From positions 289,501 to 353,500 of the forward strand of contig NZ_LR134338.1 of NCBI RefSeq assembly GCF_900637055.1: a stretch of 64,000 nucleotides of DNA, written 5' to 3'. The notes under the pieces are model-generated. The model had not been told where the DNA came from and searched no databases. It worked only from the letters and a program-made list of their open reading frames with translations. How positions within the stretch are numbered: position 1 is the stretch's first letter; each line of letters opens with the position of its first letter. The translations under genes and the position numbers were made by a program. This DNA comes from Brevibacillus brevis (GTDB lineage Bacteria > Bacillota > Bacilli > Brevibacillales > Brevibacillaceae). Of the stretch, positions 1-64,000 are shown piece after piece.

Positions 1-1
1 A

Positions 2-268
2 GAGGCAGCTACGACGATCCTTGAATTGTCAAAAGGGGTTGGAGTGGATGTTACAGCGTTTATTGTTCCAGACAAAGGCTTTTCAATCATAGAGTGGTGG
101 GAAGAAGTTGTGTCGTGCATGACGCTGTCTGAATTAGAGGAATACATTGTTTCTGCTCCTCAAGGGTCAAGCAATAGTGACCTAGTGACTAATCTCAAAA
201 ATATAGTAATCAAACAGCGTGATCTTCTTCGCCAAGAACAAGGAAAAGGAGTGGAGCTTTATGCATAA
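2..268 (+). CDS. Hypothetical phage early protein, 5' partial
   Basis: The reading frame is open to the left edge of the window, so the start is missing; a TTG at 26 is only the first start-like codon inside. At least 88 residues are visible, mildly acidic, with a C-terminal stretch predicted helical. I do not recognise a domain. It overlaps the next gene by 8 bases, which indicates a translationally coupled early operon that continues into the replication genes. Confidence 0.55.
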   Translation, partial: EAATTILELSKGVGVDVTAFIVPDKGFSIIEWWEEVVSCMTLSELEEYIVSAPQGSSNSDLVTNLKNIVIKQRDLLRQEQGKGVELYA

Positions 269-542
269 TCCGGGCAATGTGTCGGTTGACGCCATTATGC
301 TACTTGGCTTGATGGATGAAGTATGCGAAAAGCTGGGCTTGAGGTTGCGGGACTACGCCACTCCAGAAGATTTATTCGAAGCAGTATTTAGTAGGACATC
401 CATTAACATTCTCACAAAGCTTGATGAGAAGATGGGTGACGAATTCTTGCAGGACGATTTGCTTGGTATCATGCATCGAGCAGTACGCGCACGTATCAGG
501 AAAGTATCTCCTGAGTCTGTAGAAAGCGGGCGATCTGCATGA
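261..542 (+). CDS. Hypothetical phage early protein
   Basis: This encodes 93 residues from an ATG at 261, chosen because an AAAGGAG ribosome site sits about 10 bases upstream; a GTG at 219 lacks one. The protein is largely helical and has no motif I recognise. Its stop overlaps the next start (ATGA at 539-542), so it belongs to the same coupled operon as the replication genes downstream. Confidence 0.65.
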   Translation: MHNPGNVSVDAIMLLGLMDEVCEKLGLRLRDYATPEDLFEAVFSRTSINILTKLDEKMGDEFLQDDLLGIMHRAVRARIRKVSPESVESGRSA

Positions 543-784
543 GTATAGAATCGGATCGTAACATCGTCGAACAATACAATGCCATGTGCCGTAGAGCTGA
601 GGAAGGCGATCCATCAGCTCGGGCAGTTAAATTTATCATCGATGCTGTGCTTGAAGACAAACTCGCCATCGATCAGTTACGTATGATCAGCAACGCAAAC
701 AAGAAAGACGGTCCTATGGCAGTACATGAACTGTTCGTAACGTTTTATAAACAACCGCAACAAGAGGGGGCCGCCGCGATTTGA
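539..784 (+). CDS. Hypothetical phage early protein
   Basis: This encodes 81 residues, charged and probably helical, starting in an ATGA overlap with the previous gene and ending in a TTGA overlap with the next. No family is recognised. Its position directly before the replication initiator suggests an accessory role in early replication or its regulation; this is inferred from location only. Confidence 0.62.
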   Translation: MSIESDRNIVEQYNAMCRRAEEGDPSARAVKFIIDAVLEDKLAIDQLRMISNANKKDGPMAVHELFVTFYKQPQQEGAAAI

Positions 785-1578
785 GCATTTTCAGGGTAAG
801 GAAGAACGACAATTTCGTTGTGATGGACAAAACAGCCTTGCATGATGATCGTTTGAGCTGGAAGGCAAAAGGCATTATCGCCTATATGTTGTCGCTGCCC
901 GATGACTGGACATTCTTCGTAGAGGAGTTGGCTACTCACGCATCTGATGGTGAGGACAGTCTAAGAACGGGGCTAAAGGAATTAAAGCGGTTGGGTTATC
1001 TGCACCGCTTCCCTGTAAAAGAAAACGGCAAGATCGTCAAATGGGAGACACATGTTTTTGAAACACCACAAGAGGAGTTGCCAGAAGAGATAAAACCACA
1101 ACAGGAAAAACCAGATGTGGAAAAACCAGATGTGGAAAAACCAGATGTGGAAAAACCAGATGTGGAGTTTCCAGATGTGGAAAATCCGACACTACTAAGT
1201 ATTAATAATACTAAGTATTTATCTTTACTAAGTAATAAAGATAATGTCCCTTTTGCTGAAATCATTGAATACCTAAACCAAAAAGCAGGGACAAGCTATC
1301 GAGCGACCAGTAAAAAAACAAAGCAGCTTATTACTGCTCGATGGAACGAAGGATTCCGACTAGATGACTTTATGCGAGTTATTGATAACAAGACGACTGA
1401 ATGGCTGAACAATCCTGAATGGTCTAAATACCTCAGACCTGAGACATTGTTTTCGCCAAAGTTTGAAGGATATCTGAATCAAAAGGCTTTTGGCAAAGGA
1501 GGCGGAGCAAGTGGAACCAATTCGGCAGCCCTTACACCAAGTCGTGAAGAATTGTATCGAAAAGCAGGGATCAAGTGA
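781..1578 (+). CDS. Phage replication protein with Phg_2220_C (conserved phage C-terminal) domain
   Basis: This is a 265-residue protein read from a TTG that overlaps the previous stop; a GAGGGGG ribosome site precedes it. The N-terminal ~100 residues form a winged-helix domain of the kind found in DnaD-like and phage replisome-organiser proteins (ending near GYLHRFPV). The C-terminal ~80 residues match the Phg_2220_C family (AGTSYRATSKKTKQLI, then a conserved WLNN...YLRPETLF stretch). Between them lies a pentapeptide repeat (PDVEK) followed by a low-complexity Asn/Ser linker. With the helicase loader and DnaB genes next to it, it probably recognises the phage origin and recruits the helicase. 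Confidence 0.85.
   Translation: MSIFRVRKNDNFVVMDKTALHDDRLSWKAKGIIAYMLSLPDDWTFFVEELATHASDGEDSLRTGLKELKRLGYLHRFPVKENGKIVKWETHVFETPQEELPEEIKPQQEKPDVEKPDVEKPDVEKPDVEFPDVENPTLLSINNTKYLSLLSNKDNVPFAEIIEYLNQKAGTSYRATSKKTKQLITARWNEGFRLDDFMRVIDNKTTEWLNNPEWSKYLRPETLFSPKFEGYLNQKAFGKGGGASGTNSAALTPSREELYRKAGIK
1111..1185 (+). repeat. In-frame 15-bp tandem repeat (PDVEK) in replication protein linker
   Basis: Five consecutive copies of a 15-bp unit (ccagatgtggaaaaa and close variants) start at 1111, 1126, 1141, 1156 and 1171. They encode PDVEK, PDVEK, PDVEK, PDVEF, PDVEN. The repeats sit between the winged-helix and C-terminal domains and act as a flexible acidic linker. The unit count keeps the frame, so length variation by slippage would be tolerated. 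Confidence 0.9.
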
Positions 1579-2338
1579 GCGGAACTGCCCCCATTGCGGA
1601 AAGGTTTTAAAACCAATAGAGCTATTTTCCGAGGTAATCGGAAAGTTTCAGGTAACCCCAGTATGCAAGTGTGAAGCGGAGCGGGAAATGGCCGACATCA
1701 AACGTTTTGAGAGAGCCAAGCGCAACGGTGAAATACACGAATATAGCGATGATGACCAAATGGTTCTAATGGCTACTTTAGCGGAGTATGAGACGGCACC
1801 CGGAACAATCCGTGGCTTTCAAGTGATCCAGGACTTTACTCGCGGCATCGAGGAGTGGGGAGCCAAGGGAATCTACCTATTTGGAGAAAACGGACTCGGA
1901 AAGAGCCATCTGCTGTCGGCGGCGACGAAAGAATTGCGAGATCATGGTATCAGTGTCGTGTATACGACAGCCAAACTCTTGATTGCTCATACCCGCAAAC
2001 CGATCGGCAAATGGGATTACCTAAACGCCTACAGAGCCGCAGATGTTTTGATCATCGACGAGCTGGGCGCAGAGATTCCGGCGGATTGGGAAATGGGGGA
2101 ATTGTTCACAGTGTTAAACGGTAGACAGAACAGAAGCCCCATATTGTACGGTTCAAACTTTACGGTCAAGGAGCTGGAGGCAAGGTTTAACGAACGACAA
2201 AAAGGATGGGGTACCCGCTTGATGGAGCGCATTATTGAGTCCAGCGTTTTGGAAGAGTTGACCGGAGACAGTCGCCGCTTTGACTTGCACATTGAAAACA
2301 CGGAGCAACTAAACAGGAGATTGATGAAGCATGATTGA
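1511..2338 (+). CDS. DnaC-like helicase loader ATPase
   Basis: This is a 275-residue AAA+ protein of the DnaC/IstB type. A short N-terminal segment has a CPHC...CKC cluster (about residues 26-54) that may bind zinc. Walker A GENGLGKSH lies near residue 125 and Walker B VLIIDELGAE near 179, followed by the sensor region GTRLMERI typical of DnaC. I chose GTG 1511 because AAAGGAGG lies 7 bases upstream; a TTG at 1490 has no such site. It overlaps the previous gene by 68 bases and DnaB by 8. It should load the phage DnaB helicase on single-stranded DNA. Confidence 0.88.
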   Translation: MEPIRQPLHQVVKNCIEKQGSSERNCPHCGKVLKPIELFSEVIGKFQVTPVCKCEAEREMADIKRFERAKRNGEIHEYSDDDQMVLMATLAEYETAPGTIRGFQVIQDFTRGIEEWGAKGIYLFGENGLGKSHLLSAATKELRDHGISVVYTTAKLLIAHTRKPIGKWDYLNAYRAADVLIIDELGAEIPADWEMGELFTVLNGRQNRSPILYGSNFTVKELEARFNERQKGWGTRLMERIIESSVLEELTGDSRRFDLHIENTEQLNRRLMKHD

Positions 2339-3710
2339 TATTCAGGAGATGCCCCACAGCGAAGAAGCGGAGAAAGCGGTACTCGGGGCGATCTTCTGTA
2401 AGCCCCCTGCTATTGCAAAAGTCATCGATGAGCTAACGGCTATGGATTTCTACCGGACACGACATCAAATCCTCTACCAAGGCATGGCTGACTTGTACGA
2501 GAAAGGCGATCCGATTGACCTGGTAACGATAACAAGTCATTTACAAGAAAAGAAGGCGCTGGATAATGCGGGGGGAGTCCCGTACATTACGGAATTGGTC
2601 AGCTATACACCGACAGCAGAGAACATCGACTACTATGCAGGGATCGTTTTACACAAGGCTCGGCGCAGAAAGCTTATTGAAATCAACTACCAAGCGTACA
2701 AGGACAGCCTCAACAATGAAAATGTCGATGAAGTGCTTGCTCAGTCTGAAAAACTGGCAGCCGAGATTCGGGAACGTGGTAAAAAGCGGTCTGTACGACC
2801 GATCAGGGAAGTTGCGTTGGAAGCATACGAGGAGATTGACAGAACGTTTCAGCAGCGCGGAAGGACGGTTGGGGTTCCGTCCGGATATCCTGATTTGGAC
2901 AAAATGACGAGCGGATTTCATAAGCAAGATTTGATTATTCTGGCGGCTCGGCCTTCAATCGGAAAGACGGCACTGGCGCTAAATATCGCTCAAAACGCTT
3001 CAAAGAGTATAGGCGAACCAATCATGATCTTTTCATTGGAAATGAGTGCCGGGAAACTGGTTACGAGAATGGTGTGTGCGGAGGGCAATATTGACGCATC
3101 AAAGCTACGAAGCGGTTGGCTGGAAGGGGATGACTGGATTCGTTTGACGCACGCCTTGGGCATCGTCTCCAAGACGAACATCTATATAGACGATACACCT
3201 GAGATTGCTCTTGGAGAGCTTCGCTCAAAATGCCGGAAAATGAAGCAGCAGGAAGGGCTTGGCTTGGTCATCATTGACTACTTAACGAAAATAAGAATGG
3301 ACAAGCCAGGGCGAAGCAGGGAGCAGGAAGTATCTGAGATAGCACGGACGCTCAAAAGCATGGCTCGTGAGTTGGAAGTACCTGTGATCGCGCTCTCTCA
3401 GCTCAGTCGCGGCGTAGAACAGCGGCAGGATAAGCGGCCGATGATGAGTGACTTACGTGAGTCAGGTCAAATTGAGCAAGAAGCAGATTTGGTCGCTTTT
3501 CTTTATCGTGATGATTACTACGATAAGGTAACGGAAAACAAGAACATCTTGGAGGTCATCATTGCGAAACAACGGAACGGACCAATTGGAACGGTGGAGC
3601 TGGCCTTTCTCAAGGAGTTCAATAAGTTCGTGAGTCTCGATCATCGTTTTGGTAAGCAACAAACAATTGACGATGAACCAGAGGAGCGGGACACGCAGTG
3701 GCGGCAATGA
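2331..3710 (+). CDS. dnaB: Replicative DNA helicase (DnaB-like)
   Basis: This 459-residue protein has the full DnaB layout. The N-terminal helical domain (residues ~1-110, beginning MPHSEEAEKAVLGAI) is followed by a linker and a RecA-like ATPase domain with Walker A ARPSIGKTALA near 205 and Walker B LVIIDYL near 312. The conserved SQLSRGVEQRQDKRPMMSDL and an RDDYYD region complete the core. Length agrees with bacterial DnaB (about 450). It starts in an 8-base overlap with the DnaC-like loader, forming a loader-helicase pair. Gene symbol is by family; it is the phage-encoded copy, not the host helicase. Confidence 0.94.
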   Translation: MIDIQEMPHSEEAEKAVLGAIFCKPPAIAKVIDELTAMDFYRTRHQILYQGMADLYEKGDPIDLVTITSHLQEKKALDNAGGVPYITELVSYTPTAENIDYYAGIVLHKARRRKLIEINYQAYKDSLNNENVDEVLAQSEKLAAEIRERGKKRSVRPIREVALEAYEEIDRTFQQRGRTVGVPSGYPDLDKMTSGFHKQDLIILAARPSIGKTALALNIAQNASKSIGEPIMIFSLEMSAGKLVTRMVCAEGNIDASKLRSGWLEGDDWIRLTHALGIVSKTNIYIDDTPEIALGELRSKCRKMKQQEGLGLVIIDYLTKIRMDKPGRSREQEVSEIARTLKSMARELEVPVIALSQLSRGVEQRQDKRPMMSDLRESGQIEQEADLVAFLYRDDYYDKVTENKNILEVIIAKQRNGPIGTVELAFLKEFNKFVSLDHRFGKQQTIDDEPEERDTQWRQ

Positions 3711-3849
3711 GAAAGATGTTTTGAAATGAGTTACCTATTTCATTGAATGCTTGGTTGTAAAATTCTCTTCTTTTAGGCGAATTGGTTGTAATGACTTTTG
3801 TCAATATCGACTCAAATTATTCCAAGAATTATTCCTGGGAGGGACCTTG

Positions 3850-4491
3850 ATGCAAGTAGGGCATAGGCCAGATAAGAAAAACACGAAAAAACTCGATCTT
3901 TATCTCAATGCACTGATCGCCGCTCTGCCAGATGCAATGGATAATGATAAAGCCTTGGAGCGTACCATCTTTTATGGCGTAAAGTACTTTGGACGGGCAG
4001 GAGAACATACAACGCTCGAAGATATGGAACGGCGCTTCCACATTACAGAGGCGATCATGGCATATATCTCCTTGGTCACTCCAAGAAGGTTTACGAGCAT
4101 CTTTCCGATCACAAAGGAATATGACGGCAACCGTCGAGGAACCAAAGATTATTTTTACACCGTGGATAAAATCGCAGAGCTTGGATGGGACAAGCCGATT
4201 GGTGAGACATCTGAAACTGTATTTGATTTTCTGTGGGACTACAATAACTGGGATATAACTTTTTTTCTTGTCGAATTCATGAGCCTAATGAGCGATATGA
4301 GACGAGCGAAAGGACAGCCGGGGATCATGGAGCAATGGGCTGCCGAAAACGGAATCCAAACATATACGCTCCATACCACACCCGATGGCGACCAATTCGT
4401 TATGGATAGCAAAGGAAGAACAAAACCAGTTCGAGAAAAACGGCCGAAACATTTGAAACTGGTGGTTCCGAAAAGGGGGAAGGGGAAGTGA
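3850..4491 (+). CDS. Hypothetical phage protein
   Basis: This encodes 213 residues from ATG 3850, supported by GGGAGG seven bases upstream; the frame is open further back to 3751 but without a ribosome site. The N-terminal half is predicted helical (a region around residues 30-100 resembles a packed helical domain) and the C-terminus is strongly basic (RPKHLKLVVPKRGKGK), suggesting nucleic-acid contact. I recognise no family. The GTG of the ORF6N gene overlaps its stop, so the two are coupled. Confidence 0.68.
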   Translation: MQVGHRPDKKNTKKLDLYLNALIAALPDAMDNDKALERTIFYGVKYFGRAGEHTTLEDMERRFHITEAIMAYISLVTPRRFTSIFPITKEYDGNRRGTKDYFYTVDKIAELGWDKPIGETSETVFDFLWDYNNWDITFFLVEFMSLMSDMRRAKGQPGIMEQWAAENGIQTYTLHTTPDGDQFVMDSKGRTKPVREKRPKHLKLVVPKRGKGK

Positions 4492-5213
4492 GTAACTTAC
4501 AGGTGTTTGACTACGAGGGCCAAAGGGTATTGACCACAGCTCAGTTGGCTGAGTCATACGGAACAGATAACGACAACATCAACGACAACTTCCAAAATAA
4601 CGTTACACGGTACAAAGAAGGCAAACACTTTTTCGCTCTTAAAGGTGACGAGTTAAAGCAGTTCAAAGCTTCCCAGAAAGTTTCGGGGAACCTCAAGTAT
4701 GCTCCTGTAATTTATCTCTGGACTGAAAAAGGTGCATGGCTGCACGCGAAGTCTCTGAACACAGATGAAGCATGGGAAGCCTACGAAATGCTCGTGGACG
4801 ACTACTATCGCGTTATCGAGAATCCTAGCGCATATGCTAGCTTGAGTCCCGAAGTAAAAGCGATCTTCTTCCTGGATCAGAAGCAACAAGAAATCGAGAG
4901 TCGTGTCGAGAGGCTAGAGGAAAGCAAGACAATCGACTACGGTCAGCAGCTCTTGCTTCAAAATGCAGCCAGACAGCAAGCAGTACAGGTCCTTGGCGGA
5001 AAAGATGGACAAGCTTACCAAGACAGCAGCTTGCGCGGAAAAGTGTTCTCGTCAATTTGGCGGGATTTCAAGGGATACTTCAACGTTGACTCATACCGAA
5101 ATACTCGGGTCCTTGATCTGGAAAAGGCGAAGGAATACATCAACGATTGGCGTCCACAGGGAAAACTCCTTCGAGAAATTGAAGATGCCAATAGTCAGTT
5201 GGCGTTTTCGTAG
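4488..5213 (+). CDS. Phage antirepressor with ORF6N and ORF6C domains
   Basis: The 241-residue protein begins with an ORF6N domain (about residues 1-95; VFDYEGQRVLTTAQLAESYG, then NFQNNVTRYKEGKHFF and YLWTEKGAWLHAKSLNT), a DNA-binding module common in Firmicutes phage antirepressors. A coiled-coil linker follows (QQEIESRVERLEES). The C-terminal ~100 residues resemble ORF6C (SSIWRDFKGYFNVDSYRNT). Such proteins usually relieve lytic genes from the phage repressor. The start GTG overlaps the preceding stop. Confidence 0.85.
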   Translation: MSNLQVFDYEGQRVLTTAQLAESYGTDNDNINDNFQNNVTRYKEGKHFFALKGDELKQFKASQKVSGNLKYAPVIYLWTEKGAWLHAKSLNTDEAWEAYEMLVDDYYRVIENPSAYASLSPEVKAIFFLDQKQQEIESRVERLEESKTIDYGQQLLLQNAARQQAVQVLGGKDGQAYQDSSLRGKVFSSIWRDFKGYFNVDSYRNTRVLDLEKAKEYINDWRPQGKLLREIEDANSQLAFS

Positions 5214-5228
5214 GGGGAGGAAGATACC

Positions 5229-5393
5229 ATGAAATGTGCATTTTGCGATGAAGAGATCGTGGGGGACAAGCCTGAGTGGATATTGGTAAGCAAGAAACCT
5301 TCTGTCGATCATTTTTGTACCTTGGGATGCTTGTCAGGCCATGTAGACGAACTAGCAATTGAATCGGAAGAGAAAAACGGATTAATTAACTAA
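5229..5393 (+). CDS. Small zinc-ribbon-like protein
   Basis: This encodes 54 residues, from ATG 5229 with a strong GGGGAGG ribosome site 8-10 bases upstream. Two cysteine pairs (CAFC at residues 3-6 and CTLGC near residue 35) are arranged like a treble-clef or MYM-type zinc ribbon. It ends just before a hairpin terminator and is probably the last gene of the early operon. Function is unknown; small zinc ribbons of phages often bind host proteins or nucleic acid. Confidence 0.7.
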   Translation: MKCAFCDEEIVGDKPEWILVSKKPSVDHFCTLGCLSGHVDELAIESEEKNGLIN

Positions 5394-5402
5394 TATGCCA
5401 AA

Positions 5403-5423
5403 GGCTCCCCTTCTTGGGGAGCC
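5403..5423. terminator. Hairpin between convergent genes
   Basis: A perfect 8-bp stem GGCTCCCC / GGGGAGCC with a TTCTT loop lies between the end of the early operon and the converging minus-strand membrane-protein gene. The T-run is short on both sides, so termination efficiency is uncertain, but the position suits a bidirectional terminator. Confidence 0.75.
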
Positions 5424-5468
5424 AATCCAACTATTATCACACGGTTTTTCTAGCTCATTATATAAAAC

Positions 5469-5924
5469 TCACTCCTGGTAAAAACCTTTTTTATTCAGAA
5501 AAATGTAGTACAAATACGTCAAAGAAAATGGAATCAGGTACGAAACGAAGGTCCAACCGAAATTCCATCCATTAGCATAAAGTACTCTCCCAAAGTAATA
5601 TCCAATTGATTCAAGGAAAGTCGTTCCAGAAGTAATTAAGACAATCAAGATAAAAGGGTTTAGCCTTCTCCTGTGAATTAGATAAACAAGCAGGGTTGCC
5701 AGTACGGGATAAATTCCAGTGTCGTAAAACAGGCCTGAGAACGATTTGTTCTCAAGAACAGGAACTATCTCCCAATAACCAGCTTGGACACCCAAATGAT
5801 TTACTACGAAGGATAAGACAGAGAATGTTGGAGCAATGGTCAATACAATCTTATCGTTTTTTGTGTAAAGCCAAGCTCCAAGAATCCATGGAATTAGAAA
5901 CACGGCAATGAAATTAACTAGCAT
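5469..5924 (-). CDS. Multi-pass membrane protein, CBO0543-like
   Basis: This encodes 151 residues with about five hydrophobic segments (e.g. FIAVFLIPWILGAWLY at the N-terminus, FILIVLITSGTTF, FVSYLIPFSLTYLYYIF). The pattern, with the FYDTGIYPVLATL segment in the middle, resembles the CBO0543 family of small Firmicutes membrane proteins of unknown role, here from memory only. It runs against the phage operons, as typical morons do, and may alter the lysogen's envelope. Confidence 0.65.
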   Translation of the reverse strand: MLVNFIAVFLIPWILGAWLYTKNDKIVLTIAPTFSVLSFVVNHLGVQAGYWEIVPVLENKSFSGLFYDTGIYPVLATLLVYLIHRRRLNPFILIVLITSGTTFLESIGYYFGRVLYANGWNFGWTFVSYLIPFSLTYLYYIFLNKKGFYQE

Positions 5925-5986
5925 TTTCTACCTCTATGTGTTTTGTTACCAGTATTGCCAGTATCAGTAGTGATTTATTACATTAG

Positions 5987-6262
5987 TTACTTTGTTAGAA
6001 ATTTCTTCTTATAAAAGACATAGGCAGCCATTAAAAGAGGGAATGTTACGCATCCGTACCAGAACAAGGTTTCATACGAGTTTGTAGACTCATAGGCTAT
6101 TGAAAACCCTGAACCTGAATTCTCAGTTAATTCCTTTTGCATAATTTGAAAAATTTCTTGGTACATTTGATTCTGTTCATACAAGTCCCATGTAAAGTAG
6201 GCCCAAAAGAAAAGAAAGTGTATGACAAATGAAAACCTAAAGGCTTTGAGTAAAGTAATCAA
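5987..6262 (-). CDS. Small two-helix membrane protein
   Basis: This encodes 91 residues from a TTG preceded by GGGTGAT five bases upstream. Two hydrophobic segments (about residues 8-25 and 66-84) flank a 35-residue polar loop, suggesting a hairpin in the membrane with the loop outside or inside. No family is recognised. It lies head-to-tail with the CBO0543-like gene on the minus strand; the two probably form one small membrane-protein moron unit. Confidence 0.5.
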   Translation of the reverse strand: MITLLKAFRFSFVIHFLFFWAYFTWDLYEQNQMYQEIFQIMQKELTENSGSGFSIAYESTNSYETLFWYGCVTFPLLMAAYVFYKKKFLTK

Positions 6263-6376
6263 AAAATCACCCGCGATTTCAGTTTTTTAAAATTGTATCA
6301 CTAAAGCAAAAAAATGGAAGTGTTTAACAAAACGGTAATCGTGATAATAGAATACCCCTGCAGCTGTATGCAAGGG

Positions 6377-6559
6377 TTAGTGTAATTGTAATTCTAATTG
6401 CATAATTCGTAAGATAATCGCTTGTACTTGTTCGTAAATTAGATTTCGATCATGCCAAGTCAAATCAGCTGAGGGGGTTCTCGAAACCAATCCTTCTCTT
6501 AGCATTTCCAATTCGTTGATATCAACAATTGAATTTAAATGTTGGAGAAACTCAGTCAT
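6377..6559 (-). CDS. Hypothetical small helical protein
   Basis: This encodes 60 residues from the ATG at 6559, which has AAGGGG eight bases upstream; a GTG six bases further out is possible. The protein is acidic and helical (IVDINELEMLREGL, then NLIYEQVQAIILRIMQLELQ). It resembles small Firmicutes helical-hairpin proteins but I cannot assign a family. It is the most upstream gene of the minus-strand moron cluster. Confidence 0.5.
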   Translation of the reverse strand: MTEFLQHLNSIVDINELEMLREGLVSRTPSADLTWHDRNLIYEQVQAIILRIMQLELQLH

Positions 6560-6700
6560 TATCACAACCCCTTAATCACCTGTTATGAGTCAATATATGG
6601 GGTTATCAGCAATTGTGTATGGGCGTTTGAGCAAATGGGCATGTGAGGATGTCGAAAGAGGTTAACACAATACTTAACAAGAAAAGGGTAGGCGGTGTAG

Positions 6701-7345
6701 GTGAACGATAAACTGATCGAACATGTTTGCGAAAAATGCCCCGCTACTCAATGGGGCAAGAAATCGATCTGTAGTGTCCACAACCTCCACGTTGGTAAGA
6801 TCGAAACCTGCCCGGAGTGGGACAATTACATCATAGAGAATCAAGGGTTGCTTGATCGGAGCGGGCAGCTTGCCTATATCAATCTTGAGCCAGCTCTTGA
6901 AGTCGTGCAAAAGGTAGAGGAAGAAATCAAGGATTACCATTGGATGGTGAAAGAGGTTGAGCGTCTGAGGAAGGAAATAGACAAGGCGATTTCTTCGAAT
7001 CCGTTGATACAGGAAAAATTGGTCGCTACCTATGGCGATGCTGCAGGTATGCCGAGCGGAAAAGGATTACGCCTCTCCACCTTAACCATTCCGGAAGAGC
7101 GGTACGAAAAACGGATTGAGAGAATGAAAAGCCTTGAAGACAAGGTGAGGCAAATCAATGATTTCGCTATCGGTCTAAGTGATAGCAAGTACCGAACAGT
7201 CATGGAATGCATGATGGACGGGATGCGTATGAATAGCATTGCCAGACACGTAGGAGTTTCACGACAACGATTAAACGAGATCAAGCGGGATATCGTGAAC
7301 CGATTAGCGAGGGAGCTGTACAGCGAGGAATTGTTAGGCTCCTGA
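6701..7345 (+). CDS. Late transcription regulator, sigma/ArpU-like helix-turn-helix protein
   Basis: This 214-residue protein starts at GTG 6701. The N-terminus has a Cys cluster (CEKCP, then C at ~25 and ETCPEW near 36) that may bind metal. The middle is coiled coil (EEEIKDYHWMVKEVERLRKEID). The C-terminal ~70 residues are like sigma region 4/ArpU: LSDSKYRTVMECMMDGMRM followed by SIARHVGVSRQRLNEIKR, a clear HTH. Such proteins activate late genes in Gram-positive phages. Directly behind the gene lie TGAC iterons and a promoter, its plausible target. Confidence 0.78.
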   Translation: MNDKLIEHVCEKCPATQWGKKSICSVHNLHVGKIETCPEWDNYIIENQGLLDRSGQLAYINLEPALEVVQKVEEEIKDYHWMVKEVERLRKEIDKAISSNPLIQEKLVATYGDAAGMPSGKGLRLSTLTIPEERYEKRIERMKSLEDKVRQINDFAIGLSDSKYRTVMECMMDGMRMNSIARHVGVSRQRLNEIKRDIVNRLARELYSEELLGS

Positions 7346-7381
7346 CAGGTTGACATATCTGACACATCTGACGCTTTTGAC
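7343..7381 (+). promoter_or_regulatory. Five TGAC iterons upstream of promoter
   Basis: TGAC occurs at 7343, 7351, 7360, 7369 and 7378, that is at 8-9 bp spacing, with a partly conserved remainder (TGACATATC, TGACACATC). The array starts in the stop codon of the late-regulator gene and ends six bases before a -35 element. Direct repeats at nearly one helical turn next to a promoter are what an activator binding cooperatively would use. Confidence 0.6.
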
Positions 7382-7386
7382 GGTTT

Positions 7387-7416
7387 TTGCAAACAAATCG
7401 AAAATCACTCTATACT
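7387..7416 (+). promoter_or_regulatory. Sigma-A type promoter behind the iterons
   Basis: TTGCAA (7387-7392), an 18-bp spacer and TATACT (7411-7416). Transcription would start near 7423 and meet a terminator hairpin within about 40 bases. Either a very short RNA is made or read-through/antitermination is needed to reach the late genes. Confidence 0.6.
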
Positions 7417-7436
7417 AAGTGTACGCACGATGAATA

Positions 7437-7464
7437 AGCCGCTCGGGTAAATAACCGGGCGGCT
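7437..7464. terminator. Terminator hairpin, probably bidirectional
   Basis: AGCCGCTCGGG and CCGGGCGGCT form a 10-11 bp stem around a TAAATA loop, followed by CTTATATATTT on the plus side. It lies between the iteron promoter and the converging minus-strand gene. Confidence 0.7.
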
Positions 7465-7526
7465 CTTATATATTTCGGGAGTTAAATCTGCCCACGAATA
7501 TTTCAGTGGGGAGATATTCCTAACGA

Positions 7527-8246
7527 TCATAATTCCAAGGAATTGATTAAGTCTTTCATTTTTTTAAGCTCAGATACAACTCTTTCATACTTTTCTTGTA
7601 GCATATCATTTTGATTTCTTAGATTCTCATTCTCTTCCTGTAGGGTTTTGAAGGAAGTGATAAAGCTATTGATGGAATCTAGGAAACCAGCTTCGTTAGT
7701 ATGTAAAGGTCTTTCACCGTCTTCACTTTGCTTTTCGTGAGATGCATTTTGGAAAGTCTCAGGGGTTTCTGGGGTAGCTGCTTGGAACTCGGATTGATTC
7801 TTTAGAGCTTCGTCGTATTGCGCCTTATATTCTTCGATTCTCATGAGTGCATACCACTTCGTTTTAATGGTACTCTCCTTAAGGTTTACAATTTTTGAAA
7901 CGGATCGCAAGGCTTCTCCAATTGCCTGACCTTTTAAAATTTCTGTGCAAACTAATGAAACGAGATAACGATTTTCCTCACTTACTTTTCTCATAGATCT
8001 GTTTTTACTTCCTTTCTGTAAAGCTTTTTCATAGAGTGCTCGATAGTAATTTCTCAAGTGTTCTTGCCAAACGTATTGACACATTTGAGCAGTTGGTTTT
8101 TTTAGCACTACTTTAGCAATTTCAAATGCTTTTTTTAATGCATCAAGTTCTGTCTCACCTTCACCTTTACTGACACAATTCAGGACAATTTTGGATAATT
8201 TAAGTTTTTCTTGTGGAGTGAATTCACTGATGATAACTCGACCCAT
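7527..8246 (-). CDS. Myb/RsfA-like putative DNA-binding protein with coiled-coil tail
   Basis: This 239-residue protein (ATG at 8246, GAAGGAA upstream) seems to hold two similar helical modules. One covers residues ~8-75 (FTPQEKLKLSKIVLNCV ... MCQYVWQEHLRNYYRALYEKA) and one ~92-145 (NRYLVSLVCTEILKG ... STIKTKWYALMRIEEY), followed by a polar linker and a long coiled coil (LQEENENLRNQNDMLQEKYE). The layout recalls the RsfA family of Bacillus regulators, which join a Myb-like domain to a coiled coil, but the match is from pattern alone. It points against the phage operons, so it is probably a moron or regulator expressed in the lysogen. Confidence 0.55.
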   Translation of the reverse strand: MGRVIISEFTPQEKLKLSKIVLNCVSKGEGETELDALKKAFEIAKVVLKKPTAQMCQYVWQEHLRNYYRALYEKALQKGSKNRSMRKVSEENRYLVSLVCTEILKGQAIGEALRSVSKIVNLKESTIKTKWYALMRIEEYKAQYDEALKNQSEFQAATPETPETFQNASHEKQSEDGERPLHTNEAGFLDSINSFITSFKTLQEENENLRNQNDMLQEKYERVVSELKKMKDLINSLEL

Positions 8247-8322
8247 AAAAATTCCTTCCTAGCATTATCTATACATTAATTAATTTCATTCAGTGCATAA
8301 GGAAAATCAACTTGTAAATTAT

Positions 8323-8467
8323 GGGGGCGATTACTCTGCTGGAATATATCGGACAGGGGATTACATGTGAGACCTACGGCTTCGGCCTTTCGCCCCTTGT
8401 CCGGTATCTCTCGTATTCGAATACGCTGATCCTATCCCAAGTGTGCAGTATTACCTGGTGCAATACT
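8323..8467. ncRNA. Strongly structured intergenic segment, candidate RNA element
   Basis: Three inverted repeats follow each other. ATATCGGACAGGGG (8346-8359) pairs with CCCCTTGTCCGGTAT (8393-8407) and encloses a GGC-TTCG-GCC mini-hairpin (8378-8387). A GTATTCGAATAC palindrome lies at 8413-8424, and AGTATT/AATACT at 8447-8467. GGGGCGA (8324-8330) could pair instead with TCGCCCC (8390-8396), so two mutually exclusive folds exist. The UUCG tetraloop favours plus-strand RNA. I match it to no known riboswitch or ncRNA class. It lies upstream of the secreted-protein gene. Confidence 0.45.
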
Positions 8468-8527
8468 AAAAGAAATTTATTGGAATTTATAAAATAAATG
8501 AACTTTATTTAGTGTATTTACAATCGT

Positions 8528-8536
8528 TGGTATAAT
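8528..8536 (+). promoter_or_regulatory. Extended -10 promoter for the 8586 gene
   Basis: TGGTATAAT carries the TGn extension of an extended -10 element; a -35 is poor (TTTAGT at 8508). It lies 50 bases before the start codon in a very AT-rich stretch. Confidence 0.5.
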
Positions 8537-8585
8537 AAGGTAATATATTTTTGGTAAAAATAATGAAATATAGGAGTTGTTAGTA

Positions 8586-8969
8586 ATGAAGAAATATTTT
8601 ATGAAACTTCTTATTGCAACATTTGCCCTCACGTTTGTGATTGGGTATGCTGTGCCAGCTCAAAAAGCTTCAGCTTTAAGCCTAATTCTTTTTATGGAAC
8701 TAAAGAAGGCTGCCGAAGATGTAGCTGACTCTTTACCAAATGATATTATGGATGATGATATAACGGTAGATCTCGGTTCATTCAAAGATAAACATGGAAA
8801 TACCCCTCTTACCAAGTCTTCTGGCGAATTCAAAAATGGAAAATGGACTGTGGAAAAAGATACTGCAGGGCATCTTGGATGGAACGGCGAAAAGAAAGCA
8901 TGGAAATTAAAGAAGAGCGGCGATAGAAAGGCTTCCTTAGATAAAGATGGTGTAGTATTAGGAAAATAA
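8586..8969 (+). CDS. Small secreted protein of unknown function
   Basis: This encodes 127 residues from ATG 8586 (TAGGAG upstream). An N-terminal signal peptide is clear: basic start, hydrophobic core LLIATFALTFVIGYAV, and a probable cut after KASA near residue 30. The mature part is small and charged; its C-terminus (GHLGWNGEKKAWKLKK ... RKASLDKDGVVLGK) has the look of the terminal strands of small toxin or nuclease domains of the barnase/colicin-like fold, but no catalytic set can be named. It has its own promoter and terminator, as morons do, and lies next to an unknown cytoplasmic protein gene. Confidence 0.65.
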   Translation: MKKYFMKLLIATFALTFVIGYAVPAQKASALSLILFMELKKAAEDVADSLPNDIMDDDITVDLGSFKDKHGNTPLTKSSGEFKNGKWTVEKDTAGHLGWNGEKKAWKLKKSGDRKASLDKDGVVLGK

Positions 8970-8999
8970 ACAATAAAACACCGATTATGCAGATTGTAG

Positions 9000-9029
9000 A
9001 AAAGTCCCCTTTTGAATAAGGGGACTTTT
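9000..9029 (+). terminator. Rho-independent terminator
   Basis: A perfect 12-bp stem AAAAGTCCCCTT / AAGGGGACTTTT with loop TTGAAT follows the secreted-protein gene by about 30 bases; the stem end supplies the T-run. Confidence 0.88.
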
Positions 9030-9212
9030 CACGTCGTTATAAGGAATATACTTTCAATCCTGATAAAGTGGACCAGGACAAGAAATTTTGCTGTTGAGTT
9101 TCAAAAAATTAGATTGAGGGTTTAATTACAGCATGAGCACGGCTTTGCACGTTTTTCCTAATTTACTTAATGCGGTATACTAAACTATAGAATTGAAAGA
9201 GGGAGTGTTAGT

Positions 9213-9815
9213 GTGGAAATTAGAACAATTATTGAAGAGAGACTTTGGGAAAATGTACATAGTATTAATGAGTTATTGAAACCTTTTCAGGAAGATTTAC
9301 TTTCCATTGACTTTGAAAGCGAACTTTCAGATAACAGGTTTCTTATCGATCGCTTTCCAGTGCCTTTGCGATATCCTTTAAGCGATGAATTAGAGATATT
9401 TTATGATGATTGCAAAGAAGAAATGAGCAAATATAGCTACTATTTGCAGGAAGAACAACGTTTTATTAAAACTATTCAGCAGTTATGGACTCTTAGTTCA
9501 GCTATTGCAACTTCTAATCTATCAGACCGAGACATTGACAGATTAAAAGACATTGTGGATGATCATAATAGCCTGCTCGAAACTTATGAAAATGCGTCAA
9601 AAAAACCAATGTTCGAAATTGACTCGAATAGAAAGATGGAACTTTTGACTAGGTTAAGTTTAAGAGAAAAAATTCATACATGCTTTATTTTTCCTGAAAT
9701 CAAATTGATTGTACGTTCTAATGGGCTTATTTTCGAGCTTTATTTAGGAGATCAATCAAAAAAAGAATTGGTGCAATTAATTTGTTCAACTCATGGACTA
9801 TACTTACGAAAATAA
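9213..9815 (+). CDS. Hypothetical cytoplasmic protein
   Basis: This encodes 200 residues from GTG 9213 with AAAGAGGGAG seven bases upstream. It is acidic, without signal or membrane segment, with a helical middle (LSSAIATSNLSDRDIDRLKDIVDDHN) and a strand-rich C-terminus (IKLIVRSNGLIFELYLGD). No family is recognised. A weak promoter (TATACT at 9176-9181) precedes it. Because it follows a secreted-protein gene within the same low-GC island, it could be a partner such as an immunity protein; this is inference only. Confidence 0.62.
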   Translation: MEIRTIIEERLWENVHSINELLKPFQEDLLSIDFESELSDNRFLIDRFPVPLRYPLSDELEIFYDDCKEEMSKYSYYLQEEQRFIKTIQQLWTLSSAIATSNLSDRDIDRLKDIVDDHNSLLETYENASKKPMFEIDSNRKMELLTRLSLREKIHTCFIFPEIKLIVRSNGLIFELYLGDQSKKELVQLICSTHGLYLRK

Positions 9816-9863
9816 TAAATTGGAGCACTTTCTCCCTTTATAAGTGGAGGTGGATGAAATGTA

Positions 9864-10355
9864 GTGCGGTATGTCGACTCAATGACAGGAGAAATATACT
9901 ACACGGAGGAAGTGCTGCGCCGGTCGGACGAGATTGTAAAAGTGTTTCGTCCAGTAGGCCGCAGCTCAAAATTCGTGAAGATCAAAGCCAGCCAAAAGGC
10001 AAAGCGACGGCTCAGAAAGCTGTCACTCGCTGAGGCTGGCTTTTTGTTGAAGATCGCTCCTTATGCCAGCGAGGGAACCAACCTCCTGCAAGGCGACAAT
10101 GAGCGCGGGCAAAAGGGGACACCACTTACCGTCAAAGACCTTGCCCGCATTGCAGACTGTTCCTATCCAACAGCACGCAAGATTGTGAAGACATTCATTG
10201 AGCTGCACATAATGCGCCGAACTGACTTAGATGGACGGTCAGCACTAACCATCAATCCCCTGTATTCTCTCAATGGGAAGACAGCAGAAGCGTGGCTCCT
10301 GCACCTATTCAGCCAGGAGATCACAGAGGCAGGAGAAGACCCAAATTTGGACTAG
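9864..10355 (+). CDS. Winged-helix phage/plasmid protein (RepL- or MarR-like)
   Basis: This encodes 163 residues read from GTG 9864, with GGAGG about 13 bases upstream (longer than ideal). The start is strand-rich (RYVDSMTGEIYYTEEV) and followed by a basic patch (SQKAKRRLRKLSLAEAGF). A winged helix lies at about residues 90-145: VKDLARIADCSYPTARKIVKTFIELHIM, then a short wing and ALTINPLYSL. The style is that of RepL-type replication proteins and related phage regulators. Here, ahead of packaging genes, a regulatory role is more likely. Confidence 0.65.
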   Translation: MRYVDSMTGEIYYTEEVLRRSDEIVKVFRPVGRSSKFVKIKASQKAKRRLRKLSLAEAGFLLKIAPYASEGTNLLQGDNERGQKGTPLTVKDLARIADCSYPTARKIVKTFIELHIMRRTDLDGRSALTINPLYSLNGKTAEAWLLHLFSQEITEAGEDPNLD

Positions 10356-10571
10356 GGGTCGCCAGAAGCCAACAGGCAGCCAAAGTATAAGGCTCTAAGC
10401 TTCAATCTCATTTTTTGCGGTGAAACAAAACATATACTTTTCTGCTGGAATAATAGTCGTTTGATTACACCTACAAAACACGGCACCAGCCCAACAGTAA
10501 AGGCATAGAGCAATTCAAGGGTTGGTAATATTCTTTATTCTTACTTTATCGCCACGAAGGAGCTGAACAGC

Positions 10572-11783
10572 ATGGACATACGGAAAATACCAGTCTTTAT
10601 GATTAAGGCTGCTGAATATAACCCGCGAATAGATTTGCAGCCGGGCGACCCTGAATACGAGAAATTGAAACGATCCATTCAAGAGTTTGGCTACGTCGAG
10701 CCGCTGGTTTGGAATGAGCGAAGTGGAAACCTTGTCGGAGGGCATCAGCGATTCAAAATACTCGTCAACGAGTTAGGACGGACTGAGGTAGACGTATCAG
10801 TCGTTGACTTGGATGACATTAAGGAGAAGGCACTCAACATCGCTCTGAACAAAATCAGCGGGGATTGGGATGAGGAAATGCTCGCCCAGGTGTTGACGGA
10901 GCTACAGGAGTGCGATTTGGACGTAGAGCTCACAGGTTTTGATCTGGATGAAGTTGTAGATTTGATCAACGATTACGTCAACATTGAAATAGATGAACCA
11001 GTTAAAGAAGATGATTTCGATATTGAAGACGAGCTCTCTAAAATCGAAGAGCCAGTCACACGACCAGGCGACCTTTGGATTCTCGGGCGACATCGACTTT
11101 TGTGCGGAGATTCAACCAATCAATCGGACGTCGAACGGCTTATGGATGGCAAGCTTGCTGCAATGGCTTTCACCGATCCGCCGTACAACGTGGATTACAC
11201 CGGTAAAACGAAGGATGCTCTTAAGATTGAAAACGACAAAATGGCAGACGGCCAGTTCAAGGAATTCCTGGTGACCGTCTATCAAAACCTCTTTCTCGTA
11301 TCCGAAGAGGGAGCCCCTATCTATGTATGTTATGCGGCTACGGAGGGCGCAAATTTTAAATCAGCTATGAAAGAATCAGGATGGCTTTTGAAACAGTGTC
11401 TCGTTTGGGTAAAAAATAGTTTCTCTATTGGCCGACAGGATTACCATTGGCGACACGAGCCAATTCTCTACGGATGGAAGCCGGGGGCTGCACATCGATG
11501 GTACGGCGACCGCAAGCAGGACACGGTCTGGGAAATTGATAAGCCAACGCGCAATGGCGAGCATCCCACGATGAAGCCAATTGCTCTAGTTGCTCGAGCT
11601 TTACAGAACAGCAGTAAGCGTGGGGACATCGCGGTAGACTTCTTTGGCGGTTCTGGATCCACACTTGTTGCGGCTGAGCAAACCGAGAGGGTTGCCTACC
11701 TCATGGAGATTGACCCCAAATATTGTGATGTGATCGTAAAACGATGGGAACAACTCACTGGTGAAATAGCAGTGAAGGCATAA
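10572..11783 (+). CDS. ParB-domain DNA methyltransferase (beta-class N6-adenine/N4-cytosine)
   Basis: This 403-residue protein has a ParB/Srx-like N-terminal domain (residues ~1-110; AAEYNPRI ... LVGGHQRF) joined to an amino-methyltransferase. The catalytic motif IV reads TDPPYNVDY near residue 201 and the AdoMet motif I reads DFFGGSGST near 355, an order that defines the beta class. There is no restriction partner, so it is an orphan phage methylase that may protect phage DNA from host restriction or modify sites for packaging control. ATG 10572 has AAGGAG ten bases upstream. Confidence 0.92.
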   Translation: MDIRKIPVFMIKAAEYNPRIDLQPGDPEYEKLKRSIQEFGYVEPLVWNERSGNLVGGHQRFKILVNELGRTEVDVSVVDLDDIKEKALNIALNKISGDWDEEMLAQVLTELQECDLDVELTGFDLDEVVDLINDYVNIEIDEPVKEDDFDIEDELSKIEEPVTRPGDLWILGRHRLLCGDSTNQSDVERLMDGKLAAMAFTDPPYNVDYTGKTKDALKIENDKMADGQFKEFLVTVYQNLFLVSEEGAPIYVCYAATEGANFKSAMKESGWLLKQCLVWVKNSFSIGRQDYHWRHEPILYGWKPGAAHRWYGDRKQDTVWEIDKPTRNGEHPTMKPIALVARALQNSSKRGDIAVDFFGGSGSTLVAAEQTERVAYLMEIDPKYCDVIVKRWEQLTGEIAVKA

Positions 11784-11788
11784 GAAAA

Positions 11789-11880
11789 GGAGAGTGCAGA
11801 AACACTCTCCCACTCAAGCCGGGTCACCCCAGCAGAGATAGTGGAACACCGTGGCCACGGATTCTTCAAGCCACTATCTC
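11789..11880. other. Hairpin-rich segment before the packaging genes
   Basis: GGAGAGTG/CACTCTCC (11789-11810) forms an 8-bp hairpin right after the methyltransferase stop. GAGATAGTGG (11835-11844) and CCACTATCTC (11871-11880) form a second 10-bp stem enclosing the palindrome CCGTGGCCACGG (11849-11860). It may be a terminator pair or part of a packaging (cos/pac) region upstream of terminase; no cos cleavage site can be pointed to. Confidence 0.5.
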
Positions 11881-11906
11881 ATTTTCCATATTAAAGGAAA
11901 GCTGTG

Positions 11907-12185
11907 GTGGCATCAATGAAAAAGCAAACAGAAGAACTGCTGACCGACTTTGTTGATACGAACCAGAAATATAGAAAGGTGATTCATGCGATCATTGCCC
12001 AATGGGTGAAGGATTTTCAGAGCGGCAAGATCATTGTAAACTCTGTGTGCGATCTGCATTCGCTCATGAAGATGGAACAAGAGTTGCAAAAAACTATAGC
12101 GACGGATACCAAGCAAATAAAGGACAAGCAAGGCCGTAGCCCAGGTGGGGAGCACCAAATGACTATGTATGACACTAATGGTTGA
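11907..12185 (+). CDS. Hypothetical small phage protein
   Basis: This encodes 92 residues starting at GTG 11907 (GTG 11904 and ATG 11916 are alternatives; AAAGGA lies 8 bases before 11907). It is helical and basic in the middle (KQTEELLTDFVDTNQKYRK), with no recognised domain. Its place just before the small terminase gene suggests a DNA-packaging accessory, inferred from position. Confidence 0.6.
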   Translation: MASMKKQTEELLTDFVDTNQKYRKVIHAIIAQWVKDFQSGKIIVNSVCDLHSLMKMEQELQKTIATDTKQIKDKQGRSPGGEHQMTMYDTNG

Positions 12186-12334
12186 TTTGAATTGTGTTAA
12201 AACCATACGCAATTCAGATAGCTTGGGTCCTTCCAGACAGCCTGATACCATGCGGGTCGATCGAGCCCCGAAATCCAGCTAGACTCAAAATTTTAAAGTC
12301 ACTTCCTATTCAGTGATCGTTGCTACTACTGAAA

Positions 12335-12396
12335 AAATCGCTTCATCTACTGTCCCGAACAACATTGGGACAAGAAGAGGAAGCGATTTGTTTTTT
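12335..12396 (+). terminator. Long hairpin before terminase genes
   Basis: AAATCGCTTC (12335-12344) pairs with GAAGCGATTT (12380-12389), with an inner TGTCCC/GGGACA stem, followed by GTTTTTTAC. It has terminator form and ends 25 bases before the small terminase start, so it may separate the early and structural operons or act as a packaging signal. Confidence 0.6.
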
Positions 12397-12421
12397 ACTT
12401 CCGGAAGAAAGGAGAGAACTC

Positions 12422-12931
12422 ATGGATATGATTGTGGGCACACAGCAGTTCGCTGATGTGATCGGAAAAACCCCTAAATGGGTAAATACACTCACACGAG
12501 ATGGTGTCCTCCAACAGATTAGCAGAGGAAAATACGATCTAGCCGACAACGTTCAGCGGTACATCAAATACGTGCAGCATCTTAGTGATAATACAGACAT
12601 CGATTACAACGAAGAAAAAGCGCTGCACGAAAGAGCCAAGCGGAAAATTGCTGAGCTTGATCTGGCAGAAAAAGAATTGTCGCTCATTCAGGTGGATGAA
12701 GTAGTTAAGATTATGGAGCGGATGGTCGGTCTATTCAAAGCGCGTTGCCTCACGATTCCATCGAAAGTATCTCCTTTGCTCCAATTTGAAACAGAAATGC
12801 CGGTAATCGTGGGGATATTGCAAAAAGAGATTAAAGAAGCATTGCAAGAACTGGCAGATCACTACACCAACTTTGCTGAAAAGGGCACGGTCGAGCCAAC
12901 TGGTGAAGAGCATGAACCAGAAACATCGTAA
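12422..12931 (+). CDS. Terminase small subunit (Nu1-like)
   Basis: This encodes 169 residues from ATG 12422 with AAAGGAG eight bases upstream. The first ~60 residues form a Nu1-type winged helix (TQQFADVIGKTPKWVNTLTR, then a basic wing ISRGKYDLA). A long helix follows (ALHERAKRKIAELDLAEKEL) and an acidic tail. Nu1 proteins recognise the cos site and hand DNA to the large subunit; the gpA-type large terminase overlaps it by 20 bases, exactly as expected for the lambda order. Confidence 0.88.
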   Translation: MDMIVGTQQFADVIGKTPKWVNTLTRDGVLQQISRGKYDLADNVQRYIKYVQHLSDNTDIDYNEEKALHERAKRKIAELDLAEKELSLIQVDEVVKIMERMVGLFKARCLTIPSKVSPLLQFETEMPVIVGILQKEIKEALQELADHYTNFAEKGTVEPTGEEHEPETS

Positions 12932-14750
12932 GCTTTACCAGGCTATCGCCCAAATCGTTTCTCCTCCAACCGATTTGACAATTACTCAGTGGGCAGATGC
13001 CTACCGATATCTGTCTCCTGAATCGGCAGCTGAGGCAGGGAAGTACAGAAGCGATCGGGCGCCATATCAAAAGGGCATGATGGATGCAGTTAGTGATCCA
13101 GAAGTAGAAGAAGTAGTATTTATGATGGGATCACAGGTTGGTAAAACGCTATCCCAAGAAAACATCATCGGTTATTACATTGATCAAGACCCGTCCCCAA
13201 TGATGTTGGTTGTCCCCACACTAGATATGGGAAAAAGCTTTTCAAAAGATCGACTTAGCACAATGATACGCGATACGCCAGTTTTGACTAAAAAGGTAGC
13301 TGATTCGAAAGCCAAAGATTCAGGAAATACCATCTTGCACAAATCATTTCCGGGCGGTCATATCACCATTGTGGGTAGTAATTCCCCGGCCTCCCTGGCG
13401 AGCCGCCCGATCAGGATATTGCTGGTCGATGAGTTGGACCGATTCGAGGCAACTTCTGAGGGGGACGCGTTGGATTTGGCAAGAAGACGGACAGCCACTT
13501 TCCACAATAGAAAAATTGTTGTTGCTTCTACGCCGACAATTAAGGGCCATTCGCGGATCGAGCAGCTATACAATAACTCTTCGAGAGGTGAATGGCATCT
13601 TCCATGTCCGAAGTGTGAGGCACTCCAACCCTTGGAGTGGAATCGGATCATATTCGATACCGTATCGATGCGCTGCTTGCATTGTGGCTTTGATTCTCCT
13701 GAAATCGACTGGAAGAAACAGCAGATTGCCGGAAAAGGAGAATGGATACATGAATTCCCGGAACGAAAAGTAAAGGGATTCCACATGAACGCGTTAGCGT
13801 CTCCATGGACTCGTTGGCAAGAAATGATCGAAGCCTTTTTGGTCGCACAGGACGAGTTAAAAAAAGGAAATCCCGAGCAGATGCAGGTTTTCGTCAATAC
13901 GCTTTTGAGCGAGACTTGGGAGGATCGCGGTGATATTCAGGACGAAAACATTCTTCTGGAACGTCGAGAAAGCTACGATGCTGAACTACCGAACGGCGTT
14001 CTCATCCTTACAATGGCAGTCGACACCCAAAATGACCGATTAGAGTACGAAGTTGTCGGCTGGGGCAAAGAAGAAGAGTCTTGGGGAATCGAAAAAGGAG
14101 TTATCTGGGGAAAGCCAGACAATCCGCAAACATGGAGAGAGCTCGATGATAAGCGGGAACGAGTCTGGAAATTCGCCAATGGTGCAGGACTGATTGTAGC
14201 GTGTACTTTTGTTGACTCAGGCGGTCATTACACCGATGAAGTTTATAAATACTGTGGGCAGAGACTCCAAAGCCGTGTCTTCCCCATCAAAGGTGAAGGT
14301 GGATCAGGCCTTGAGTTAATCCGTAAGGTCTCCAAAAACAACAAATACAAGATTCCCCTTATCCTCCTTGGTGTGGATTCAGGAAAAACGACGATCATGC
14401 AGCGTTTGCATATCGCGGAACCTGGTCCACACTATTTTCATTTCCCGATTGAGGAAGAGCGTGGATATGATCAGATTTATTTCAAAGGTCTTGTTTCTGA
14501 GCGGCAAGTGTTTCGAAAAAAGAATGGCCAAACGGTCATGGCTTGGGAAAATGTCGCCAAAGACAAGAGGAATGAGCCGCTGGATTTACGGGTCTATGGT
14601 CTTGCAGCGTTGCGTTTGCTGAAACCAGACTTTGAAGCACTCGAAAAGCGCTTGCGAGAAGTTGATCCTCCCGTAAAACATACAGCTGCAGCAAAACAAA
14701 TATCAGGCCAGCAAGCAAAGCAGCTAGTCAAGCGCTCAAAACTTTGGTGA
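12912..14750 (+). CDS. Terminase large subunit, lambda gpA family
   Basis: This 612-residue packaging motor and nuclease starts at ATG 12912. Walker A-like GSQVGKTLS is near residue 73 and Walker B ILLVDELDRF near 168. A CPKC...CLHC zinc knuckle (about residues 232-257) is seen in gpA relatives. The C-terminal nuclease half has conserved acidic stretches (LTMAVDTQNDRLEYEVVGWG; TFVDSGGHYTDEVY). The Nu1-gpA pair implies cos-type packaging. The length fits gpA (about 640). Confidence 0.95.
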   Translation: MNQKHRKLYQAIAQIVSPPTDLTITQWADAYRYLSPESAAEAGKYRSDRAPYQKGMMDAVSDPEVEEVVFMMGSQVGKTLSQENIIGYYIDQDPSPMMLVVPTLDMGKSFSKDRLSTMIRDTPVLTKKVADSKAKDSGNTILHKSFPGGHITIVGSNSPASLASRPIRILLVDELDRFEATSEGDALDLARRRTATFHNRKIVVASTPTIKGHSRIEQLYNNSSRGEWHLPCPKCEALQPLEWNRIIFDTVSMRCLHCGFDSPEIDWKKQQIAGKGEWIHEFPERKVKGFHMNALASPWTRWQEMIEAFLVAQDELKKGNPEQMQVFVNTLLSETWEDRGDIQDENILLERRESYDAELPNGVLILTMAVDTQNDRLEYEVVGWGKEEESWGIEKGVIWGKPDNPQTWRELDDKRERVWKFANGAGLIVACTFVDSGGHYTDEVYKYCGQRLQSRVFPIKGEGGSGLELIRKVSKNNKYKIPLILLGVDSGKTTIMQRLHIAEPGPHYFHFPIEEERGYDQIYFKGLVSERQVFRKKNGQTVMAWENVAKDKRNEPLDLRVYGLAALRLLKPDFEALEKRLREVDPPVKHTAAAKQISGQQAKQLVKRSKLW

Positions 14751-14763
14751 GGGGGTGTAGGAT

Positions 14764-15039
14764 ATGGCTTATGATCCAAGACAACAGAACAGGCTACAAG
14801 ATGAGCTGGAAATTGTTAAAGACCGCCTGAATAAATACTACGAGGCTGAAACAGCCATTTTGAAAGGGGCACAGGAATACCGTATCGGGTCCAGGAATTT
14901 GCGGCGTGGCGACTTAAAACTCATCAAAGAAGAGATTGAGAAACTGCAAGACCGGAAAAACGAACTGGAAAACTCACTTGCAACAGGTGAGAGTCCATCA
15001 AAGCGTAAGGCATTTCGAGTCATCTATCGAGACTTGTAA
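14764..15039 (+). CDS. Head-tail joining protein, gpW/DUF6148-like
   Basis: This encodes 91 residues. The central part (YYEAETAILKGAQEYRIGSR then LRRGDLKLIKEEIEKL) and the C-terminal YRDL match the DUF6148 family, which occupies the gpW slot between terminase and portal in Firmicutes phages. gpW of lambda plugs the filled head and binds the portal. A GAGGGGG ribosome site precedes the ATG. Confidence 0.82.
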   Translation: MAYDPRQQNRLQDELEIVKDRLNKYYEAETAILKGAQEYRIGSRNLRRGDLKLIKEEIEKLQDRKNELENSLATGESPSKRKAFRVIYRDL

Positions 15040-15055
15040 GGGGGGTGAGTAATTT

Positions 15056-16708
15056 GTGAAGTTCATAGAGAAAACAATTGAATGGATATCACCAACTATG
15101 GCGTTAAAGCGAGAAGTGAATCGCACAAAGCTATCGGCATTTCGGAAGGTTACGAATAGCGGTTATTCGAATAGCGGGGCAAGTCGGAGAAAAAACTCAA
15201 TGAAAGGCTGGAACAGCGATAGTAAAAGTCCGCAAGAGGACATCGGGCAAAACCTTGCTGTGCTTCGGGAACGTAGCCGTGACCTTTACATGGGTGGCGG
15301 ACTTGCTACAGGGGCAATTAAGAAGAATCAGTCGAACGTTGTGGGCTCAGGACTCACACTCAAATGCCAACTCAATTACCGTTTACTTGGTATTACGGCG
15401 GAGCAGGCAAAGGAGTGGGAAGATCGTACAGAGTTTGAATTTAATCTTTGGGCATCATCCAAGATCGATAACACCGGGCTGAATGACTTCTACGATGCAC
15501 AACGGATCATGTTGACCGGATGGCTGCTGAACGGTGATTCCCTTGCTGTTATGAAATATGCAGATGCCGCAGAGCGGCTAAATCCATATCGTATGCGGCT
15601 TCATCTCATTGAGGGCGACAGGCTCAACAATCCGAATCACACGCAAGGATATTCCCCAACCCTTACTACTGAGGGCTTCTCGATTTCCGAATATGTGGAG
15701 CTATCAGATGGCCGTGCTATCCGAAATGGAGTCGAGACAGACCTGAATGGTAAGGTGATCGCTTACTGGATAAGCAATAAACACCCGAACAGTACGATTC
15801 CACAAGGGCATATGACACAATGGGCGCGCGTTGAGGCACAGAATCCGGTTTCCGGATTACCTAACGTGCTTTTTGTAATGGATGCAGAGAGGGCAGAGCA
15901 ATATCGCGGTGTACCGTATCTTGCACCTGTCATCGAGCAAGTCAAACAAATGGACCGTTATGCCGAGGCAGAGATTGCAGCGGCGATCATCAATAGTTTT
16001 TTCGCTGCCTTTATTACACGAAAAGAAGGAGCAAAAAACGAAATACCATTTACCAATCCCATTCCTGAAAGTGAGCAATTGAAACTGTCGCCAGAGGAAC
16101 GGCTCTCTAGTTACGAGTTGGGGCCGGGAACCATCAACATGTTGGCAGAAGGCGAGGAAGTGACCTTTGGCGATCCTACGCATCCGAATGCTGGCTTTGA
16201 TTCGTTTACAAAGGTCATGGCACAGTTAGCAGGCGCAGCGCTGGACATGCCATATGAAGTGCTGCTTTCTGTATTCAACAGTAGCTATTCAGCGAGTCGA
16301 GCTGCACTCTTGCAAGCGTGGAGATCCTTCCGGGACCGTCGTGATTGGTTCTCGCATGATTTCTGTCAGCCGGTCTACGAGACATGGTTGTTTGAAGCCG
16401 TGGCAACCGGACGTATTAAGGCACCTGGATTCTTTAACGATCCAGTCATGCGAAAGCTTTGGAGCCAAGCCATTTGGATTGGACCAAGTCCTGGTCAAAT
16501 CGACCCTGAGAAAGAAGTAGATGCTGCGGTGAAACGAATCAACAACGGATTTAGCACGCACGAACGGGAAACGGCGGAGCTCACAGGGATGGATTGGGAT
16601 AGCAATATTGACGTGCTGACGCGCGAGTGGGAAGCGCGTCGGGATCTGCCACAAGCACATATTCCGGGCATGAAAGGAGGTGACAAACAAAATGCCAAAA
16701 CGGATTGA
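15056..16708 (+). CDS. Portal protein, lambda gpB family
   Basis: This 550-residue protein forms the dodecameric ring through which DNA enters the head. Family-typical segments are SRDLYMGGGLATGAIKKNQSN-like at residues ~75-100, WLLNGDSLAVMKY near 155, and GTINMLAEGEEVTFGDPTHPN then LAGAALDMPYEVLLS near 380-405. The start is GTG 15056 behind AAGGGGGGTGAG. Length and order (W-B-C) match lambda. The C-terminus overlaps the protease start by 17 bases. Confidence 0.95.
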   Translation: MKFIEKTIEWISPTMALKREVNRTKLSAFRKVTNSGYSNSGASRRKNSMKGWNSDSKSPQEDIGQNLAVLRERSRDLYMGGGLATGAIKKNQSNVVGSGLTLKCQLNYRLLGITAEQAKEWEDRTEFEFNLWASSKIDNTGLNDFYDAQRIMLTGWLLNGDSLAVMKYADAAERLNPYRMRLHLIEGDRLNNPNHTQGYSPTLTTEGFSISEYVELSDGRAIRNGVETDLNGKVIAYWISNKHPNSTIPQGHMTQWARVEAQNPVSGLPNVLFVMDAERAEQYRGVPYLAPVIEQVKQMDRYAEAEIAAAIINSFFAAFITRKEGAKNEIPFTNPIPESEQLKLSPEERLSSYELGPGTINMLAEGEEVTFGDPTHPNAGFDSFTKVMAQLAGAALDMPYEVLLSVFNSSYSASRAALLQAWRSFRDRRDWFSHDFCQPVYETWLFEAVATGRIKAPGFFNDPVMRKLWSQAIWIGPSPGQIDPEKEVDAAVKRINNGFSTHERETAELTGMDWDSNIDVLTREWEARRDLPQAHIPGMKGGDKQNAKTD

Positions 16709-17765
16709 AGTTAGAGGCGTAATCATACCGAATGACCATCAATGGATTTATGACTTATTCGAAATGGATGCAACAAGCCCTGGAAAAATATCGAAAGCGA
16801 TCGCGGAAGCAAACGGCGATGATCTTGAGGTCATTATCAACTCAGGTGGTGGTGATGTTTATTCGGGCAGTGAAATCTATACCATGCTGAAAAGTCATCC
16901 AGCTGGTGTTGACGTCCAAATCGTCGGTGTGGCAGCTAGTGCTGCTTCTGTCGCGTCCATGGGTGGAAAGAAGGTCAGAATGTCACCAACGGCACAATTC
17001 ATGATTCACAACGCAAAGACTCGGACTCAGGGAGATAAGTGGGAGCATCGGCACACAGCGGATTTCCTACAGGCGGTCGATAAGTCCATCGCGAATGCAT
17101 ACCGGCTAAAAACAGGGTTGTCTCAGAAGGAATTGAGTACCCTCATGAACCGCGAAACGTGGATGACGGCACAAGAAGCATTGGCAAAAGGGTTTATCGA
17201 TGAAATCATGTTCGACGATTCGAATCAGCTCAGTGCTGTCGCACATGCAGGCATCGAAATGATTCCCCAACAGGTGATAGATCGTGTCCGAAATGAAATT
17301 ATGAAGTTCCAAACGGAAGGAGCGAGCATTATGCAAGTAACCAATCAAACTCAAGTAATCGATCCACAACCACCGACAGCATCAAATGCAGCACCACAAC
17401 CACCTGCACCGAATCAGGAACAAAATACTCAAGATGCAGCTGCACAAGAGAGGGAGCGCCTTCGCGCCATTGACGCTATTGCAGCAAATATTGATCCTGC
17501 TTTGGTAAACGAGGCTAAGTATGGGGAAAACCCAATGACAGCAGCAGATCTGGCGCTTAAGGCTATGCAAGAAGGCAAGATGATTAATAACGGCTTATTC
17601 AATGCGGCAGTAGCAGCTAATCAAGCGTCTGGAGCTCTTGATGTGACAGCTCAACCACAACAACAAAACACGGAAAAAGAGTATGACTTGAACAACTTGA
17701 AAGACGTGAATGCAGTCTTCCAGCAACTCGCACATGCACATTCAATGCAGCGCCTACAAAGATAA
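16692..17765 (+). CDS. Prohead protease-scaffold fusion (ClpP/S14 type, gpC-like)
   Basis: This encodes 357 residues from ATG 16692, with AAAGGAGGTG nine bases upstream; an in-frame GTG at 16680 is less likely. Residues ~1-200 are a ClpP-type serine protease: substrate-binding INSGGGDVYSG, nucleophile in VAASAASVASMGG (near 84), His in FMIHNAKT (near 105), and Asp in GFIDEIMFDD (near 171). The C-terminal ~145 residues are Gln/Pro/Ala-rich (PQPPAPNQEQNTQ) with a helical end and form the scaffold, as in lambda C/Nu3. A separate start for the scaffold lies inside. Confidence 0.93.
   Translation: MPKRIEVRGVIIPNDHQWIYDLFEMDATSPGKISKAIAEANGDDLEVIINSGGGDVYSGSEIYTMLKSHPAGVDVQIVGVAASAASVASMGGKKVRMSPTAQFMIHNAKTRTQGDKWEHRHTADFLQAVDKSIANAYRLKTGLSQKELSTLMNRETWMTAQEALAKGFIDEIMFDDSNQLSAVAHAGIEMIPQQVIDRVRNEIMKFQTEGASIMQVTNQTQVIDPQPPTASNAAPQPPAPNQEQNTQDAAAQERERLRAIDAIAANIDPALVNEAKYGENPMTAADLALKAMQEGKMINNGLFNAAVAANQASGALDVTAQPQQQNTEKEYDLNNLKDVNAVFQQLAHAHSMQRLQR
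17331..17765 (+). CDS. Nested scaffold protein (Nu3-like internal start)
   Basis: In the same frame as the protease, ATG 17331 is preceded by GGAAGGAG at an eight-base distance, a ribosome site as good as those of the neighbouring genes. Translation from here gives 144 residues comprising only the scaffold part. Lambda makes Nu3 in just this way from inside gene C. The start is inferred from the sequence; no product has been seen. Confidence 0.65.
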   Translation: MQVTNQTQVIDPQPPTASNAAPQPPAPNQEQNTQDAAAQERERLRAIDAIAANIDPALVNEAKYGENPMTAADLALKAMQEGKMINNGLFNAAVAANQASGALDVTAQPQQQNTEKEYDLNNLKDVNAVFQQLAHAHSMQRLQR

Positions 17766-17777
17766 GGAGGAATAACC

Positions 17778-18152
17778 ATGGCAAACATTTCTACTACATT
17801 TGGCACGGTGGATAATCAGTCCTTTTTCGCGGGAACGGAAGTGTCCGCAATGACCACAGCAGTGACATTACTTGCTGGTCAAGGGAAGCTCAAACGCGGA
17901 TCGGTACTCGGCAAGATCACAGCCAACGGGAAATATGCGTTGGTAAACAAAGCAGCAACAGACGGAAGTCAGATCGCGTCATTGGTTTTATCTGAGGACG
18001 TGGATACAACCGGATCTGATGTAAACGCAGTAGCGTATAAAACAGGTGTTTTCCGGTATGATGCCCTGAAAGTTGCTGCCGGCGACTCAGTGGCTAACCA
18101 CAAAGATGAGCTTCGCACTGTCAATATTCATTACAAAACTGATCGGGGGTAA
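17778..18152 (+). CDS. Head decoration protein, lambda gpD family
   Basis: This encodes 124 residues with the gpD pattern: an N-terminal extended arm, then TAVTLLAGQGKLKRGSVLGKI and KAATDGSQIASLVLSEDVDTTG. Such proteins form trimers on the expanded capsid and hold it against DNA pressure. AAGGAGG lies seven bases before the ATG. It sits between scaffold and major capsid as in lambda. Confidence 0.93.
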   Translation: MANISTTFGTVDNQSFFAGTEVSAMTTAVTLLAGQGKLKRGSVLGKITANGKYALVNKAATDGSQIASLVLSEDVDTTGSDVNAVAYKTGVFRYDALKVAAGDSVANHKDELRTVNIHYKTDRG

Positions 18153-18158
18153 ACAATC

Positions 18159-19292
18159 GTGAAAATTAGACAATCCGCCATTGCAGGACGCTTTATGAGT
18201 CCACAAAATGCCGCGACCGTTACAGGTGGCAGCATCAGCATCTATGAACCACAAACAATGCTTCCATCGTTTCAACGAAGAATGCCAGTTACAACGTTCC
18301 TTCGGGACATGTTCTTCCCTGGAGAGACGACTTTCGATACAAAGCATGTCCTAGTGGATTTCTACAAAAATCGCCAGCGTGTAGCTCCACTGGTTGCAGA
18401 AGGCAGCATGCCGATTAATATCAAACGGGATGGATTTGAGACGAAGATTTATACACCGCCTTACATCAATCTTTCGTCGCCAATTGATATCGGTATGCTG
18501 CAAAATCGGATGCTTGGTGAATCGGTTTTCGGCGGTATGTCACCGGATGATCGTGCTGTCCAGCAGATGAACCGCGACTTTTTGGAACTGTCCGACATGA
18601 TCACACGTCGAGAAGAACTGATGGATGCAGAGTTGCTGCAAACCGGTAAGGTAACGGTGGCCGGTTACATTGATGATGCCGCAACCATCGTGCGGACAGA
18701 TACGATTGACTATGGCTTTGAAAACACCATCAATCTGACAGGCGGTAGTCAGTGGAACCAAACGACTTCCAAAAAGTACGAAGACTTGGAGGAAGCGGTC
18801 AGAAAATCTCGTAAGGCTGGATACAATCCAACCATCGCGCTTCTTGGTGATGAGGCGTGGGCTAATCTTCGAGCAGACGATAATTTTATGACGAAGTTCA
18901 TGGATCTGCGATACGCACAATTTGGAACAATCAATCCACAGCTCAGTATCGAGAGCGGCAATGGATACACGTACATTGGTCGATTGACTGAACTTGGCCT
19001 TGATTTGTACCGATACGACGCTTGGTATTTTGATGAGACAACACAGACGCTTAAACCATACATCGATCCTGAGAAGATTATTGTCGCGCCAAGAAACATT
19101 GGAGAAATGTTGTACGGTGCGAATACTTTCATCCCAGAAGATAGCATCAACTACGTAACAGTCGAAGCGACACGCGCGACAAAGGTAACCGTCAACCGTG
19201 ATACAGATGTGAAATCTCTCATCGTGAAGAGCCGTCCATTGCCGAAGCCGTTTGACGTATCTGCATGGTCTGTTATCAAAACGCGCGCGTAG
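18159..19292 (+). CDS. Major capsid protein, lambda gpE family
   Basis: This encodes 377 residues from GTG 18159. Family marks include the FLRDMFFPGETTFDTKHV region near residue 50, APLVAEGSMPINIKRDGF near 85, and a C-terminal stretch LTELGLDLYRYDAWYFDE then GEMLYGANTFIPED. This is the HK97-fold shell subunit with the lambda E type of insertions; length is close to lambda gpE (341) plus a short extension. Confidence 0.95.
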   Translation: MKIRQSAIAGRFMSPQNAATVTGGSISIYEPQTMLPSFQRRMPVTTFLRDMFFPGETTFDTKHVLVDFYKNRQRVAPLVAEGSMPINIKRDGFETKIYTPPYINLSSPIDIGMLQNRMLGESVFGGMSPDDRAVQQMNRDFLELSDMITRREELMDAELLQTGKVTVAGYIDDAATIVRTDTIDYGFENTINLTGGSQWNQTTSKKYEDLEEAVRKSRKAGYNPTIALLGDEAWANLRADDNFMTKFMDLRYAQFGTINPQLSIESGNGYTYIGRLTELGLDLYRYDAWYFDETTQTLKPYIDPEKIIVAPRNIGEMLYGANTFIPEDSINYVTVEATRATKVTVNRDTDVKSLIVKSRPLPKPFDVSAWSVIKTRA

Positions 19293-19304
19293 GAGGAAAC
19301 TATC

Positions 19305-19604
19305 ATGCGATTTCAAGTGCAAATTGGAACAGTGAAGCATAATGGTGTCTTTCATGAGAAGGGCGCCATTTTTAATGCTCACAAAAAGGATGTAGCGCAT
19401 CTGATCGGTGAAGGGGTGGTAGTGCTGTTTGAAGAGACTGAACCTGACAGAGAAACTGATAGTGATGTAGGATCTGATGAAGTAACGAGCGAGGATATGG
19501 AACAGGACGAGCATTCTGACGATAATCAAGAGCTTAATTTGAATCTTGATACGAACGAATTGATTGTAGGTGCGCCTAAAGGTGGGAAAGGCAAAGACAA
19601 ATGA
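19305..19604 (+). CDS. Acidic head-tail accessory protein
   Basis: This encodes 99 residues. The first ~45 fold as small strands (FQVQIGTVKHNGVFHEKG ... LIGEGVVVLFEE); the remainder is extremely acidic (DRETDSDVGSDEVTSEDMEQ) and ends in a short basic tail. It occupies the slot of lambda FI or a connector gene between capsid and FII. An acidic tail could mimic DNA or bind terminase, as lambda FI does; this is inference. Confidence 0.6.
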   Translation: MRFQVQIGTVKHNGVFHEKGAIFNAHKKDVAHLIGEGVVVLFEETEPDRETDSDVGSDEVTSEDMEQDEHSDDNQELNLNLDTNELIVGAPKGGKGKDK

Positions 19605-19933
19605 GCACATTCAAGGATCAACTAAAGGCGGATGCTGCTGTCTTTCTCAATCCAGGTGAATTTGCAGATCAAATCGACATCGATGGGAAGAAGATTACCG
19701 GATTGATTGAACCTGTCGCAATCGGTGAGGGGAATCGATCGTATTCCTACCCGACCCATGACCGTGAATACACGGAAGAAATAATGCTCTATGTGAACCG
19801 AGCCGATTTCACATTCATTCCAGCAGTTGGACACACGTTAAAAATCAATAAAAAAGCGTATGTGGTCGTAGCTCCACCTGCTGATTTTGAGGGTATTTTG
19901 GAAATCCGCCTTGGCGGGAATTCAAACCCATGA
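19601..19933 (+). CDS. Head-tail joining protein, gpFII-like
   Basis: This encodes 110 residues. The pattern STFKDQLKADAAVFLNPGEF and later YPTHDREYTEEIMLYV fits the FII/phage_attach family, which forms the last connector layer to which the tail binds. It starts in an ATGA overlap with the acidic protein and ends in overlap with the next gene. Confidence 0.78.
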   Translation: MSTFKDQLKADAAVFLNPGEFADQIDIDGKKITGLIEPVAIGEGNRSYSYPTHDREYTEEIMLYVNRADFTFIPAVGHTLKINKKAYVVVAPPADFEGILEIRLGGNSNP

Positions 19934-20490
19934 TTGATTTCGACAACTCCATTAAACAGAGGCTGAATGAAGCAGCAAATCTTCTGGCCCATATTCCGAA
20001 ACAGATTCCAAAGGTACAGGCACGGGCCATGAACCGTGCCCTGTCCAGCGGGAAAACGGAAGCGGCTGCCAGGGTGAGGGATACGTACCTTGTCCGAAAA
20101 AAAGACGTCAGCGAGACAATGGAGATCAAAAAAGCTTCCGCGAATGATCTGGATGGCAGTCTGGAATCAAAGGGTCATGTGATGCCACTGATTCGGTTCC
20201 GTGTTACGCCGAAATCACCGCAACCTGGTAGGAAAAAACCCATCTTGGCTCAAGTATTACGAGCTGGCGGGAAATCTCCGATTCCTGGCGCGTTTGTTGC
20301 GAAAGTCAGAAATGTGGCTTCCGTATACAGACGAACGACACCGAAGAGGTTTCCAATCAAAGGACTCTATGCGCCTGCTGTACCGCAAATGCTAGACAAC
20401 GAGAAGGTACGAAAATCAATACAGAATAAAATGCTGGAGACATTGGACAAGCGTCTCGAGCATGAAATAGGACGGGTGCTAGATGGTTAA
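19930..20490 (+). CDS. Tail completion protein, gpZ-like
   Basis: This encodes 186 residues of basic character. The segment IPKVQARAMNRALSSGKTEAA with later RTTPKRFPIKGLYAPAVPQML matches the prophage minor tail protein Z family, which completes the tail for head joining. The start overlaps the FII-like stop and its stop is overlapped by the following gene, giving tight coupling in the connector block. Confidence 0.8.
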   Translation: MIDFDNSIKQRLNEAANLLAHIPKQIPKVQARAMNRALSSGKTEAAARVRDTYLVRKKDVSETMEIKKASANDLDGSLESKGHVMPLIRFRVTPKSPQPGRKKPILAQVLRAGGKSPIPGAFVAKVRNVASVYRRTTPKRFPIKGLYAPAVPQMLDNEKVRKSIQNKMLETLDKRLEHEIGRVLDG

Positions 20491-20977
20491 TGTTGTCCTA
20501 GTTAACAAGCTAAAAGAGCGTATTGAAACGCTTGTGAAAGATTTTGTGCTACCCACCAACATAGATGGCCACGATCACAAAGCACCACAGGTAGTTAGCG
20601 GGTTTCTGAGTGAGAGCAAACAATCACCTGTAGCTGATCCGCAAGAAATCAAAGCGGAGCTGCCCGCCGTTGTTGTTCGTTTTCGGAGAGAGAACGACGG
20701 GAGGCAGGCAAACATCGTTAAAATTCGAGTAATCGTCATCACATACAGCGAAGATGAACAAAACGGCTGGATTGATAGCCTGAATGTAGCGAATCGGATA
20801 AAGATTGGGTTAAAAAGAGATCCAATCATTGACGATCGCTTTCAGATCGATGACGAATCTTTCGAAACGGAGCAACCAGACGAGCAACCATTCCCAGAAT
20901 GGGCGACATACATCACGTTCGATGTCTTTGTACCACAAGTACAGTCCGAATTTGATTGGGAGGAATTTTATAAATGA
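20483..20977 (+). CDS. Probable tail terminator protein
   Basis: This encodes 164 residues; ATG 20483 overlaps the gpZ-like gene. Strand-rich pattern (ELPAVVVRFRRENDGRQANIVKIRVIVITYSED, kept short here) and DVFVPQVQSEFDWEEF at the end fit proteins that cap contractile or flexible tails. No named family is certain; the slot between gpZ and sheath supports tail terminator. Confidence 0.58.
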   Translation: MVNVVLVNKLKERIETLVKDFVLPTNIDGHDHKAPQVVSGFLSESKQSPVADPQEIKAELPAVVVRFRRENDGRQANIVKIRVIVITYSEDEQNGWIDSLNVANRIKIGLKRDPIIDDRFQIDDESFETEQPDEQPFPEWATYITFDVFVPQVQSEFDWEEFYK

Positions 20978-21258
20978 GCAAAGCAGAATCAAAGGTGACT
21001 GCAAAAGAACCAATGCACGTCATCTACTGCGGGAGTAGTTTACGTGACGGCACTCTGCATCGATACGCACTATTTACAGACGGAATTCCACAACATCTAA
21101 GCAAGCACATCGAAGCGTGTCCAGTCATCAAGAAAATGTTTGTGCCTGTAGAAAAGCTGTCCCAAGCAGAAGCGGCGATCAGAGATCATGGAACCCCGGA
21201 GAGTGTCTTTTTCCAGCAGACCGCTGATTACGCCGCAGGAAAGAGAGTTGAAGAATAG
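20974..21258 (+). CDS. Hypothetical small tail-region protein
   Basis: This encodes 94 residues that start in an ATGA overlap. Central pattern HVIYCGSSLRDGTLHRYALFTDGIP suggests a small beta protein; the end is helical (KLSQAEAAIRDHGTPES). It lies just before the sheath, where P2-like Firmicutes phages carry small unknowns. Function unknown. Confidence 0.6.
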   Translation: MSKAESKVTAKEPMHVIYCGSSLRDGTLHRYALFTDGIPQHLSKHIEACPVIKKMFVPVEKLSQAEAAIRDHGTPESVFFQQTADYAAGKRVEE

Positions 21259-22721
21259 TGGCATATAAACACCAGGTATCTATCTCAGAAAGTGGTACGA
21301 GTGTCCTTTCGCCTGTTGAAGCTGCAGCCGGATTGCCCGTCTATTTCGGTACGGCTCCTATCCATTTGACAGACAATCCATCCGCATATGTGAATAAGCC
21401 GGTACTGGCCTACAGCTATGAGGAAGCGGTAAAGGCCCTTGGATACCATTCCGACTGGAACGACTATACACTATGCGAGGCTATCAAAGCTCAATTTCAG
21501 CTTTTTAACGTTGCGCCTGCTGTATTTGTCAACGTGCTTGATCCTTCCATCCACAAGGAGAACGTGGCGGACAGCGCGATTACTCTCTCATCAGGTAAAT
21601 ACACAATTGCTGTTGACGGCGTGCTACTGTCGACCCTGATCGTAAAACTCACTGGTGCGGGTAATGCTTTGGTGCGAAATAAGGACTATACAGTTGTATT
21701 CAATGGATTAGGGCATCCTGTAATTTCTCGCGTGGATGGTGGGGATATTCCGGCGAACCAAACCTCATTGACTGTATCCTACGATAAACTCACGCCTTCC
21801 ACCGTAACAGAAGCACAAATCATTGGTGGAATCGATTCAGGAACAGGCAAGGTGACAGGACTAGAGTTGATCAACAAGATTTTTCCGTTGTATCGACTTG
21901 TACCTGGGCAAATTGTCGTCCCGAAACACTCGAAAAAGCCAGCCGTTGCGGCAGTCATGAAAGCAAAATCAGTAGGCATTAATAGTTTGTTCAAGGCAAT
22001 GGCGATTGCCGATATCGATTCATCTTCAACAGGAGCTGGCGTTTACACAGAAGCACCAGCATGGAAAAACAACAACAATTTCAGTGACCCACACCTAGTG
22101 GCCTGCTATTTGAAAGCGAAATTGGGCGACGAGATTTATCATTTGTCTACGCAATTTGCAGCGTTGAATAGCAAAGTCATGGCTGAAAACGGCAACGTTC
22201 CCTATGTATCGCCTTCCAACAAAAACATTCAAGCGAACGCTGTCGTAAATGAAGCTGATACGGAAATCAACCTCGGCGTAGATCAAGCAGCCTATCTTAA
22301 TGGTGAGGGGATTGTCACGGCAATCAATTTCGTCGGTGGATGGAAGATGTGGGGAAATAACACGTCTGTCTATCCAGCCCATACAGATGTGAAGGACAGA
22401 TTCATTCCCGTCCGTCAGATGTTCAACTGGATCGGAAACACGCTTATCTTGACCCATTGGCAAGTGGTGGACGATCCAACAAACAGAAGGCTGATTGACA
22501 CGGTTGTGGACTCAACAAACATCTGGTTGAATGGACTGACAGCGCAAGGTTCCATACTCGGCGGGCGTGTAGAATTTAGAGCAGCGGATAATCCGGTCAC
22601 ATCGCTGCTGGACGGAAAAGTTTCTTATCGGTTGTTCCTTGCTGCTCCCGTACCGGCTGAAAACATCGAGTTCAAACTTGAATTTGATGTGGCCTATCTT
22701 CAAAATCTCTTTGCAGCCTAA
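21258..22721 (+). CDS. Contractile tail sheath protein
   Basis: This encodes 487 residues from GTG 21258. The N-terminus (HQVSISESGTSVLSPVEAAAGLPVYFG) and the C-terminal half (INFVGGWKMWGNNTSVYP, then RFIPVRQMFNWIGNTLIL and an RRLIDTVVDSTNIWLNGL region) are diagnostic of the phage tail sheath (P2 FI) family. It surrounds the inner tube and contracts on infection. The presence of sheath defines the virion as a myophage. Confidence 0.95.
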   Translation: MAYKHQVSISESGTSVLSPVEAAAGLPVYFGTAPIHLTDNPSAYVNKPVLAYSYEEAVKALGYHSDWNDYTLCEAIKAQFQLFNVAPAVFVNVLDPSIHKENVADSAITLSSGKYTIAVDGVLLSTLIVKLTGAGNALVRNKDYTVVFNGLGHPVISRVDGGDIPANQTSLTVSYDKLTPSTVTEAQIIGGIDSGTGKVTGLELINKIFPLYRLVPGQIVVPKHSKKPAVAAVMKAKSVGINSLFKAMAIADIDSSSTGAGVYTEAPAWKNNNNFSDPHLVACYLKAKLGDEIYHLSTQFAALNSKVMAENGNVPYVSPSNKNIQANAVVNEADTEINLGVDQAAYLNGEGIVTAINFVGGWKMWGNNTSVYPAHTDVKDRFIPVRQMFNWIGNTLILTHWQVVDDPTNRRLIDTVVDSTNIWLNGLTAQGSILGGRVEFRAADNPVTSLLDGKVSYRLFLAAPVPAENIEFKLEFDVAYLQNLFAA

Positions 22722-22745
22722 TCATACAAGGCAGGTGAATAAACA

Positions 22746-23270
22746 ATGGCAAACAAATCAATTCCTGATCGCCTTAAGGATTACATGATATACAAAAACG
22801 GTACAACAGACCTCGTGGGGGTGGCAGATATCCAATTGCCATCCTTTTCTTTTGCTACAGAGGAAGTCAAAGGAGCTGGGGTATTTGGGAGCTTTGAATC
22901 TTCTGTCGGGTCCTTCGGCTCTCAAAAAATCACCCTGAATTGGCATTCGATCACAGATAGAATGTTTGACTTTCTGGAGCTGGGTGCTCATCGGCTAGAT
23001 TGCCGTGGAGCTCTACAAGAACATGATCGTAGCTCTGGTCGTCTGATTACCCGTGCCCTACGGATCGTCGTTCAAGGGCACACCACCAGTGGAGAACTAG
23101 GAAAGCTAGAAAAGAACGCAACAACAGATAGCAGTACAGAAATGGAAATTACGTATATCAAAATAGAATTGGACGGAAAAAACATCTTGGAGCTCGACAA
23201 ATTAAATTACATCTATCGAGTGAACGGCAAGGATCAGTTAGCGGATACGCGTCGGGCGCTTGGACTATAG
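22746..23270 (+). CDS. Major tail tube protein (P2 FII-like)
   Basis: This encodes 174 residues. The pattern SIPDRLKDYMIYKNGTTDLVG, IQLPSFSFATEEVKGAG and the ending ITYIKIELDGKNILELDKLNYIYRVNG (quoted in parts) fits the major tail tube family. It forms the inner tube inside the sheath. AGGTG precedes the ATG; the sheath-tube order is as in P2. Confidence 0.94.
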   Translation: MANKSIPDRLKDYMIYKNGTTDLVGVADIQLPSFSFATEEVKGAGVFGSFESSVGSFGSQKITLNWHSITDRMFDFLELGAHRLDCRGALQEHDRSSGRLITRALRIVVQGHTTSGELGKLEKNATTDSSTEMEITYIKIELDGKNILELDKLNYIYRVNGKDQLADTRRALGL

Positions 23271-23287
23271 AAGGGAGTTTTGCAAAA

Positions 23288-23611
23288 ATGAAATTGCCAC
23301 TGCCATTAGAAAAACCATTGAGGGTAGACGATAAGGAGATAACCTCCCTCACGTTCGATTTCGATAAACTGACAGGCGCGGATGTTATTAATGCTACCGA
23401 TGAGGCCCGCCAGATTAGCGGATTTTCCCCGAATGACATGCAATCTTCGACTTTCCGGGCGGTGCTTGCCGCAAAAGCTTGCGGAGTCCTCTACCATGAT
23501 CTATTAAGATTGGGGGCACGGGATTTTTTTCGAGCAGTAACAGCGGCACATGCTTTTTTGCTCGGTATGGATTTGAAGGAGATGGAGGAGATAGAGAAGA
23601 CGGAGGAATAA
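23288..23611 (+). CDS. Tail assembly chaperone, gpE-like (zero-frame product)
   Basis: This encodes 107 residues. PLEKPLRVDDKEITSLTF and LTGADVINATDEARQ near the start are typical of the phage_TAC/gpE families. These chaperones coat the tape measure during tail assembly. Near the end the zero frame reads GCT TTT TTG, containing the slippery heptamer T TTT TTG, and the -1 frame stays open to 23,754, giving a longer second product. Confidence 0.88.
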   Translation: MKLPLPLEKPLRVDDKEITSLTFDFDKLTGADVINATDEARQISGFSPNDMQSSTFRAVLAAKACGVLYHDLLRLGARDFFRAVTAAHAFLLGMDLKEMEEIEKTEE

Positions 23612-23754
23612 GAGAGTTACGGAAACTCGTACTCAATATGGCGAGGAACACGCATACCACCATGGAGTTTTTCCTTGGCATGACTTTGAACGATTTAAAT
23701 GAATGGGTATCAGCAGCCATGGAAATGACGGAGGGAGGCGAAATGGATGGGTAG
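23288..23754 (+). CDS. Frameshifted tail assembly chaperone (gpE+E'-like, -1 shift)
   Basis: Slippage by one base at T TTT TTG (23554-23560) moves ribosomes into a frame that is open for another ~64 codons and ends at TAG 23752-23754, overlapping the tape measure start. The added part contains RELRKLVLNMARNT and FFLGMTLNDLNEWVSAAME, the conserved ending of tail chaperone second products. P2 uses the same heptamer for E+E'. A second possible slip site T TTT TTT lies at 23524-23530. Confidence 0.85.
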
Positions 23755-25729
23755 GAAACTGTATGAATTCACAATCAAGATGTCTGGGAAAATGAACAGA
23801 TCGTTCACCAGCGCGTTCGATAACGCTTCCCGCCGTATGCAGGATATGCGAAAAAAAATCAGCGAATATCAGGCATCTATTGAGAAGGCAAATGGCAAAC
23901 TGCAATCCATGACCACCTTGCACTCGAAAATGTCGGCCGCGATAGCGAAAACCAAGAGCGGTCTTGCGGCTTTGGAGCGGAAATACCGAAGTGGCGCGAT
24001 CAGCGAAGAGGTGTACAGACGGGAAAGCCAGAAGCTGCAAAACGACCTCCAGCGTTTTACCAGCGTCCAAAAAAGAGCGACCGCACAGGTCGATAAGTTT
24101 AAGAAGAGTGTATCAGAGCTCAATCGAGAAATGAGAAGTGAATCAAACAATCTGAACGCTTATTCTCGCCAACTTCAAACCATGGAGGCAAACGCACTTG
24201 CTGCGGGAGTCTCCATAGGGGAAATTGCGTTGGCAGGGGCTGCTTTGATACCTGTTGGTGGGTATCTTGGTACGGTTGGGGTTGGTCTGGCTGGGATTGC
24301 TGTCGGAGCAAAGACTGCGAAATCTGCTTTTGACTTGATGATGGATAGCGTGAGCAAAGCGGCTGATCGAGAATACAACATCGAAGTCATTCAATCATTG
24401 CTCCGGGACCAAAAGAAAGCTGATCAGTTGTTCAACTGGATGGAGAAGCGTGCCATTGAATCCCGTTTCGGGATGACGGACTTCTTTGAATCTGGCCAGG
24501 CGTTTTTGTTTAAAACGAAAGACCTGCGGCAAGTCCAAGCATTACTAGATATATCCGAGAAGCTAGGGACGCTCAATAAACAACAGGGGATGCAGGGGGC
24601 GGCTATCGCTCTCAACGAGTTATTGATTGGCGATACTCAGTCTATCGTTGAGCGTTTTAACATGCCAAGGTCAGACATCAAGAAGTTTGCCAAATCAGGA
24701 ATTGACGGCATTATCAAGGGCATGAATGAGCTGCTAGATAAACAGAACATCGATGCCAAGCTGTTGAGTGATGTGGATACAACTGGTCTTGTTATGTATG
24801 AACAGCTCGTGGAAAAGCTTCAACTGACATGGACGAAAATGGGGGTAGAAGCGTTAGACGCTTTGAAACCAACGCTAAAAGAAATCGACAACTTGACCAA
24901 AACAGAAGCGTTTCAAGATTTGGCGAAGCTAGGGTCAGATGCTTTTGCGGAAATGGGACGAACTGTTACGAAGTCCGTCCAGTTTGTATCTACTAAGCTA
25001 CAGACGATTTTCAATAATCCTGAATATAAGAAGTTGGATGTTTGGGGGAAAATCGAGTTTATCGTAGCGGATGCATACGAGACGTTCAACAAATGGTGGA
25101 GCTCAGGCGGGAGTGAAGCCACGCAACGTGTCACTTATGAAATGGCATCGAAGCTCGGTGAGTTGATCAAAGCGGCAGCTTTACCTCTCATTCCAATTGC
25201 CCAAGACGTAGGATATGATGTCGGCAAATCGATCATTCAAGGCATTTGGGATGGAATGTGGGGAGAAAACAAGCTGGAGACTCCCTTTAGCAAACTGGAA
25301 GCCCGAATAGAGAGCATGAGGGCTGCTGGTCAAGATCCGACCACTACGCCTGTTTATGGCGGGCCAAACGCAACCATGACAGCAGGGCTGGAACCTGCAT
25401 GGTACGAAAAAGCGTGGGATTGGGTAAATGGTTCCCATGCAAACGGATTATCTTATGTCCCGTTCGATGGATACAGAGCGGAGCTTCATAAAGGGGAACG
25501 TGTATTGACTGCCCAACAGAATCGTAATCTCGACTCCAATCTATGGTCGAGAGCGAATCAGGCGTTGTCGTCACGCAACGGGAATCAAACACTTGTTTTT
25601 CAGTTCTCACCAAACCTTTCAGGCGGAAACCGGGCGGAAAACGAGTCGATGCTCCGAGACTCCTATCATGAATTCAAGGCGAATATGCAGCGGTTCATGA
25701 GGAATGAGAGGGCGGTGAAGTTTTCCTGA
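23747..25729 (+). CDS. Tail tape measure protein
   Basis: This encodes 660 residues. A long coiled-coil N-terminus (residues ~15-135) is followed by a hydrophobic Gly/Ala-rich segment (about 150-185; GEIALAGAALIPVGGYLG) and a helical body. The C-terminus holds GLSYVPFDGYRAELHKGERVLTA, the standard end of tape measures. By the usual 1.5 A per residue the tail would be about 100 nm. ATG 23747 lies behind GAGGGAGG and overlaps the frameshift product. Confidence 0.95.
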   Translation: MGRKLYEFTIKMSGKMNRSFTSAFDNASRRMQDMRKKISEYQASIEKANGKLQSMTTLHSKMSAAIAKTKSGLAALERKYRSGAISEEVYRRESQKLQNDLQRFTSVQKRATAQVDKFKKSVSELNREMRSESNNLNAYSRQLQTMEANALAAGVSIGEIALAGAALIPVGGYLGTVGVGLAGIAVGAKTAKSAFDLMMDSVSKAADREYNIEVIQSLLRDQKKADQLFNWMEKRAIESRFGMTDFFESGQAFLFKTKDLRQVQALLDISEKLGTLNKQQGMQGAAIALNELLIGDTQSIVERFNMPRSDIKKFAKSGIDGIIKGMNELLDKQNIDAKLLSDVDTTGLVMYEQLVEKLQLTWTKMGVEALDALKPTLKEIDNLTKTEAFQDLAKLGSDAFAEMGRTVTKSVQFVSTKLQTIFNNPEYKKLDVWGKIEFIVADAYETFNKWWSSGGSEATQRVTYEMASKLGELIKAAALPLIPIAQDVGYDVGKSIIQGIWDGMWGENKLETPFSKLEARIESMRAAGQDPTTTPVYGGPNATMTAGLEPAWYEKAWDWVNGSHANGLSYVPFDGYRAELHKGERVLTAQQNRNLDSNLWSRANQALSSRNGNQTLVFQFSPNLSGGNRAENESMLRDSYHEFKANMQRFMRNERAVKFS

Positions 25730-25944
25730 TGGCTGGAACATATACAACGAATGCAGGCGACATGTGGGACTGGATCGCATTTAAAACAATGGGCAGTGAG
25801 TATTTCATGCCACAGTTAATGGAAGCCAATGTAAAGCATCGTGAGACGGTAATCTTTTCATCTGGAATCGTCCTCGTTGTTCCCGACATTGGCAATGTCA
25901 CGACGCAGGATACATCAAATCTGCCTCCTTGGAAGAGGGACTGA
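25729..25944 (+). CDS. Tail protein X (gpX-like, LysM-type)
   Basis: This encodes 71 residues. The pattern TTNAGDMWDWIAFKTMGSEYF and later FSSGIVLVVPDI matches P2 gpX-like proteins, small LysM-related modules that join the baseplate hub and tube. The gene starts in an ATGA overlap with the tape measure stop. Confidence 0.9.
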   Translation: MAGTYTTNAGDMWDWIAFKTMGSEYFMPQLMEANVKHRETVIFSSGIVLVVPDIGNVTTQDTSNLPPWKRD

Positions 25945-25950
25945 TGACAG

Positions 25951-26967
25951 GTGGCACAGCCAAGACGAGTCCATTTTGAACTTCACTATGACAACAAGAA
26001 TATTTCGAATGACCTCCAGCCGTACCTCACCTCGTTTGAGTACACCGACAATCTCTCTGGCACGGCGGATACCCTATCTATCAACCTAGCGGATCGGGAA
26101 CGCCTTTGGTGGGCAGCATGGATGCCAGAATTGTATGCAAGCCTAAAGGCAAAAATCATCCGAGAAAACTGGATCGATGACGGGAAAACGGATGCCTTAG
26201 ATTGCGGGTATTTCGAGATCAATGAGATCAGCCTAACAAGTCCACCCAATGCGGTCAGTATCCAAGGCGTGTCTGTGCCAGATGCATCAACGATCCGGGC
26301 ACAACGAAAATACCGTGCATGGGAGAAAACGCGTTTGTCTGTGATCGCAAAAGATATTGCAGGCAAGAATGGCCTCAAACTTCTCTTTGATGCAGAAGAC
26401 GAGGACTATGATCGGATTGAACAAACAGAGGAAACCGATCTTGGTTTCCTCATGCGCCTGTGCGATGATGCTGGCATTGCTGTTAAGCTGACCGGCAAAC
26501 AGATCAGTTTATTTGATGAAGCCAAATACGAGGAGAAACCTCCAGCTTTTTCGCTCAATTACGCAACGTCCAAGATCAAAGGCTTTTCGGCACATGTGAC
26601 CACGACAGGACTCTATAATCGCGCGGTTGTGAACTATCACAGTCCAAAGGGGAAAAAGAAGATCCACCACACCTTTATGCCCCCCAACGCTCCCAAAACG
26701 GGTCGTACGCTGTATATCAATGAGCGCGTAAAGGATAGACGTCAGGCAGAACGAAAAGCCAAAAGTGCGCTGCGCCAAGCGAATAAGGAGCAGAACACGG
26801 CAAGCATTACCTTGATGGGAGACGTAAACCTGGTAGCCGGTATGACGTTTATGCTGAACAATTTTGGGGCTGTGAGCGGGAAATACATCATTACCCAAGC
26901 TGTCCATGCTTATAGCGGGAATGGCTACGAAACTTCGCTTGCATGCAGAAAGGTATTGGGGTGGTAA
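25951..26967 (+). CDS. Baseplate hub protein, phage late control gpD-like
   Basis: This encodes 338 residues from GTG 25951. Family features: N-terminal strand region (LTSFEYTDNLSGTADTLSIN), the central AKDIAGKNGLKLLFDAE and TDLGFLMRLCDDAGI near residues 130-175, and a Lys/Arg/Ala-rich helix RRQAERKAKSALRQANKE. It forms the hub onto which the spike sits (T4 gp27-like). Its stop TAA overlaps the next ATG. Confidence 0.93.
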   Translation: MAQPRRVHFELHYDNKNISNDLQPYLTSFEYTDNLSGTADTLSINLADRERLWWAAWMPELYASLKAKIIRENWIDDGKTDALDCGYFEINEISLTSPPNAVSIQGVSVPDASTIRAQRKYRAWEKTRLSVIAKDIAGKNGLKLLFDAEDEDYDRIEQTEETDLGFLMRLCDDAGIAVKLTGKQISLFDEAKYEEKPPAFSLNYATSKIKGFSAHVTTTGLYNRAVVNYHSPKGKKKIHHTFMPPNAPKTGRTLYINERVKDRRQAERKAKSALRQANKEQNTASITLMGDVNLVAGMTFMLNNFGAVSGKYIITQAVHAYSGNGYETSLACRKVLGW

Positions 26968-27416
26968 TGGATATGAAAAACATATTACGTGTCGGCATTG
27001 TATCGAGCGTGGACGAGAGGGATGCGACAGCAAGGGTCGTCTTCGGGGATCGCGAGGATGTGGTGTCCTACAACATGGACATCCTTTCTCGAGGTTCTTT
27101 TTTGTTAAAAGATTACTGGCTACCGGATGTGAACGAACAGGTATGGTGCCTATTTTTACCGACAGGGAATGCGGATGGGATTATCCTCGGATCGACGTAC
27201 AATCAAGAGGACCCGGTGCCAATCAAGAACAAAAATAAACGCCACATCCGTTTTGGTGATGGGACATTCATCGACTATGATCGAGAAACGCATACGCTGA
27301 CCATCGATTTTTTACATCCCGGGAAAATCGTCTTCAATAACGCCGTTATCACATACAACCAAACGACACAGCGAGGTGAACCAGAATGGCGGTCATCGGA
27401 AGTCTTGGAGAAGTGA
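26967..27416 (+). CDS. Baseplate assembly/spike protein, gpV-like
   Basis: This encodes 149 residues when read from ATG 26967 in a TAATG overlap with the hub gene; ATG 26973 has better spacing to GGGGTGG. The OB-like N-terminus (RVGIVSSVDERDATARVVF) and the segment WLPDVNEQVWCLFLPTGNAD with ILGSTYNQED are diagnostic of gpV. The C-terminus is short and lacks the extended beta-helix of large spikes, so a separate tip may be used. Confidence 0.92.
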   Translation: MDMKNILRVGIVSSVDERDATARVVFGDREDVVSYNMDILSRGSFLLKDYWLPDVNEQVWCLFLPTGNADGIILGSTYNQEDPVPIKNKNKRHIRFGDGTFIDYDRETHTLTIDFLHPGKIVFNNAVITYNQTTQRGEPEWRSSEVLEK

Positions 27417-27796
27417 TTTTTGAAGTATCTTCCCAGCGTGTTCGTACTTTTGATGAACTGACAAGAAACGGTTCGAGCCGGTGGGTAACCCATGACATCC
27501 ATCGAGACAAACCGATTCCGGAATTCGTTGGTCCGGGGCTTGAAGAAATTAGTCTTTCCATTCAGTTGAAAGCCTCGCTCGGGGTTGATCCAGAAGCGGA
27601 ACTGAAAACATTGCGGATCAAAAGGGATACGGGCCAAAGGGATTTATTGGTCATCGGAAACAAACCTGTTTCAATCAGCCAATGGATTACCGAGTCGGTC
27701 AGCGAACAACACAAAAACTATGACGGTCGTGGTCGTTTACTATCTGTTCATGTTGAGCTGCGTCTCAAGGAGTATCCGAAAAAGGCGGGAAGCTAA
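27386..27796 (+). CDS. Tail protein, gpU-like
   Basis: This encodes 136 residues, overlapping gpV by 31 bases. VIGSLGEVIFEVSSQRVRTF and GPGLEEISLSIQLKASLGV fit the P2 gpU family, which closes the tail tube end. Here gpU follows V, an order different from P2 itself, where U lies beside D, but seen in Gram-positive P2-like tails. Confidence 0.88.
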   Translation: MAVIGSLGEVIFEVSSQRVRTFDELTRNGSSRWVTHDIHRDKPIPEFVGPGLEEISLSIQLKASLGVDPEAELKTLRIKRDTGQRDLLVIGNKPVSISQWITESVSEQHKNYDGRGRLLSVHVELRLKEYPKKAGS

Positions 27797-28107
27797 TGGC
27801 TCAAATCGTAACGATTACCAGTGATTTTAAAGAGATTATTTTCGGCGCGACCGGAGAAACAGAAGTGATCCAAAACGTGAGGACCATCATGCTGAGCATG
27901 ATTCATACATCTCCGATGTACCGATCATTTGGTTGGGACCCAAACATTGATGCTCCTGTGAATGCTTATATGGCAATCACTTCGGCACGACTCATTGAAA
28001 AAATCCAACAATATGAACCCCGCGCAGAGGTCCAGGAAGTTACGTATAAAGGTGATGAAAACGGGATGTTAAAACCTGTGGTAAAGGTGGCGATAAAAGG
28101 TGTCTAG
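27796..28107 (+). CDS. Baseplate wedge protein, gpW/gp25-like
   Basis: This encodes 103 residues. VQNVRTIMLSMIHTSPMY (approximate; starts IQNVRT) and later the EPR motif (YEPRAEVQEV) are the marks of the gp25/gpW family, which nucleates the sheath on the baseplate. It begins in a TAATG overlap with gpU and ends in an overlap with gpJ. Confidence 0.93.
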   Translation: MAQIVTITSDFKEIIFGATGETEVIQNVRTIMLSMIHTSPMYRSFGWDPNIDAPVNAYMAITSARLIEKIQQYEPRAEVQEVTYKGDENGMLKPVVKVAIKGV

Positions 28108-29215
28108 GTTTGATTTTTTACCAGATGTATCATTCGCCAATAAATCGCCCGAACAGATCGAAGTGGATCTGATCGCAAACTATGAACAAGAATACAAAAA
28201 ACCACTTGCACCAGCCGATCCGGTACGACTCTTTATCAAGAGCATCGTGCCTTTTTTTATACAGCAAAGAGTCATTATCGATGACTCTGCCAAACAGAAC
28301 CTGCTTAAATATGCGAGAGGTAAGTACCTGGACCAAATTGGTATCTTGCTTAACGTAGTAAGAATACGGGCTACAAAGGCTAAGACTACGGTTCGTTTTA
28401 CCTTATCGACACCAGTATCTCAGACGATCCCAAAAGGGACACGGGTCACAGCAGGGGACAACGTATTTTTTGCAACAACAGTGGACGTCACAGTCTCAAG
28501 CGGGGAAACGAAAGTAGAGGTCAAAGCGGAATGTGTTTCCGTGGGTGTGATTGGCAATGGGTATCCAGTGGGGAAGCTGACCCAATTGGTTGACCCTTTG
28601 CCATTTGTCCAATCGGTTTCCAATGTCACAGAATCGGGCGGCGGGGCAGATGAAGAGGACGACGATTCATATGCAGAACGAATCCGGCAAGCACCAGAGA
28701 GTTTTTCCGTAGCTGGACCATCTGGAGCTTACGAGTTTTGGGCAAAGTCCGCCAGTACCCTTCTCGGGGACGTGAATGTATCAAGCCCAAGGGCTGGAGT
28801 AGTAGAAATTCGACCTCTGCTCAAAACAGGCGAGATACCTGATCAGACAATCCTCGATCAAGTCGCTACAGTTTGCAATGATAGAAAAATTCGGCCACTC
28901 ACCGACCAAGTTTTTGTTTTGGCCCCGACTCAAAAAACATACAACATTGAGGCCACTTACTGGATTGATACAGACAAGGAAAGTGCTGTTACAGCGATAC
29001 AAGCCAAAGTGAATCAAGCTGTCACTGATTATCAACTGTGGCAAAGAGCTAAACTTGGCCGTGACATTGATCCATCCGAGCTGGTTTTTCAAATGAAAAA
29101 GGCGGGAGCTAAACGGGTATCTGTGACAAGTCCAGTTTTTACCACGCTAACCGAATCGCAAGTAGCCAAAGAACACACGGTCAATGTGGTGTATGGAGGG
29201 TTGGAAAGTGGTTGA
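28100..29215 (+). CDS. Baseplate protein J (gpJ-like)
   Basis: This encodes 371 residues from GTG 28100. The early DPVRLFIKSIVPFFIQQR and LLKYARGKYLDQIGILL segments and the central GGGADEEDDDSYAERIRQAP are diagnostic of baseplate J. It forms the wedge scaffold together with gpI. It is coupled to the neighbours by overlaps on both sides. Confidence 0.95.
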   Translation: MSRFDFLPDVSFANKSPEQIEVDLIANYEQEYKKPLAPADPVRLFIKSIVPFFIQQRVIIDDSAKQNLLKYARGKYLDQIGILLNVVRIRATKAKTTVRFTLSTPVSQTIPKGTRVTAGDNVFFATTVDVTVSSGETKVEVKAECVSVGVIGNGYPVGKLTQLVDPLPFVQSVSNVTESGGGADEEDDDSYAERIRQAPESFSVAGPSGAYEFWAKSASTLLGDVNVSSPRAGVVEIRPLLKTGEIPDQTILDQVATVCNDRKIRPLTDQVFVLAPTQKTYNIEATYWIDTDKESAVTAIQAKVNQAVTDYQLWQRAKLGRDIDPSELVFQMKKAGAKRVSVTSPVFTTLTESQVAKEHTVNVVYGGLESG

Positions 29216-29852
29216 TATCTACAACGCAAAGCTCTCGGACATCCTTCCACCATCCATAAAAGAAGACAAGCAGATTCGAGCATTGGCCGCAGCGATTACA
29301 AAGGAAATGCAGGACATTTCCTCTGATATGAAACTGGTCCTGATATTCGCTCGGATCGATGAACTAGATTCAGAGGTTGTGGACATTTTAGCCCACCAAT
29401 TGCACGTTGATTTCTATGATTCAACGTTATCCCTTGAAAGTCGGAGAGAGCTCGTCAAAACAGCAATTGGAGCGCATCGATATAAGGGCACGCCCTGGGC
29501 AATCGAGCAGGTCGCATCTATTGTGTTCAAAAATTCATCGGTCCGTGAATGGTTCGAATATGGAGGAGAACCGCATCATTTTCGAATTGAGACAGAACAG
29601 TTGATTTTTGAGCCGGGGGATCTGGCAAAGTTCCGCCGTCTGGTGGAAGGAGTAAAACGTAAAAGCTCTTGGCTGGATGATATTGTTTTCAAAATTATTG
29701 CGAGCACGATCTGTGTAGAAATTTCAGCCAAGAATTTTGACATCGATTATTTCGTGTGCAATACGTTTTATCCAGCCGAAATCGTTGTCAATGCCCCGAG
29801 CTTACCAATCTTTGTTGCCCCAGGCATGCCCATGTTTACAGCAGCGGAATAA
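29208..29852 (+). CDS. Tail protein I (gpI-like)
   Basis: This encodes 214 residues from GTG 29208, chosen because GGAGGG lies seven bases upstream; ATG 29184 is too early. DELDSEVVDILAHQLHVDFYD and YKGTPWAIEQVASIVF are the hallmarks of gpI. With gpJ it builds the baseplate wedges that carry the fibres. Overlaps the gpJ stop. Confidence 0.92.
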   Translation: MVDIYNAKLSDILPPSIKEDKQIRALAAAITKEMQDISSDMKLVLIFARIDELDSEVVDILAHQLHVDFYDSTLSLESRRELVKTAIGAHRYKGTPWAIEQVASIVFKNSSVREWFEYGGEPHHFRIETEQLIFEPGDLAKFRRLVEGVKRKSSWLDDIVFKIIASTICVEISAKNFDIDYFVCNTFYPAEIVVNAPSLPIFVAPGMPMFTAAE

Positions 29853-29869
29853 ATAAAGGAGGGAGTCTC

Positions 29870-30229
29870 ATGCCTATCGGCACCAAACACATATTACGAG
29901 ATGGTGGACTGCTACCAATCCCGCAATACTTTAATGCCACAAGGGATGAATTTCAGGAGATTCAGGGTAACAAAGGAGCTATGTTTGTGCAACTTCGCGG
30001 CTTATCTGCGAAAGAGCCTATTAGCGGCTCCGCTGACACAGATCATATTTTCAACGAGCCTATGTATGGCTTTGTCATTAAGAATGACGGAACGAATGAT
30101 CTGACATTTACGATTAACAACTACACGTTTACGGTCAAAGAAGGCGAAGTGTTTGAAGATTCATTTGAGCCTTTTACCCAAGTGACCATAAAAACAACTT
30201 CTCCGTTTCGGGCATACGGGAAGGGGTGA
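29870..30229 (+). CDS. Baseplate/fibre-associated protein
   Basis: This encodes 119 residues from ATG 29870 with AGGAGGGAG seven bases upstream. A beta-rich protein (YGFVIKNDGTNDLTFTIN, then YTFTVKEGEVFEDSF) of the kind placed between gpI and fibre genes, possibly an adaptor. No named family is recognised. Confidence 0.65.
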   Translation: MPIGTKHILRDGGLLPIPQYFNATRDEFQEIQGNKGAMFVQLRGLSAKEPISGSADTDHIFNEPMYGFVIKNDGTNDLTFTINNYTFTVKEGEVFEDSFEPFTQVTIKTTSPFRAYGKG

Positions 30230-30233
30230 TCAA

Positions 30234-30554
30234 ATGGCAATTAAAGTGGAGCCAGCTTTCCTCGAATTCATTCGCAATACGGTGAGCGCAAAACTCAACA
30301 ATGCCATCATTACCGTTGATGGGAAGTCTGTCATTCATCCAATCACACAGACCAAACACATGACAAGTGCGAATAAGACGGTTGTGGAGCTGTACGTTTA
30401 TTTGGACGCAACTGACGCAGCAGGTACTATTACAGAGGCGAAACTGGTCGATGCAAGCGGAGCCGCAATGATTTCCTCTGATGCAAGTATCTCCTCGCAC
30501 GAAACAGGTGCTTTGCTACTGTTCGAGATTCCTTTTGAAGTGAGGAGTGTGTGA
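30234..30554 (+). CDS. Tail-fibre-region protein
   Basis: This encodes 106 residues, beta-rich with a Gly/Ala/Thr-rich centre (DATDAAGTITEAKLVDASG). Similar small proteins sit between baseplate and fibre genes in Bacillus myophages, with a strand pattern like a receptor-binding adaptor. GGAAGGGG precedes the ATG. Confidence 0.62.
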   Translation: MAIKVEPAFLEFIRNTVSAKLNNAIITVDGKSVIHPITQTKHMTSANKTVVELYVYLDATDAAGTITEAKLVDASGAAMISSDASISSHETGALLLFEIPFEVRSV

Positions 30555-30555
30555 G

Positions 30556-31110
30556 ATGCCTTACGAACGACAATTTTGGGTAGACAGGCTTGTGAATACA
30601 GAAACAGGTGAAACGATCCAAGATGGCACCCGTTTCACCGCAAGGCGCATGAATCACATGGAAGAAGGTATCAAGGGACTCGATGACATTGTCATCAGGA
30701 TGGAAAATCGTATTCTTCACCTGCACGCCAAGATCACGACGGGAGATAGGACTGCCGGAAATAATGGGATTTTTGTCGATACGTTTGACGGCATCCAAGA
30801 TGCGGTCATTGCCTTAGACAAAACGAAAACATCGATCCAGTCCGTATCAGGAACCAATGTTACTGTCGCGTCTGTTGTAGGCTTCACGGTTGGACAAGAA
30901 GTTACCCTAGCGTCTGTTGCCAATCAAGAAGAACGAATTATCACCGCAATCAACACGTCGACACGGGTAATTACGCTAAATACAGCTCCTACATCTACCT
31001 ATACCGAAAACGCCATACTGGCACGGTCAACAGTTGAGATCGATACGGCAGCCAAACGAATGCGACGAGGGTCAATTGATACGTATAGTGTGAAAATAGC
31101 CGTAACGTAA
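30556..31110 (+). CDS. Tail-fibre-region structural protein
   Basis: This encodes 184 residues from ATG 30556. The N-terminal ~60 residues (WVDRLVNTETGETIQDGTRF ... MNHMEEGIKGLDD) carry the short baseplate-upper-like motif in which RFTARRMNHMEEGI is typical of Gram-positive phage fibre adaptors. The C-terminal half is a beta domain repeating VTVASVVGFTVGQEVTLASV-like strands. Probably links fibre to baseplate. Confidence 0.68.
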   Translation: MPYERQFWVDRLVNTETGETIQDGTRFTARRMNHMEEGIKGLDDIVIRMENRILHLHAKITTGDRTAGNNGIFVDTFDGIQDAVIALDKTKTSIQSVSGTNVTVASVVGFTVGQEVTLASVANQEERIITAINTSTRVITLNTAPTSTYTENAILARSTVEIDTAAKRMRRGSIDTYSVKIAVT

Positions 31111-31126
31111 GAAAGGAGGCGGTTGG

Positions 31127-32797
31127 ATGGCGAGCAAATCAACCGTTGTTAACTTCCCCGAATCTACATCACAAAGCCGGTCACAAAAGATAACCATTCC
31201 CAATTTGAAACGTGTTGTTTCTGTTACGGTCAACACCGGTAAGGTTACACACTCCGTCAATGGCAACGAAGTGACGATCAATGTCAGCGACGGCTCGTAT
31301 ACCCGGTATACCACCTCAAGTAGTACCGCATCCAAAACGGTGTCAGATACTCGTACCAGCAGTACAGACAGTTTTTCGTCCACCATCAGTTATAACGATG
31401 GTACATATAGCGGAACATTGTCCAAGTCAGGAAGTTCGACCTCTTATGTCGTGAGTGGTAGTCCTCCTGGTCAAAAAACAGCATCTGATACTCGATCAGC
31501 TTCTCATGAACGTGCGGTAGATTGTTCTCAGGCGCAAAGCGGTGCATTAGCGAATCTACCAGCTTCTGTATCTTATTCAGACGGTGAAGGGTATTCAGGG
31601 GTTTTGCAACGGACTGGGACGTCTGTTGGATCTTGCCAACGCTATTACTATGGGGACGGCAGGTATTTGTATACAGCTTCTGCAACAGGGAACTATTCTG
31701 GACAGGTTTCAAAGCCGGACACACGGGTTTACAATTACTCACAAAGCTATTCCGGTACAGTCTATGGTCCTTCTCAAACTTACTTTACCTACTACTATGC
31801 ATATACCGTAACTGTTACTTATGAAGACAACTTTGGTCAGACGCTGACACTCTCTGCTCCAGCAAACGGAATGAAATTGTCTGTAGGCAACACTTATATG
31901 GTCACGGGCACCACATTGGACACCGATCCTGGTGATATCGTTTCTGTCTATGTACGTGTAAACAAAGGGACGAATTATCGGATTGCCCAAGGCTCAGTCG
32001 ATGGGGTAAATCCGTTAGCCTTTAACAAGACATTGACATTGACAGGGGGAGCATTGAAGGATGGTACGACAGCCGTTTCTGGGCTACTGGATGAGGGAGC
32101 AACCCATTTACTAGAAGTGTGGTCAGAGGACAATAAGGGCGGAACCTCGATCATTGCAGAACGTACGTTTACCGTTATGCTGAATCGCCCGCCAACTCTT
32201 ACACACACATTTGTGGCGAACAATGATAACTTGTCGGATGATTCCCCCATTACGATAAACGGCACGGTTTCCGATCCAGACGGACAAGCAGTATCCATGA
32301 AGTATCGTCTAAACGGCGGTGCAGATGTACCCATATCGATCAGCGGTGGCGCGTGGACGATAACCGTCACACCAAAGCAGATGGTTAATGGATCGAACAG
32401 TCTTGTCATAACAGCAGCAGATTCATTGGGAGCAACGACAGTCCTCACGTTTTCCCTGACCCGATCGGTGACGAAAACACGACTCAAAACTTCCCATGCT
32501 CGCTACAAGCTATCTCCTCAATCAACCACAGCCAAAGAAGTCCTAGCTTGGCTCCAGCATGAAACAGGAGATTTGAATGTGGACGGAGCTCTTTCTATCG
32601 TGGCGGCTGGCGCTGCCGAATCCTATAAGGCCATGACCAAGACGTCTGCCCCTGTTATCACAGGGATCGTGGAAACAGAGTTCATTGGAACGTATGCGAC
32701 TGGCAACGCCCAACTCCATTTGAAATTGACGTTGTCCAGTAATGACGCAAACTCAACAGCGGCTGCAACGAGTTTATCGGGGGCGATTAAAGCATGA
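31127..32797 (+). CDS. Tail fibre/adhesin with Ser/Thr/Tyr-rich body and Ig-like domains
   Basis: This encodes 556 residues. Residues ~1-240 are rich in Ser, Thr, Tyr and Gly, with repeated blocks of the form SDTRS/SYSDG..YSG (e.g. KTVSDTRTSSTDS, KTASDTRSASHER, VSYSDGEGYSGVL). Residues ~245-450 look like two Ig/bacterial cadherin-like domains (TLSAPANGMKLSVGNTYMVTG; NGTVSDPDGQAVSMKYRLNG). The C-terminal ~100 residues are a separate Ala-rich fold. It is the likely receptor-binding fibre. AAAGGAGG precedes the ATG. Confidence 0.75.
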   Translation: MASKSTVVNFPESTSQSRSQKITIPNLKRVVSVTVNTGKVTHSVNGNEVTINVSDGSYTRYTTSSSTASKTVSDTRTSSTDSFSSTISYNDGTYSGTLSKSGSSTSYVVSGSPPGQKTASDTRSASHERAVDCSQAQSGALANLPASVSYSDGEGYSGVLQRTGTSVGSCQRYYYGDGRYLYTASATGNYSGQVSKPDTRVYNYSQSYSGTVYGPSQTYFTYYYAYTVTVTYEDNFGQTLTLSAPANGMKLSVGNTYMVTGTTLDTDPGDIVSVYVRVNKGTNYRIAQGSVDGVNPLAFNKTLTLTGGALKDGTTAVSGLLDEGATHLLEVWSEDNKGGTSIIAERTFTVMLNRPPTLTHTFVANNDNLSDDSPITINGTVSDPDGQAVSMKYRLNGGADVPISISGGAWTITVTPKQMVNGSNSLVITAADSLGATTVLTFSLTRSVTKTRLKTSHARYKLSPQSTTAKEVLAWLQHETGDLNVDGALSIVAAGAAESYKAMTKTSAPVITGIVETEFIGTYATGNAQLHLKLTLSSNDANSTAAATSLSGAIKA

Positions 32798-32982
32798 GAT
32801 ACCGAAAGCGTAATCCTGATGGATCGTTAGGGGAGTGGGTTTATACGCCAGCAGGAGAGGAAGAGCGACAGCAGGAAGAGGCTCTGCAAAAAGAACTGGA
32901 AGCCCTTCGAGAAGAGAATGAGAAGTTGAAAAATGCTCAAAAGGGCGGTGGTGATCATGGCATGGTCAATCAGCAGGAATAG
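32794..32982 (+). CDS. Small coiled-coil protein between fibre and deacetylase genes
   Basis: This encodes 62 residues starting in an ATGA overlap with the fibre gene. The N-terminus resembles a short fibre-tip peptide (RYRKRNPDGSLGEWVYTPAG) and is followed by a heptad coiled coil (EEALQKELEALREENEKLKN). It may trimerise and connect fibre parts. The next gene starts inside it. Confidence 0.65.
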   Translation: MRYRKRNPDGSLGEWVYTPAGEEERQQEEALQKELEALREENEKLKNAQKGGGDHGMVNQQE

Positions 32983-34129
32983 GAAGAATATTGAAAGCCT
33001 AGCAAAGTTGCAACGCTCCTTTAAAAAGGGACAGATTGTTGAGCCGTGCTCAGACAGTTCAGCATGGTATAAAGCATATGGCACTGGCACGGTAACATTC
33101 CCGGATGGCAAACTTCGTATGATGTCGGCAGGTACTGATGTCGCCGCCCGCCGTGGTTGCCTATTCAATCTAAGAGGTGCAAAAACATTAAAAATCCGTT
33201 TTTATCTCGATAACCATACGGATATGTATGACATACAGTTTTACTTTTCCCATGACTCAACATTCACGGATTACCTTACCTATTCAATCCGTTTCTGGCG
33301 GTTGTCCGCAGGTTGGAACGAACACATTATCGACGTTAATAAGCTCGTAGTTAGGGGAGTGGGGAGTCTTACTCGCGAAATTGTGTCTATGCAAATCCGC
33401 GTGCTGGCGTATGAGGGCAAAACGGCATCCGTTACTTTTGATCCGATCATTCGTGATGAATCGCAACGCGGGAAGGTCATCTTCATGTTCGATGATGGCT
33501 GGGACTCGCAATATACGGAAGCGTTCAAGTATATGCGTAAGTATTCTATGCCTGGCGTGATCGCAGTCATTCCTACCCGTGTGGGAACCCCTCACTATGT
33601 CACGATGGCGCAGCTTAAGGAAATTTATAGTTATGGCTGGGACTTGGCAAACCATACGGAAAACCATCTTGATTTGGCGACCTTGGGCAACCCTATGCTC
33701 ATCGAGCAAGAGATTTCATTGGGAGAAGCATGGCTCAATGCAAATGGATTTTCGCGAGCCTCAAACATCGTCGCATATCCATTCGGCTCCTATGACAACA
33801 GGGTGTTACTAGCTATGCAATCGAGGAGAGCAGGACGCATCGTCATGGATGACACTGTTACTCAACCACCTCCAGATAAGCGCCTTGTAAAGATTCAGCG
33901 TGCTGATTATACGGCCGTGCCAGACAAGCTGAATGGATTTATCGATGAGGCTGCTTACCTTGGCGGTGTTTGCCTGTTCTTGTTTCATAAGATCGTGAGC
34001 GGAACAGCCGCGGACAATCTTGAATACAATGTGGATTTCTTCAAACAGGTTGTTGATTACGCCTATTCTCGGAGAGCTGACATTGATACCGTGACGTTCA
34101 GTGAATGGCTGGACAGTTGTGGGATGTAA
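32957..34129 (+). CDS. Virion-associated polysaccharide deacetylase (NodB domain)
   Basis: This encodes 390 residues from ATG 32957. Residues ~1-165 form a beta-sandwich-like domain (carbohydrate-binding type). Residues ~170-385 form a NodB/CE4 domain: metal and catalytic Asp pair in FMFDDGWDS (near 178), HTENH (near 232) giving the two His ligands, PFGSYD (near 274), and LFLFHKI (near 339) holding the final His. No signal peptide is present, so it is not a host-type secreted enzyme but a virion part. It probably trims acetyl groups of the receptor polysaccharide, in the place where other phages carry a depolymerase. Confidence 0.85.
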   Translation: MAWSISRNRKNIESLAKLQRSFKKGQIVEPCSDSSAWYKAYGTGTVTFPDGKLRMMSAGTDVAARRGCLFNLRGAKTLKIRFYLDNHTDMYDIQFYFSHDSTFTDYLTYSIRFWRLSAGWNEHIIDVNKLVVRGVGSLTREIVSMQIRVLAYEGKTASVTFDPIIRDESQRGKVIFMFDDGWDSQYTEAFKYMRKYSMPGVIAVIPTRVGTPHYVTMAQLKEIYSYGWDLANHTENHLDLATLGNPMLIEQEISLGEAWLNANGFSRASNIVAYPFGSYDNRVLLAMQSRRAGRIVMDDTVTQPPPDKRLVKIQRADYTAVPDKLNGFIDEAAYLGGVCLFLFHKIVSGTAADNLEYNVDFFKQVVDYAYSRRADIDTVTFSEWLDSCGM

Positions 34130-34213
34130 GGAACCAAATAGTGTTTTTGATGGGGAGCTGCTGCTGCGGCTCCTTTAATTTTTGCCCCGTGGGGGTTAGG
34201 AGAAGATGAGTTG

Positions 34214-34672
34214 ATGAAATTTCTTCAAAGCCTAGAAAACGTAGCAACCCCAGCAAACGCTTGGGCGACAACAGCGGGTGCAATCATGTCGCCCGTTTTT
34301 TACTATCTATACGGAACGAACCGCCAAGACATCCTGATTGTGCTCTTTTTCATGATTGTCTTGGATTGGATCACAGGTATTTCCGCAGCCAAAAAAGACC
34401 AATCCTACTCATCTGATTATGGGTTGTCTAGAATCCCACGCACAATGTTCCTCTTTGCTCTACCAGCCTTAGCCAATCTCTTAGATCGTGTTATGGGCAC
34501 CCCTGGGTTTTTGTTCTATGGCGTCACATTCGGTCTTATCTACCACACTTGGACAAGCCTGACAGCCAATGCACATCGCGCAGGCTGGCCTATGCCAAGG
34601 TCGGTTGAAAAATTGGTGGGATCAGAGATTAAAACGAAAGCAGAACGAGCTGCGAGAAAGGAGTACAAATAA
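34214..34672 (+). CDS. Holin, phage_holin_4/TcdE-like
   Basis: This encodes 152 residues from ATG 34214 with AGGAGA ten bases upstream. Three or four membrane segments are seen (e.g. IMSPVFYYLYG, ILIVLFFMIVLDWITGI, TMFLFALPALANLL, FLFYGVTFGLIYHTW). The motif DWITGISAAKK is diagnostic of this holin family. It should form holes in the membrane at lysis and release the adjacent amidase. The C-terminus is basic (KTKAERAARKEYK). Confidence 0.9.
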   Translation: MKFLQSLENVATPANAWATTAGAIMSPVFYYLYGTNRQDILIVLFFMIVLDWITGISAAKKDQSYSSDYGLSRIPRTMFLFALPALANLLDRVMGTPGFLFYGVTFGLIYHTWTSLTANAHRAGWPMPRSVEKLVGSEIKTKAERAARKEYK

Positions 34673-34674
34673 TT

Positions 34675-35496
34675 ATGAATATGACAATATCAGGCGCGCG
34701 CGTGATGGACGTACGTGCCTCTTTACCACGCCACAAAACACTAAGGTATGGACGGCGTAAGCTGACTGACATCCGATCGGCAGCCATGCATCATTCAGCT
34801 ACAAAAAGCGGATCACCGGAAGCATTTGCGAGATATCATGTGGGCACTAACGGATGGCCGGGCATTGCCTATCATTTTGTGATTCAAAAGGACGGCGTTA
34901 TTTACTGGTGTAACGATCCAGAAACAATTTCCTACCACGTGGGCAATAGCAACCGTCATGCACTAGGCATTTGCCTTGTGGGGGATTTCCGAACACAGAA
35001 ACCGACACCTGCGCAGCTTGAGGCGGCAAATCGTCTAATCCAACACCTACAGGTGCAAATACCAACAATGAAACAGGTGCTTGGTCACCAGGAGTACCCC
35101 GGATATGCGTGGAAAAACTGCCCTGCATTCCCGATGGGGAAGTTTCGGTCGGATTATTCACAGTATTTACAGAAGCCTGTGGAAAAGCGGGACAAACCAC
35201 AGCAAGTACCGGTTGCTATTAGCCTGAATGGTTCGTTGTTATCGGTGACTGGTTTCCTAAAGGATGGTGTGTCCATGCTACCTGTCAGAGCGGTAGCAAA
35301 TGTTGCTGGCGGAAAAGTGGAGTGGATCGCGGCGACCCAAGATGTGCGTGTAAACGGCAAGGACTTAGACGAGACGATTGTATCCGGTTCAGCCTATGCT
35401 CCTGCTCGTGAGCTTGCTACTGCGCTTGGCTTACAAGTGGAATGGGATCAAGCATCATATACCGTGAAGCTATCGAAAGGATGTGTCGCAACATGA
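34675..35496 (+). CDS. N-acetylmuramoyl-L-alanine amidase endolysin with copper-amine-oxidase-like domain
   Basis: This encodes 273 residues. The first ~165 are an Amidase_2 domain: zinc His in AAMHHSATK near 39, YHFVIQKDGVIYW, and the second His with the Cys ligand in GHQEYPGYAWKNCP near 138-149. The C-terminal ~95 residues form a copper-amine-oxidase N-terminal-like domain (SMLPVRAVANVAGGKVEW; YAPARELATALGLQVEW), often used as a wall anchor. It cleaves the amide bond of peptidoglycan. No signal peptide, so release depends on the holin upstream. Confidence 0.93.
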   Translation: MNMTISGARVMDVRASLPRHKTLRYGRRKLTDIRSAAMHHSATKSGSPEAFARYHVGTNGWPGIAYHFVIQKDGVIYWCNDPETISYHVGNSNRHALGICLVGDFRTQKPTPAQLEAANRLIQHLQVQIPTMKQVLGHQEYPGYAWKNCPAFPMGKFRSDYSQYLQKPVEKRDKPQQVPVAISLNGSLLSVTGFLKDGVSMLPVRAVANVAGGKVEWIAATQDVRVNGKDLDETIVSGSAYAPARELATALGLQVEWDQASYTVKLSKGCVAT

Positions 35497-35798
35497 GCGA
35501 ACAAGCAATGTTTTTCTGGCAGGAGTGGGGTGCTTTGATCACTCTACTTATGCTGGTGGTGTTGTTAATGTCAGCCGATCTGTTCCCAAGGATTATGGGC
35601 TATATTGCAGAGGTGGAGAGTCACTTCCCTGGCATCTATAAATACCTTGAGCAGAAAGAACAGGCCGTCATTGATCGTTATGACCGTTTGCCAGCACGGA
35701 TTAGAGCGGGCTTTGCCTTGATCGGTGGAAAAAACGCGTGGACTGGATTGGTTAAACGAATGTATAAGTATTTGCGTAAGCACGTCATAAAAGAATGA
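35493..35798 (+). CDS. Small membrane protein of the lysis cassette
   Basis: This encodes 101 residues from ATG 35493 in overlap with the amidase stop; AAAGGA lies upstream. One long hydrophobic segment (ALITLLMLVVLLMSADLF) is followed by a basic amphipathic C-terminus (LPARIRAGFALIGGKNAW, VKRMYKYLRKHVIKE). It might be a second holin, an antiholin or a spanin-like helper. It is directly followed by a strong terminator. Confidence 0.6.
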   Translation: MSEQAMFFWQEWGALITLLMLVVLLMSADLFPRIMGYIAEVESHFPGIYKYLEQKEQAVIDRYDRLPARIRAGFALIGGKNAWTGLVKRMYKYLRKHVIKE

Positions 35799-35808
35799 AT
35801 TTCAGAAG

Positions 35809-35835
35809 CCCCCCTAAAAAATTGGGGGGGTTTTT
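35809..35835 (+). terminator. Terminator of the late (structural-lysis) operon
   Basis: CCCCCC (35809-35814) and GGGGGGG (35824-35830) flank a TAAAAAATT loop; TTTTTG follows. It ends the phage late operon and separates the cargo region. Confidence 0.88.
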
Positions 35836-35862
35836 GTAATTGTTAAAAAATGTTACCATAAT
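35834..35862 (+). promoter_or_regulatory. Promoter of the STAS-ATPase gene
   Basis: TTGTAA (35834-35839), a 17-bp spacer and CATAAT (35857-35862) lie about 30 bases before the GTG start of the first cargo gene, directly behind the late-operon terminator. Confidence 0.5.
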
Positions 35863-35892
35863 GGGAAAATTAGAAGCCCAGATGGTGATCGT

Positions 35893-36756
35893 GTGAACGT
35901 ATTGGCTTATAGTGGTAGACTAAAAAACATAGATAATGTGCACTACTTGTTGGATTTATCCAGTGAAGTTTATGACATAACAGAAAGTGCAGAAACAGTG
36001 ACAATTGATCTTAGTGAACTAACTATGATTTCTTCGCTAGGGTGCATTGGATTACTATCGGCATTGGATACATTAGAACGCTTCTTTTATTTGGACGTTA
36101 CAATTCCCAAAGAACTTAACGTAATTAGTTATATGGAACGCATGGATTTTTTTAAGTATTGTCCGAGTGAGGTGAGGAATTCTTTCGAAAAAAAGATTGA
36201 TATGCATTATTACTACAATCGCAATCGGAAAGATACCACTAACAAATTACTTGAGATTCAAAAATTAAATAGTGCAGATGAAGTTGATAAAATTTGTATC
36301 GCAATAAGGAATATTCTTGGGAACGGTTCTTACGAAGGGATCAGAATTTCTGACATCATCAGGATTGTTACTGAGCTAGCTAGCAATGCAGTGGAACATG
36401 GCGAATGGAATGCATATGCAAGCATTCAATATTATCCGACAAGAGGGACAGTTGAGATAACAATTGGAGATAATGGCATAGGGATTTATCGATCATTACA
36501 TGAATATTTGCCAAACCAAAGAAAGCACGAGGTAATTAGGCAGGCCGTAATGACCAGGGCATCTCGTTATATTGACGGTGATCGTGGCAGGGGGTTAATG
36601 GACGTAAAAAGAACAACATTCAATAATTCGTACAATGCGGCATTTTATCTAAGGACGCATGACAGTACCTACCAAATTTATCCTGAAAATTTAGAGTTAA
36701 TGTACTCTGGTAAATATTTTTGGGGAACTTTTTTTCATATCGAATTGCGTATATAA
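35893..36756 (+). CDS. STAS-HATPase fusion protein (GHKL-type ATPase)
   Basis: This encodes 287 residues from GTG 35893. Residues ~1-90 look like a STAS domain (VTIDLSELTMISSLGCIGLL, then LDVTIPKELNVISYMERMDF), as in anti-sigma antagonists. Residues ~150-270 are a GHKL ATPase: N-box ELASNAVEHG near 160, G1 box IGDNGIGIY near 192, and G2 box GRGL near 231. No His-phosphotransfer or sensor domain exists, so it is not a usual histidine kinase but resembles anti-sigma kinases fused to their own antagonist domain. Together with the next gene it could form a partner-switching pair. Codon use is AT-rich compared with the structural genes, which suggests separate acquisition. Confidence 0.75.
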   Translation: MNVLAYSGRLKNIDNVHYLLDLSSEVYDITESAETVTIDLSELTMISSLGCIGLLSALDTLERFFYLDVTIPKELNVISYMERMDFFKYCPSEVRNSFEKKIDMHYYYNRNRKDTTNKLLEIQKLNSADEVDKICIAIRNILGNGSYEGIRISDIIRIVTELASNAVEHGEWNAYASIQYYPTRGTVEITIGDNGIGIYRSLHEYLPNQRKHEVIRQAVMTRASRYIDGDRGRGLMDVKRTTFNNSYNAAFYLRTHDSTYQIYPENLELMYSGKYFWGTFFHIELRI

Positions 36757-36764
36757 AATATCAT

Positions 36765-36824
36765 TTGACATATTCTAAAACTATTGGTAGATTTAATTTA
36801 GGTTTCAAAACTACTTTTGAAATC
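36765..36824 (+). promoter_or_regulatory. Promoter and palindromic operator of the STAS-wHTH gene
   Basis: A consensus TTGACA (36765-36770), 17-bp spacer and TAGATT (36788-36793) precede an inverted repeat GGTTTCAAAA-ctac-TTTTGAAATC (36801-36824) that covers the expected transcription start. A repressor bound there would block the promoter; the winged helix of the downstream gene is the natural candidate for autoregulation. Confidence 0.65.
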
Positions 36825-36843
36825 GTTAGGAAGGTGATTTTCA

Positions 36844-37407
36844 ATGAAACCAATCGAGCTTTTGGGTGAGGTTGAGAAAAACAACTGGTTAAACAGACCT
36901 TCATTACAGGCGACAAAAAGCAGAATTATGGCTAGTATTGAAGAAGCTCCAAAAGGCAGTGTATTTTACTATGATCTCTCTCCTATTGAATCCATTAATG
37001 GTTCAGGTACAGACGAGCTAATAGCCAAGGTAATTAAATGGCTTAAGGAGAACTCAAAAGATCACGACAAGTATCTTTTTCTTGACAACCTAAGTCCTGA
37101 AGATGAGTATGACCATGCCTACAATATCCATATTTCATTAGAGGATGCAAAGGTAGCAGTCATAGCTAAAGAAAACTCGTCATTTGCGATATTAGGTTAC
37201 TTGGGAAAAGCCCTGAAGGACGTCCTTGGATTTGTATACGAAGCCAAGGAAACAAATGCTCGTGAAATCTCAGAATCTATGGACAAGAAACTAAACCTTG
37301 CCAGTACTCAATTATCAGATCTTTATAACATGAGATTGGTAAGTAGAGAGGAAGTTCAGCTTTCTGAGGGCGGCGGAAGACAGTATGTATACCGGAGTCT
37401 TTTCTAG
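36844..37407 (+). CDS. STAS-like (DUF4325) protein with C-terminal winged helix
   Basis: This encodes 187 residues from ATG 36844, GGAAGGTG upstream. The N-terminal ~110 residues are STAS-like (GSVFYYDLSPIESINGSGTDEL, LFLDNLSPEDEYDHAYNIH), of the DUF4325 type that often sits beside GHKL ATPase genes. The C-terminal ~60 residues are a winged helix (REISESMDKKLNLASTQLSD, LYNMRLVSREEVQLSEGGGR, YVYRSLF). An operator-like palindrome lies at its promoter. It plausibly links a signal from the ATPase to transcription. Confidence 0.72.
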   Translation: MKPIELLGEVEKNNWLNRPSLQATKSRIMASIEEAPKGSVFYYDLSPIESINGSGTDELIAKVIKWLKENSKDHDKYLFLDNLSPEDEYDHAYNIHISLEDAKVAVIAKENSSFAILGYLGKALKDVLGFVYEAKETNAREISESMDKKLNLASTQLSDLYNMRLVSREEVQLSEGGGRQYVYRSLF

Positions 37408-37436
37408 GGGGAGTATCCCCTAAAAAAACGGATCAC

Positions 37437-37454
37437 TTCAATTTTGAAATTGAA
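37437..37454. promoter_or_regulatory. Palindrome behind the STAS-wHTH gene
   Basis: TTCAATTT-TG-AAATTGAA is a perfect 8-bp inverted repeat with a 2-bp centre, 30 bases after the stop codon. It shares the TTTGAAAT core with the operator-like palindrome upstream of the same gene. Confidence 0.4.
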
Positions 37455-37536
37455 AACAAAAGGAAAGGGTGAGGCTTGCAATGACAAAAAAAATAAGCCC
37501 TTGCAGAGGGCCCACTGTCGAGTAACGACTTAATCT

Positions 37537-37680
37537 ATGATGGAAGTCGCTACGTTTAACAACATTTTGGCGAATGTTAAGTTAAATGTACCATCAGGAT
37601 GCCCCTCTTGCAAGGTTTTTAACCAAAAACCAAACAGGGGTGTTGTGAGATGCAAATTTGCAGACCATTTATTACATTGA
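37537..37680 (+). CDS. Small CxxC protein
   Basis: This encodes 47 residues from tandem ATGs at 37537/37540. A CPSC pair at about residue 28 and a later Cys (VRCKF) could bind zinc. No good ribosome site is present, so expression is doubtful. The end overlaps the next small gene in another frame by 31 bases, as in translational coupling. Similar mini proteins are frequent in Bacillus phages. Confidence 0.4.
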   Translation: MMEVATFNNILANVKLNVPSGCPSCKVFNQKPNRGVVRCKFADHLLH

Positions 37681-37820
37681 GAAACGGGCAAAAATTGTTT
37701 GCCCACCAAGTAGGTAAGAAGGCTTTTTGCTGGGATGTTACTGAGGAAAAACATCAACAGTATCTTGAAAAGCAGAAAAATAAAGCAGCAACTGACACTG
37801 ACGAAAGCGTAAAAGAGTAG
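37650..37820 (+). CDS. Small hypothetical phage protein
   Basis: This encodes 56 residues from ATG 37650, which has AGGGGTG eight bases upstream. The N-terminus is strand-like (ICRPFITLRNGQKLFAHQ) with an aromatic patch (KKAFCWDVTEE) and an acidic-basic tail. It is followed by a strong terminator 13 bases after the stop, which supports it as a true gene. Function unknown. Confidence 0.55.
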   Translation: MQICRPFITLRNGQKLFAHQVGKKAFCWDVTEEKHQQYLEKQKNKAATDTDESVKE

Positions 37821-37832
37821 TTAGGTCTAGTT

Positions 37833-37858
37833 AGACCCTTTGCGACAAGGGTCTTTTT
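37833..37858 (+). terminator. Rho-independent terminator
   Basis: AGACCCTT / AAGGGTCT form a perfect 8-bp stem around TGCGAC, followed by TTTTC. Confidence 0.88.
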
Positions 37859-37887
37859 CATTTGTAAGTTCCCCCCAATGGACCCGT

Positions 37888-37915
37888 TTTACATTTTCTG
37901 GGAAAATTGTATGAT
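37888..37915 (+). promoter_or_regulatory. Promoter of the Gly/Trp-repeat gene
   Basis: TTTACA (37888-37893), 16-bp spacer, TATGAT (37910-37915), 26 bases before an ATG with AAGGAGAG ribosome site. The gene is thus an independent transcription unit. Confidence 0.6.
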
Positions 37916-37941
37916 TAGTAGAAGAAAAGGAGAGTGAGAAG

Positions 37942-38247
37942 ATGGCATATCATATCCTGAGAGGCACAGCACCAAATTGGTCCGAAATGAGATTGCATGA
38001 CGGTGGTGGATGGGAATCAATGCGGTTTGATGACGGCCCAGGTTACGGCATCATGGCAACTACAGGTCTTGAACGGGAAGTAGTAAAGCTGGATAATGGT
38101 CCTAGTTGGGGGATGAAAACAACAGGCCCTAATTGGGGATTGAACTTCGACGGTGGTTCTGGTTGGCAATTACACGGGCCGCCAGATGGCTGGGAAAAAA
38201 CATTACAATTCGGACCAGGTGAGACTAGCACGGCATTGCTCCACTAA
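37942..38247 (+). CDS. Gly/Trp-rich beta-repeat protein of unknown function
   Basis: This encodes 101 residues. Short motifs of the type (D/N)GGxGW or xGPxWG recur: APNWSEM, DGGGWESM, DDGPGYGIM, DNGPSWGMK, TGPNWGLNF, DGGSGWQLH, PPDGWEKTL. They alternate hydrophobic strand residues and turns, suggesting a small beta-sheet of hairpins with a row of aromatic side chains, as in lectins or wall-binding repeats. It has no signal peptide. It has its own promoter and terminator. I know no family for it. Confidence 0.68.
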   Translation: MAYHILRGTAPNWSEMRLHDGGGWESMRFDDGPGYGIMATTGLEREVVKLDNGPSWGMKTTGPNWGLNFDGGSGWQLHGPPDGWEKTLQFGPGETSTALLH

Positions 38248-38267
38248 AAAGTGGGGCTTTTCTTTTT
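38238..38267 (+). terminator. Rho-independent terminator overlapping the repeat-protein stop
   Basis: GCTCCACT / AGTGGGGC (one G-T pair) around AAAA, followed by TTTTCTTTTTT. The stem includes the stop codon of the Gly/Trp-repeat gene. Confidence 0.88.
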
Positions 38268-38317
38268 TCATCGCCCGTCACAAAATAGGAACAAACGTTC
38301 GGTGGTGGGTGATTAAC

Positions 38318-38500
38318 ATGGAGACAATCCAAGCAGTGATTGAAGGTCAACTCCAAGATGTTCCGGTTTTAACTTCCAAGCACCTCAAAACAATTAGCAA
38401 AATCCATACAGGCGTTAGCCCAGGTTGCGCTCCTGACATTCTTCGGGACTTAATTGAGGCTGGACTAGTGGAGGAGACTGCAAATGACGTTACTGTATGA
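38318..38500 (+). CDS. Small hypothetical protein
   Basis: This encodes 60 residues from ATG 38318 with a GGTGG site 8-10 bases upstream. The sequence (VLTSKHLKTISKIHTGVSPG ... LRDLIEAGLVEETA) looks like a miniature winged helix. It overlaps the YolD-like gene, so the two are coupled. Function unknown. Confidence 0.55.
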   Translation: METIQAVIEGQLQDVPVLTSKHLKTISKIHTGVSPGCAPDILRDLIEAGLVEETANDVTV

Positions 38501-38756
38501 ACATCACTATGAGGAAGTCATGACCCCGTTACCACCGGTTGATTCAGACGCCTTGGCAGAAATGAACGTCATCGTTTATGATTCTGTGCGCAAAGACTAT
38601 GCAATCAATGTTAGTTGGCATGAGGACTATATCCGTAGGGAATGGGGCGTAGTCAAGGACATCGACCGGGATAAGAACAAGATAAAGCTTGTTCGGGTTG
38701 ACGGTGTGTGGTGGGTGCCCATTGAAAATATGCTACAGGTAGAGCGGGTGTATTAG
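38484..38756 (+). CDS. YolD-like protein
   Basis: This encodes 90 residues. The core SWHEDYIRREWGVVKDIDRD followed by NKIKLVRVDGVWWVPIENML fits the YolD family, small Firmicutes proteins usually next to Y-family (UvrX/UmuC) repair polymerases in phages such as SPbeta. No polymerase is present here, so the partner is lost or is the host's. Possibly an SOS-related helper. Confidence 0.75.
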   Translation: MTLLYEHHYEEVMTPLPPVDSDALAEMNVIVYDSVRKDYAINVSWHEDYIRREWGVVKDIDRDKNKIKLVRVDGVWWVPIENMLQVERVY

Positions 38757-38759
38757 ACA

Positions 38760-39122
38760 ATGATTCAGCCTGACCAATGGCGAGAGATACTACACGAAAC
38801 GATATTGTATGGCATGCTTTTTAAGGCTATCGCCTTTGATGCAGAAAGTCTTAATCAAGATCAGCTCAAAATGTCATACCACCCAATGTTCGATACAGTA
38901 TCAATGTGGGCAGAGCGGAAACACCACGAATATCGGAGCCAGTTTGGGAGGATGGGTGGCAAAATTCATATCCAAAGGACAACTGATGGTTTTTTATACT
39001 CTGTAGTTGTGACTGTCCGTGGTCGACAAGAAGAATGCCTCTATAATGTTTCGCATTTAAAAGCTGAATGCCAGGTACGGCTAAACAATTATCTGTACGA
39101 CGCCAAGCAGCGGACGAAGTAA
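38760..39122 (+). CDS. Hypothetical protein behind YolD
   Basis: This encodes 120 residues from ATG 38760, three bases after the YolD stop. A helical N-terminus (WREILHETILYGMLFKAIAF) and a strand-rich C-terminus (FLYSVVVTVRGRQEECLY) are visible. I recognise no family. The close spacing suggests one operon with the YolD-like gene. Confidence 0.6.
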   Translation: MIQPDQWREILHETILYGMLFKAIAFDAESLNQDQLKMSYHPMFDTVSMWAERKHHEYRSQFGRMGGKIHIQRTTDGFLYSVVVTVRGRQEECLYNVSHLKAECQVRLNNYLYDAKQRTK

Positions 39123-39264
39123 TTACCAGCGCATGTCTCTTGTTGTATTGATACAATTATAGTGGTGATGCTATATGGATTTTATATACCCAATGTAGTG
39201 TAGTGCTTAGCCAAAAATCCGAAAGGATTTTGAGCAACAATCCACTCGAATATTCTTGGTTTTT

Positions 39265-39332
39265 GACTCGTTTTCTGTGTTTTTAAGCAATGACAGGTGC
39301 TTTTAAAAACACAGAAAATGAGTCCCTTTTTC
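39265..39332 (+). terminator. Long terminator hairpin before the ars operon
   Basis: GACTCGTTTTCTGTGTTTTTAA (39265-39286) pairs almost perfectly with TTAAAAACACAGAAAATGAGTC (39303-39324), giving a stem of more than 20 bp, followed by CCCTTTTTCTC. A smaller AAAATCC-GAAA-GGATTTT hairpin lies just upstream at about 39,214-39,231. The rest of 39,123-39,264 holds nothing recognisable. Confidence 0.75.
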
Positions 39333-39340
39333 TCTTGTTA

Positions 39341-39415
39341 ATCAAAAAAAATTGATTTACCTATTGCATCATCTTGGAAATTGGACATATAATAAGTTCA
39401 TCAAAAAAAATTGAT
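39341..39415 (+). promoter_or_regulatory. ars promoter with two ArsR operators
   Basis: ATCAAAAAAAATTGAT occurs identically at 39341-39356 and 39400-39415, the classic ArsR/SmtB dyad form. Between them lies TTGCAT (39364-39369), an 18-bp spacer and TATAAT (39388-39393), so both flanks of the promoter are covered by repressor sites. Confidence 0.85.
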
Positions 39416-39432
39416 AAATGAGGTTATCTTCG

Positions 39433-39747
39433 ATGAACGACTTGAAGCCGCAGCTAGAACAATATGAGAAAAAATTCAAAGCTCTTGCTGATCAAAAACG
39501 ATTAGAAATCATGTATGAGCTCTGCCAGAGAGGTAAAACCTGTGTCTGTGATCTAACGGAAGTATTTGATATGCCGCAATCTAAGTTATCGTATCATCTC
39601 AAGATCTTATTAGAGGCCAACCTAATCACGAAAGAGACAAAAGGCACATGGAGTTACTACGATCTAAATGATGTGGAAGTCAACCACCTGTTATCGGAAG
39701 AGCTTTGTTGTATTTTCAGGAAAACAGGTAAAGGAAGCTGCTGCTAA
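39433..39747 (+). CDS. arsR: Arsenic-responsive repressor ArsR
   Basis: This encodes 104 residues from ATG 39433 with GAGG upstream. It is a winged-helix ArsR/SmtB protein: FKALADQKRLEIMYELC, the metalloid motif CVCDL with Cys37 and Cys39, and the recognition helix MPQSKLSYHLKILLEA. A Cys-rich C-terminus (ELCCIF, GKGSCC) may add ligands. It represses the operon until As(III) binds; three identical dyads flank the gene. Confidence 0.94.
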   Translation: MNDLKPQLEQYEKKFKALADQKRLEIMYELCQRGKTCVCDLTEVFDMPQSKLSYHLKILLEANLITKETKGTWSYYDLNDVEVNHLLSEELCCIFRKTGKGSCC

Positions 39748-39764
39748 TTTTTTTTAAACCTTAT

Positions 39765-39780
39765 ATCAATTTTTTTTGAT
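39765..39780. promoter_or_regulatory. Third ArsR operator, between arsR and arsI
   Basis: ATCAATTTTTTTTGAT is the exact reverse complement of the two operators upstream of arsR. It lies in the 66-base gap before arsI and may act as a roadblock or control a second start. Confidence 0.75.
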
Positions 39781-39813
39781 TAACTTTATTAAAATTTAGG
39801 GAGGAACACGAAA

Positions 39814-40251
39814 ATGAAGTATGTTCACGTTGGGATTAACGTCACGAATTTAGAGAAATCGATTGATTTCTATCAAAAAGTGTTTGGAATAGAGCCGGTA
39901 AAGGTAAAGACAGATTATGCGAAGTTCTTATTGGAGAACCCAGGGCTTAACTTTACATTAAATGTTCGGGACACCGTTAGCGGAAATCAAGTGAATCACT
40001 TCGGATTCCAGGTTGAAAGTACAGAAGATATCGAAGCTCACAAGGAAAGGCTAGAAAAGGAAGACTTTTTCGCACGTGACGAGATGGATACGACTTGTTG
40101 CTATGCCGTTCAGGACAAATTTTGGGTTACTGATCCCGACGGTAACGAATGGGAGTTCTTTTACACAAAGGCCGATAGTGAAGTTCATAAAATTCAATCC
40201 ACATCCTGCTGCACAGAATCCACTACTGAAGTAAGCAGCTCTTGCTGTTAG
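39814..40251 (+). CDS. arsI: ArsI/CadI-type VOC metalloenzyme (C-As lyase family)
   Basis: This encodes 145 residues of the vicinal-oxygen-chelate fold ([21 protein letters not shown], then NHFGFQVES and [12 protein letters not shown]). Metal ligands would be His5, the His of NHFGF and a Glu in NEWEF. The vicinal Cys pair at 95-96 (TTCCYAV) is the organoarsenical site of ArsI C-As lyases. The tail has further Cys pairs (STSCC, SSSCC). It probably breaks the C-As bond of trivalent methylarsenicals; CadI-type metal binding is the alternative. The equivalent gene in the B. subtilis skin ars operon is yqcK. Confidence 0.85.
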
Positions 40252-40264
40252 GACGAATAGGACC

Positions 40265-41308
40265 ATGAAACAACTATCATTTTTAGATCGCTTCCTGACT
40301 CTCTGGATCTTCCTTGCCATGGTTATTGGGATTACTGTAGGAACTTACGTTCCAGCTTTTACAAGTGGCTTAAATAGCCTACAGATTGGTACAACATCCA
40401 TACCTCTCGCGATCGGCTTAATCGTGATGATGTATCCCCCTTTAGCAAAGGTTCGTTATGAAGAGATGGGGCGTGTATTTAAAGACCGAAAGGTTCTTTT
40501 GTTATCCCTTATTCAAAACTGGGTGATTGGCCCGGTTTTGATGTTTTTGTTGGCCATCGTTTTCCTGCCAGATAAGCCAGAGTATATGGTTGGTTTGATT
40601 ATGATTGGCCTGGCACGCTGTATTGCCATGGTCATTGTGTGGAATGACCTAGCAAAAGGAGATACAGAATACGCTGCTGGCCTTGTGGCATTCAATTCTG
40701 TGTTTCAGATGCTCTTCTTTTCGCTATACGCTTATGTTTTTGTCACCCTCATTCCGGAATGGATTGGCATGCAGGGGGCTGTCATTAGCATCACAATGGC
40801 GGAAGTTGCAACATCGGTGTTTATTTACCTGGGGATTCCTTTTCTTGCAGGGGTGCTTACGCGCTATTCTCTCGTAAAAGTAAAAGGCCGGCAGTGGTAT
40901 GAGAAAGTATTCATTCCGAAAATAAGTCCTATGACACTGATTGCCTTACTCTTTACCATTATTGTTATGTTCTCAACACAAGGACAAAACATCGTAAGTG
41001 TACCACTAGATGTCGTGCGAATCGCGATTCCACTTCTCATCTACTTCATCCTCATGTTCTTTATTTCTTTCTACATGGGGAAGAAGATAGGTGCAAATTA
41101 TCCCGTTACTACGACCCTCGCTTTTACGGCAGGCAGTAATAATTTTGAACTAGCGATCGCAGTGGCAGTCGGTGTGTTTGGAATTCACTCAGGTGCCGCC
41201 TTTGCAGCCGTCATCGGTCCTCTTGTTGAAGTACCGGTTATGATTGCATTGGTAAATGTAGCGTTATGGTTCAAGCGCAAATATTATGCCGACTCATCAT
41301 GTAAATGA
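40265..41308 (+). CDS. acr3: Arsenite efflux permease, ACR3 family
   Basis: This encodes 347 residues with about ten membrane segments. [38 protein letters not shown] (with the essential Cys) and [20 protein letters not shown] are diagnostic of ACR3. It exports As(III)OH using the proton gradient. It lies between arsI and arsC, 13 bases from the former. Confidence 0.95.
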
Positions 41309-41327
41309 AGCAAAAAAGGAGAGCATC

Positions 41328-41732
41328 ATGATCAACAAAAAAACCATCTACTTTTTATGCACAGGAAATTCCTGCCGTAGTCAAATGGCAGAAGCATGGG
41401 GAAAGAAGAACTTAGGCGAGACTTGGAATGTCTTTTCCGCTGGGATTGAAGCACATGGTGTCAATCCAAATGCCATTCAAGCGATGAAAGAAGTTGGCAT
41501 AGACATTTCCAGTCAAACATCTGATGTCATTGATCCTGATATATTGAACAATGCGGATCTCGTCGTAACATTATGCAGCCATGCAGATTCCATTTGCCCA
41601 ACCACACCCCCACATGTAAAACGCGTCCATTGGGGATTTGACGATCCGGCAGGGAAAGAATGGCCGGAGTTTCAAAGAGTGCGTGATGAAATCGGAGCCC
41701 GTATAAAGAAATTTGCGGAGACAGGGGAGTAA
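41328..41732 (+). CDS. arsC: Arsenate reductase, thioredoxin-coupled
   Basis: This encodes 134 residues from ATG 41328 (AAAAGGAGAG upstream), chosen over an earlier in-frame ATG at 41286 inside acr3. The low-molecular-weight phosphatase loop is LCTGNSCRS with nucleophile Cys11, Arg17; the redox pair Cys83/Cys90 lies in [11 protein letters not shown]. It reduces arsenate to arsenite for ACR3 export. The order arsR-arsI-acr3-arsC is that of the B. subtilis skin element. Confidence 0.96.
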
Positions 41733-41814
41733 CTTTCTCCGCACGTGAGATGTAACTATCTAATGTTCGAGGCATGAAAAGTCCCCTTTCTACGTGTCAA
41801 TGTAGTAGTCGTAA

Positions 41815-42642
41815 GCCAACGATCTCGCATTAAGGTTCGCACAATGGACTGAGCCAGCGAAAAAACCATTTTCGGACGGACGATACGTCTTCGAACCAAA
41901 GATTGATGGTCATAGATTGATTCTGACGCGAAGTAACGGAGTTACACGCCTATTTACGCGTCACAATAACGATGTAACATCGAAGTACCCCGAACTCATA
42001 ACAGATGGACCTGATATCATCCTGGACGGCGAATTAGCGGTCATGGACCCAGACACAGGAATCCCTGACTTCGAGCAGACAATGAAGAGATTCCAGTCGA
42101 AGAAATCGCGGTTGCTGATATCTTACGTCGTGTTCGATATCCTACATTATGATGGAGCTGACCTTAGAGGACTGACTCTAATGGAGCGCAAAGCCGTCCT
42201 GGACCGAGCGATACTGGATACCCCAACCATGAGCAAAATCGCATACATTGACGGTCAAGGCGAGGACTTATGGGATGCAATTGTTGCTCGAAACATGGAG
42301 GGTATAGTCGCAAAGCGTAAGGATGGACGATACCATTCGGATAAACGGACAGACGATTTCATTAAGATCATCAACTACTGCTATGCAGACGTCCATATTG
42401 CTGGCTGGCGTAAGGGAGACTTCTGCTGGCTTGCACACTATAATGGTCGACCAGCAGGCGTGATTAAACTTGGCGTGCCACCTACTCACAAGCAGGCGTT
42501 TTACGGTGTTGCAAAGTCCATTGTCACTGGTGAGGATCGCGATTTCGTTTACGTGCAGCCGCAAATAAAAGCACGCGTCAAAATGTGGAACTGGACAAAG
42601 AGCGGCATGCTACGCTCACCAGTATTCGTCGATTTATTTTAG
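41815..42642 (+). pseudogene. ATP-dependent DNA ligase (SPbeta YoqV-like), start codon lost
   Basis: The frame is open from 41815 and encodes a nearly complete ligase of about 275 residues. The active-site motif FEPKIDGHRLI holds the adenylated Lys; ILDGELAV (motif III), VVFDILHYDG (motif IIIa), GMEGIVAKRK-like NMEGIVAKRKD (motif IV) and DFIKI follow. No ATG, GTG, TTG or CTG lies in frame between the stop at 41812 and the active-site Lys; the first TTG (41917) is behind it. So the 5' end is broken, perhaps by the event that placed the ars operon next to it. The product is inactive unless an unusual start is used. Confidence 0.75.
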
Positions 42643-42653
42643 CTAGCTAGTAA

Positions 42654-42684
42654 AAACCCGTCCCTGTTTTGAGGGGACGGGTTT
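42654..42684. terminator. Bidirectional terminator
   Basis: AAACCCGTCCC / GGGACGGGTTT (11-bp perfect stem) lies between the ligase and the converging secreted-protein gene; T-runs are present on both strands. Confidence 0.88.
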
Positions 42685-42701
42685 CTTTACTAATACCTAT
42701 A

Positions 42702-43130
42702 CTACTGCTTTTCCCACTTGCCGTTTTCCAGTACGAACTCTACAGCCGTGTTCGTTCCATCCGCGTACTGTCTCAGTACATACAGACTATTGCCGGACTC
42801 GTGCAGATGGATTTGAGGCATTTTATCGCCCACTGAAAGATTACTAGTCAGTTCTTTGACCTGTTTAAATAGGTCTTTGTCCATGTTCCAAACGTCAACT
42901 TTTTCAATTCGCGCGTATCCAGACAAGTCTATGCCAATGTCGGCAGCGATCTTGTTAGCTCTTTGAGTGAGTAGATTATCGAAGGCTATGGCTTCCTTTT
43001 TCGCCTCTTCGTCGCTCGACTTGCTGATGGCGACATACGACTCAGCGCGAGTGATCGCAGCCGACGCGCTATTTCCAATAAGCAGCAGCGCACCGATACT
43101 CGCGAGGGCAAACGTGGCCATTTTTTTCAT
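42702..43130 (-). CDS. Secreted protein, last gene of the RRNPP cassette
   Basis: This encodes 142 residues from ATG at 43130, with TAGGGGGAG upstream. A signal peptide is clear (KKMATFALASIGALLLIGNS, cut after SASA near 24). The mature part is a small mixed helix-strand protein (HLHESGNSLYVLRQYADGTN ... AVEFVLENGKWE). No family is recognised. It lies 30 bases behind the second pro-peptide gene on the same strand, so it is probably co-transcribed with the receptor. It could be an output or an accessory exported factor. Confidence 0.7.
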   Translation of the reverse strand: MKKMATFALASIGALLLIGNSASAAITRAESYVAISKSSDEEAKKEAIAFDNLLTQRANKIAADIGIDLSGYARIEKVDVWNMDKDLFKQVKELTSNLSVGDKMPQIHLHESGNSLYVLRQYADGTNTAVEFVLENGKWEKQ

Positions 43131-43159
43131 ACTATTACACTCCCCCTAAAACTTAGCTT

Positions 43160-43282
43160 CTACCAGTCGGGGTCTGCGGTGGTAATGATGGCTCTTTTCC
43201 AATCTGGTTCAGCGTTTTGCGGGACGCTAACAAAGGTGAATAGAAGGACAAAAGCTGCAAGTCCAGACAACCATTTTTTCAC
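43160..43282 (-). CDS. Candidate quorum-sensing pro-peptide 2 (internal AEPDW, ends ADPDW)
   Basis: This encodes 40 residues from GTG at 43282; GGGGAGG lies eight bases upstream. The layout is that of exported signalling pro-peptides: short basic start (MKKW), hydrophobic core LAAFVLLFTFVSV and polar tail with AEPDW (residues 24-28) and, at the very C-terminus, ADPDW. The neighbouring pro-peptide ends with AEPDW, so the motif occurs three times in 78 residues. The gene lies downstream of an RRNPP receptor on the same strand. Export and proteolysis to a short peptide is the known route in this family. Confidence 0.72.
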   Translation of the reverse strand: MKKWLSGLAAFVLLFTFVSVPQNAEPDWKRAIITTADPDW

Positions 43283-43330
43283 AGTCTGTACCTCCCCTAT
43301 TAAATGGATTCAAGCAGTGTTTTGCGACAA

Positions 43331-43447
43331 CTACCAGTCCGGTTCGGCCCCATACCATATGACTAGGTGTTCCGGTTGACTTAGTGACATTGACGGAATT
43401 GCTGTGACGAGGAAAGCAAACGCGAGTATGAGTAGCTTCTTTTTCAC
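43331..43447 (-). CDS. Candidate quorum-sensing pro-peptide 1 (ends AEPDW)
   Basis: This encodes 38 residues from GTG at 43447; GGAGGTG is 5-6 bases upstream, and the receptor stop is only 12 bases away. Start MKKKLLILAFAFLVTAIP is a signal sequence; the tail ends WYGAEPDW. The C-terminal AEPDW matches the motif of the second pro-peptide. Mature peptides of Rap/PlcR/AimR systems are 5-8 residues from just this position. The size is below common gene-finder limits, so it would be missed in automatic annotation. Confidence 0.75.
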   Translation of the reverse strand: MKKKLLILAFAFLVTAIPSMSLSQPEHLVIWYGAEPDW

Positions 43448-43459
43448 GAGCAGCACCTC

Positions 43460-44719
43460 CTATTCCTTTATGCCCTCATTATGGCAGAACCTCTCAATTA
43501 TTTCCATGTTTTCGAAAGAAAAAGCCCTTTGTTGCAGCCGATGATGTTTTAGGAAGAGTCCCACGCCCTCTATAACTTTGTCGGACGCCCCTAGCTGTCG
43601 GTAGTAGCTGATACTTTGCAGAAGGCTCTCGAACCCGTCCTCAACGTGTCCAATTGCGAGCTGACATACCCCTTTGCGCTTGTAGTATCGCGCAGCCTGT
43701 TTGATCCGGTACGGGTGAGCGAGGATGTCCGAAGGTAAAAACTGATTTTCAGAGTCGATCAGCTCTTTTATTAGGGCATCATTTCCACTCTCTAAGTAGA
43801 CTTCTAAAAGATCGCTGACAATGGTCACGCGGCTGTCCTTCCCTGCTTCTGCGAGACACTGTTCGTAGAGTCTCATTGCATCCTCGTGCTGTCCCTGTTT
43901 CGCGTGCAGAAGCGCTCGCAGATGATTCTTTCGATAGTCTGCGTATTCGCTCTTTTCATACTCTTTTAGATACAGCTCGGCTAGGATCAGATCGCCCAGA
44001 CTCAAGTATGAATTGACAATTGAAATGAAGGCCGAGGCTTTGGGCTTATTGTCCGTACCGTCTTCGCGAATCCCTTTCCCGCAAAATTCGATACTCTCCC
44101 CGTAGTAGCCTAAGATATACGCGTGTGTCCCTATACGATAGTAAAAGGTAATGCGGTCAATCGGCAGTAGCAGATCGGTGTAGTGCAGCAATTCCTTTCC
44201 TCTGCGGTAGGTTTCCTCAAACCGCGAAAAGTCGTCCCTTTCGAGCATGTAGCGATCATAGAGGCTCTTTCCGAGATATAAAGGGACGCCGTGCTTCCTC
44301 GCGTAATCAATAATCACCTCGTGCAAGGCCAGTATAACGGCTCGATCCTTCGCGTCGTTTGTCGCCTGTAAAAGGTGATCCAGCGCTAGAAAAGTGTCCA
44401 TTTTCGGCGTTTCCAGTAGCTTTAAAGCCACCTGTTGAACCACTGGCGGGTAATTAAGCTCAATCGCCTCTTTCAGGAGTATTTGAAGTGTCGCAGGTCT
44501 TTCCGTGGTGCCTAGATACGAGGTGATTACATCGACATACGGAATTTCGAGAGTACTTGCAATCTTTTTCCATTGGGAAAACCCTGGTCGCTTTGTTTCC
44601 CCTGACTCGATCTTGGAAAGTGCTGCCTTGCTAATATCTGTACGCTCTGCAAGCTCACTCCACGATATATTTTTCCGTTGTCGGTAGGCATGGAGTAATT
44701 CTCCGATTTCTGTGAACAT
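43460..44719 (-). CDS. RRNPP-type quorum-sensing receptor (HTH-TPR)
   Basis: This encodes 419 residues. An N-terminal Xre-type HTH (residues ~8-62; ISWSELAERTDISKAALSKIE) is followed by nine or more TPR-like helix pairs to the end (e.g. KHGVPLYLGKSLYDRYML, GYYGESIEFCGKGIRED, LILAELYLKEYEKSEYADY, KGVCQLAIGHVEDGFESLL). This is the layout of PlcR, NprR, PrgX and AimR receptors. Two tiny exported-peptide genes follow on the same strand. Thus it probably senses their mature peptide and controls transcription. Family length (about 300-425) fits. Confidence 0.88.
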   Translation of the reverse strand: MFTEIGELLHAYRQRKNISWSELAERTDISKAALSKIESGETKRPGFSQWKKIASTLEIPYVDVITSYLGTTERPATLQILLKEAIELNYPPVVQQVALKLLETPKMDTFLALDHLLQATNDAKDRAVILALHEVIIDYARKHGVPLYLGKSLYDRYMLERDDFSRFEETYRRGKELLHYTDLLLPIDRITFYYRIGTHAYILGYYGESIEFCGKGIREDGTDNKPKASAFISIVNSYLSLGDLILAELYLKEYEKSEYADYRKNHLRALLHAKQGQHEDAMRLYEQCLAEAGKDSRVTIVSDLLEVYLESGNDALIKELIDSENQFLPSDILAHPYRIKQAARYYKRKGVCQLAIGHVEDGFESLLQSISYYRQLGASDKVIEGVGLFLKHHRLQQRAFSFENMEIIERFCHNEGIKE

Positions 44720-44741
44720 AGGAGCCCCCTAAAAAAATTTA

Positions 44742-44766
44742 TCGTTTTTATTTTTTTTTATGATAA
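44742..44766. promoter_or_regulatory. Possible operator of the RRNPP receptor
   Basis: TTATC (about 44,740) and GATAA (about 44,762) form an inverted repeat around an A/T-run of some 18 bases, 20-45 bases upstream of the receptor start on the minus strand. Such spaced dyads are used by PlcR-like dimers; evidence is weak. Confidence 0.3.
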
Positions 44767-44931
44767 CACACGAGTGGGCAAATGGTAATAGTTTCCTTTC
44801 CGATATTTGTAAGCAACTAAAATCCTGCATACTGTGATATAATTCCACCCTTAAAATAGATGCTCTCCCCGAGTTACTTCTCTTGCAGCTTCATACATAA
44901 ACACTCCTTTATTCAAGACAAGAGGGATGTA

Positions 44932-45036
44932 ATGATCAAAGAGTTATCGAGGGATTGTCGTACCATTGAAAATGTACTGCAAGACTACAACGTAGTTCCG
45001 CTGCATTTTGAAACAAAAAGGACTGTATCTATTTGA
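44932..45036 (+). CDS. 34-residue small ORF
   Basis: An ATG at 44932 with AAGAGGGA five bases upstream opens 34 codons (MIKELSRDCRTIENVLQDYN at the start). An extended -10 element TGATATAAT lies at 44835-44843. It might be a real micro-protein or the remnant of a larger gene. Nothing else is visible in the 44,720-45,105 intergenic stretch. Confidence 0.35.
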   Translation: MIKELSRDCRTIENVLQDYNVVPLHFETKRTVSI

Positions 45037-45105
45037 AAAATTTTCTAAATAGTGATATATTCTACTTGTTTTGAAAATACTATAAATGGAAAAGGTAGTG
45101 AAATA

Positions 45106-45681
45106 ATGGGAACTAAAATGCCAAAACTCTTACTAGGTGCTACTCTATTAATCGGGCTTAGCGCAAACCAATTTGCATACGCATCTAGTGAACAAAATTC
45201 AGCAACTGAAGCAATTCAGAACGCAATCGAGAAAAATCAAGCATTACTTGAGAGCTATTCTCCTACGATCACTTATTCCACAAATTTACCTTCTAGCACA
45301 GATGATTTCTCCCAATCTAACAAGGTGTCTAATAAAGCGTCAGCAACAGGTTTAAGATTTACTGATATTGCAAAAGGAAATACAACTATAAAAACTGAAG
45401 GTGGTCGCTATGTGTATACTACTGCTTCAACTTATGGTGAAAAGTTGACGGTCGTAACCTCAGCAACAGCATCTCTGTGGAAAGACATTTTCAAGGAGGA
45501 AGAAGGCGAATTAATAGATCAGGGTGATGAAGATATGGCAGTTGGATACGGTACAGCTAAGTCCATTGCTGGCAAACATAATGCTGATCCGGGGACGTAT
45601 AGGGGAATTTCACTCCATACAGCGGCGTATGAAATGTCGTTATACGAGAGAAGAACTTCAGATGTACTGATGGTGAGATAA
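45106..45681 (+). CDS. Secreted protein of unknown function
   Basis: This encodes 191 residues from ATG 45106 (AAAAGGT upstream). A signal peptide (LLLGATLLIGLSANQFAYA, cut near residue 24) is followed by a Ser/Thr/Asn-rich region. The C-terminal half is beta-rich (GGRYVYTTASTYGEKLTVVT) and contains LWKDIFKEEEGELID. No family is recognised. It is divergently placed from the RRNPP receptor and could be a regulated output; that link is inference. Confidence 0.65.
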   Translation: MGTKMPKLLLGATLLIGLSANQFAYASSEQNSATEAIQNAIEKNQALLESYSPTITYSTNLPSSTDDFSQSNKVSNKASATGLRFTDIAKGNTTIKTEGGRYVYTTASTYGEKLTVVTSATASLWKDIFKEEEGELIDQGDEDMAVGYGTAKSIAGKHNADPGTYRGISLHTAAYEMSLYERRTSDVLMVR

Positions 45682-45695
45682 GACAGGTAATGAAT

Positions 45696-45737
45696 TTCTA
45701 ACGTTTAGGGTGTACCATTTCACCCTAAACGTTAGAA
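45696..45737. terminator. Perfect 17-bp inverted repeat
   Basis: TTCTAACGTTTAGGGTG and its exact complement flank an 8-base loop (TACCATTT). It follows the secreted-protein stop by 15 bases. No T-run follows; it may terminate, protect mRNA ends or be a recombination scar. Confidence 0.7.
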
Positions 45738-45763
45738 TGACAAGTATGGAGTGATTTTAAGTT

Positions 45764-46834
45764 ATGATCAACCAGAATAGGGCTAAATTATTGTTTTTTG
45801 GTTTTCTTTTATTCACAGCATTAATGGCAAGTGTAATTATTCTTGAGAAATCCGCAATTAATCAGGAGTACAATAGCGATGTAAAATCTAGAATTGTACT
45901 ACCAGAAGAAGCTACTGTACATAAAGATCAGCACTTTTTGTTGTCTCGCGCATCTGAATTTTCTACATCCGAATATACTTCTTCGCACTCATTTGAGTTG
46001 GTTAGCGAATTGGAAAAAGAATACTCTTTGTCTGATGACGAATCTTTTAGATATTATATAAATGATGACAATTCAACAATAATAAAAGGTAAATACGTAA
46101 TTGATACCACTGATAAATCAAATAAGGTTACATTTATTGCTTTGCAAGGGAATAACAGTGCTTTAGTACGTTTAGAAAACGATGTTGAGTGGTACTCTTC
46201 ATTAAACATCACCTATCCTGAAAATTCCACAATAGTTTTGCCTGTTGAAATTAAGTGGAGTCCTCAAGGAGAAGAAGAGTTAACGATTTTTCCTTTAAAG
46301 CATGAAAACCCTGATTTTTACAATGGGGCTAATTTAGGATTGTTAAGATATTTAGTTTTGAAAAATGATGAAGAAATACCACAAAGTATGGTTAATAGCC
46401 AGATGAATATTAATAGTACTTTGTTGAATAAAAAAGAAATTAGTTATTTCCCTGTTCCTAAATGGTACGATCATACTAATAACAAAATAAAACTGGTTTT
46501 AAATGAGGGAAGATTATTATCAAATACACAGCCAAGCATGCTTACTTTAGCTCCATTACCTTATTCTACAATGGTAGATATGATAATTATTGATGAATCT
46601 GGAAAAGTTATATTGGCAAACAGTAATATTCAACTAAAAGAAGCCCAAATTACCAACATTACTTTGCCAGATAAGACAATGCATATGTTAAATCAGAATA
46701 AACGAAGAAATTTTGTGATATTACTTAATAACAGATCTAGAGAAATGCTAGCAGACATGATGGCTATAAAACAATCAGGTAAGCCGTACCCAACCACTTT
46801 TCAATTAGTAATTGAGTATTACAAAACACTTTAA
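45764..46834 (+). CDS. Membrane-anchored extracellular protein of unknown function
   Basis: This encodes 356 residues. One N-terminal membrane helix (AKLLFFGFLLFTALMASVII, residues ~7-26) with no clear cleavage site suggests an anchored protein with a large outer domain. The outer part is beta-rich with several hydrophobic strands (VTFIALQGNNSALVRL; STIVLPVEIKWSPQGEE). No recognised family. AT-rich coding unlike the structural genes. It is followed by a small gene with which it may form an operon. Confidence 0.65.
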   Translation: MINQNRAKLLFFGFLLFTALMASVIILEKSAINQEYNSDVKSRIVLPEEATVHKDQHFLLSRASEFSTSEYTSSHSFELVSELEKEYSLSDDESFRYYINDDNSTIIKGKYVIDTTDKSNKVTFIALQGNNSALVRLENDVEWYSSLNITYPENSTIVLPVEIKWSPQGEEELTIFPLKHENPDFYNGANLGLLRYLVLKNDEEIPQSMVNSQMNINSTLLNKKEISYFPVPKWYDHTNNKIKLVLNEGRLLSNTQPSMLTLAPLPYSTMVDMIIIDESGKVILANSNIQLKEAQITNITLPDKTMHMLNQNKRRNFVILLNNRSREMLADMMAIKQSGKPYPTTFQLVIEYYKTL

Positions 46835-46906
46835 AAAAGCTAGAAAAGCGGATAAAGACATTAATTTATATAGGGAGAAATCTTCATTTTATTAAGGGAG
46901 GAAGTA

Positions 46907-47155
46907 ATGGATTTTGATAAAATGGATTTCGATAAAAAGCTACAATTAAAATTAAGTAGTTTGTTAGAAACGACGGTTAACCAATTGCCTGACATATTAG
47001 CGAGAGCGAAGAAAAGTGGAGTTGAAGATGATACTGCTTTACTTCATGCTGCATTAAGTGGATCACTTACAGTAACTGCTAATTTGTTGAGTTGGTACCA
47101 TAAAGAAATAATAACGATGATTGAAGATAAGTACCAAATAGAAAAAGATGTGTAA
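46907..47155 (+). CDS. Small helical protein
   Basis: This encodes 82 residues from ATG 46907 with AAGGGAGG upstream. It begins with a repeated MDFDK and is then wholly helical (LQLKLSSLLETTVNQLPDIL; DDTALLHAALSGSLTVTANL), reminiscent of small phage helical proteins. Function unknown. Confidence 0.55.
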   Translation: MDFDKMDFDKKLQLKLSSLLETTVNQLPDILARAKKSGVEDDTALLHAALSGSLTVTANLLSWYHKEIITMIEDKYQIEKDV

Positions 47156-47426
47156 TGGAACAACTCAGCTTAATCAAATAATGTCTGGTGAACCGGGTAA
47201 TCTAATAGTAAAAAATATCATGAGGAATTGATCTCGGTTTGAAAGTTTCTGTTGCTGCTGTCATTTCTACAGGGGAAAGTCGATTCTTTGGTAACGGTAT
47301 ACAAAATAAGTACATAAGAAGAAAGTACCAACCACGAATTAGGAAAAATTTTGCGAGTCGTCAGTCATTCATGCGTTAGGAAACACGAAGCAATGGGCAA
47401 GGTTGGATTAAGGTAGAGTAAAAAAG

Positions 47427-47456
47427 AAAGCCCTAGAACACAATCTCTAGGACTCT
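47427..47456 (-). terminator. Minus-strand terminator hairpin near the prophage end
   Basis: Read on the minus strand, AGTCCTAG / CTAGGGCT (one G-T pair) is followed by TTCTTTTTT. No minus-strand gene feeding it is visible; the remainder of 47,156-47,586 is non-coding. A direct repeat TGACCATATTT (twice, about 47,461-47,485) lies just behind it. Confidence 0.6.
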
Positions 47457-47586
47457 CGTTATGACCATATTTTGACCATATTTATATCCTTAAAAAGCCT
47501 GAACCTAAGTTGTAAATCTTCCTATTAATATGCGGAAACCTTAACGGATCGATACCAACAATGAAAGAACGTAAAATATACGGTAA

Positions 47587-47613
47587 ATGCCTCGGTTTAT
47601 ATGACCGAGGCAT
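47587..47613 (+). terminator. Hairpin at the prophage right end
   Basis: ATGCCTCGGT / ACCGAGGCAT, a perfect 10-bp stem with a 7-base loop, followed by ATTTATGCTAATTTT. It lies 25 bases before the resumption of comFA and would insulate the host gene from phage transcription. Confidence 0.65.
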
Positions 47614-47624
47614 ATTTATGCTAA

Positions 47625-47665
47625 TTTTAGTATTCATGATTGGCTATTTGTGGAGCGGGCAAAAC
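47625..47665. other. Right prophage-host junction (attR region)
   Basis: Up to the TGA at 47637-47639 nothing resembles ComFA; from TTG 47640 on the frame reads LAICGAGKTELLF, the ComFA Walker A strand-loop. The crossover must lie within this short stretch. The core itself cannot be fixed without attL, which is outside the window. Confidence 0.75.
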
Positions 47666-48662
47666 AGAGTTGTTATTCCCTTCTGTTACAGAGGCACTTG
47701 CTGCTGGCGGTCGCGTTTTGATTGCGACACCTCGAAAAGACGTCGTGCTGGAGCTGGCTCCGCGGATTCAGCGAGTCTTTCCAGGGGCTAAAGTGATCGC
47801 CGTCCACGGTTCGAGCGCGGAGAAGTGGGAAGAGAGTGACATCACGATTGCGACCACGCATCAGGTCATGCGCTACCATCGGCGTTTTTTGCTGGTGGTT
47901 CTCGACGAGGCCGACGCGTTCCCTTACCATAATGATCCTATTTTGTATCGAGCTCTATCCAGAGCGGTGAAAACGAATGGGAAGCTCCTCTATTTAAGCG
48001 CGACACCTCCGGGATATTTACAAAAAAGGCTCGTTAGGAAAGGGCGCTCAACCCTAGGCTCGTCTGGCGCGATACCGCTCTTCTCTGATACGCATGTTCT
48101 GTTGCCCGGGCGCTATCATGGTGCTGCGCTGCCAGTCCCCAAGATTCTCACGGTACAGCGCTTACATAAGCGCGTTCAGAAAAAACAAATCGTGGCATCG
48201 TTAATAGAAGCGGTAAGTACTTCTCTGAATGAAGACCGACAAGTTTTTGTTTTTGTCCCGCGAGTTGATGAAATTGACAGAGTGCTATCGTTTCTTCAAA
48301 AGTGGCTTCCTGCTCATGCAGGGGAGATGGCCGGTGTCCATGCGGCAGACCCTATGCGGGAGGAAAAGGTACTCGCGTTTCGAGGAAAACGTTATACCGT
48401 CATGGTGACGACTACGATTCTGGAGCGGGGTGTGACTATACCGAAGAGTGATGTAGTAGTGGTAGGTGCGGAGGCACCCGTTTTTGACGAGGCATCTTTG
48501 GTGCAAATAGCAGGGAGAGTGGGGCGGTCACTCGATGATACGACGGGTAGGGTTCTATTCTTGCAAGCAGAACGCGCTACTTCTCCAAAGCGGGCTGTCA
48601 GACAGATTTCACAGATGAACAACTTGGCTCAAAGGCTCGCGGAACAAAGAGGCCTTTCATGA
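47640..48662 (+). pseudogene. comFA: comFA, 3' portion (DNA-uptake helicase split by prophage)
   Basis: ComFA is the membrane-associated helicase that drives transforming DNA into the cell. B. subtilis ComFA has about 463 residues; here 340 remain, starting exactly at Walker A (CGAGKTELLF). DEAD motif (VVLDEADAFPY), SATPPG (motif III) and QIAGRVGR (motif VI) are intact. Missing are the N-terminal ~120 residues with the Zn-binding Cys cluster. The TTG at the start has no ribosome site and follows a stop codon, so the fragment is likely silent. Excision would rebuild the gene. It overlaps comFC by an ATGA. Confidence 0.92.
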
Positions 48663-49438
48663 GCAGTGGGATGTGTGTCCGTTGTGGTGGACGTATCATT
48701 GCTCTTCAAAAGGAAACGGTCGCTCGAGAAAAAGCGCGACAGCTATCGGATCAGATGAGCTATCCGGTCATCTACCGGATGTTAAAAGGGATTGTGGTGT
48801 GTGGAGTCTGCCTTGATGCTTTGCCGTTGATTGGGCATGATATTTGCCAGCGGTGCGGGCGTGATAGGAAGTGGCAGGCTAGTATCGGCAGTGAAGGGTT
48901 ATGCAGGGATTGTGTTCATGGAGAAGATGGTCAGATTTTGGTGGCAAATCGGAGTTTGCTTCGCTATGAAAAGGGAGAGAAGGATTTGCTCGGATTGTTC
49001 AAATATCGCGGTGATGAAAGGTTAGCTTCATACTACGGTACGCTTCTCGCCGTTACGGTTCAGCGTTATTACAGGTCTATGGGGTTTACCTGTATCACGA
49101 CGGTCCCCCTACATCCACAACGATTGCGGGAACGCGGCTTCAATCAGGTTGACTTGCTGGCTCGCCATTTAGGAGCAGCGATCAAGATTCCCGTGAGATC
49201 TTTGCTGCGTCGAACGAAGGACACCCCGAAGCTAAGCAAACAGAGGGGGCGTGTGTCCCGACAAGAAAGCATGCGTGAAGCTTTTGCGTGGGGTGAGCAG
49301 AGTATACCGTCTGCCTCTACAGTCTTGCTCATCGATGACATCTATACAACTGGTGCCACGCTGCGTTCGTGCGCGAGGACAATCAGAGAACATTTGGGGC
49401 CAAGCTGTGAAATATATTCCTTGACAATATACCGATAG
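48659..49438 (+). CDS. comFC: Competence phosphoribosyltransferase-like protein ComFC
   Basis: This encodes 259 residues. Cys pairs in the N-terminal part (CVRCGGR, CGVCLDA, CQRCGRD, CRDC) form zinc ribbons; the C-terminal half is a type I phosphoribosyltransferase fold with the PRPP loop VLLIDDIYTTGAT and PLHPQRLRERGFNQVDLLA. It acts with ComFA in DNA uptake. comFB, present in B. subtilis, is absent. As comFA is split, its expression depends on an alternative promoter or read-through. Confidence 0.93.
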   Translation: MSSGMCVRCGGRIIALQKETVAREKARQLSDQMSYPVIYRMLKGIVVCGVCLDALPLIGHDICQRCGRDRKWQASIGSEGLCRDCVHGEDGQILVANRSLLRYEKGEKDLLGLFKYRGDERLASYYGTLLAVTVQRYYRSMGFTCITTVPLHPQRLRERGFNQVDLLARHLGAAIKIPVRSLLRRTKDTPKLSKQRGRVSRQESMREAFAWGEQSIPSASTVLLIDDIYTTGATLRSCARTIREHLGPSCEIYSLTIYR

Positions 49439-49525
49439 CCAGTTTGGAAAAATTAAGCTATGATGTAGGCATACAACGGATATGGAACCGTATGAACTTT
49501 CTGAACGGAAAAGGGGTTGTCCGAT

Positions 49526-49954
49526 ATGTCTATGGGCAAGTTGGCAAACTGCTCGCGGTGTGATGCTGTATTTGTACAAGCAGTCCGTGACATTTGCCCC
49601 AAATGTTATAAAGAAGTGGAACAAGAATATGAGACATGCGCCCAGTTTTTGCGTAAGCGCGAAAATCGCGGATCGAATATTCACCAGGTAAGCGAAGCCA
49701 CCGGCGTGAGCGTGAAGCAAATCACGAAGTTCATCAAAGAAGGGCGCATTTCGGTTGCTGGCAATCCCAACCTTGGCTATCCATGTGAACGCTGCGGTTT
49801 TTTGATTCGGGCAGGCAACATATGCGAATCTTGTCTAAAAGGCTTGAAGCACGAAATCACGCAAGAAACCGAGGTAGAACAGAGGTTGGAGGAATTCCAA
49901 CGAGCCCAACTAGCCCAAGCGGCTTATCGAAGAAAGCAGAATAGTGACGAATAG
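49526..49954 (+). CDS. yvyF: Flagellar operon protein YvyF (TIGR03826)
   Basis: This encodes 142 residues from ATG 49526 (AAGGGG nine bases before; a TTG at 49517 is less likely). Two zinc ribbons (CSRCDAVF...CPKC; CERCGFLI...CESC) flank an HTH-like stretch (HQVSEATGVSVKQITKFIKE). It belongs to the family found upstream of flgM in Bacillales, and is thought to be regulatory. Confidence 0.92.
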   Translation: MSMGKLANCSRCDAVFVQAVRDICPKCYKEVEQEYETCAQFLRKRENRGSNIHQVSEATGVSVKQITKFIKEGRISVAGNPNLGYPCERCGFLIRAGNICESCLKGLKHEITQETEVEQRLEEFQRAQLAQAAYRRKQNSDE

Positions 49955-49970
49955 TTTTATGCAAAAAAAC

Positions 49971-50026
49971 TAATCGTACATCATGAAATTGCCGATGATA
50001 CTACTAAGAGGTGTCATCGGTTTTTT
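49971..50026 (+). promoter_or_regulatory. Terminator of yvyF overlapping a SigD-type promoter for flgM
   Basis: CCGATGATAC (49992-50001) and GTGTCATCGG (50011-50020), one G-T pair, form a stem followed by six T: a terminator. The same 5' arm is the -10 of a SigD-like promoter TAAT-N16-GCCGATGAT (49971-49998), the spacing also used at hag. So a motility-sigma promoter begins inside the terminator of the upstream gene. Confidence 0.62.
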
Positions 50027-50064
50027 CTATGAAAAGACCGTTGGTATGAGAGGATGGTAATCAG

Positions 50065-50340
50065 ATGCGGATTAATGAACCTAACCGTGTCGGGATGATC
50101 AATGCTTACAACAAGACAGGCAACAACCAGGTAGGCAAAAGCGGCAAAATCCCGATGGGCAAGGATGAAGTGAACATTTCCACAGAAGCGCTGGAAATGC
50201 AAAAGCAAGTAGAAGATGTCAACTCTCCACAACGTCGGGAAAAAGTGGAGCAGTTGAAGAAGCAAGTGGAGGAAGGAAAATATCACGTCTCAAGTGAGCG
50301 GATCGCTGATAAGCTCCTGTCCTTTTGGAAAAAGCTGTAA
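50065..50340 (+). CDS. flgM: Anti-sigma-D factor FlgM
   Basis: This encodes 91 residues. N-terminal INEPNRVGMINAYNK and the conserved helical half (KDEVNISTEALEMQ ... VEQLKKQVEEGKYHVSSERI) are characteristic. It binds SigD until hook completion and thereby delays flagellin synthesis. Preceded by GAGAGGATGG. Confidence 0.94.
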   Translation: MRINEPNRVGMINAYNKTGNNQVGKSGKIPMGKDEVNISTEALEMQKQVEDVNSPQRREKVEQLKKQVEEGKYHVSSERIADKLLSFWKKL

Positions 50341-50412
50341 CCGCAGATCTAAAGAGGTTTTTTGAACAGCCTCTTTAAATAGTTTTCGATGGAAGATGAG
50401 GAGAAGCAAGGA

Positions 50413-50904
50413 ATGAATAGACTCTACGATCTGCTCGACAACTTGATCCAGTTGCACAAAGCCTTGTACACCTTAGCCATGCACAAGAAAGAAGTGCTGG
50501 TAAAAGGGAATGTGGATGAACTGGTAGCCATTACACGCCAGGAGCAAAAACTGATCAAGGGCGTCACAGAAGCTGAAGCAGCCCGCCAGCAAGTCGTAAA
50601 AGAACTGACAGCACAGAAGGGCTTTGCGCTGCAAGAAGGCACACTGGCTGAATTGATCAAGTTGACGACCAGTGCGGAAGAGAAGATGCGACTCACCTCC
50701 TGTCGTAATGAGCTAAGCCGGATTGTGACCGAACTGCGCGATGCTAACGACCTGAATCAGCAGTTACTGGAGCAATCCCTTTCTTTTGTAAACATGACGC
50801 TCGACCTGATCACAGATACGCCCGAGGACGACTACATTTACGGAAGGCCGACCTCGGATACGTATCGTCAGGCTAATCGAACTTTTTTTAACAAAAAAGC
50901 GTAA
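50413..50904 (+). CDS. flgN: Hook-filament junction chaperone FlgN (YvyG)
   Basis: This encodes 163 residues from ATG 50413, with AGGAG nine bases upstream; ATG 50389 lacks a site. Long helices (LIQLHKALYTLAMHKKEVLV; ARQQVVKELTAQKGF) fit FlgN. It protects FlgK and FlgL, whose genes follow directly. A TAAAGAGG/CCTCTTTA hairpin lies just upstream (50,350-50,377) and may attenuate. Confidence 0.9.
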   Translation: MNRLYDLLDNLIQLHKALYTLAMHKKEVLVKGNVDELVAITRQEQKLIKGVTEAEAARQQVVKELTAQKGFALQEGTLAELIKLTTSAEEKMRLTSCRNELSRIVTELRDANDLNQQLLEQSLSFVNMTLDLITDTPEDDYIYGRPTSDTYRQANRTFFNKKA

Positions 50905-50916
50905 AGAGGTGTCGAA

Positions 50917-52479
50917 ATGCGCTCTACTTTTCATGGAATTGAAGTCAGCAAACGCGGCTTGTTCGCTCAACAGTCCGCGCTAAATACAACGGGACACAAT
51001 ATCTCCAATGCGAATACGGAAGGGTACAGTCGCCAGCGCGTGAATATGCAGGCTACGACGGGCTTGCCTTATGTAGGATTACAAACAAATATCGAAGCGG
51101 GATTATTAGGGACAGGTGTGAATGTCGTTGGTATCCAACGAATGAGAGAAAACTATCTGGACCTGCAATTCCGTAACCAAAATAAGGATTTTGGTTATTG
51201 GGAAGCTCAAAGAGATGCTTTGGGTAAAATTGAAGGAATCATGAATGAACCTTCAGATACGGGCTTGCAAAAGGTTATGGATGAATTGTGGAAGTCCTGG
51301 CAAGATTTATCCAAAGAGCCAGAGAGCCTGTCTGCACGTGCAGTAGTAAGACAAAGGGCTGTTGCGGTTGCAGAGACATTTACGGCACTTACTACTTCTC
51401 TGACTGATTTGCAGACAGATTTGGATAATGTGGTCTCTACAAAAGTCATAGATATTAACTCAATATCAAATCAAATAGCTAATTTGAATAAACAAATTGG
51501 AGACTTGGTGCCGCATGGTTACCAGCCTAATGATTTGTACGATCAACGTGATTTGTTGTTAGACAAGTTAGGTAAGCTGGTTAATGTAAGAGTTACTGAT
51601 GCTGGAAGCGGGATGATTAATGTAACTGTTGATGGAAGGGAACTAGTCAATGGTTCACAAGCTGTTGCTATGGGGGTAGTGAGGAATCCAACGACAAACC
51701 TATTTGATGTGACACTTGGTGGCGAAGCTTTTGTACCGCAATCTGGCGGACTGTTGGGTACGATGGAAGCACGCGGGCTACCGGTAGTCGATCCTATCAC
51801 TGGTCAATCAAAAATAAGTGGACCAGTTGCAAATATGCTTGACCGGTTAAATATTCTTGCGGTGAATATGACAAAAGAAATAAACGATTTGCATCGCAAG
51901 GGTATGAACCTAAATGATATTGAAAACAGAAAAACAAATCCTGGTGGGCCTCTTGCAGATTTGCCGTTTTTTGTAGATGCTGACGCTGTAAAAGCAGATC
52001 CAAATACAAAAACGTATCCTACGAGCTCTGCTAAATTACAAGTAAATCCAGCCATTATGGCAAGTCTAAATTCGCTTGCTGCGGCATCAGTCGAAACGAC
52101 AGGAGCGTCAGCGGGAACTTCATTCCAAGGTGATGGTTCCAATGCATTGGCTATTGCAGGTATTAAATACAAGTCCCTTTCTCTTTCCATTGGCTCAGCT
52201 ACTCAGCCGGAAACTACTACATTAGATGACTTTTACCGTTATGCAATCGCTCAACTAGGTGTAGATAGTCAAGAAGCTCAACGTATGGAAAAGAATTCAG
52301 AATTGTTGTTAGGGCAAGTTGATACTCAGAGACAATCGGTTTCAGGTGTGTCGATCGATGAAGAAATGTCTGATCTAGTAAAATACCAGCATGCCTATAG
52401 TGCTGCTGCACGTGCAATGACGAGCTGTGATGAGGTATTAGACAAGATCATTAACGGAATGGGACGGGTAGGACTGTAA
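50917..52479 (+). CDS. flgK: Flagellar hook-associated protein 1
   Basis: This encodes 520 residues. Both ends are conserved: N-terminal GIEVSKRGLFAQQSALNTTG and ISNANTEGYSRQRVN, C-terminal SGVSIDEEMSDLVKYQHAYS and ARAMTSCDEVLDKIING, forming the D0 coiled coil. It is the junction between hook and filament. Directly behind flgN. Confidence 0.96.
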   Translation: MRSTFHGIEVSKRGLFAQQSALNTTGHNISNANTEGYSRQRVNMQATTGLPYVGLQTNIEAGLLGTGVNVVGIQRMRENYLDLQFRNQNKDFGYWEAQRDALGKIEGIMNEPSDTGLQKVMDELWKSWQDLSKEPESLSARAVVRQRAVAVAETFTALTTSLTDLQTDLDNVVSTKVIDINSISNQIANLNKQIGDLVPHGYQPNDLYDQRDLLLDKLGKLVNVRVTDAGSGMINVTVDGRELVNGSQAVAMGVVRNPTTNLFDVTLGGEAFVPQSGGLLGTMEARGLPVVDPITGQSKISGPVANMLDRLNILAVNMTKEINDLHRKGMNLNDIENRKTNPGGPLADLPFFVDADAVKADPNTKTYPTSSAKLQVNPAIMASLNSLAAASVETTGASAGTSFQGDGSNALAIAGIKYKSLSLSIGSATQPETTTLDDFYRYAIAQLGVDSQEAQRMEKNSELLLGQVDTQRQSVSGVSIDEEMSDLVKYQHAYSAAARAMTSCDEVLDKIINGMGRVGL

Positions 52480-52511
52480 AATTACTGTAGGTAAAAGAAG
52501 AGGTGAGGAAT

Positions 52512-53399
52512 ATGGCAATTCGTGTCACGCAAAATATGCTCAATAATAACATGATGAGAAATCTAAATAACTCCATGGGCATCATGGATAAATATCAAGA
52601 GCAGCTTTCTTCTGGACGTAAAATCGCCAAGCCATCTGACGATCCAGTGGTGGCAGCGAGGGGGATGCTCTATCGCTCGTCGCTTATGGAGAATAATCAA
52701 TACCAACGCAACGCAACAGAAGCCCAATCATGGCTGGAACTGTCAGATGATTCGATGGATCAAGCGACCGATGTATTGCAACGTGTTCGGGAGCTTCTGG
52801 TACAGTCCGGGGATGCTAGCTTGGCGGATGATTCGTTGATCGCCATGGGAGAAGAGATTAAACAGTTGAAGAACCAACTTGGAAGCATTGCGAACGCAAC
52901 GGTTGGTGGGCGTTACATATTTGCGGGAACAGATACTCTGACTGCACCTTATCAGGGTGGAGATTTCGTAAATCAAAACACATCGGAGATTCGGTTGGAA
53001 GTTAGTAAACAAGTTTACGTTCCAATCAATGTGAATGGTCAGACAATATTCAATAAGAAAGATGCCGATGGAGATAACGTATTCAAGCTTCTGGATGCTG
53101 TTGTTTCAAACTTGTCAACAGGAGCTCCGGCGAATGATATGCTAGAAAAAATGGATTTTCAAATGGATAATTTAATGGCGGAAAGAGCGGCATTGGGAGC
53201 TCGAGTAAACCGGATTGAATTGGTGCACGCTCGTTTGGCAACCGAGGAAGTCAATGTGAGCGGGCTGATGAGTACCAACGAAGACGCTGATGTTGCTGAA
53301 GTGATTACAAACTTGAAAACTCAAGAAAATGTCCATCGTGCAGCTCTGGGAGCTGGTTCGAGAATCATCCAACCTACCTTGCTTGATTTTCTGCGATAG
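52512..53399 (+). CDS. flgL: Flagellar hook-associated protein 3
   Basis: This encodes 295 residues from ATG 52512 (GAGGTGAGG upstream). Flagellin-like N-terminus (RVTQNMLNNNMMRNLNNSM, SSGRKIAKPSDDPVVAARG) and GGRYIFAGTDT near the middle are FlgL marks. It forms the second junction layer with FlgK. Confidence 0.95.
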   Translation: MAIRVTQNMLNNNMMRNLNNSMGIMDKYQEQLSSGRKIAKPSDDPVVAARGMLYRSSLMENNQYQRNATEAQSWLELSDDSMDQATDVLQRVRELLVQSGDASLADDSLIAMGEEIKQLKNQLGSIANATVGGRYIFAGTDTLTAPYQGGDFVNQNTSEIRLEVSKQVYVPINVNGQTIFNKKDADGDNVFKLLDAVVSNLSTGAPANDMLEKMDFQMDNLMAERAALGARVNRIELVHARLATEEVNVSGLMSTNEDADVAEVITNLKTQENVHRAALGAGSRIIQPTLLDFLR

Positions 53400-53423
53400 T
53401 ATTTTGGGGAAAGGAGCGTATGG

Positions 53424-54002
53424 ATGATGCGTATTCCTCAGATTCAGATGCAACAGACGTATGCTCAGTTAGGGTTGAATATTAATCGACCAGTGCAGGA
53501 TATTCAACAGCCACAAGCAGAACTTAATTTGCGCCAAGAGGCAGCGATTATCGAAATACGTCAAGCGAAGGGCTCACTGACGATAGATTCAAGTGAAGCT
53601 CGTGAAAATATCGATATGCGCGGACCGCTCAGACGAACGCGAGATAATGCAGACTACGGATATCGTATGGCTATGGAAGCGATTGCGAACATTAGTCAAG
53701 AAGGCGACCAATTAAGAGCCATAGAAAATAAAACGGATGCTGTTGTGGCAATTTCTGAACAGGAATCAATGCCGAGAGATTCGGAGATCATAGCTGCAGG
53801 TTCTTTGGTTGGGGATGGAATCGAGATGCGATATGACTTGCAACCACTTGATATTCAAGTACAGGAACGTGGAGCCACAATGGATCCGGAGATTAAGAAG
53901 CCTATTCATAACTACACGCCTGGCAAAGTGGAACCGTATATACTCCGTTGGAATAGCTTGCAAATTGAAGTTGCCGGCTTACACGTGGATCAAAGGATAT
54001 AA
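53424..54002 (+). CDS. yviE: DUF6470 family protein (YviE)
   Basis: This encodes 192 residues. RIPQIQMQQTYAQLGLNINR and later the (LKG/AKG)SLTIDSSEARENIDMRG stretch match the family found between flgL and fliW in Bacillales. Function unknown, perhaps in flagellar assembly. GGAAAGGAG precedes the ATG. Confidence 0.88.
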   Translation: MMRIPQIQMQQTYAQLGLNINRPVQDIQQPQAELNLRQEAAIIEIRQAKGSLTIDSSEARENIDMRGPLRRTRDNADYGYRMAMEAIANISQEGDQLRAIENKTDAVVAISEQESMPRDSEIIAAGSLVGDGIEMRYDLQPLDIQVQERGATMDPEIKKPIHNYTPGKVEPYILRWNSLQIEVAGLHVDQRI

Positions 54003-54019
54003 ATAAAGGAGACATGTAA

Positions 54020-54421
54020 ATGTCAGGAATCCAAGATATCTCCGTTGGTAAGTTTTTTTTTGAAGATGGGCTACCGGGTTTCCCCGAGATGCAATTTTTT
54101 CAAATTAGCAAAGAGGATGCAAATGTACCATTTTTTCAAATGCAGTCGACAGAAGATGAGTCTATAGGCTTTTGGCTAGCAGATCCATTTGTTTTTGTAC
54201 CAGATTATCAATTTGATCTGCCAGATTATGCAAAAGCGGCTTTGCGTTTGGACGAAGAGGAGATATCCGTTGCTGTCTTCAACATTATTACGCTTCGGGA
54301 AAAAGGACAGGTAACCATCAATCTGAAGGCACCTATTGTAATTAACCGTAATAATCGGATGGCCAAACAGGTTATTCTAAATGAAGAGAAATACTCATTG
54401 CGTCATCCCCTGTTTACATAG
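54020..54421 (+). CDS. fliW: Flagellar assembly factor FliW
   Basis: This encodes 133 residues. FFEDGLPGFPEMQFFQI and ESIGFWLADPFVFVPDYQFDL are family marks. FliW binds flagellin and, when free, sequesters CsrA; csrA and hag are the next two genes, so the three-part switch is complete. Confidence 0.95.
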   Translation: MSGIQDISVGKFFFEDGLPGFPEMQFFQISKEDANVPFFQMQSTEDESIGFWLADPFVFVPDYQFDLPDYAKAALRLDEEEISVAVFNIITLREKGQVTINLKAPIVINRNNRMAKQVILNEEKYSLRHPLFT

Positions 54422-54456
54422 CAGGATAAACCGGTTAAAGGGGCAGGTGATTATTG

Positions 54457-54687
54457 ATGTTGGTATTGTCTCGGAAAATGGGCGAGTCGATTATGATCGG
54501 GGATCAAATCGAAGTGAAAGTAGTATCAGTAGATGGGGATGCGATACGTTTAGGAATTAGTGCCCCAAGGGAAATCAGTGTTCACCGCAAAGAGATATAT
54601 ATAGGAATCAAAGAAGAAAATGAGCTTGCCTCCCAGTCCAAAGTAGACTGGGAGACGATGAAAAAGTGGATAGAAGAGAAAAGCTAA
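54457..54687 (+). CDS. csrA: Carbon storage regulator CsrA
   Basis: This encodes 76 residues from ATG 54457. MLVLSRKMGESIMIGDQIEV and LGISAPREISVHRKEIY are diagnostic. The dimer binds GGA motifs in mRNA and represses hag translation; its likely target hairpin is seen in the hag leader downstream. Confidence 0.96.
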   Translation: MLVLSRKMGESIMIGDQIEVKVVSVDGDAIRLGISAPREISVHRKEIYIGIKEENELASQSKVDWETMKKWIEEKS

Positions 54688-54749
54688 CTCATAAATCTGG
54701 CGAACCTACAAATTTCGTCAGATTTTTTTATTTCTAGTAATAAAAATGC

Positions 54750-54777
54750 TAAACTGCTGCTCATGCTTAGCCGATAT
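54750..54777 (+). promoter_or_regulatory. SigD promoter of hag
   Basis: TAAA (54750-54753), a 16-bp spacer and GCCGATAT (54770-54777) agree with the SigD consensus. It lies about 100 bases before the flagellin start, leaving room for a long leader. Confidence 0.88.
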
Positions 54778-54835
54778 ATATAGTGAGAGGGAAATCACAC
54801 AAGCGCGCGATTGGGTGGTATCCCTAATTAAAAGA

Positions 54836-54868
54836 GCCACATGGACGTGGCCTTAATTATCAAGGAGG
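54836..54868 (+). promoter_or_regulatory. CsrA binding sites in hag leader
   Basis: GCCAC-ATGGAC-GTGGC (54836-54851) forms a hairpin with GGA in the loop, the classical high-affinity CsrA site; a second GGA pair lies in the ribosome site CAAGGAGGA (54861-54869). Binding to both would block flagellin translation. Confidence 0.78.
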
Positions 54869-54876
54869 AAAAACAC

Positions 54877-56025
54877 ATGCGTATTAATCACAACATTTCT
54901 GCAATGAACACTCACCGTGCTCTGTCTGCAAACACAGCAAACTCTGCTAAATCTTTGGAGAAACTGTCTTCCGGTCTGCGTATCAACCGTGCTGGTGACG
55001 ATGCTGCGGGTCTCGCAATCTCTGAAAAAATGCGTGGTCAAATCCGCGGTTTGGACATGGCTCAAAAGAACTCCCAAGATGGTATCTCCCTGATCCAAAC
55101 AGCTGAGGGTGCGCTGACTGAAACTCACAGCATTCTGCAACGTATGCGTGAACTGGCTGTTCAATCTTCCAACGATACTAACACAGACTCTGACCGTGCA
55201 GAACTGCAAAAAGAGATCGACCAATTGATCGAAGAAGTTGATCGTATTGCTAACACAACTGAGTTCAACACGCAAAAACTGTTGAACGGTGCTAAGAGCG
55301 GTATTAACACTGAGGCTAGCACCGTTGTAATTAATGAAAAAACATCTGATGTCTTCAAAAGTGTTAAAGCTGCTGGTGGCGCTTCGACAGTAGCTGACTC
55401 TTCTTACAATATTCGTATTTCCGAGAAACAAGGTACTTCTTCCTTCAAAATTGAATGGACTGATCAAAGAGGAAAAACTGCATCTACCATTATTAATGGT
55501 GCTGCTGCTACTTCGTTTGCAATTGGTGGAGCCACTTTGGGTGTAAAACTCTCCTTGGCGACTTTGTCTACCTTGAGCATTGGTAAGGAAGCAACTGTTA
55601 CTTCCCGTGCTGCTGTAAATGACATTTCTGATTCTTCTTTGACTTACCAAATTGGTGCTAACTCTTCTCAAACTATGCGTGTTAGCATTGAAGACATGAG
55701 AGCTAAAGCATTGAACATTGATGGTATCTCTGTAAAAACGACTTCCGCTGCTGAAGCATCCATCTCTGCTATTAACAAAGCTATCGAAGATGTATCGACT
55801 CAACGTGCAAAATTGGGTGCATTCCAAAACCGTTTGGAGCACACAATCAATAACTTGGGTGCAGCTTCTGAGAACTTGAGCGCTGCTGAATCCCGTATCC
55901 GCGATGTAGACATGGCGAAAGAAATGATGGGCTTCACGAAGAACAACATTCTGACGCAAGCTGCTCAAGCGATGCTGGCTCAAGCTAACCAACAACCACA
56001 AGGCGTACTGCAACTTCTCCGTTAA
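54877..56025 (+). CDS. hag: Flagellin
   Basis: This encodes 382 residues from ATG 54877 with AAGGAGG eight bases upstream. The N-terminus (RINHNISAMNTHRALSANT ... SSGLRINRAGDDAAGLAIS) and C-terminus (NLSAAESRIRDVDMAKEM ... QANQQPQGVLQLLR) are conserved; the centre (~residues 140-290) is variable and surface-exposed, Ser/Thr/Ala-rich, and offers glycosylation sites. Downstream glycosyltransferase genes support modification. Confidence 0.97.
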   Translation: MRINHNISAMNTHRALSANTANSAKSLEKLSSGLRINRAGDDAAGLAISEKMRGQIRGLDMAQKNSQDGISLIQTAEGALTETHSILQRMRELAVQSSNDTNTDSDRAELQKEIDQLIEEVDRIANTTEFNTQKLLNGAKSGINTEASTVVINEKTSDVFKSVKAAGGASTVADSSYNIRISEKQGTSSFKIEWTDQRGKTASTIINGAAATSFAIGGATLGVKLSLATLSTLSIGKEATVTSRAAVNDISDSSLTYQIGANSSQTMRVSIEDMRAKALNIDGISVKTTSAAEASISAINKAIEDVSTQRAKLGAFQNRLEHTINNLGAASENLSAAESRIRDVDMAKEMMGFTKNNILTQAAQAMLAQANQQPQGVLQLLR

Positions 56026-56049
56026 TTTTACGTCTTGAATATTTATAGT

Positions 56050-56074
56050 AAAAGCCAACGTGATGTTGGCTTTT
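56050..56074 (+). terminator. Terminator of hag
   Basis: AAAAGCCAAC / GTTGGCTTTT, a perfect 10-bp stem with loop GTGAT, followed by ACTACCTTTT, 25 bases after the flagellin stop. Confidence 0.88.
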
Positions 56075-56094
56075 ACTACCTTTTAGGAGGAAAA

Positions 56095-56430
56095 ATGGAA
56101 AATATTTATTTGCTTGCACGTACTTCAAAAGAACTGATAAACAATCTGAAAGACAGATGTTTGACCATTGCCGACATGTTTAGAAAAGGTGAAAATCAAG
56201 AAGGTAATGAACGACTGTTATTCTTCTTGGAGGATGTAAATACATTGTTGGAAGCATTACCTCACATTAGCTCCACCTATCCAGCTATTTCAATTGAAGA
56301 GCTAAATGAAAAACTAACTCAAGTACTTGAGCAGATGGAAAGTAACGATTACCTCTATGTTGCTGATCTATTACATTACGAACTACAACCATTATTAGAC
56401 CTCTGGAGTGGGACGATTAACGATGGATAA
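56095..56430 (+). CDS. Small helical protein behind flagellin (possible chaperone)
   Basis: This encodes 111 residues from ATG 56095 with TAGGAGG directly upstream. It is wholly helical (ELINNLKDRCLTIADMFRKG; NEKLTQVLEQMESNDY) with a hydrophobic C-terminus (LHYELQPLLDLWSG). The size and pattern resemble FliS/FliT-like chaperones, but no family match is certain. The glycosyltransferase start overlaps its end, coupling it to flagellin modification. Confidence 0.62.
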   Translation: MENIYLLARTSKELINNLKDRCLTIADMFRKGENQEGNERLLFFLEDVNTLLEALPHISSTYPAISIEELNEKLTQVLEQMESNDYLYVADLLHYELQPLLDLWSGTINDG

Positions 56431-59416
56431 GAAAATTAAGCTCAGCATTTGCATGATCGTAAAAGACGAAGAAAAAAACCTGGATAGATGTTTAGTCAGC
56501 TTGCAGCCTTTGATGGCCCGATCAGATGTGGAACTAGTAGTTGTTGATACAGGTTCAACTGACAAAACGGTTGAAATTGCCCAGCGTTATACGCAAAAAG
56601 TTTACTTTCATGCTTGGAACGGAAACTTTTCTGAAATGCGTAATATCTCTATCTCTTATGCAACGGGGGAATGGCTATTCATCATTGATGCAGATGAAGA
56701 ATTGCAAGATCCCGAGAAGCTGAGCTTATTGCTTGATCGACCCGAACTCCTTCAATTTAATACCATTGTAATTAAAGTTAAAAATTTCATTTCTTCTGAC
56801 TATAGTATTTTTATAGTGAATAAATCAGAACGTCTGTTTCGAAATAATGGTTTCTGTTACCAAGGTTCTGTGCATAATCAACCACAATTTCAAGGGCCGA
56901 TTTTATCTATCACGGATGTATTTTTAAACCATTACGGTTATAACAGTGAAGATGCAGAATTGATGGAAAAAAAGTTTCAAAGAACAAGCACCCTGCTTAT
57001 TAATGAATTAAAGAAAGATCCACAAAACATCTACTATCACTTCCAACTGTGTAGAACGTATTCCATGCATGACGATTTACAGAAGGCATATGATCAAGGG
57101 AAGGTTGCTTATTCCTTATTAAAAGAAAAAGATACTGATACACAAGCAAAATACATTTATGTATTTAATGAATTTGTTAGAATGGCTTGTCTTTTAGGTA
57201 AGTATGAAGAGGCAAGAGAGGTATGTTATGAAGGATTGAATATTAACGAGAATTATATTGATCTTCAATATTATTTGGGATATTGTCACGAAAAGCTCCG
57301 TGATGAAGAAGCGGCTTACGAATCTCGTACTAAGTTTTTGCAGCTCCATAAAAAATTTACTGAAGATGGATTCGAAGACAATGGATTAATTGAGTTATAC
57401 AAATTGGATGATAATTCCAAGTATGAGATTTTGTTTAAAATCGCTCATTATCACTACAATCAGAAAGATTATGTGAAAGCTGAAGAGCATCTACAAAAAG
57501 TTATTGATAACGAAGCCAAAATCAGGTTGTATACAAAAGTACTTCTAGATGGAAGACAATTTACTCGTTTACGTGAATACTATGACTCTTTACCAGAAGA
57601 GTTTAAGAATAGATTTATTACAGATTTAGAAACACACCGCAAAACCGTAGATAAAGAGGAACAAATTCAATTGTCACTCGCTTTCAAGGAAGGTGAAGGG
57701 CGATATTACCAATTTAACAATGTTCGTGCAGCTAGTACAGATAAAGCGTGGGTAGAAGCTAAAGCATTTTTAGCCAAATACGATATGAACGAAATTCCTT
57801 TGTTCTATGCAGAGGTATTCGAACCGTTAATGCAAAATAGCACGACTTTTTGGCAAGAGTTAAAAAAATTAAAGAGTACAACAGTAAGAAAAGTCATTAA
57901 AGAGTTGATTGACCTAAATGCAGAAAGCAAAATTCCCCTTAGAAAATTGCTGTCGGAAGTCAAATTAAGACAAGACGATTATCAAGGGAATCGAATATAT
58001 ATATGCGTTTCATATGTTTTGCTTATTGTGGCACTAGAGGACGATACTGAAGTAGGACCTGATAAGGACCAACTTTTTAGTGGCTACATTGAACATGGAT
58101 TGAACTGCATTCAATTTTACTATCAGATGGACCGAATTCGTCTAATCTATAAGACACTTGAAAATGAAGAAGAACAGTTTTTTATACTTATGTATTTATA
58201 TAAACAAGCAATCGAAACAAACAATATGAAGGTAGCTATAAAATATATTAGTGAAGCCACGAGTGTTTACCCAGTTATGAGTCCATTTTTGAAATATAAA
58301 ACCAATCTATTAAATGTAAGGGTTCAAAAAGAAGGCATCATTCACTCCATTGAGGTAGATGCAGAAAAACATGACTTTGTTAATAGTGGCAGTATGGCAT
58401 CTTTATCTGTGTTGCATGGAACAATGGAAATTGCAAATCAAATGAATCATTTGGTAACGGGTCTGAAAAATAATAACGTGTATGCACGGTCTTTGAACTT
58501 TTCTCCGAGCTATCTTGGTTATCAATGTGACTATACGATGGATTTATCTAAGATTAACGATACCGAAGAAATACAAAAAAGCACTTTAGAAATCCTTGAA
58601 AAATCTGTACAACACTTCAACGTTTTTCATTTTCACTTTGGAACCTCGATGCTGCCTAATCTTTCAGACTTGCTGCTATTAAAGCAGGCTGGGAAGAAAG
58701 TGTTCATGCATCATTGGGGATCAGATGTACGTATGAAATCAATCGCAACAAAGTTGAATCCGTTCATAAAAGTAAAAGACCAAGATGAAGAGCAAATAAA
58801 GAGACTGCTATCTTATCTTGGACAGCATATAGATCATTGCATTGTTGCCGATGCGGAACTGTATGAATATGTAAAAGGGTACTATAAGAAAGTATCTTTT
58901 ATTCGCCAAGCGATTGATACAACAGTTTATCGACCAGCAGAAGAATATGAACCGAGAAAAAATAAGCCAACAATTGTGCATGCACCGACTTCACCTGAAT
59001 ATAAGGGTACGAAATACATCATGCAAGCAATTGAGAATTTAAAGAGTAAGTATGATTTTAATTTTACATTGATTCAAAATACCTCTCACGAAGAAGCGAA
59101 GAAAATTTATCAGGATGCCGATATTATTCTGGACCAAATACTTGGTGGAAGTCATGGTTTATTGTCATTGGAGGCCATGGCTATGGGGAAACCGGTGATT
59201 TGTTATATTGCTGATTTCATGAAAGAGTTTTATCCTAAGGAACTTCCGATTGTCTCAGCCAATCCAGAAACGATTACTGAAAAAATAGAAATGCTGTTGA
59301 AAGACTTTGAACTACGAAAAGAACTTGGAATGAGTGGCAGAAAGTATGTAGAGACTTATCATGATTTAAATAAGGTGAGTGCTGAGTTAATAGATTTATA
59401 TCTAAATGAAGGATAA
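56423..59416 (+). CDS. Double glycosyltransferase (GT2-TPR-GT4), likely flagellin glycosyltransferase
   Basis: This encodes 997 residues from ATG 56423. Residues ~5-230 are a GT2 domain ([30 protein letters not shown]; DxD as FIIDADEEL near 89; HNQPQF). Residues ~235-400 are TPR-like helix pairs ([20 protein letters not shown]). After a helical middle, residues ~680-997 form a GT-B/GT4 domain ([77 protein letters not shown]). It lies behind hag and probably builds or transfers the flagellin glycan by two linkages. Confidence 0.88.
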
Positions 59417-59427
59417 GAGGGGACACC

Positions 59428-60393
59428 ATGTATTCTCATGACATTCAAGGAGAAACGATTTTTGTAACCGGTGGGGCTGGATTCATAGGATCGACGTTAA
59501 TCGGCAATCTGATTCAAAATAACCAGGTGATTGTTTACGATAATTTTGCTAGGAATGCGCTAGAATCAAAGGATTTTTATAATCATCCAAATCTTACTGT
59601 CATTAAGGGTGACGTTCTGGATTTGGATGCATTGAAACAATCCATACAGGGCTCAACGTATGTAATTCATGCTGCTGGAGTTGCAGGAATTGATACTGTT
59701 ATCAAAAGCCCAATCACAACAATGAAAGTAAATATGATCGGATCAGCAAATGTGTTGGAAGCAGCGGCTACTTTATTAACTTGCAAGCGTGTCGTTTGTT
59801 TTAGTACAAGTGAAGTATTTGGTCAAATTGCATTTCGCTCAGAAGAAACAAGTTCTACTGTTTTAGGAGCTGTGGGCGAAGCACGATGGACATATGCAGT
59901 TAGTAAATTAGCGGAAGAGCACTTGGCATATTCGTATTATAAAGAACAGGGCCTTCCAACAGTAACGGTCCGGCCTTTTAATATTTATGGACCTGGACAA
60001 GTGGGCGAAGGGGCTATTCGCAACTTTATTGTCAGAGCTCTAAGAGATGAAACATTGTATATTCACGGAGATGGGACACAAATTAGGGCATGGTGCTATG
60101 TAGACGATATGGTAGAAGGAATATTAAGATGCATGACTTCTCCTAAAGCGAAAGGAGAGTCGTTTAATATTGGAAATGAAAGAGCAGTTACAACGATTTA
60201 TGGTTTGGCAAACACGATTATTCGAGTTTTGAATTCAAAATCAACTATTCAATTTGTAAAACAAGAACATGCAGATATCGAGCTTCGTGTACCTAAAGTA
60301 AACAAAGCAAAAGAACTGCTAGATTTCGAAGCAAAGGTGGATCTAGAGGAAGGGATTCAATACACAGCAGACTATTATAAGGGGAATTACTGA
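59428..60393 (+). CDS. NAD-dependent epimerase/dehydratase (nucleotide-sugar)
   Basis: This encodes 321 residues of the extended SDR family. NAD motif GGAGFIGS near residue 15, [11 protein letters not shown], catalytic Tyr156-x3-Lys160 ([14 protein letters not shown]), and [10 protein letters not shown]. It resembles UDP-glucose 4-epimerase-like and sugar dehydratase enzymes; exact substrate unclear. The stop overlaps the aminotransferase start. Confidence 0.9.
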
Positions 60394-61505
60394 TGATAAG
60401 GTTAACACAACCCTATATTAGTTCAGATGAAATTCATGCAATGACTGAGGTATTACAATCTGGAATGCTTATCCAAGGGCGACGAGTCCAGGAATTCGAA
60501 CAAAATTTAGCGACATACATGCAGGCTAATTATGTGTCTGTTGTTTCCAGTGGAACTGCTGCGTTGCATCTTGCCTTAGCTGCATTAGAATTGGGACAAG
60601 GCGATGCTATTATTGCCCCATCCTTTACTTTTCCAGCTACCGTAAATGTTGTCGAATTACAGGGAGCAAGACCAGTTCTCGTAGATGTTACAAGTGGAAG
60701 TTTTAACATAGATCCCAAACAGTTAAAGGACACAATAAAGACTTGGACTGGTCCAGAAAAATTAAAAGCAATTATAGTAGTTCATGAATTTGGTGCACCC
60801 GCAGATATGGAAATCATCATGAATATTGCTAAAGAGCATGATTTGTATGTTATTGAAGACGCAGCATGTGCTTTAGGTACAATTAGCAATGGCAAACACG
60901 TAGGGTGCTTAGGGGATATCGGATGCTTTTCTTGGCATCCACGAAAGTCTATCACAACGGGCGAAGGTGGAGCTATCGTTGCGAAAAGTGAATCTCTTCA
61001 TCAAAAAATAAACATACTTAGAAATCATGGAATCCAAAGGCTTGAAGATGGATCAATTGATTTTATAGTCCCTGGATTCAATTATAGATTGACAGAATTT
61101 CAAGCTGTTTTGGGAAATCTTCAGTTACAAAGATTTCAGTATAACCTTGAGAGAAGAAAGCAGCTTGTGAAAGTTTATAAAAGAGAGCTTGAAAGTGTAG
61201 AGGATATTAGCCTACCAGAAATGATAGATGGCCACTCTTGGCAGACTTTCATGATAGTTCTAAACTCTAAGCATGAGCGAGCAAAAGTGATAAAATGTCT
61301 AGCGGAAAAAGGAATTGAAGCCAATTTAGGCGCTCAAGCAATTCATATGATGTCTTACTATAAGGATAAATATCACTTCGGCTTGAATCAGTTTCCAAAT
61401 GCTAAATTGTTCTATGAAAAAGGCTTGGCCCTACCATTACATCCTTTATTAACGGAAGAAGAGATCACATATATTTCTCACACATTACGAGAGGTGCTTA
61501 GGTGA
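60393..61505 (+). CDS. DegT/DnrJ/EryC1 sugar aminotransferase
   Basis: This encodes 370 residues of PLP-dependent fold. VSSGTAALHLALAALELGQG and the PLP-Lys region SWHPRKSITTGEGGA (Lys185) are diagnostic; DAACALG provides the Asp of the cofactor. Such enzymes aminate keto-sugar nucleotides; a WbpE-like role (C3 amination) is suggested by the 6-dehydrogenase and Gfo/Idh genes nearby. Overlaps neighbours on both sides. Confidence 0.94.
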   Translation: MIRLTQPYISSDEIHAMTEVLQSGMLIQGRRVQEFEQNLATYMQANYVSVVSSGTAALHLALAALELGQGDAIIAPSFTFPATVNVVELQGARPVLVDVTSGSFNIDPKQLKDTIKTWTGPEKLKAIIVVHEFGAPADMEIIMNIAKEHDLYVIEDAACALGTISNGKHVGCLGDIGCFSWHPRKSITTGEGGAIVAKSESLHQKINILRNHGIQRLEDGSIDFIVPGFNYRLTEFQAVLGNLQLQRFQYNLERRKQLVKVYKRELESVEDISLPEMIDGHSWQTFMIVLNSKHERAKVIKCLAEKGIEANLGAQAIHMMSYYKDKYHFGLNQFPNAKLFYEKGLALPLHPLLTEEEITYISHTLREVLR

Positions 61506-62155
61506 AGAAAATTATTATTATCGGAGCAGGTCCTCTTGGAATAGAAGTGTTAGAAACAATTAACCTTATTAACTTCCTCTCTGGGAAACAAGAATACATT
61601 TGCCAAGGCTTCTTAGATGATGACAAGGAAAAGTGGAATAAGAGTATACTTGAGATTCCTATTTTAGGACCGATAGCGGAAGCTAACAAATTCAGAGACT
61701 CAGTTTTTGTGTTTGCTTTAGGTAGTCCGAACAATTATTACAAGAGGGAAGAGATATTTACAAAAATTGGAATCGGTCAATTCCAGTTGGAAACGATTAT
61801 TCATCCAAGTGCTGTAGTATCTCGACTAGCAAGAATTGATAAAGGCTGCCTCATTATGCCGTATTCTGTTATTGGGCCAGGTGCTCACCTAAATTGTTGT
61901 GTGATTGTTTCTCCACACGTCACTGTTAATCATGGAGTGGAAATTGGCGATTTTACAATTATTGCAGGAAATGTAAGCATTGCTGGAGAGGTCACGGTCG
62001 GGAGAAGTTGCTATTTGGGAATGGGAAGCCAAATTAAAGGTGATCTTACATTGGAAGACTACTGTTTAGTTGGTATGGGAAGTAATGTATTGGATGATGT
62101 GGCAACGAGAACGGTAGTTGCGGGAAACCCTGCGAGAATATTAAAAGGAACTTAA
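61502..62155 (+). CDS. Sugar acyltransferase, NeuD/PglD-like
   Basis: This encodes 217 residues from GTG 61502, overlapping the previous stop. N-terminal Rossmann domain (KIIIIGAGPLGIEVLETI) with a left-handed beta-helix C-terminal half of hexapeptide repeats (VIVSPHVTVNHGVEIGDFT; GNVSIAGEVTVGRSCYLGMG). NeuD/PglD/PerB enzymes acetylate amino sugars of UDP-linked intermediates. Follows the aminotransferase whose product it should acetylate. Confidence 0.93.
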   Translation: MKKIIIIGAGPLGIEVLETINLINFLSGKQEYICQGFLDDDKEKWNKSILEIPILGPIAEANKFRDSVFVFALGSPNNYYKREEIFTKIGIGQFQLETIIHPSAVVSRLARIDKGCLIMPYSVIGPGAHLNCCVIVSPHVTVNHGVEIGDFTIIAGNVSIAGEVTVGRSCYLGMGSQIKGDLTLEDYCLVGMGSNVLDDVATRTVVAGNPARILKGT

Positions 62156-62190
62156 TGTTAATCTAATTTGATCGACAAGGGTGATAGAGT

Positions 62191-63531
62191 ATGTCTCCTT
62201 TCACAGAGATTTTAACAGATAACTTAACAGATATTTTAATAGACAAAATAAAATTGCGAAAAGCATCTTTAGGCGTCATTGGTCTCGGCTATGTAGGTCT
62301 CCCGTTGGCTGTTGAAAAAGCGAAAGCAGGTTACCGCGTATTTGGTTTCGACATTCAGCAAAAAAGAGTAGATATGGTCAATCAAGGCATCAATTATATT
62401 GGGGATGTTGTAGAAAACGAATTAAGAGAATTGGTCCAGACAGGCATGATAACCGCAACGACAGATTACTCTTTCATTCGCGATCTGGATGTCATTTCGA
62501 TTTGCGTGCCTACTCCGTTAGATTCATACCAACAGCCTGACATTACATATGTTAAAGCTTCTGCTGAGGCAGTAGCTGCGCACATGCACCCTGGAATGCT
62601 CGTTGTACTGGAAAGCACCACATATCCAGGAACGACAGAGGAAATCGTCTTACCAATCCTCGAAGAAACTGGTTTAAAATGCGGTGTAGATTTTTACTTG
62701 GCGTACTCACCTGAAAGGGTAGATCCAGGAAACCGCGTATATAATACGAAAAATACTCCAAAAGTAGTCGGAGGCATTACAAAGGATTGCACGCAAGTTG
62801 CCGCCATGCTCTATGAACAAGTTTTAGAGGGGAAGGTTCACCAGGTATCCAGCCCTGCAGTAGCGGAGATGGAAAAAATTCTGGAGAATACGTTCCGTAA
62901 TATCAACATTGCTCTAGTAAACGAGATGGCAATTCTATGCAATCGAATGGGCATAGACATTTGGGAAGTAATTGATGCGGCTAGCACAAAACCCTATGGT
63001 TTTATGCCCTTCTATCCAGGTCCAGGTCTCGGAGGACACTGCATCCCGGTAGATCCTTGGTACCTGACATGGAAAGCAAGAGAATTCAACTATCACACCC
63101 GGCTTATCGAAGTCGCAGGGGAAATTAACAATAGCATGCCAGAATTTGTTGTGGAAAGAATCGGCGGCATATTGAACCAATTTTGCAAGCCGATTAATGG
63201 TTCAACAGTATATTTGCTAGGGATCGCATATAAAAAAGATATTGATGATTACAGGGAGTCTCCAGTAATAAAAATCATTGAGATACTTAAGCAAAAAGGT
63301 GCTCATGTTGTGTTTAGTGACCCTAAAATTCCGCATTTTAGTTACAAAGGTACGGATTACGAAGGAATAGAAGTATCAGAAGAAAATCTACGCTCTGCTG
63401 ATATTGTGGTTTTAACTACGGATCACTCCGATTATGATTACAAGCTGATTGGAGAATATGCGGAAGTGTTGTTTGATACGCGAAATGCAATGCAGGCCAT
63501 TGAACATAAAAACCACTATTTCCGGTTATAA
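62191..63531 (+). CDS. UDP-N-acetylglucosamine/mannosamine 6-dehydrogenase (WbpA-like)
   Basis: This encodes 446 residues. NAD motif GVIGLGYVGLPLAVEKA near 30, the linking helix with EKILENTFRNINIALVNE, catalytic GLGGHCIPVDPWY (Cys near 284), and KDIDDYRESPVIKI, all of the nucleotide-sugar dehydrogenase family, WbpA/WecC type. It oxidises C6 to a carboxylate, giving a UDP-uronic acid. The N-terminal 25 residues (ILTDNLTDILIDKI) are an extension beyond the family core. Confidence 0.93.
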   Translation: MSPFTEILTDNLTDILIDKIKLRKASLGVIGLGYVGLPLAVEKAKAGYRVFGFDIQQKRVDMVNQGINYIGDVVENELRELVQTGMITATTDYSFIRDLDVISICVPTPLDSYQQPDITYVKASAEAVAAHMHPGMLVVLESTTYPGTTEEIVLPILEETGLKCGVDFYLAYSPERVDPGNRVYNTKNTPKVVGGITKDCTQVAAMLYEQVLEGKVHQVSSPAVAEMEKILENTFRNINIALVNEMAILCNRMGIDIWEVIDAASTKPYGFMPFYPGPGLGGHCIPVDPWYLTWKAREFNYHTRLIEVAGEINNSMPEFVVERIGGILNQFCKPINGSTVYLLGIAYKKDIDDYRESPVIKIIEILKQKGAHVVFSDPKIPHFSYKGTDYEGIEVSEENLRSADIVVLTTDHSDYDYKLIGEYAEVLFDTRNAMQAIEHKNHYFRL

Positions 63532-63553
63532 AAAAGTTGGGAAGTGTAAGGAA

Positions 63554-64000
63554 ATGCAAAAAGTTATAGTTGTAGGGGCAGGGCATTGGGGGATTAATCA
63601 TGTGAAAACATTTTACGAACTAGGTGCGCTTGCTGGTGTAGTAGAAACTAATGTTAGTTCACATGTAGAGTTGATAAAGGAATATCCTGATGTATCAATA
63701 TTCTCTTCACTTGAGGAAGGACTTGCAGTTGAAGCCAATGGGGTTGTGATTGCAACTCCTGCGCCTACTCATTATACATTAGCGGTACAGGCGATGCTCG
63801 CTGGCAAAGATGTACTGGTAGAAAAGCCTATGACACTTTCTATGAAAGAGGCTAAATCACTGGTTGAGGTCGCCAAAAATACAGATCGAATTCTAATGGT
63901 CGGACATCTTTTGCTGTATCAACCGGCTATTCAGAAAATGAAAGAGCTTCTAGACCAAAATGTAATCGGCAAAGTTTGCTCCATTCATCAAGAGCGCATG
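63554..64000 (+). CDS. Gfo/Idh/MocA oxidoreductase (WbpB-like), 3' partial
   Basis: This runs to the right edge with at least 149 residues. ATG 63554 opens a Rossmann fold VIVVGAGHWGINHVKTFYEL and the EKPMTLS motif near residue 91, typical of the family, follows. WbpB-like members oxidise C3 of UDP-GlcNAcA before amination. Its position behind WbpA- and WbpE-like genes fits this route; other substrates remain possible. Confidence 0.88.
   Translation, partial: MQKVIVVGAGHWGINHVKTFYELGALAGVVETNVSSHVELIKEYPDVSIFSSLEEGLAVEANGVVIATPAPTHYTLAVQAMLAGKDVLVEKPMTLSMKEAKSLVEVAKNTDRILMVGHLLLYQPAIQKMKELLDQNVIGKVCSIHQERM

Follow-up and report, generated by a model that had tools for sequence, protein, structure and literature searches.

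The closest described counterpart of the locus analysed here is the CapK/CapS pair, in which CapS represses its own promoter together with a downstream immune operon, and in which CapK, once activated by single-stranded DNA, phosphorylates a serine in the STAS domain of CapS, upon which the CapS dimer separates and the operon is turned on (PMC13373217, EMBO J, June 2026). As reported in the main text of that paper, capK precedes capS in 443 of 443 pairs, an immune operon follows 348 of these 443, and deletion of the helix-turn-helix (HTH) domain of CapK was without effect. Its main text makes no mention of Paenibacillus, Firmicutes or noncoding RNA. A literature search on CapK/CapS found it together with two papers that looked unrelated.

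In the 64-kb window (the whole stretch of Brevibacillus brevis DNA that was analysed), a comparable organization is formed by two plus-strand genes: K (positions 35893–36756, 287 aa, GTG start), encoding a CapK-like STAS-GHKL kinase-like protein without an N-terminal HTH, and S (36844–37407, 187 aa), encoding a CapS-like STAS-winged-helix repressor-like protein with an invariant Ser54. Both reading frames were found where the first-pass annotation had placed them; it described the pair as a candidate signalling or defence module in the cargo region of a prophage, and its interval (35834–37454) excludes the downstream cassette of RNA, peptide and small protein discussed below. The location that it gave, behind the lysis genes of the prophage, was borne out: a holin (phrog_199), an amidase endolysin and a 118-aa phage gene are encoded upstream of the pair, and an intrinsic-terminator-like GC hairpin followed by a T-run, read by eye on the plus strand at about 35810–35838, stands at the end of the lysis operon. 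The surrounding prophage encodes a terminase, portal, head protease, major head protein, tail sheath and baseplate and is of the contractile-tail type. A second K-S pair (K 48% and S 51% identical) with the same gene order, again behind an endolysin gene, is encoded at another place in this genome, which argues that the pairing is not due to chance. Elsewhere in the window, a ParB-like/DNA methyltransferase fusion is encoded upstream of the prophage terminase genes (10572–11783), and an arsR-like gene and other arsenic-resistance-like genes, identified by eye, follow the prophage end region (39418–41732).

Residues 154–240 of K match the Pfam family HATPase_c over the cut-off (E 2.4e-6), and the predicted structure of the protein (mean pLDDT 85.2, pTM 0.87) aligns with that of the GHKL kinase SpoIIAB (E 4.5e-5, TMt 0.68), with weaker matches to STAS structures (SpoIIAA and a SulP STAS domain; E 0.007–0.01, TMt 0.52–0.61). 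All 16 K proteins carry Glu161, Asn165, His169, Asp193, Gly195 and Gly197, Asn165 being the catalytic residue of the GHKL N-box, and Gly232 and Gly234 are present in 15 of the 16; the exception, the K protein of locus L036, appears to be frameshifted past the G1 box. The proposed fusion of a STAS-like domain to a GHKL ATPase with complete N, G1 and G2 boxes is thus upheld, including the STAS fold that the first-pass annotation had singled out for checking and that was detected in the K model. The 287-aa model opens with strands and the STAS helix, with no N-terminal HTH. At the column possibly equivalent to Trp68 of CapK and Phe54 of VapK, a match set by numbering and not by alignment with CapK, 14 of the 16 K proteins have Trp or Phe; the window protein has Leu at this position, with an adjacent Tyr, and sensing of single-stranded DNA by the window K is therefore uncertain.

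The S profile was matched over most of its length to the solved CapS structures 9z72 (E 1.4e-13) and 9z71 (E 9e-11). No Pfam match to STAS or DUF4325 was obtained for the window S itself, and its relative in L013 matches DUF4325 over the cut-off (E 5.6e-6). As the S model is of poor quality in its first half (mean pLDDT 57 overall) and the structural matches found were winged-helix folds, the STAS domain of S is assigned by homology. Where a DUF4325/STAS-like domain joined to a winged helix had been annotated, the winged helix is backed by both the model and the CapS profile, and the STAS part by homology. All 19 S proteins have Ser54 and Glu58 (L033, which is the same locus as L016, was left out of residue and pairing counts), and Ser54 aligns with the second Ser of the DSS motif in CapS from E. 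roggenkampii, with an uncertain offset in chain numbering.

A promoter-like TTGACA-N17-TAGATT, read by eye, is located upstream of S (36765–36793, plus strand) and is followed by candidate S operator 1, GGTTTCAA-N8-TTGAAATC (36801–36824, plus strand), whose TTCAA-N8-TTGAA core (36804–36821) was found in 10 of 10 close loci. Candidate operator 2 (TTCAA-N8-TTGAA; 37437–37454, plus strand) lies upstream of the cassette and was identified by motif search and by its conservation among close loci. The motif occurs at two sites in the 64-kb window against 0.21 expected, with one of 100 shuffles having two, and both sites flank S, one before and one behind the gene. Throughout the close clade (the window, L009, L002, L015, L016 and L034–L038; 10 of 10 loci), TCAA-N8-TTGA is found 28–56 bp before S and again, once or twice, 31–86 bp behind it; in the distant clade of S loci, the TTCAA-N8-TTGAA operator is not found at both places.

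The window pair shares with CapK/CapS the placement of a STAS-GHKL kinase gene directly before a STAS-winged-helix gene, the invariant STAS serine of S, candidate operators on both sides of S, reminiscent of the two CapS sites, and immune operons behind its relatives. It differs in that CapK has an N-terminal HTH which the window K lacks, in that the CapS sites are TTAA palindromes rather than TTCAA-N8-TTGAA, and in that the window cargo is a prophage cassette of RNA, peptide and small protein. Because the HTH of K and the TTAA sites are missing, the pair was not filed as a strict member of CapK/CapS; judged from these comparisons, it is a variant of CapK/CapS that very probably works like it. 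The lack of an HTH is shared with VapK of the VapKSC system, whereas VapS, as described in the main text of PMC13373217, has no DNA-binding domain and the window S keeps its winged helix. Among the downstream proteins scanned, no match to a VapC-like or PIN-domain gene was found behind the window S.

Close relatives of the window pair are rare. A pair with 76% (K) and 85% (S) identity was found on a viral contig, the only such contig found, and a phage tblastn search for close relatives returned no match. No other genome with the pair was found among 39 genomes of the family; among 99 relatives, S was found in G000 only and K otherwise gave two weak partial matches (E 3.5e-4), and among 398 genomes of the phylum K was matched in two besides G000. 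A contig scan of named genomes gave four K loci, two of them remote, with K present in Paenibacillus oleatilyticus and P. fonticola (about 41%), and the S profile identified 14 places in 13 of 394 genomes from a single family (centre G041; inferred to be Paenibacillaceae). Co-occurrence of the two genes in other genomes, proposed as a check in the first-pass annotation, was evident: K is the immediate upstream gene in 16 of the 19 distinct S loci, the exceptions being L039, where S is broken, L040 and L042.

Immune genes are encoded downstream of K-S in several relatives: type II CBASS genes (patatin, cyclase, E1/E2-like and JAB-like) in L045 and L046, of which the patatin and cyclase of L046 were confirmed by search and the rest assigned by eye; a CBASS cyclase in L041; multi-ubiquitin and ThiF/JAB genes constituting a Bub-like operon in L034; and E1-like genes similar to those of L034, by eye, in L044. 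Additionally, a CAP12/Pycsar TIR effector-like gene (3549–4595, minus strand) follows the RNA cassette in L036, and L043 is located behind GajA and GajB. No known defence or immune gene was recognized behind the window S in Pfam and profile scans. The suggested defence module is hence better described as a controller than as an effector, an assignment made by homology to relatives that lie upstream of CBASS and Bub-like operons. In L013 (1438–3785; G124, a genome of the phylum), recA, identified by eye, follows K-S after about 20 bp, and the switch may there control DNA repair, outside immunity. In the Paenibacillus loci L015 (6958–9971) and L016 (6896–8872), K-S is followed by a gene for a 420–427-aa protein of unknown function and by a 222-aa gene weakly matching CoiA_N, with a PADLOC PDC-M36A-like gene following in L015; these genes form a possible uncharacterised defence operon. 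A K-like gene in a deltaproteobacterial MAG (L017, 4156–5801) overlaps the end of a radC-like gene, as read by eye, with no adjacent S seen.

The cassette downstream of S (37481–37820) is the more interesting part of the locus. It comprises, all on the plus strand, a short ORF encoding MTKKISPCRGPTVE (37481–37525) with an R-G/E-P-T motif (C-R-G/E-P-T in full), a structured RNA of roughly 120 nt (37498–37615) whose 5' arm (37498–37512) pairs with its 3' arm (37601–37615), and a small protein of 56 aa (37650–37820). The small protein carries the motif ICRPFITL(R/K)NG..A..GKKAF, with Arg in the window, the protein of L009 (copy 2) being only weakly similar, by eye; related small ORFs were found in a Bordetella phage, Microcystis phage MACPNOA1 and plasmids of B. 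subtilis and P. putida. In the short ORF, R-G/E-(Q)-P-T is in frame in 13 of 14 cassettes; L060 keeps the letters of the RNA, with R-G/E-P-T in another frame. At the Pro and Thr codons, all four bases occur in the third position and the first two positions are constant (11 in-frame ORFs of a 12-locus set), a pattern that is a sign of translation.

In the first three copies, the RNA folds better than its shuffles (z −4.3, −4.7 and −4.5), and the same holds for 12 of 12 with wider borders (z −1.6 to −6.7). Pairing of the two arms beats at least 197 of 200 shuffles in nine of 12 loci; in the other three this closing-helix test failed or was mis-set, with 18 of 200 shuffles as good in L009, 13 of 200 in L036 and 92 of 200 in L035, where the 3' segment was shortened by the long ORF of the locus. 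Among 12 aligned RNAs, 114 of 132 cells are paired compared to 106.9 when 3' arms are swapped between loci (0 of 5000 permutations equal), and among 14 RNAs 126 of 140 compared to 119.7 (10 of 10,000 equal), both permutation tests ignoring relatedness. No Rfam match was obtained at the gathering score for the whole window, the best permissive match being a lncRNA segment (E 0.065), and nothing was found in a search, mainly of freely available journal papers, on the peptide and small-protein motifs and the RNA topic; the cassette appears to be undescribed in that literature. Several other interpretations were set aside. An ORF of 47 aa (37537–37680) that overlaps the RNA was regarded as due to chance. 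Ribosome bypassing, in which translation would hop across the RNA to reach the small protein, was rejected, as the GAG codons match in the window but not in the viral locus and the small ORFs have their own starts. A retron RNA, considered for its complementary ends, was dismissed with no reverse transcriptase noticed in the neighbourhoods read, and L065, which an RNA pattern scan had retrieved, has neither the short ORF nor the small protein and was discarded as a chance match in GC-rich sequence.

The 14 cassettes stand behind different kinds of genes: six behind K-S (window, L009, L002, L043, L036 and L035), five behind an XRE and M78-type peptidase pair (L052, L058, L060, L062 and L066), and three behind other genes (L049, L051 and L053). 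The upstream genes in L058 matched the PADLOC models capH (8e-9) and capP (6.7e-15) and the Pfam families HTH_3 and Peptidase_M78; CapH/CapP models were run on L058 only, the other four pairs being identified by eye. In L058, CapH/CapP shares with K-S its position upstream of the same RNA cassette, whereas its XRE repressor and M78 peptidase are unrelated to K and S. The small protein occurs in seven of the 394 genomes and lies behind an S gene in five of the seven (Fisher p 3.4e-7, uncorrected for relatedness). We tentatively propose, at slightly less than even odds, that the cassette is an effector of mobile elements which is induced by stress and can be exchanged between unrelated DNA-damage controllers (CapK/CapS-like and CapH/CapP-like), and that K-S switches in Bacillota constitute a broader damage-response system, found in one genome directly before recA.

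From these comparisons, we consider it likely that K-S is a stress-operated switch of the CapK/CapS kind which controls S and the cassette, with the cassette as its output. In the quiet lysogen, S, by analogy a dimer held by its STAS domain, would occupy the TTCAA-N8-TTGAA sites on both sides of its gene, the first at the S promoter, and would thereby repress both itself and the cassette. Upon activation, for which the trigger is single-stranded DNA in the case of CapK and presumably the same here, K would phosphorylate S at Ser54. Phosphorylated S would then leave the DNA and allow transcription of S and of the cassette, so that the short CRGPT ORF, the structured RNA and the 56-aa protein would be produced. 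The cassette most likely acts as an anti-phage or abortive effector, a role that is favoured because the cassette recurs behind CapH/CapP-like genes and because, in relatives, the switch is followed by CBASS.

Alternatively, the pair could sense single-stranded DNA from induction of its own prophage and turn on a late RNA and small protein for the benefit of the phage, for example in host takeover or lysis timing. The cassette does lie behind lysis genes in the window, L009, L002 and L062, and small-protein relatives in the Bordetella and Microcystis phages are likewise encoded near lysis genes; however, other members stand beside defence genes (the CAP12/Pycsar TIR gene of L036 and GajA/GajB of L043), and the switch is found upstream of CBASS in relatives. 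We therefore favour an effector role for the cassette and regard a role in phage timing as rather unlikely. A different question is how the RNA itself might operate. In erm-type translational attenuators, a short ORF lies over one arm and alternative helices form before a second ribosome site. By a similar logic, a ribosome on the short ORF would open the 5' arm and leave the 3' arm free to mask the small protein's ribosome site; when the leader is no longer translated, the small protein would be turned on. The short ORF indeed overlaps the 5' arm in the cassettes, alternative helices are predicted, the codon pattern of the short ORF indicates translation, and once the 5' arm is removed, the ribosome site in the window, L009, L043 and L051 is more strongly masked than in almost every shuffle. 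Unlike what is expected of an erm-type attenuator, however, support for the masking helix is confined to 4 of the 12 loci, and in L052 and L058 the ribosome site is as open as in shuffles, which makes attenuation unlikely.

The best match of the K model, SpoIIAB, also raises the reading of K-S as a classical anti-sigma/anti-anti-sigma pair in which K would hold a sigma factor. The window pair resembles SpoIIAB/SpoIIAA in its GHKL fold and STAS serine but differs in the STAS domain fused to K, the winged helix of S and the candidate operators that flank S. S moreover matches solved CapS, both its winged helix and the paired operators argue against an anti-sigma function, and no sigma-factor gene was noticed among the immediate neighbours read; we regard this reading as highly improbable. 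The same considerations bear on the initial comparison to a partner-switching pair: a fused ATPase/antagonist fold with a DNA-binding partner fits well, but classical partner switching does not, since the substrate itself bears the DNA-binding domain.

Read as a CapK/CapS-like switch, the window pair would extend a recently described kinase-repressor mechanism to Gram-positive prophages, in a form that has another operator and lacks the HTH domain. The compact cassette downstream appears to be common to two different damage-sensing controllers, as would be expected of an effector, and the pair linked to recA suggests that such switches may regulate DNA repair beyond immunity.

What the first reader, a model, noticed from the sequence alone, without database searches (positions are those of the whole stretch)
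42702..44719. Prophage-borne RRNPP quorum-sensing cassette with two nested small pro-peptide genes ending in (E/D)PDW
Minus-strand order is receptor (HTH plus TPR, 419 aa), pro-peptide 1 (38 aa, 12 bases behind), pro-peptide 2 (40 aa), secreted protein. Both peptides start at GTG with strong ribosome sites, have a basic-hydrophobic signal, and end in AEPDW or ADPDW; AEPDW occurs once more inside peptide 2. Three near-identical pentapeptides in two adjacent genes point to the mature signal. Peptide systems of this class (AimR, Rap, PlcR) are known; one with two peptides and a PDW tail on a prophage that splits a competence gene may be undescribed and could tell the phage about lysogen density.
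Basis: partly seen in the sequence, partly recalled or inferred. Interest (0 to 1): 0.9.

Follow-up and report, generated by a model that had tools for sequence, protein, structure and literature searches.

The report
Prophage peptide-signalling cassette with two signals
A virus dormant in a soil Brevibacillus carries a known kind of bacterial peptide-signalling system (a receptor plus signal peptides), here with two signal-peptide genes instead of one and an unusual Glu/Asp-Pro-Asp-Trp ending kept by natural selection; it is a new variant of a described family, not a new kind of system.

Summary
Confirmed: minus-strand order receptor (419 aa), propeptide 1 (38 aa), propeptide 2 (40 aa), secreted protein (142 aa). 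The PDW tails are real: in about 262 kb, 7 of 2,427 small ORFs end in PDW, and all 7 are propeptides behind such receptors. Over five orthologous propeptide-1 genes the last six codons change only silently, while the rest diverges. Relatives across Brevibacillaceae nearly all carry a propeptide behind the receptor, ending (E/D)PDW, DPEW, DPG(Y/H/W), PEPW or DNPxG, and tail type follows the receptor tree. This is not AloR itself (only remote profile similarity); it fits 'cluster 8 / subfamily 08' of RRNPPA, described computationally in 2023 and 2025 and untested in the lab. New here: the (E/D)PDW code, two propeptide genes on one receptor, and a prophage slot that in a relative holds an AloR/Spo0E cassette instead. 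comFA is split, but its halves lie about 1 Mb apart, as expected after an inversion between two related prophages. Likely role: density-dependent control of its own operon and a secreted effector; control of lysis-lysogeny is possible but unsupported.

The parts
43460..44719 (-). RRNPPA-type receptor, 419 aa: N-terminal HTH (about residues 5-68) and all-helical TPR-like domain
   Evidence: HTH_3 1.3e-11 and TPR_2 9e-5; phrog_32768 2.8e-87; AlphaFold pLDDT 90.9; NprR Z 19.0, RapF Z 18.8, phAimR Z 16.9
43331..43447 (-). propeptide 1, 38 aa, MKKKLLILAFAFLVTAIPSMSLSQPEHLVIWYGAEPDW, GTG start
   Evidence: sequence; orthologues in G003, L001, G005, G020; selection on tail
43334..43351 (-). codons of the presumed mature signal GAEPDW of propeptide 1
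   Evidence: 0 amino-acid changes, 4 silent-only variable codons in five orthologues
43160..43282 (-). propeptide 2, 40 aa, MKKWLSGLAAFVLLFTFVSVPQNAEPDWKRAIITTADPDW, GTG start
   Evidence: sequence; same two-repeat type in G003, G019, G015
43199..43216 (-). codons of internal pseudo-repeat NAEPDW in propeptide 2
   Evidence: internal (E/D)PDW kept in G003, G019 (NVDPDW) and G015 (HADPDW)
43163..43180 (-). codons of presumed mature signal TADPDW of propeptide 2
   Evidence: tails TADPDW, TVDPDW, FADPDW in relatives
42702..43130 (-). secreted 142-aa protein, last gene of the unit and candidate target; internally deleted form of a 235-241-aa protein
   Evidence: long form in L001 and L187; the window form lacks the segment that models as an N-terminal beta domain; no Pfam family
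44740..44788 (-). putative promoter TTACCA-17-TATCAT with near-dyad TATCAT-N14-ACGATA, a possible autoregulatory operator
   Evidence: promoter scan; block conserved in five orthologues; dyad in the 6 closest of 85 upstream regions; function not shown
42652..42681 (-). likely intrinsic terminator CCCGTCCC-loop-GGGACGGG-TTTTT behind the secreted-protein gene
   Evidence: read from the sequence; the scan lists only a plus-strand form
41917..42642 (+). ATP-dependent DNA ligase fragment that borders the cassette slot on the prophage side
   Evidence: DNA_ligase_A_M 5.6e-22; same neighbour in the comFA prophage of G005
47640..48662 (+). C-terminal half of comFA, right border of the prophage
   Evidence: frames of 655-711 codons in most genus relatives against 340 here; N-half found at G000:C1:6034188-6035696

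Best explanation
A prophage-carried RRNPPA quorum-sensing cassette of the Paenibacillaceae 'subfamily 08' type. The receptor gene, two propeptide genes and a secreted-protein gene are probably one transcription unit. Both propeptides would be exported by Sec and cut extracellularly to short C-terminal signals (about GAEPDW and TADPDW, perhaps NAEPDW from the internal repeat), re-imported by an oligopeptide permease, and bound in the TPR groove of the receptor. Binding would change the receptor's hold on DNA, tuning its own promoter and the secreted effector with the density of carriers of this or closely related cassettes. Shown here: gene order, domains, fold prediction, family-wide presence of propeptides, conservation of tails under selection, association of tail type with receptor clade, prophage location. 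Inferred: export, processing, import, binding of both tails by one receptor, direction of regulation, and that the secreted protein is the target.
For: Receptor HTH plus TPR and a confident model matching NprR, Rap and AimR. A propeptide with basic-hydrophobic start lies directly behind nearly all relatives. The PDW tail is specific (7 of 2,427 ORFs, all propeptides) and under purifying selection. Tail class follows the receptor tree: 12 changes against a minimum of 31 in 1,000 label shuffles. A secreted protein follows the peptides in L001 and G003 and as a decayed gene in G019. P. polymyxa Alo13 precedent: AloR activates the adjacent spo0E gene and the peptide shuts it off (PMC7425212). Tandem propeptides yielding several pheromones are demonstrated for phage Rap-Phr (PMC11343458).
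Against: No expression, processing or binding data were found for this family. In this window the secreted protein is an internally deleted form; in G005 and G020 no such gene follows; in G003:C60 a full-length copy lies next to the same ligase without the receptor, so it may not be a dedicated target. The two propeptides could serve different receptors. Many family members are chromosomal without recognisable phage neighbours, so the prophage link is not intrinsic.
Confidence: 0.62

Rival explanations
1. Arbitrium-like system: the receptor and its peptides control the prophage's lysis-lysogeny choice, reporting how many neighbours are already lysogens.
For: Both prophages of this genome carry a cassette of this family near one end, with different tails: GAEPDW/TADPDW and RVEPDW. 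Subfamily 08 is placed in one clan with AimR and shares a DPG peptide motif with AimR systems (PMC12700828). AimR entries align over the whole model at Z 15.6-16.9. Brevibacillus phage genomes encode relatives.
Against: The cassette lies in the accessory right arm beside a ligase gene and cargo; the last gene of the unit encodes a secreted protein rather than an AimX-like regulator; the phage relatives in Sundance and SecTim467 pair with spo0E genes. Many relatives show no phage neighbours. NCBIfam AimR model 19.7 bits against cut-off 70.
Confidence: 0.17
2. The two propeptides do not share one receptor: propeptide 2 is a foreign or decoy signal picked up by recombination that speaks to other receptors (for example those of G015/G019-type cassettes), while propeptide 1 is the cognate signal.
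For: Propeptide 2 starts MKKWLSGL like the only intact propeptide of G019 and ends TADPDW like TVDPDW/FADPDW of G019/G015, while receptor and propeptide 1 match G005/G020. Order differs: G019 has propeptide 2, then a decayed propeptide 1 remnant MNKGNLIIWYGAEPNW. L001 lacks propeptide 2. In G003:C8 both peptide ORFs stay open while the receptor is broken.
Against: The tails differ by one conservative E/D change plus the first residue, easily within one pocket; the receptors of G015/G019 are the sister lineage within the same clade, so ancestral co-occurrence with differential loss is equally likely.
Confidence: 0.13
3. Decaying cassette: the arrangement is a transient tandem duplication on a defective prophage with no selected role for two peptides.
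For: Secreted protein truncated by internal deletion; prophage halves reshuffled; broken copies in G003:C8, G000 4.166 Mb and G019.
Against: Receptor and both propeptide ORFs are intact in the window and in G003 at 97% receptor identity; propeptide-1 tail codons change only silently; internal and terminal repeats of propeptide 2 are kept in G003, G019 and G015.
Confidence: 0.08

Closest known systems
RRNPPA 'cluster 8 / subfamily 08' of Paenibacillaceae (PMC10075063, 2023; PMC12700828, 2025)
   Same: [quoted passage not shown] family tails rich in DPG, as stated for subfamily 08. B. laterosporus LMG 15441, reported to carry one AloR-AloP and one cluster-8 system on a plasmid, holds on pBRLA33 one receptor of the window family (peptide ..DYDPGY) and one of the other, AloR-type family.
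   Different: The window clade ends in (E/D)PDW rather than DPG and has two propeptide genes, one with an internal pseudo-repeat.
AloR-AloP of Paenibacillus polymyxa (PMC7425212)
   Same: Receptor-propeptide-downstream gene order; HTH plus TPR; remote profile homology (HHalign 98.7%, 14% identity).
   Different: No meaningful BLAST similarity to an AloR-type receptor of the type strain ATCC 842. Alo peptides such as SHGRGG (and ..THGAGG in L201) differ; no Spo0E gene behind this locus.
Arbitrium AimR-AimP (Bacillus phages)
   Same: Phage-borne HTH-TPR receptor plus secreted short peptide; similar overall fold.
   Different: Below the AimR family cut-off; secreted-protein gene behind it; no link to lysis-lysogeny shown.
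Phage Rap-Phr3T / Phr105 tandem propeptides (PMC11343458)
   Same: Propeptides, often on mobile elements, with internal pseudo-repeats of the C-terminal pheromone.
   Different: Rap lacks an HTH (own knowledge); there the repeats lie in one propeptide, here there are two propeptide genes plus an internal repeat.
phrog_32768 (PHROGs v4, function unknown)
   Same: Window receptor matches over residues 2-409, E=2.8e-87.
   Different: No function assigned; this work suggests it is an RRNPPA receptor family.

Membership tests
RRNPPA receptor-propeptide systems | receptor with TPR-like peptide-binding domain, with or without N-terminal HTH | tested here: met
   Pfam HTH_3 and weak TPR; all-helical model at pLDDT 90.9 with NprR, Rap and AimR among the best solved matches
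RRNPPA receptor-propeptide systems | adjacent small gene with basic-hydrophobic signal and conserved C-terminal signal | tested here: met
RRNPPA receptor-propeptide systems | receptor binds the processed peptide | not testable with these tools
   no binding or expression data
subfamily 08 (cluster 8) | Paenibacillaceae; HTH plus multi-TPR architecture; on chromosomes, plasmids and phages | tested here: met
   (Brevibacillaceae genomes, Brevibacillus phages, Brevibacillus and Paenibacillus plasmids); HTH plus about 18 further helices in the model (repeats not counted one by one)
subfamily 08 (cluster 8) | peptides with widespread DPG motif | tested here: met
   33 of 76 labelled receptors have a DPG tail; the window clade has the (E/D)PDW variant
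subfamily 08 (cluster 8) | receptor sequence belongs to the published cluster | tested here: inconclusive
AloR-AloP | receptor sequence homologous to P. polymyxa AloR | tested here: not met
   BLAST against the ATCC 842 plasmid receptor: best E 0.026 for the single pair, scattered pieces; only remote profile similarity, 14% identity
AloR-AloP | adjacent spo0E-like gene (common, not universal) | tested here: not met
   window 42702-43130 encodes a secreted protein without SpoOE-like match
AimR (arbitrium) | AimR sequence family | tested here: not met
   NF038310 19.7 bits, cut-off 70
AimR (arbitrium) | controls lysis-lysogeny through AimX | not testable with these tools
   no AimX-like element was searched for; needs experiment

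The most novel reading that the evidence does not exclude
A multi-signal prophage quorum-sensing cassette: two propeptide genes giving up to three near-identical (E/D)PDW signals to one receptor, assembled and reshuffled by recombination (orders 1-2, 2-1, 1 only), placed in an exchangeable prophage slot that alternatively holds an AloR-Spo0E cassette, so that co-resident prophages with different but related tails (GAEPDW/TADPDW and RVEPDW) can hear or jam each other.
Probability: 0.2. Interest if true: 0.75.

Novelty: new variant of a known kind. Interest (0 to 1): 0.5.

Why it matters
Subfamily 08 has been described only computationally and has been proposed to share ancestry with arbitrium. 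This locus gives a concrete, testable member: a defined tail code, two signal genes on one receptor, and a genome with two related prophages carrying cassettes with different tails. It would let one test how signal and receptor diverge, whether duplicated signals bridge that divergence, and whether phages swap quorum-sensing cassettes as modules.

Tried and rejected
AloR membership was my first reading, because the Alo paper lists Brevibacillus; dropped after comparison with an AloR-type receptor from the P. polymyxa type strain. A simple insertion of one prophage into comFA was dropped: the N-half of comFA lies at 6.034 Mb beside a second, about 91% identical prophage whose other flank is cwlD-mrp-gerD-kbaA-pdaB (named from translations), genes expected behind rpsI. 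Searches for Paenibacillus-type relatives by class, phylum and one genus found only HTH matches or none outside the family. A viral-contig scan with the family alignment was not possible; one with the RVEPDW receptor found no relative. The secreted protein gave no Pfam family and a weak model (pLDDT 64.5; best Z 6.0), so its fold is not interpreted. A shared operator across the whole family was not found; the dyad occurs only in the six closest loci. One search compared propeptide 1 of the window one codon out of register; one search replaces it.

Full report
OBSERVATION. The minus strand at 44719-42702 reads receptor, propeptide 1, propeptide 2, secreted protein, as described. Propeptide 1 starts at GTG 43447, twelve bases behind the receptor stop; propeptide 2 at GTG 43282. 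Both have strong ribosome sites. Tails are GAEPDW and TADPDW, with NAEPDW inside propeptide 2. The genes are tandem, not nested. A conserved promoter-like block lies upstream and a hairpin with a T run follows the secreted gene.

IS IT MORE THAN CHANCE? Yes. In 11 stretches (about 262 kb, six frames), 7 of 2,427 ORFs of 25-70 aa end in PDW, and all 7 are propeptides behind such receptors. Across five orthologous propeptide-1 genes (window, G003, L001, G005, G020) the last six codons show no amino-acid change and four silent-only variable codons, while 20 of the other 32 codons vary in amino acid (Fisher p=0.007). In propeptide 2 both the internal and the terminal (E/D)PDW are kept in G003, G019 and G015 while the rest diverges.

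FAMILY. The receptor has relatives at E below 1e-60 in 16 of 25 other sampled genomes of its genus, in several of the same family, in Brevibacillus phages (Sundance, SecTim467; an N-terminal part in Jenst) and in Brevibacillus and Paenibacillus plasmids. The window genome is Brevibacillus-like; the nearest named match is B. porteri at 97%. It carries three further full-length relatives. Nearly every relative has a propeptide directly behind it. On an 85-receptor tree the PDW tails fall in one clade together with DPEW, and tail class needs 12 changes against at least 31 after label shuffling. The tree was made with FastTree and midpoint-rooted; clade supports were not examined.

WHAT IT IS. Domain hits, a confident model and solved-structure matches to NprR, Rap and AimR place the receptor in RRNPPA. 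TPR repeats are common and unrelated TPR proteins score as high, so the fold match alone is weak evidence; gene order and propeptides carry the argument. It is not AloR: against an AloR-type receptor of P. polymyxa ATCC 842 there is no meaningful BLAST match, only remote profile similarity. It fits 'cluster 8' (PMC10075063) or 'subfamily 08' (PMC12700828), sister to AloR in one clan with AimR, with DPG-motif peptides. pBRLA33 of B. laterosporus LMG 15441 holds one receptor of each type, and those authors report one AloR and one cluster-8 system on a plasmid of this strain. The member list itself could not be read, so membership is inferred.

TWO PROPEPTIDES. Window and G003:C54 have order 1-2. 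G003:C8 keeps both peptide ORFs and the secreted gene beside a broken receptor. L001 has propeptide 1 followed by the long secreted protein. G005 and G020 have propeptide 1 only; G015 only the two-repeat type; G019 the two-repeat type followed by a decayed propeptide 1, GAEPNW. A distant family member in G014 independently has two propeptides (..YSDNPGH..YGTDPGW) followed by an LprI-like lipoprotein gene. So duplicated or recombined propeptides recur in the family. Precedents exist: Phr3T/Phr105 pseudo-repeats (PMC11343458) and, by gene names, aloP10-alpha/-beta (PMC7425212).

CONTEXT. comFA is cut: C-half at window 47640, N-half at 6.034 Mb. Beside the N-half lies a second prophage, about 91% identical and largely colinear with this one, with a serine recombinase at the comFA side. 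The left end of the window prophage has a tyrosine integrase behind the ribosomal-protein operon. The other flank of the second prophage is cwlD-mrp-gerD-kbaA-pdaB (named from translations), the neighbours I expect behind rpsI from B. subtilis gene order. The simplest reading is a reciprocal inversion between a comFA prophage and an rpsI/cwlD prophage; a misassembly between two similar prophages would look the same. In G005 a comFA prophage keeps the same ligase next to the slot, but the slot holds an AloR-type receptor, a Spo0E-like gene and secreted proteins; a viral contig (L201) has the same AloR type with a ..THGAGG peptide. The second prophage of the window genome carries its own family receptor with tail RVEPDW in its corresponding arm. 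Orthologues in G005, G020, G015 and others show no recognisable phage neighbours, so the cassette occurs in both chromosomal and phage settings.

MECHANISM. Most likely: secreted propeptides, C-terminal signals, re-import, receptor binding and control of the unit and perhaps the secreted protein, as shown for Alo13 and spo0E in P. polymyxa (PMC7425212). I found no test of any of these steps for this family. The secreted protein of the window lacks the segment that models as an N-terminal beta domain, so the target may be decaying here.

VERDICT. A real, selected, prophage-borne quorum-sensing cassette of a subfamily that is described computationally but, as far as I found, experimentally untouched. 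The two-propeptide arrangement, the PDW code and the exchangeable slot are new variants; the lysogen-density role remains a hypothesis.

Noticed in passing
window 47640 and G000:C1:6034188-6035696: comFA halves lie about 1 Mb apart across the origin, next to two related prophages: likely prophage-prophage inversion or misassembly.
   Followed up: partly
window 39418-41732: Arsenic operon (ArsR-type regulator, glyoxalase-like protein, SBF/ACR3-type transporter, ArsC-type phosphatase) as prophage cargo.
   Followed up: partly
L104:498-3489, L201:1-4138: AloR-type receptor with Spo0E-like gene and secreted proteins in the comFA-prophage slot and on a viral contig; the L201 propeptide ends THGAGG, close to the tested AloP13 SHGRGG.
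   Followed up: partly
L111:11080-12330: Second prophage carries a family receptor whose propeptide ends RVEPDW, near SNase-Excalibur and Mrr-type nuclease genes.
   Followed up: partly
L191:2028-4498 (G014): Independent two-propeptide locus (..SDNPGH and ..GTDPGW) followed by an LprI-like lipoprotein gene.
   Followed up: partly
L188:940-1899 (G003:C8): Receptor broken, but both propeptide ORFs and the secreted-protein gene still open.
   Followed up: partly
L187:1035-3191 (G003:C60): Full-length form of the secreted protein beside the same ligase, behind a GHKL/SpoB-type sensor kinase instead of the receptor.
   Followed up: no
L157-L159: Distant relatives of the secreted protein lie next to an ECF sigma gene (HMM hit in L157) and an anti-sigma-like gene whose C-terminal part looks similar by eye.
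   Followed up: no
L080, L081 (phages Sundance, SecTim467): Phage receptors of this family are followed by a propeptide and a spo0E-like gene; SecTim467 also carries an AloR-type receptor.
   Followed up: partly
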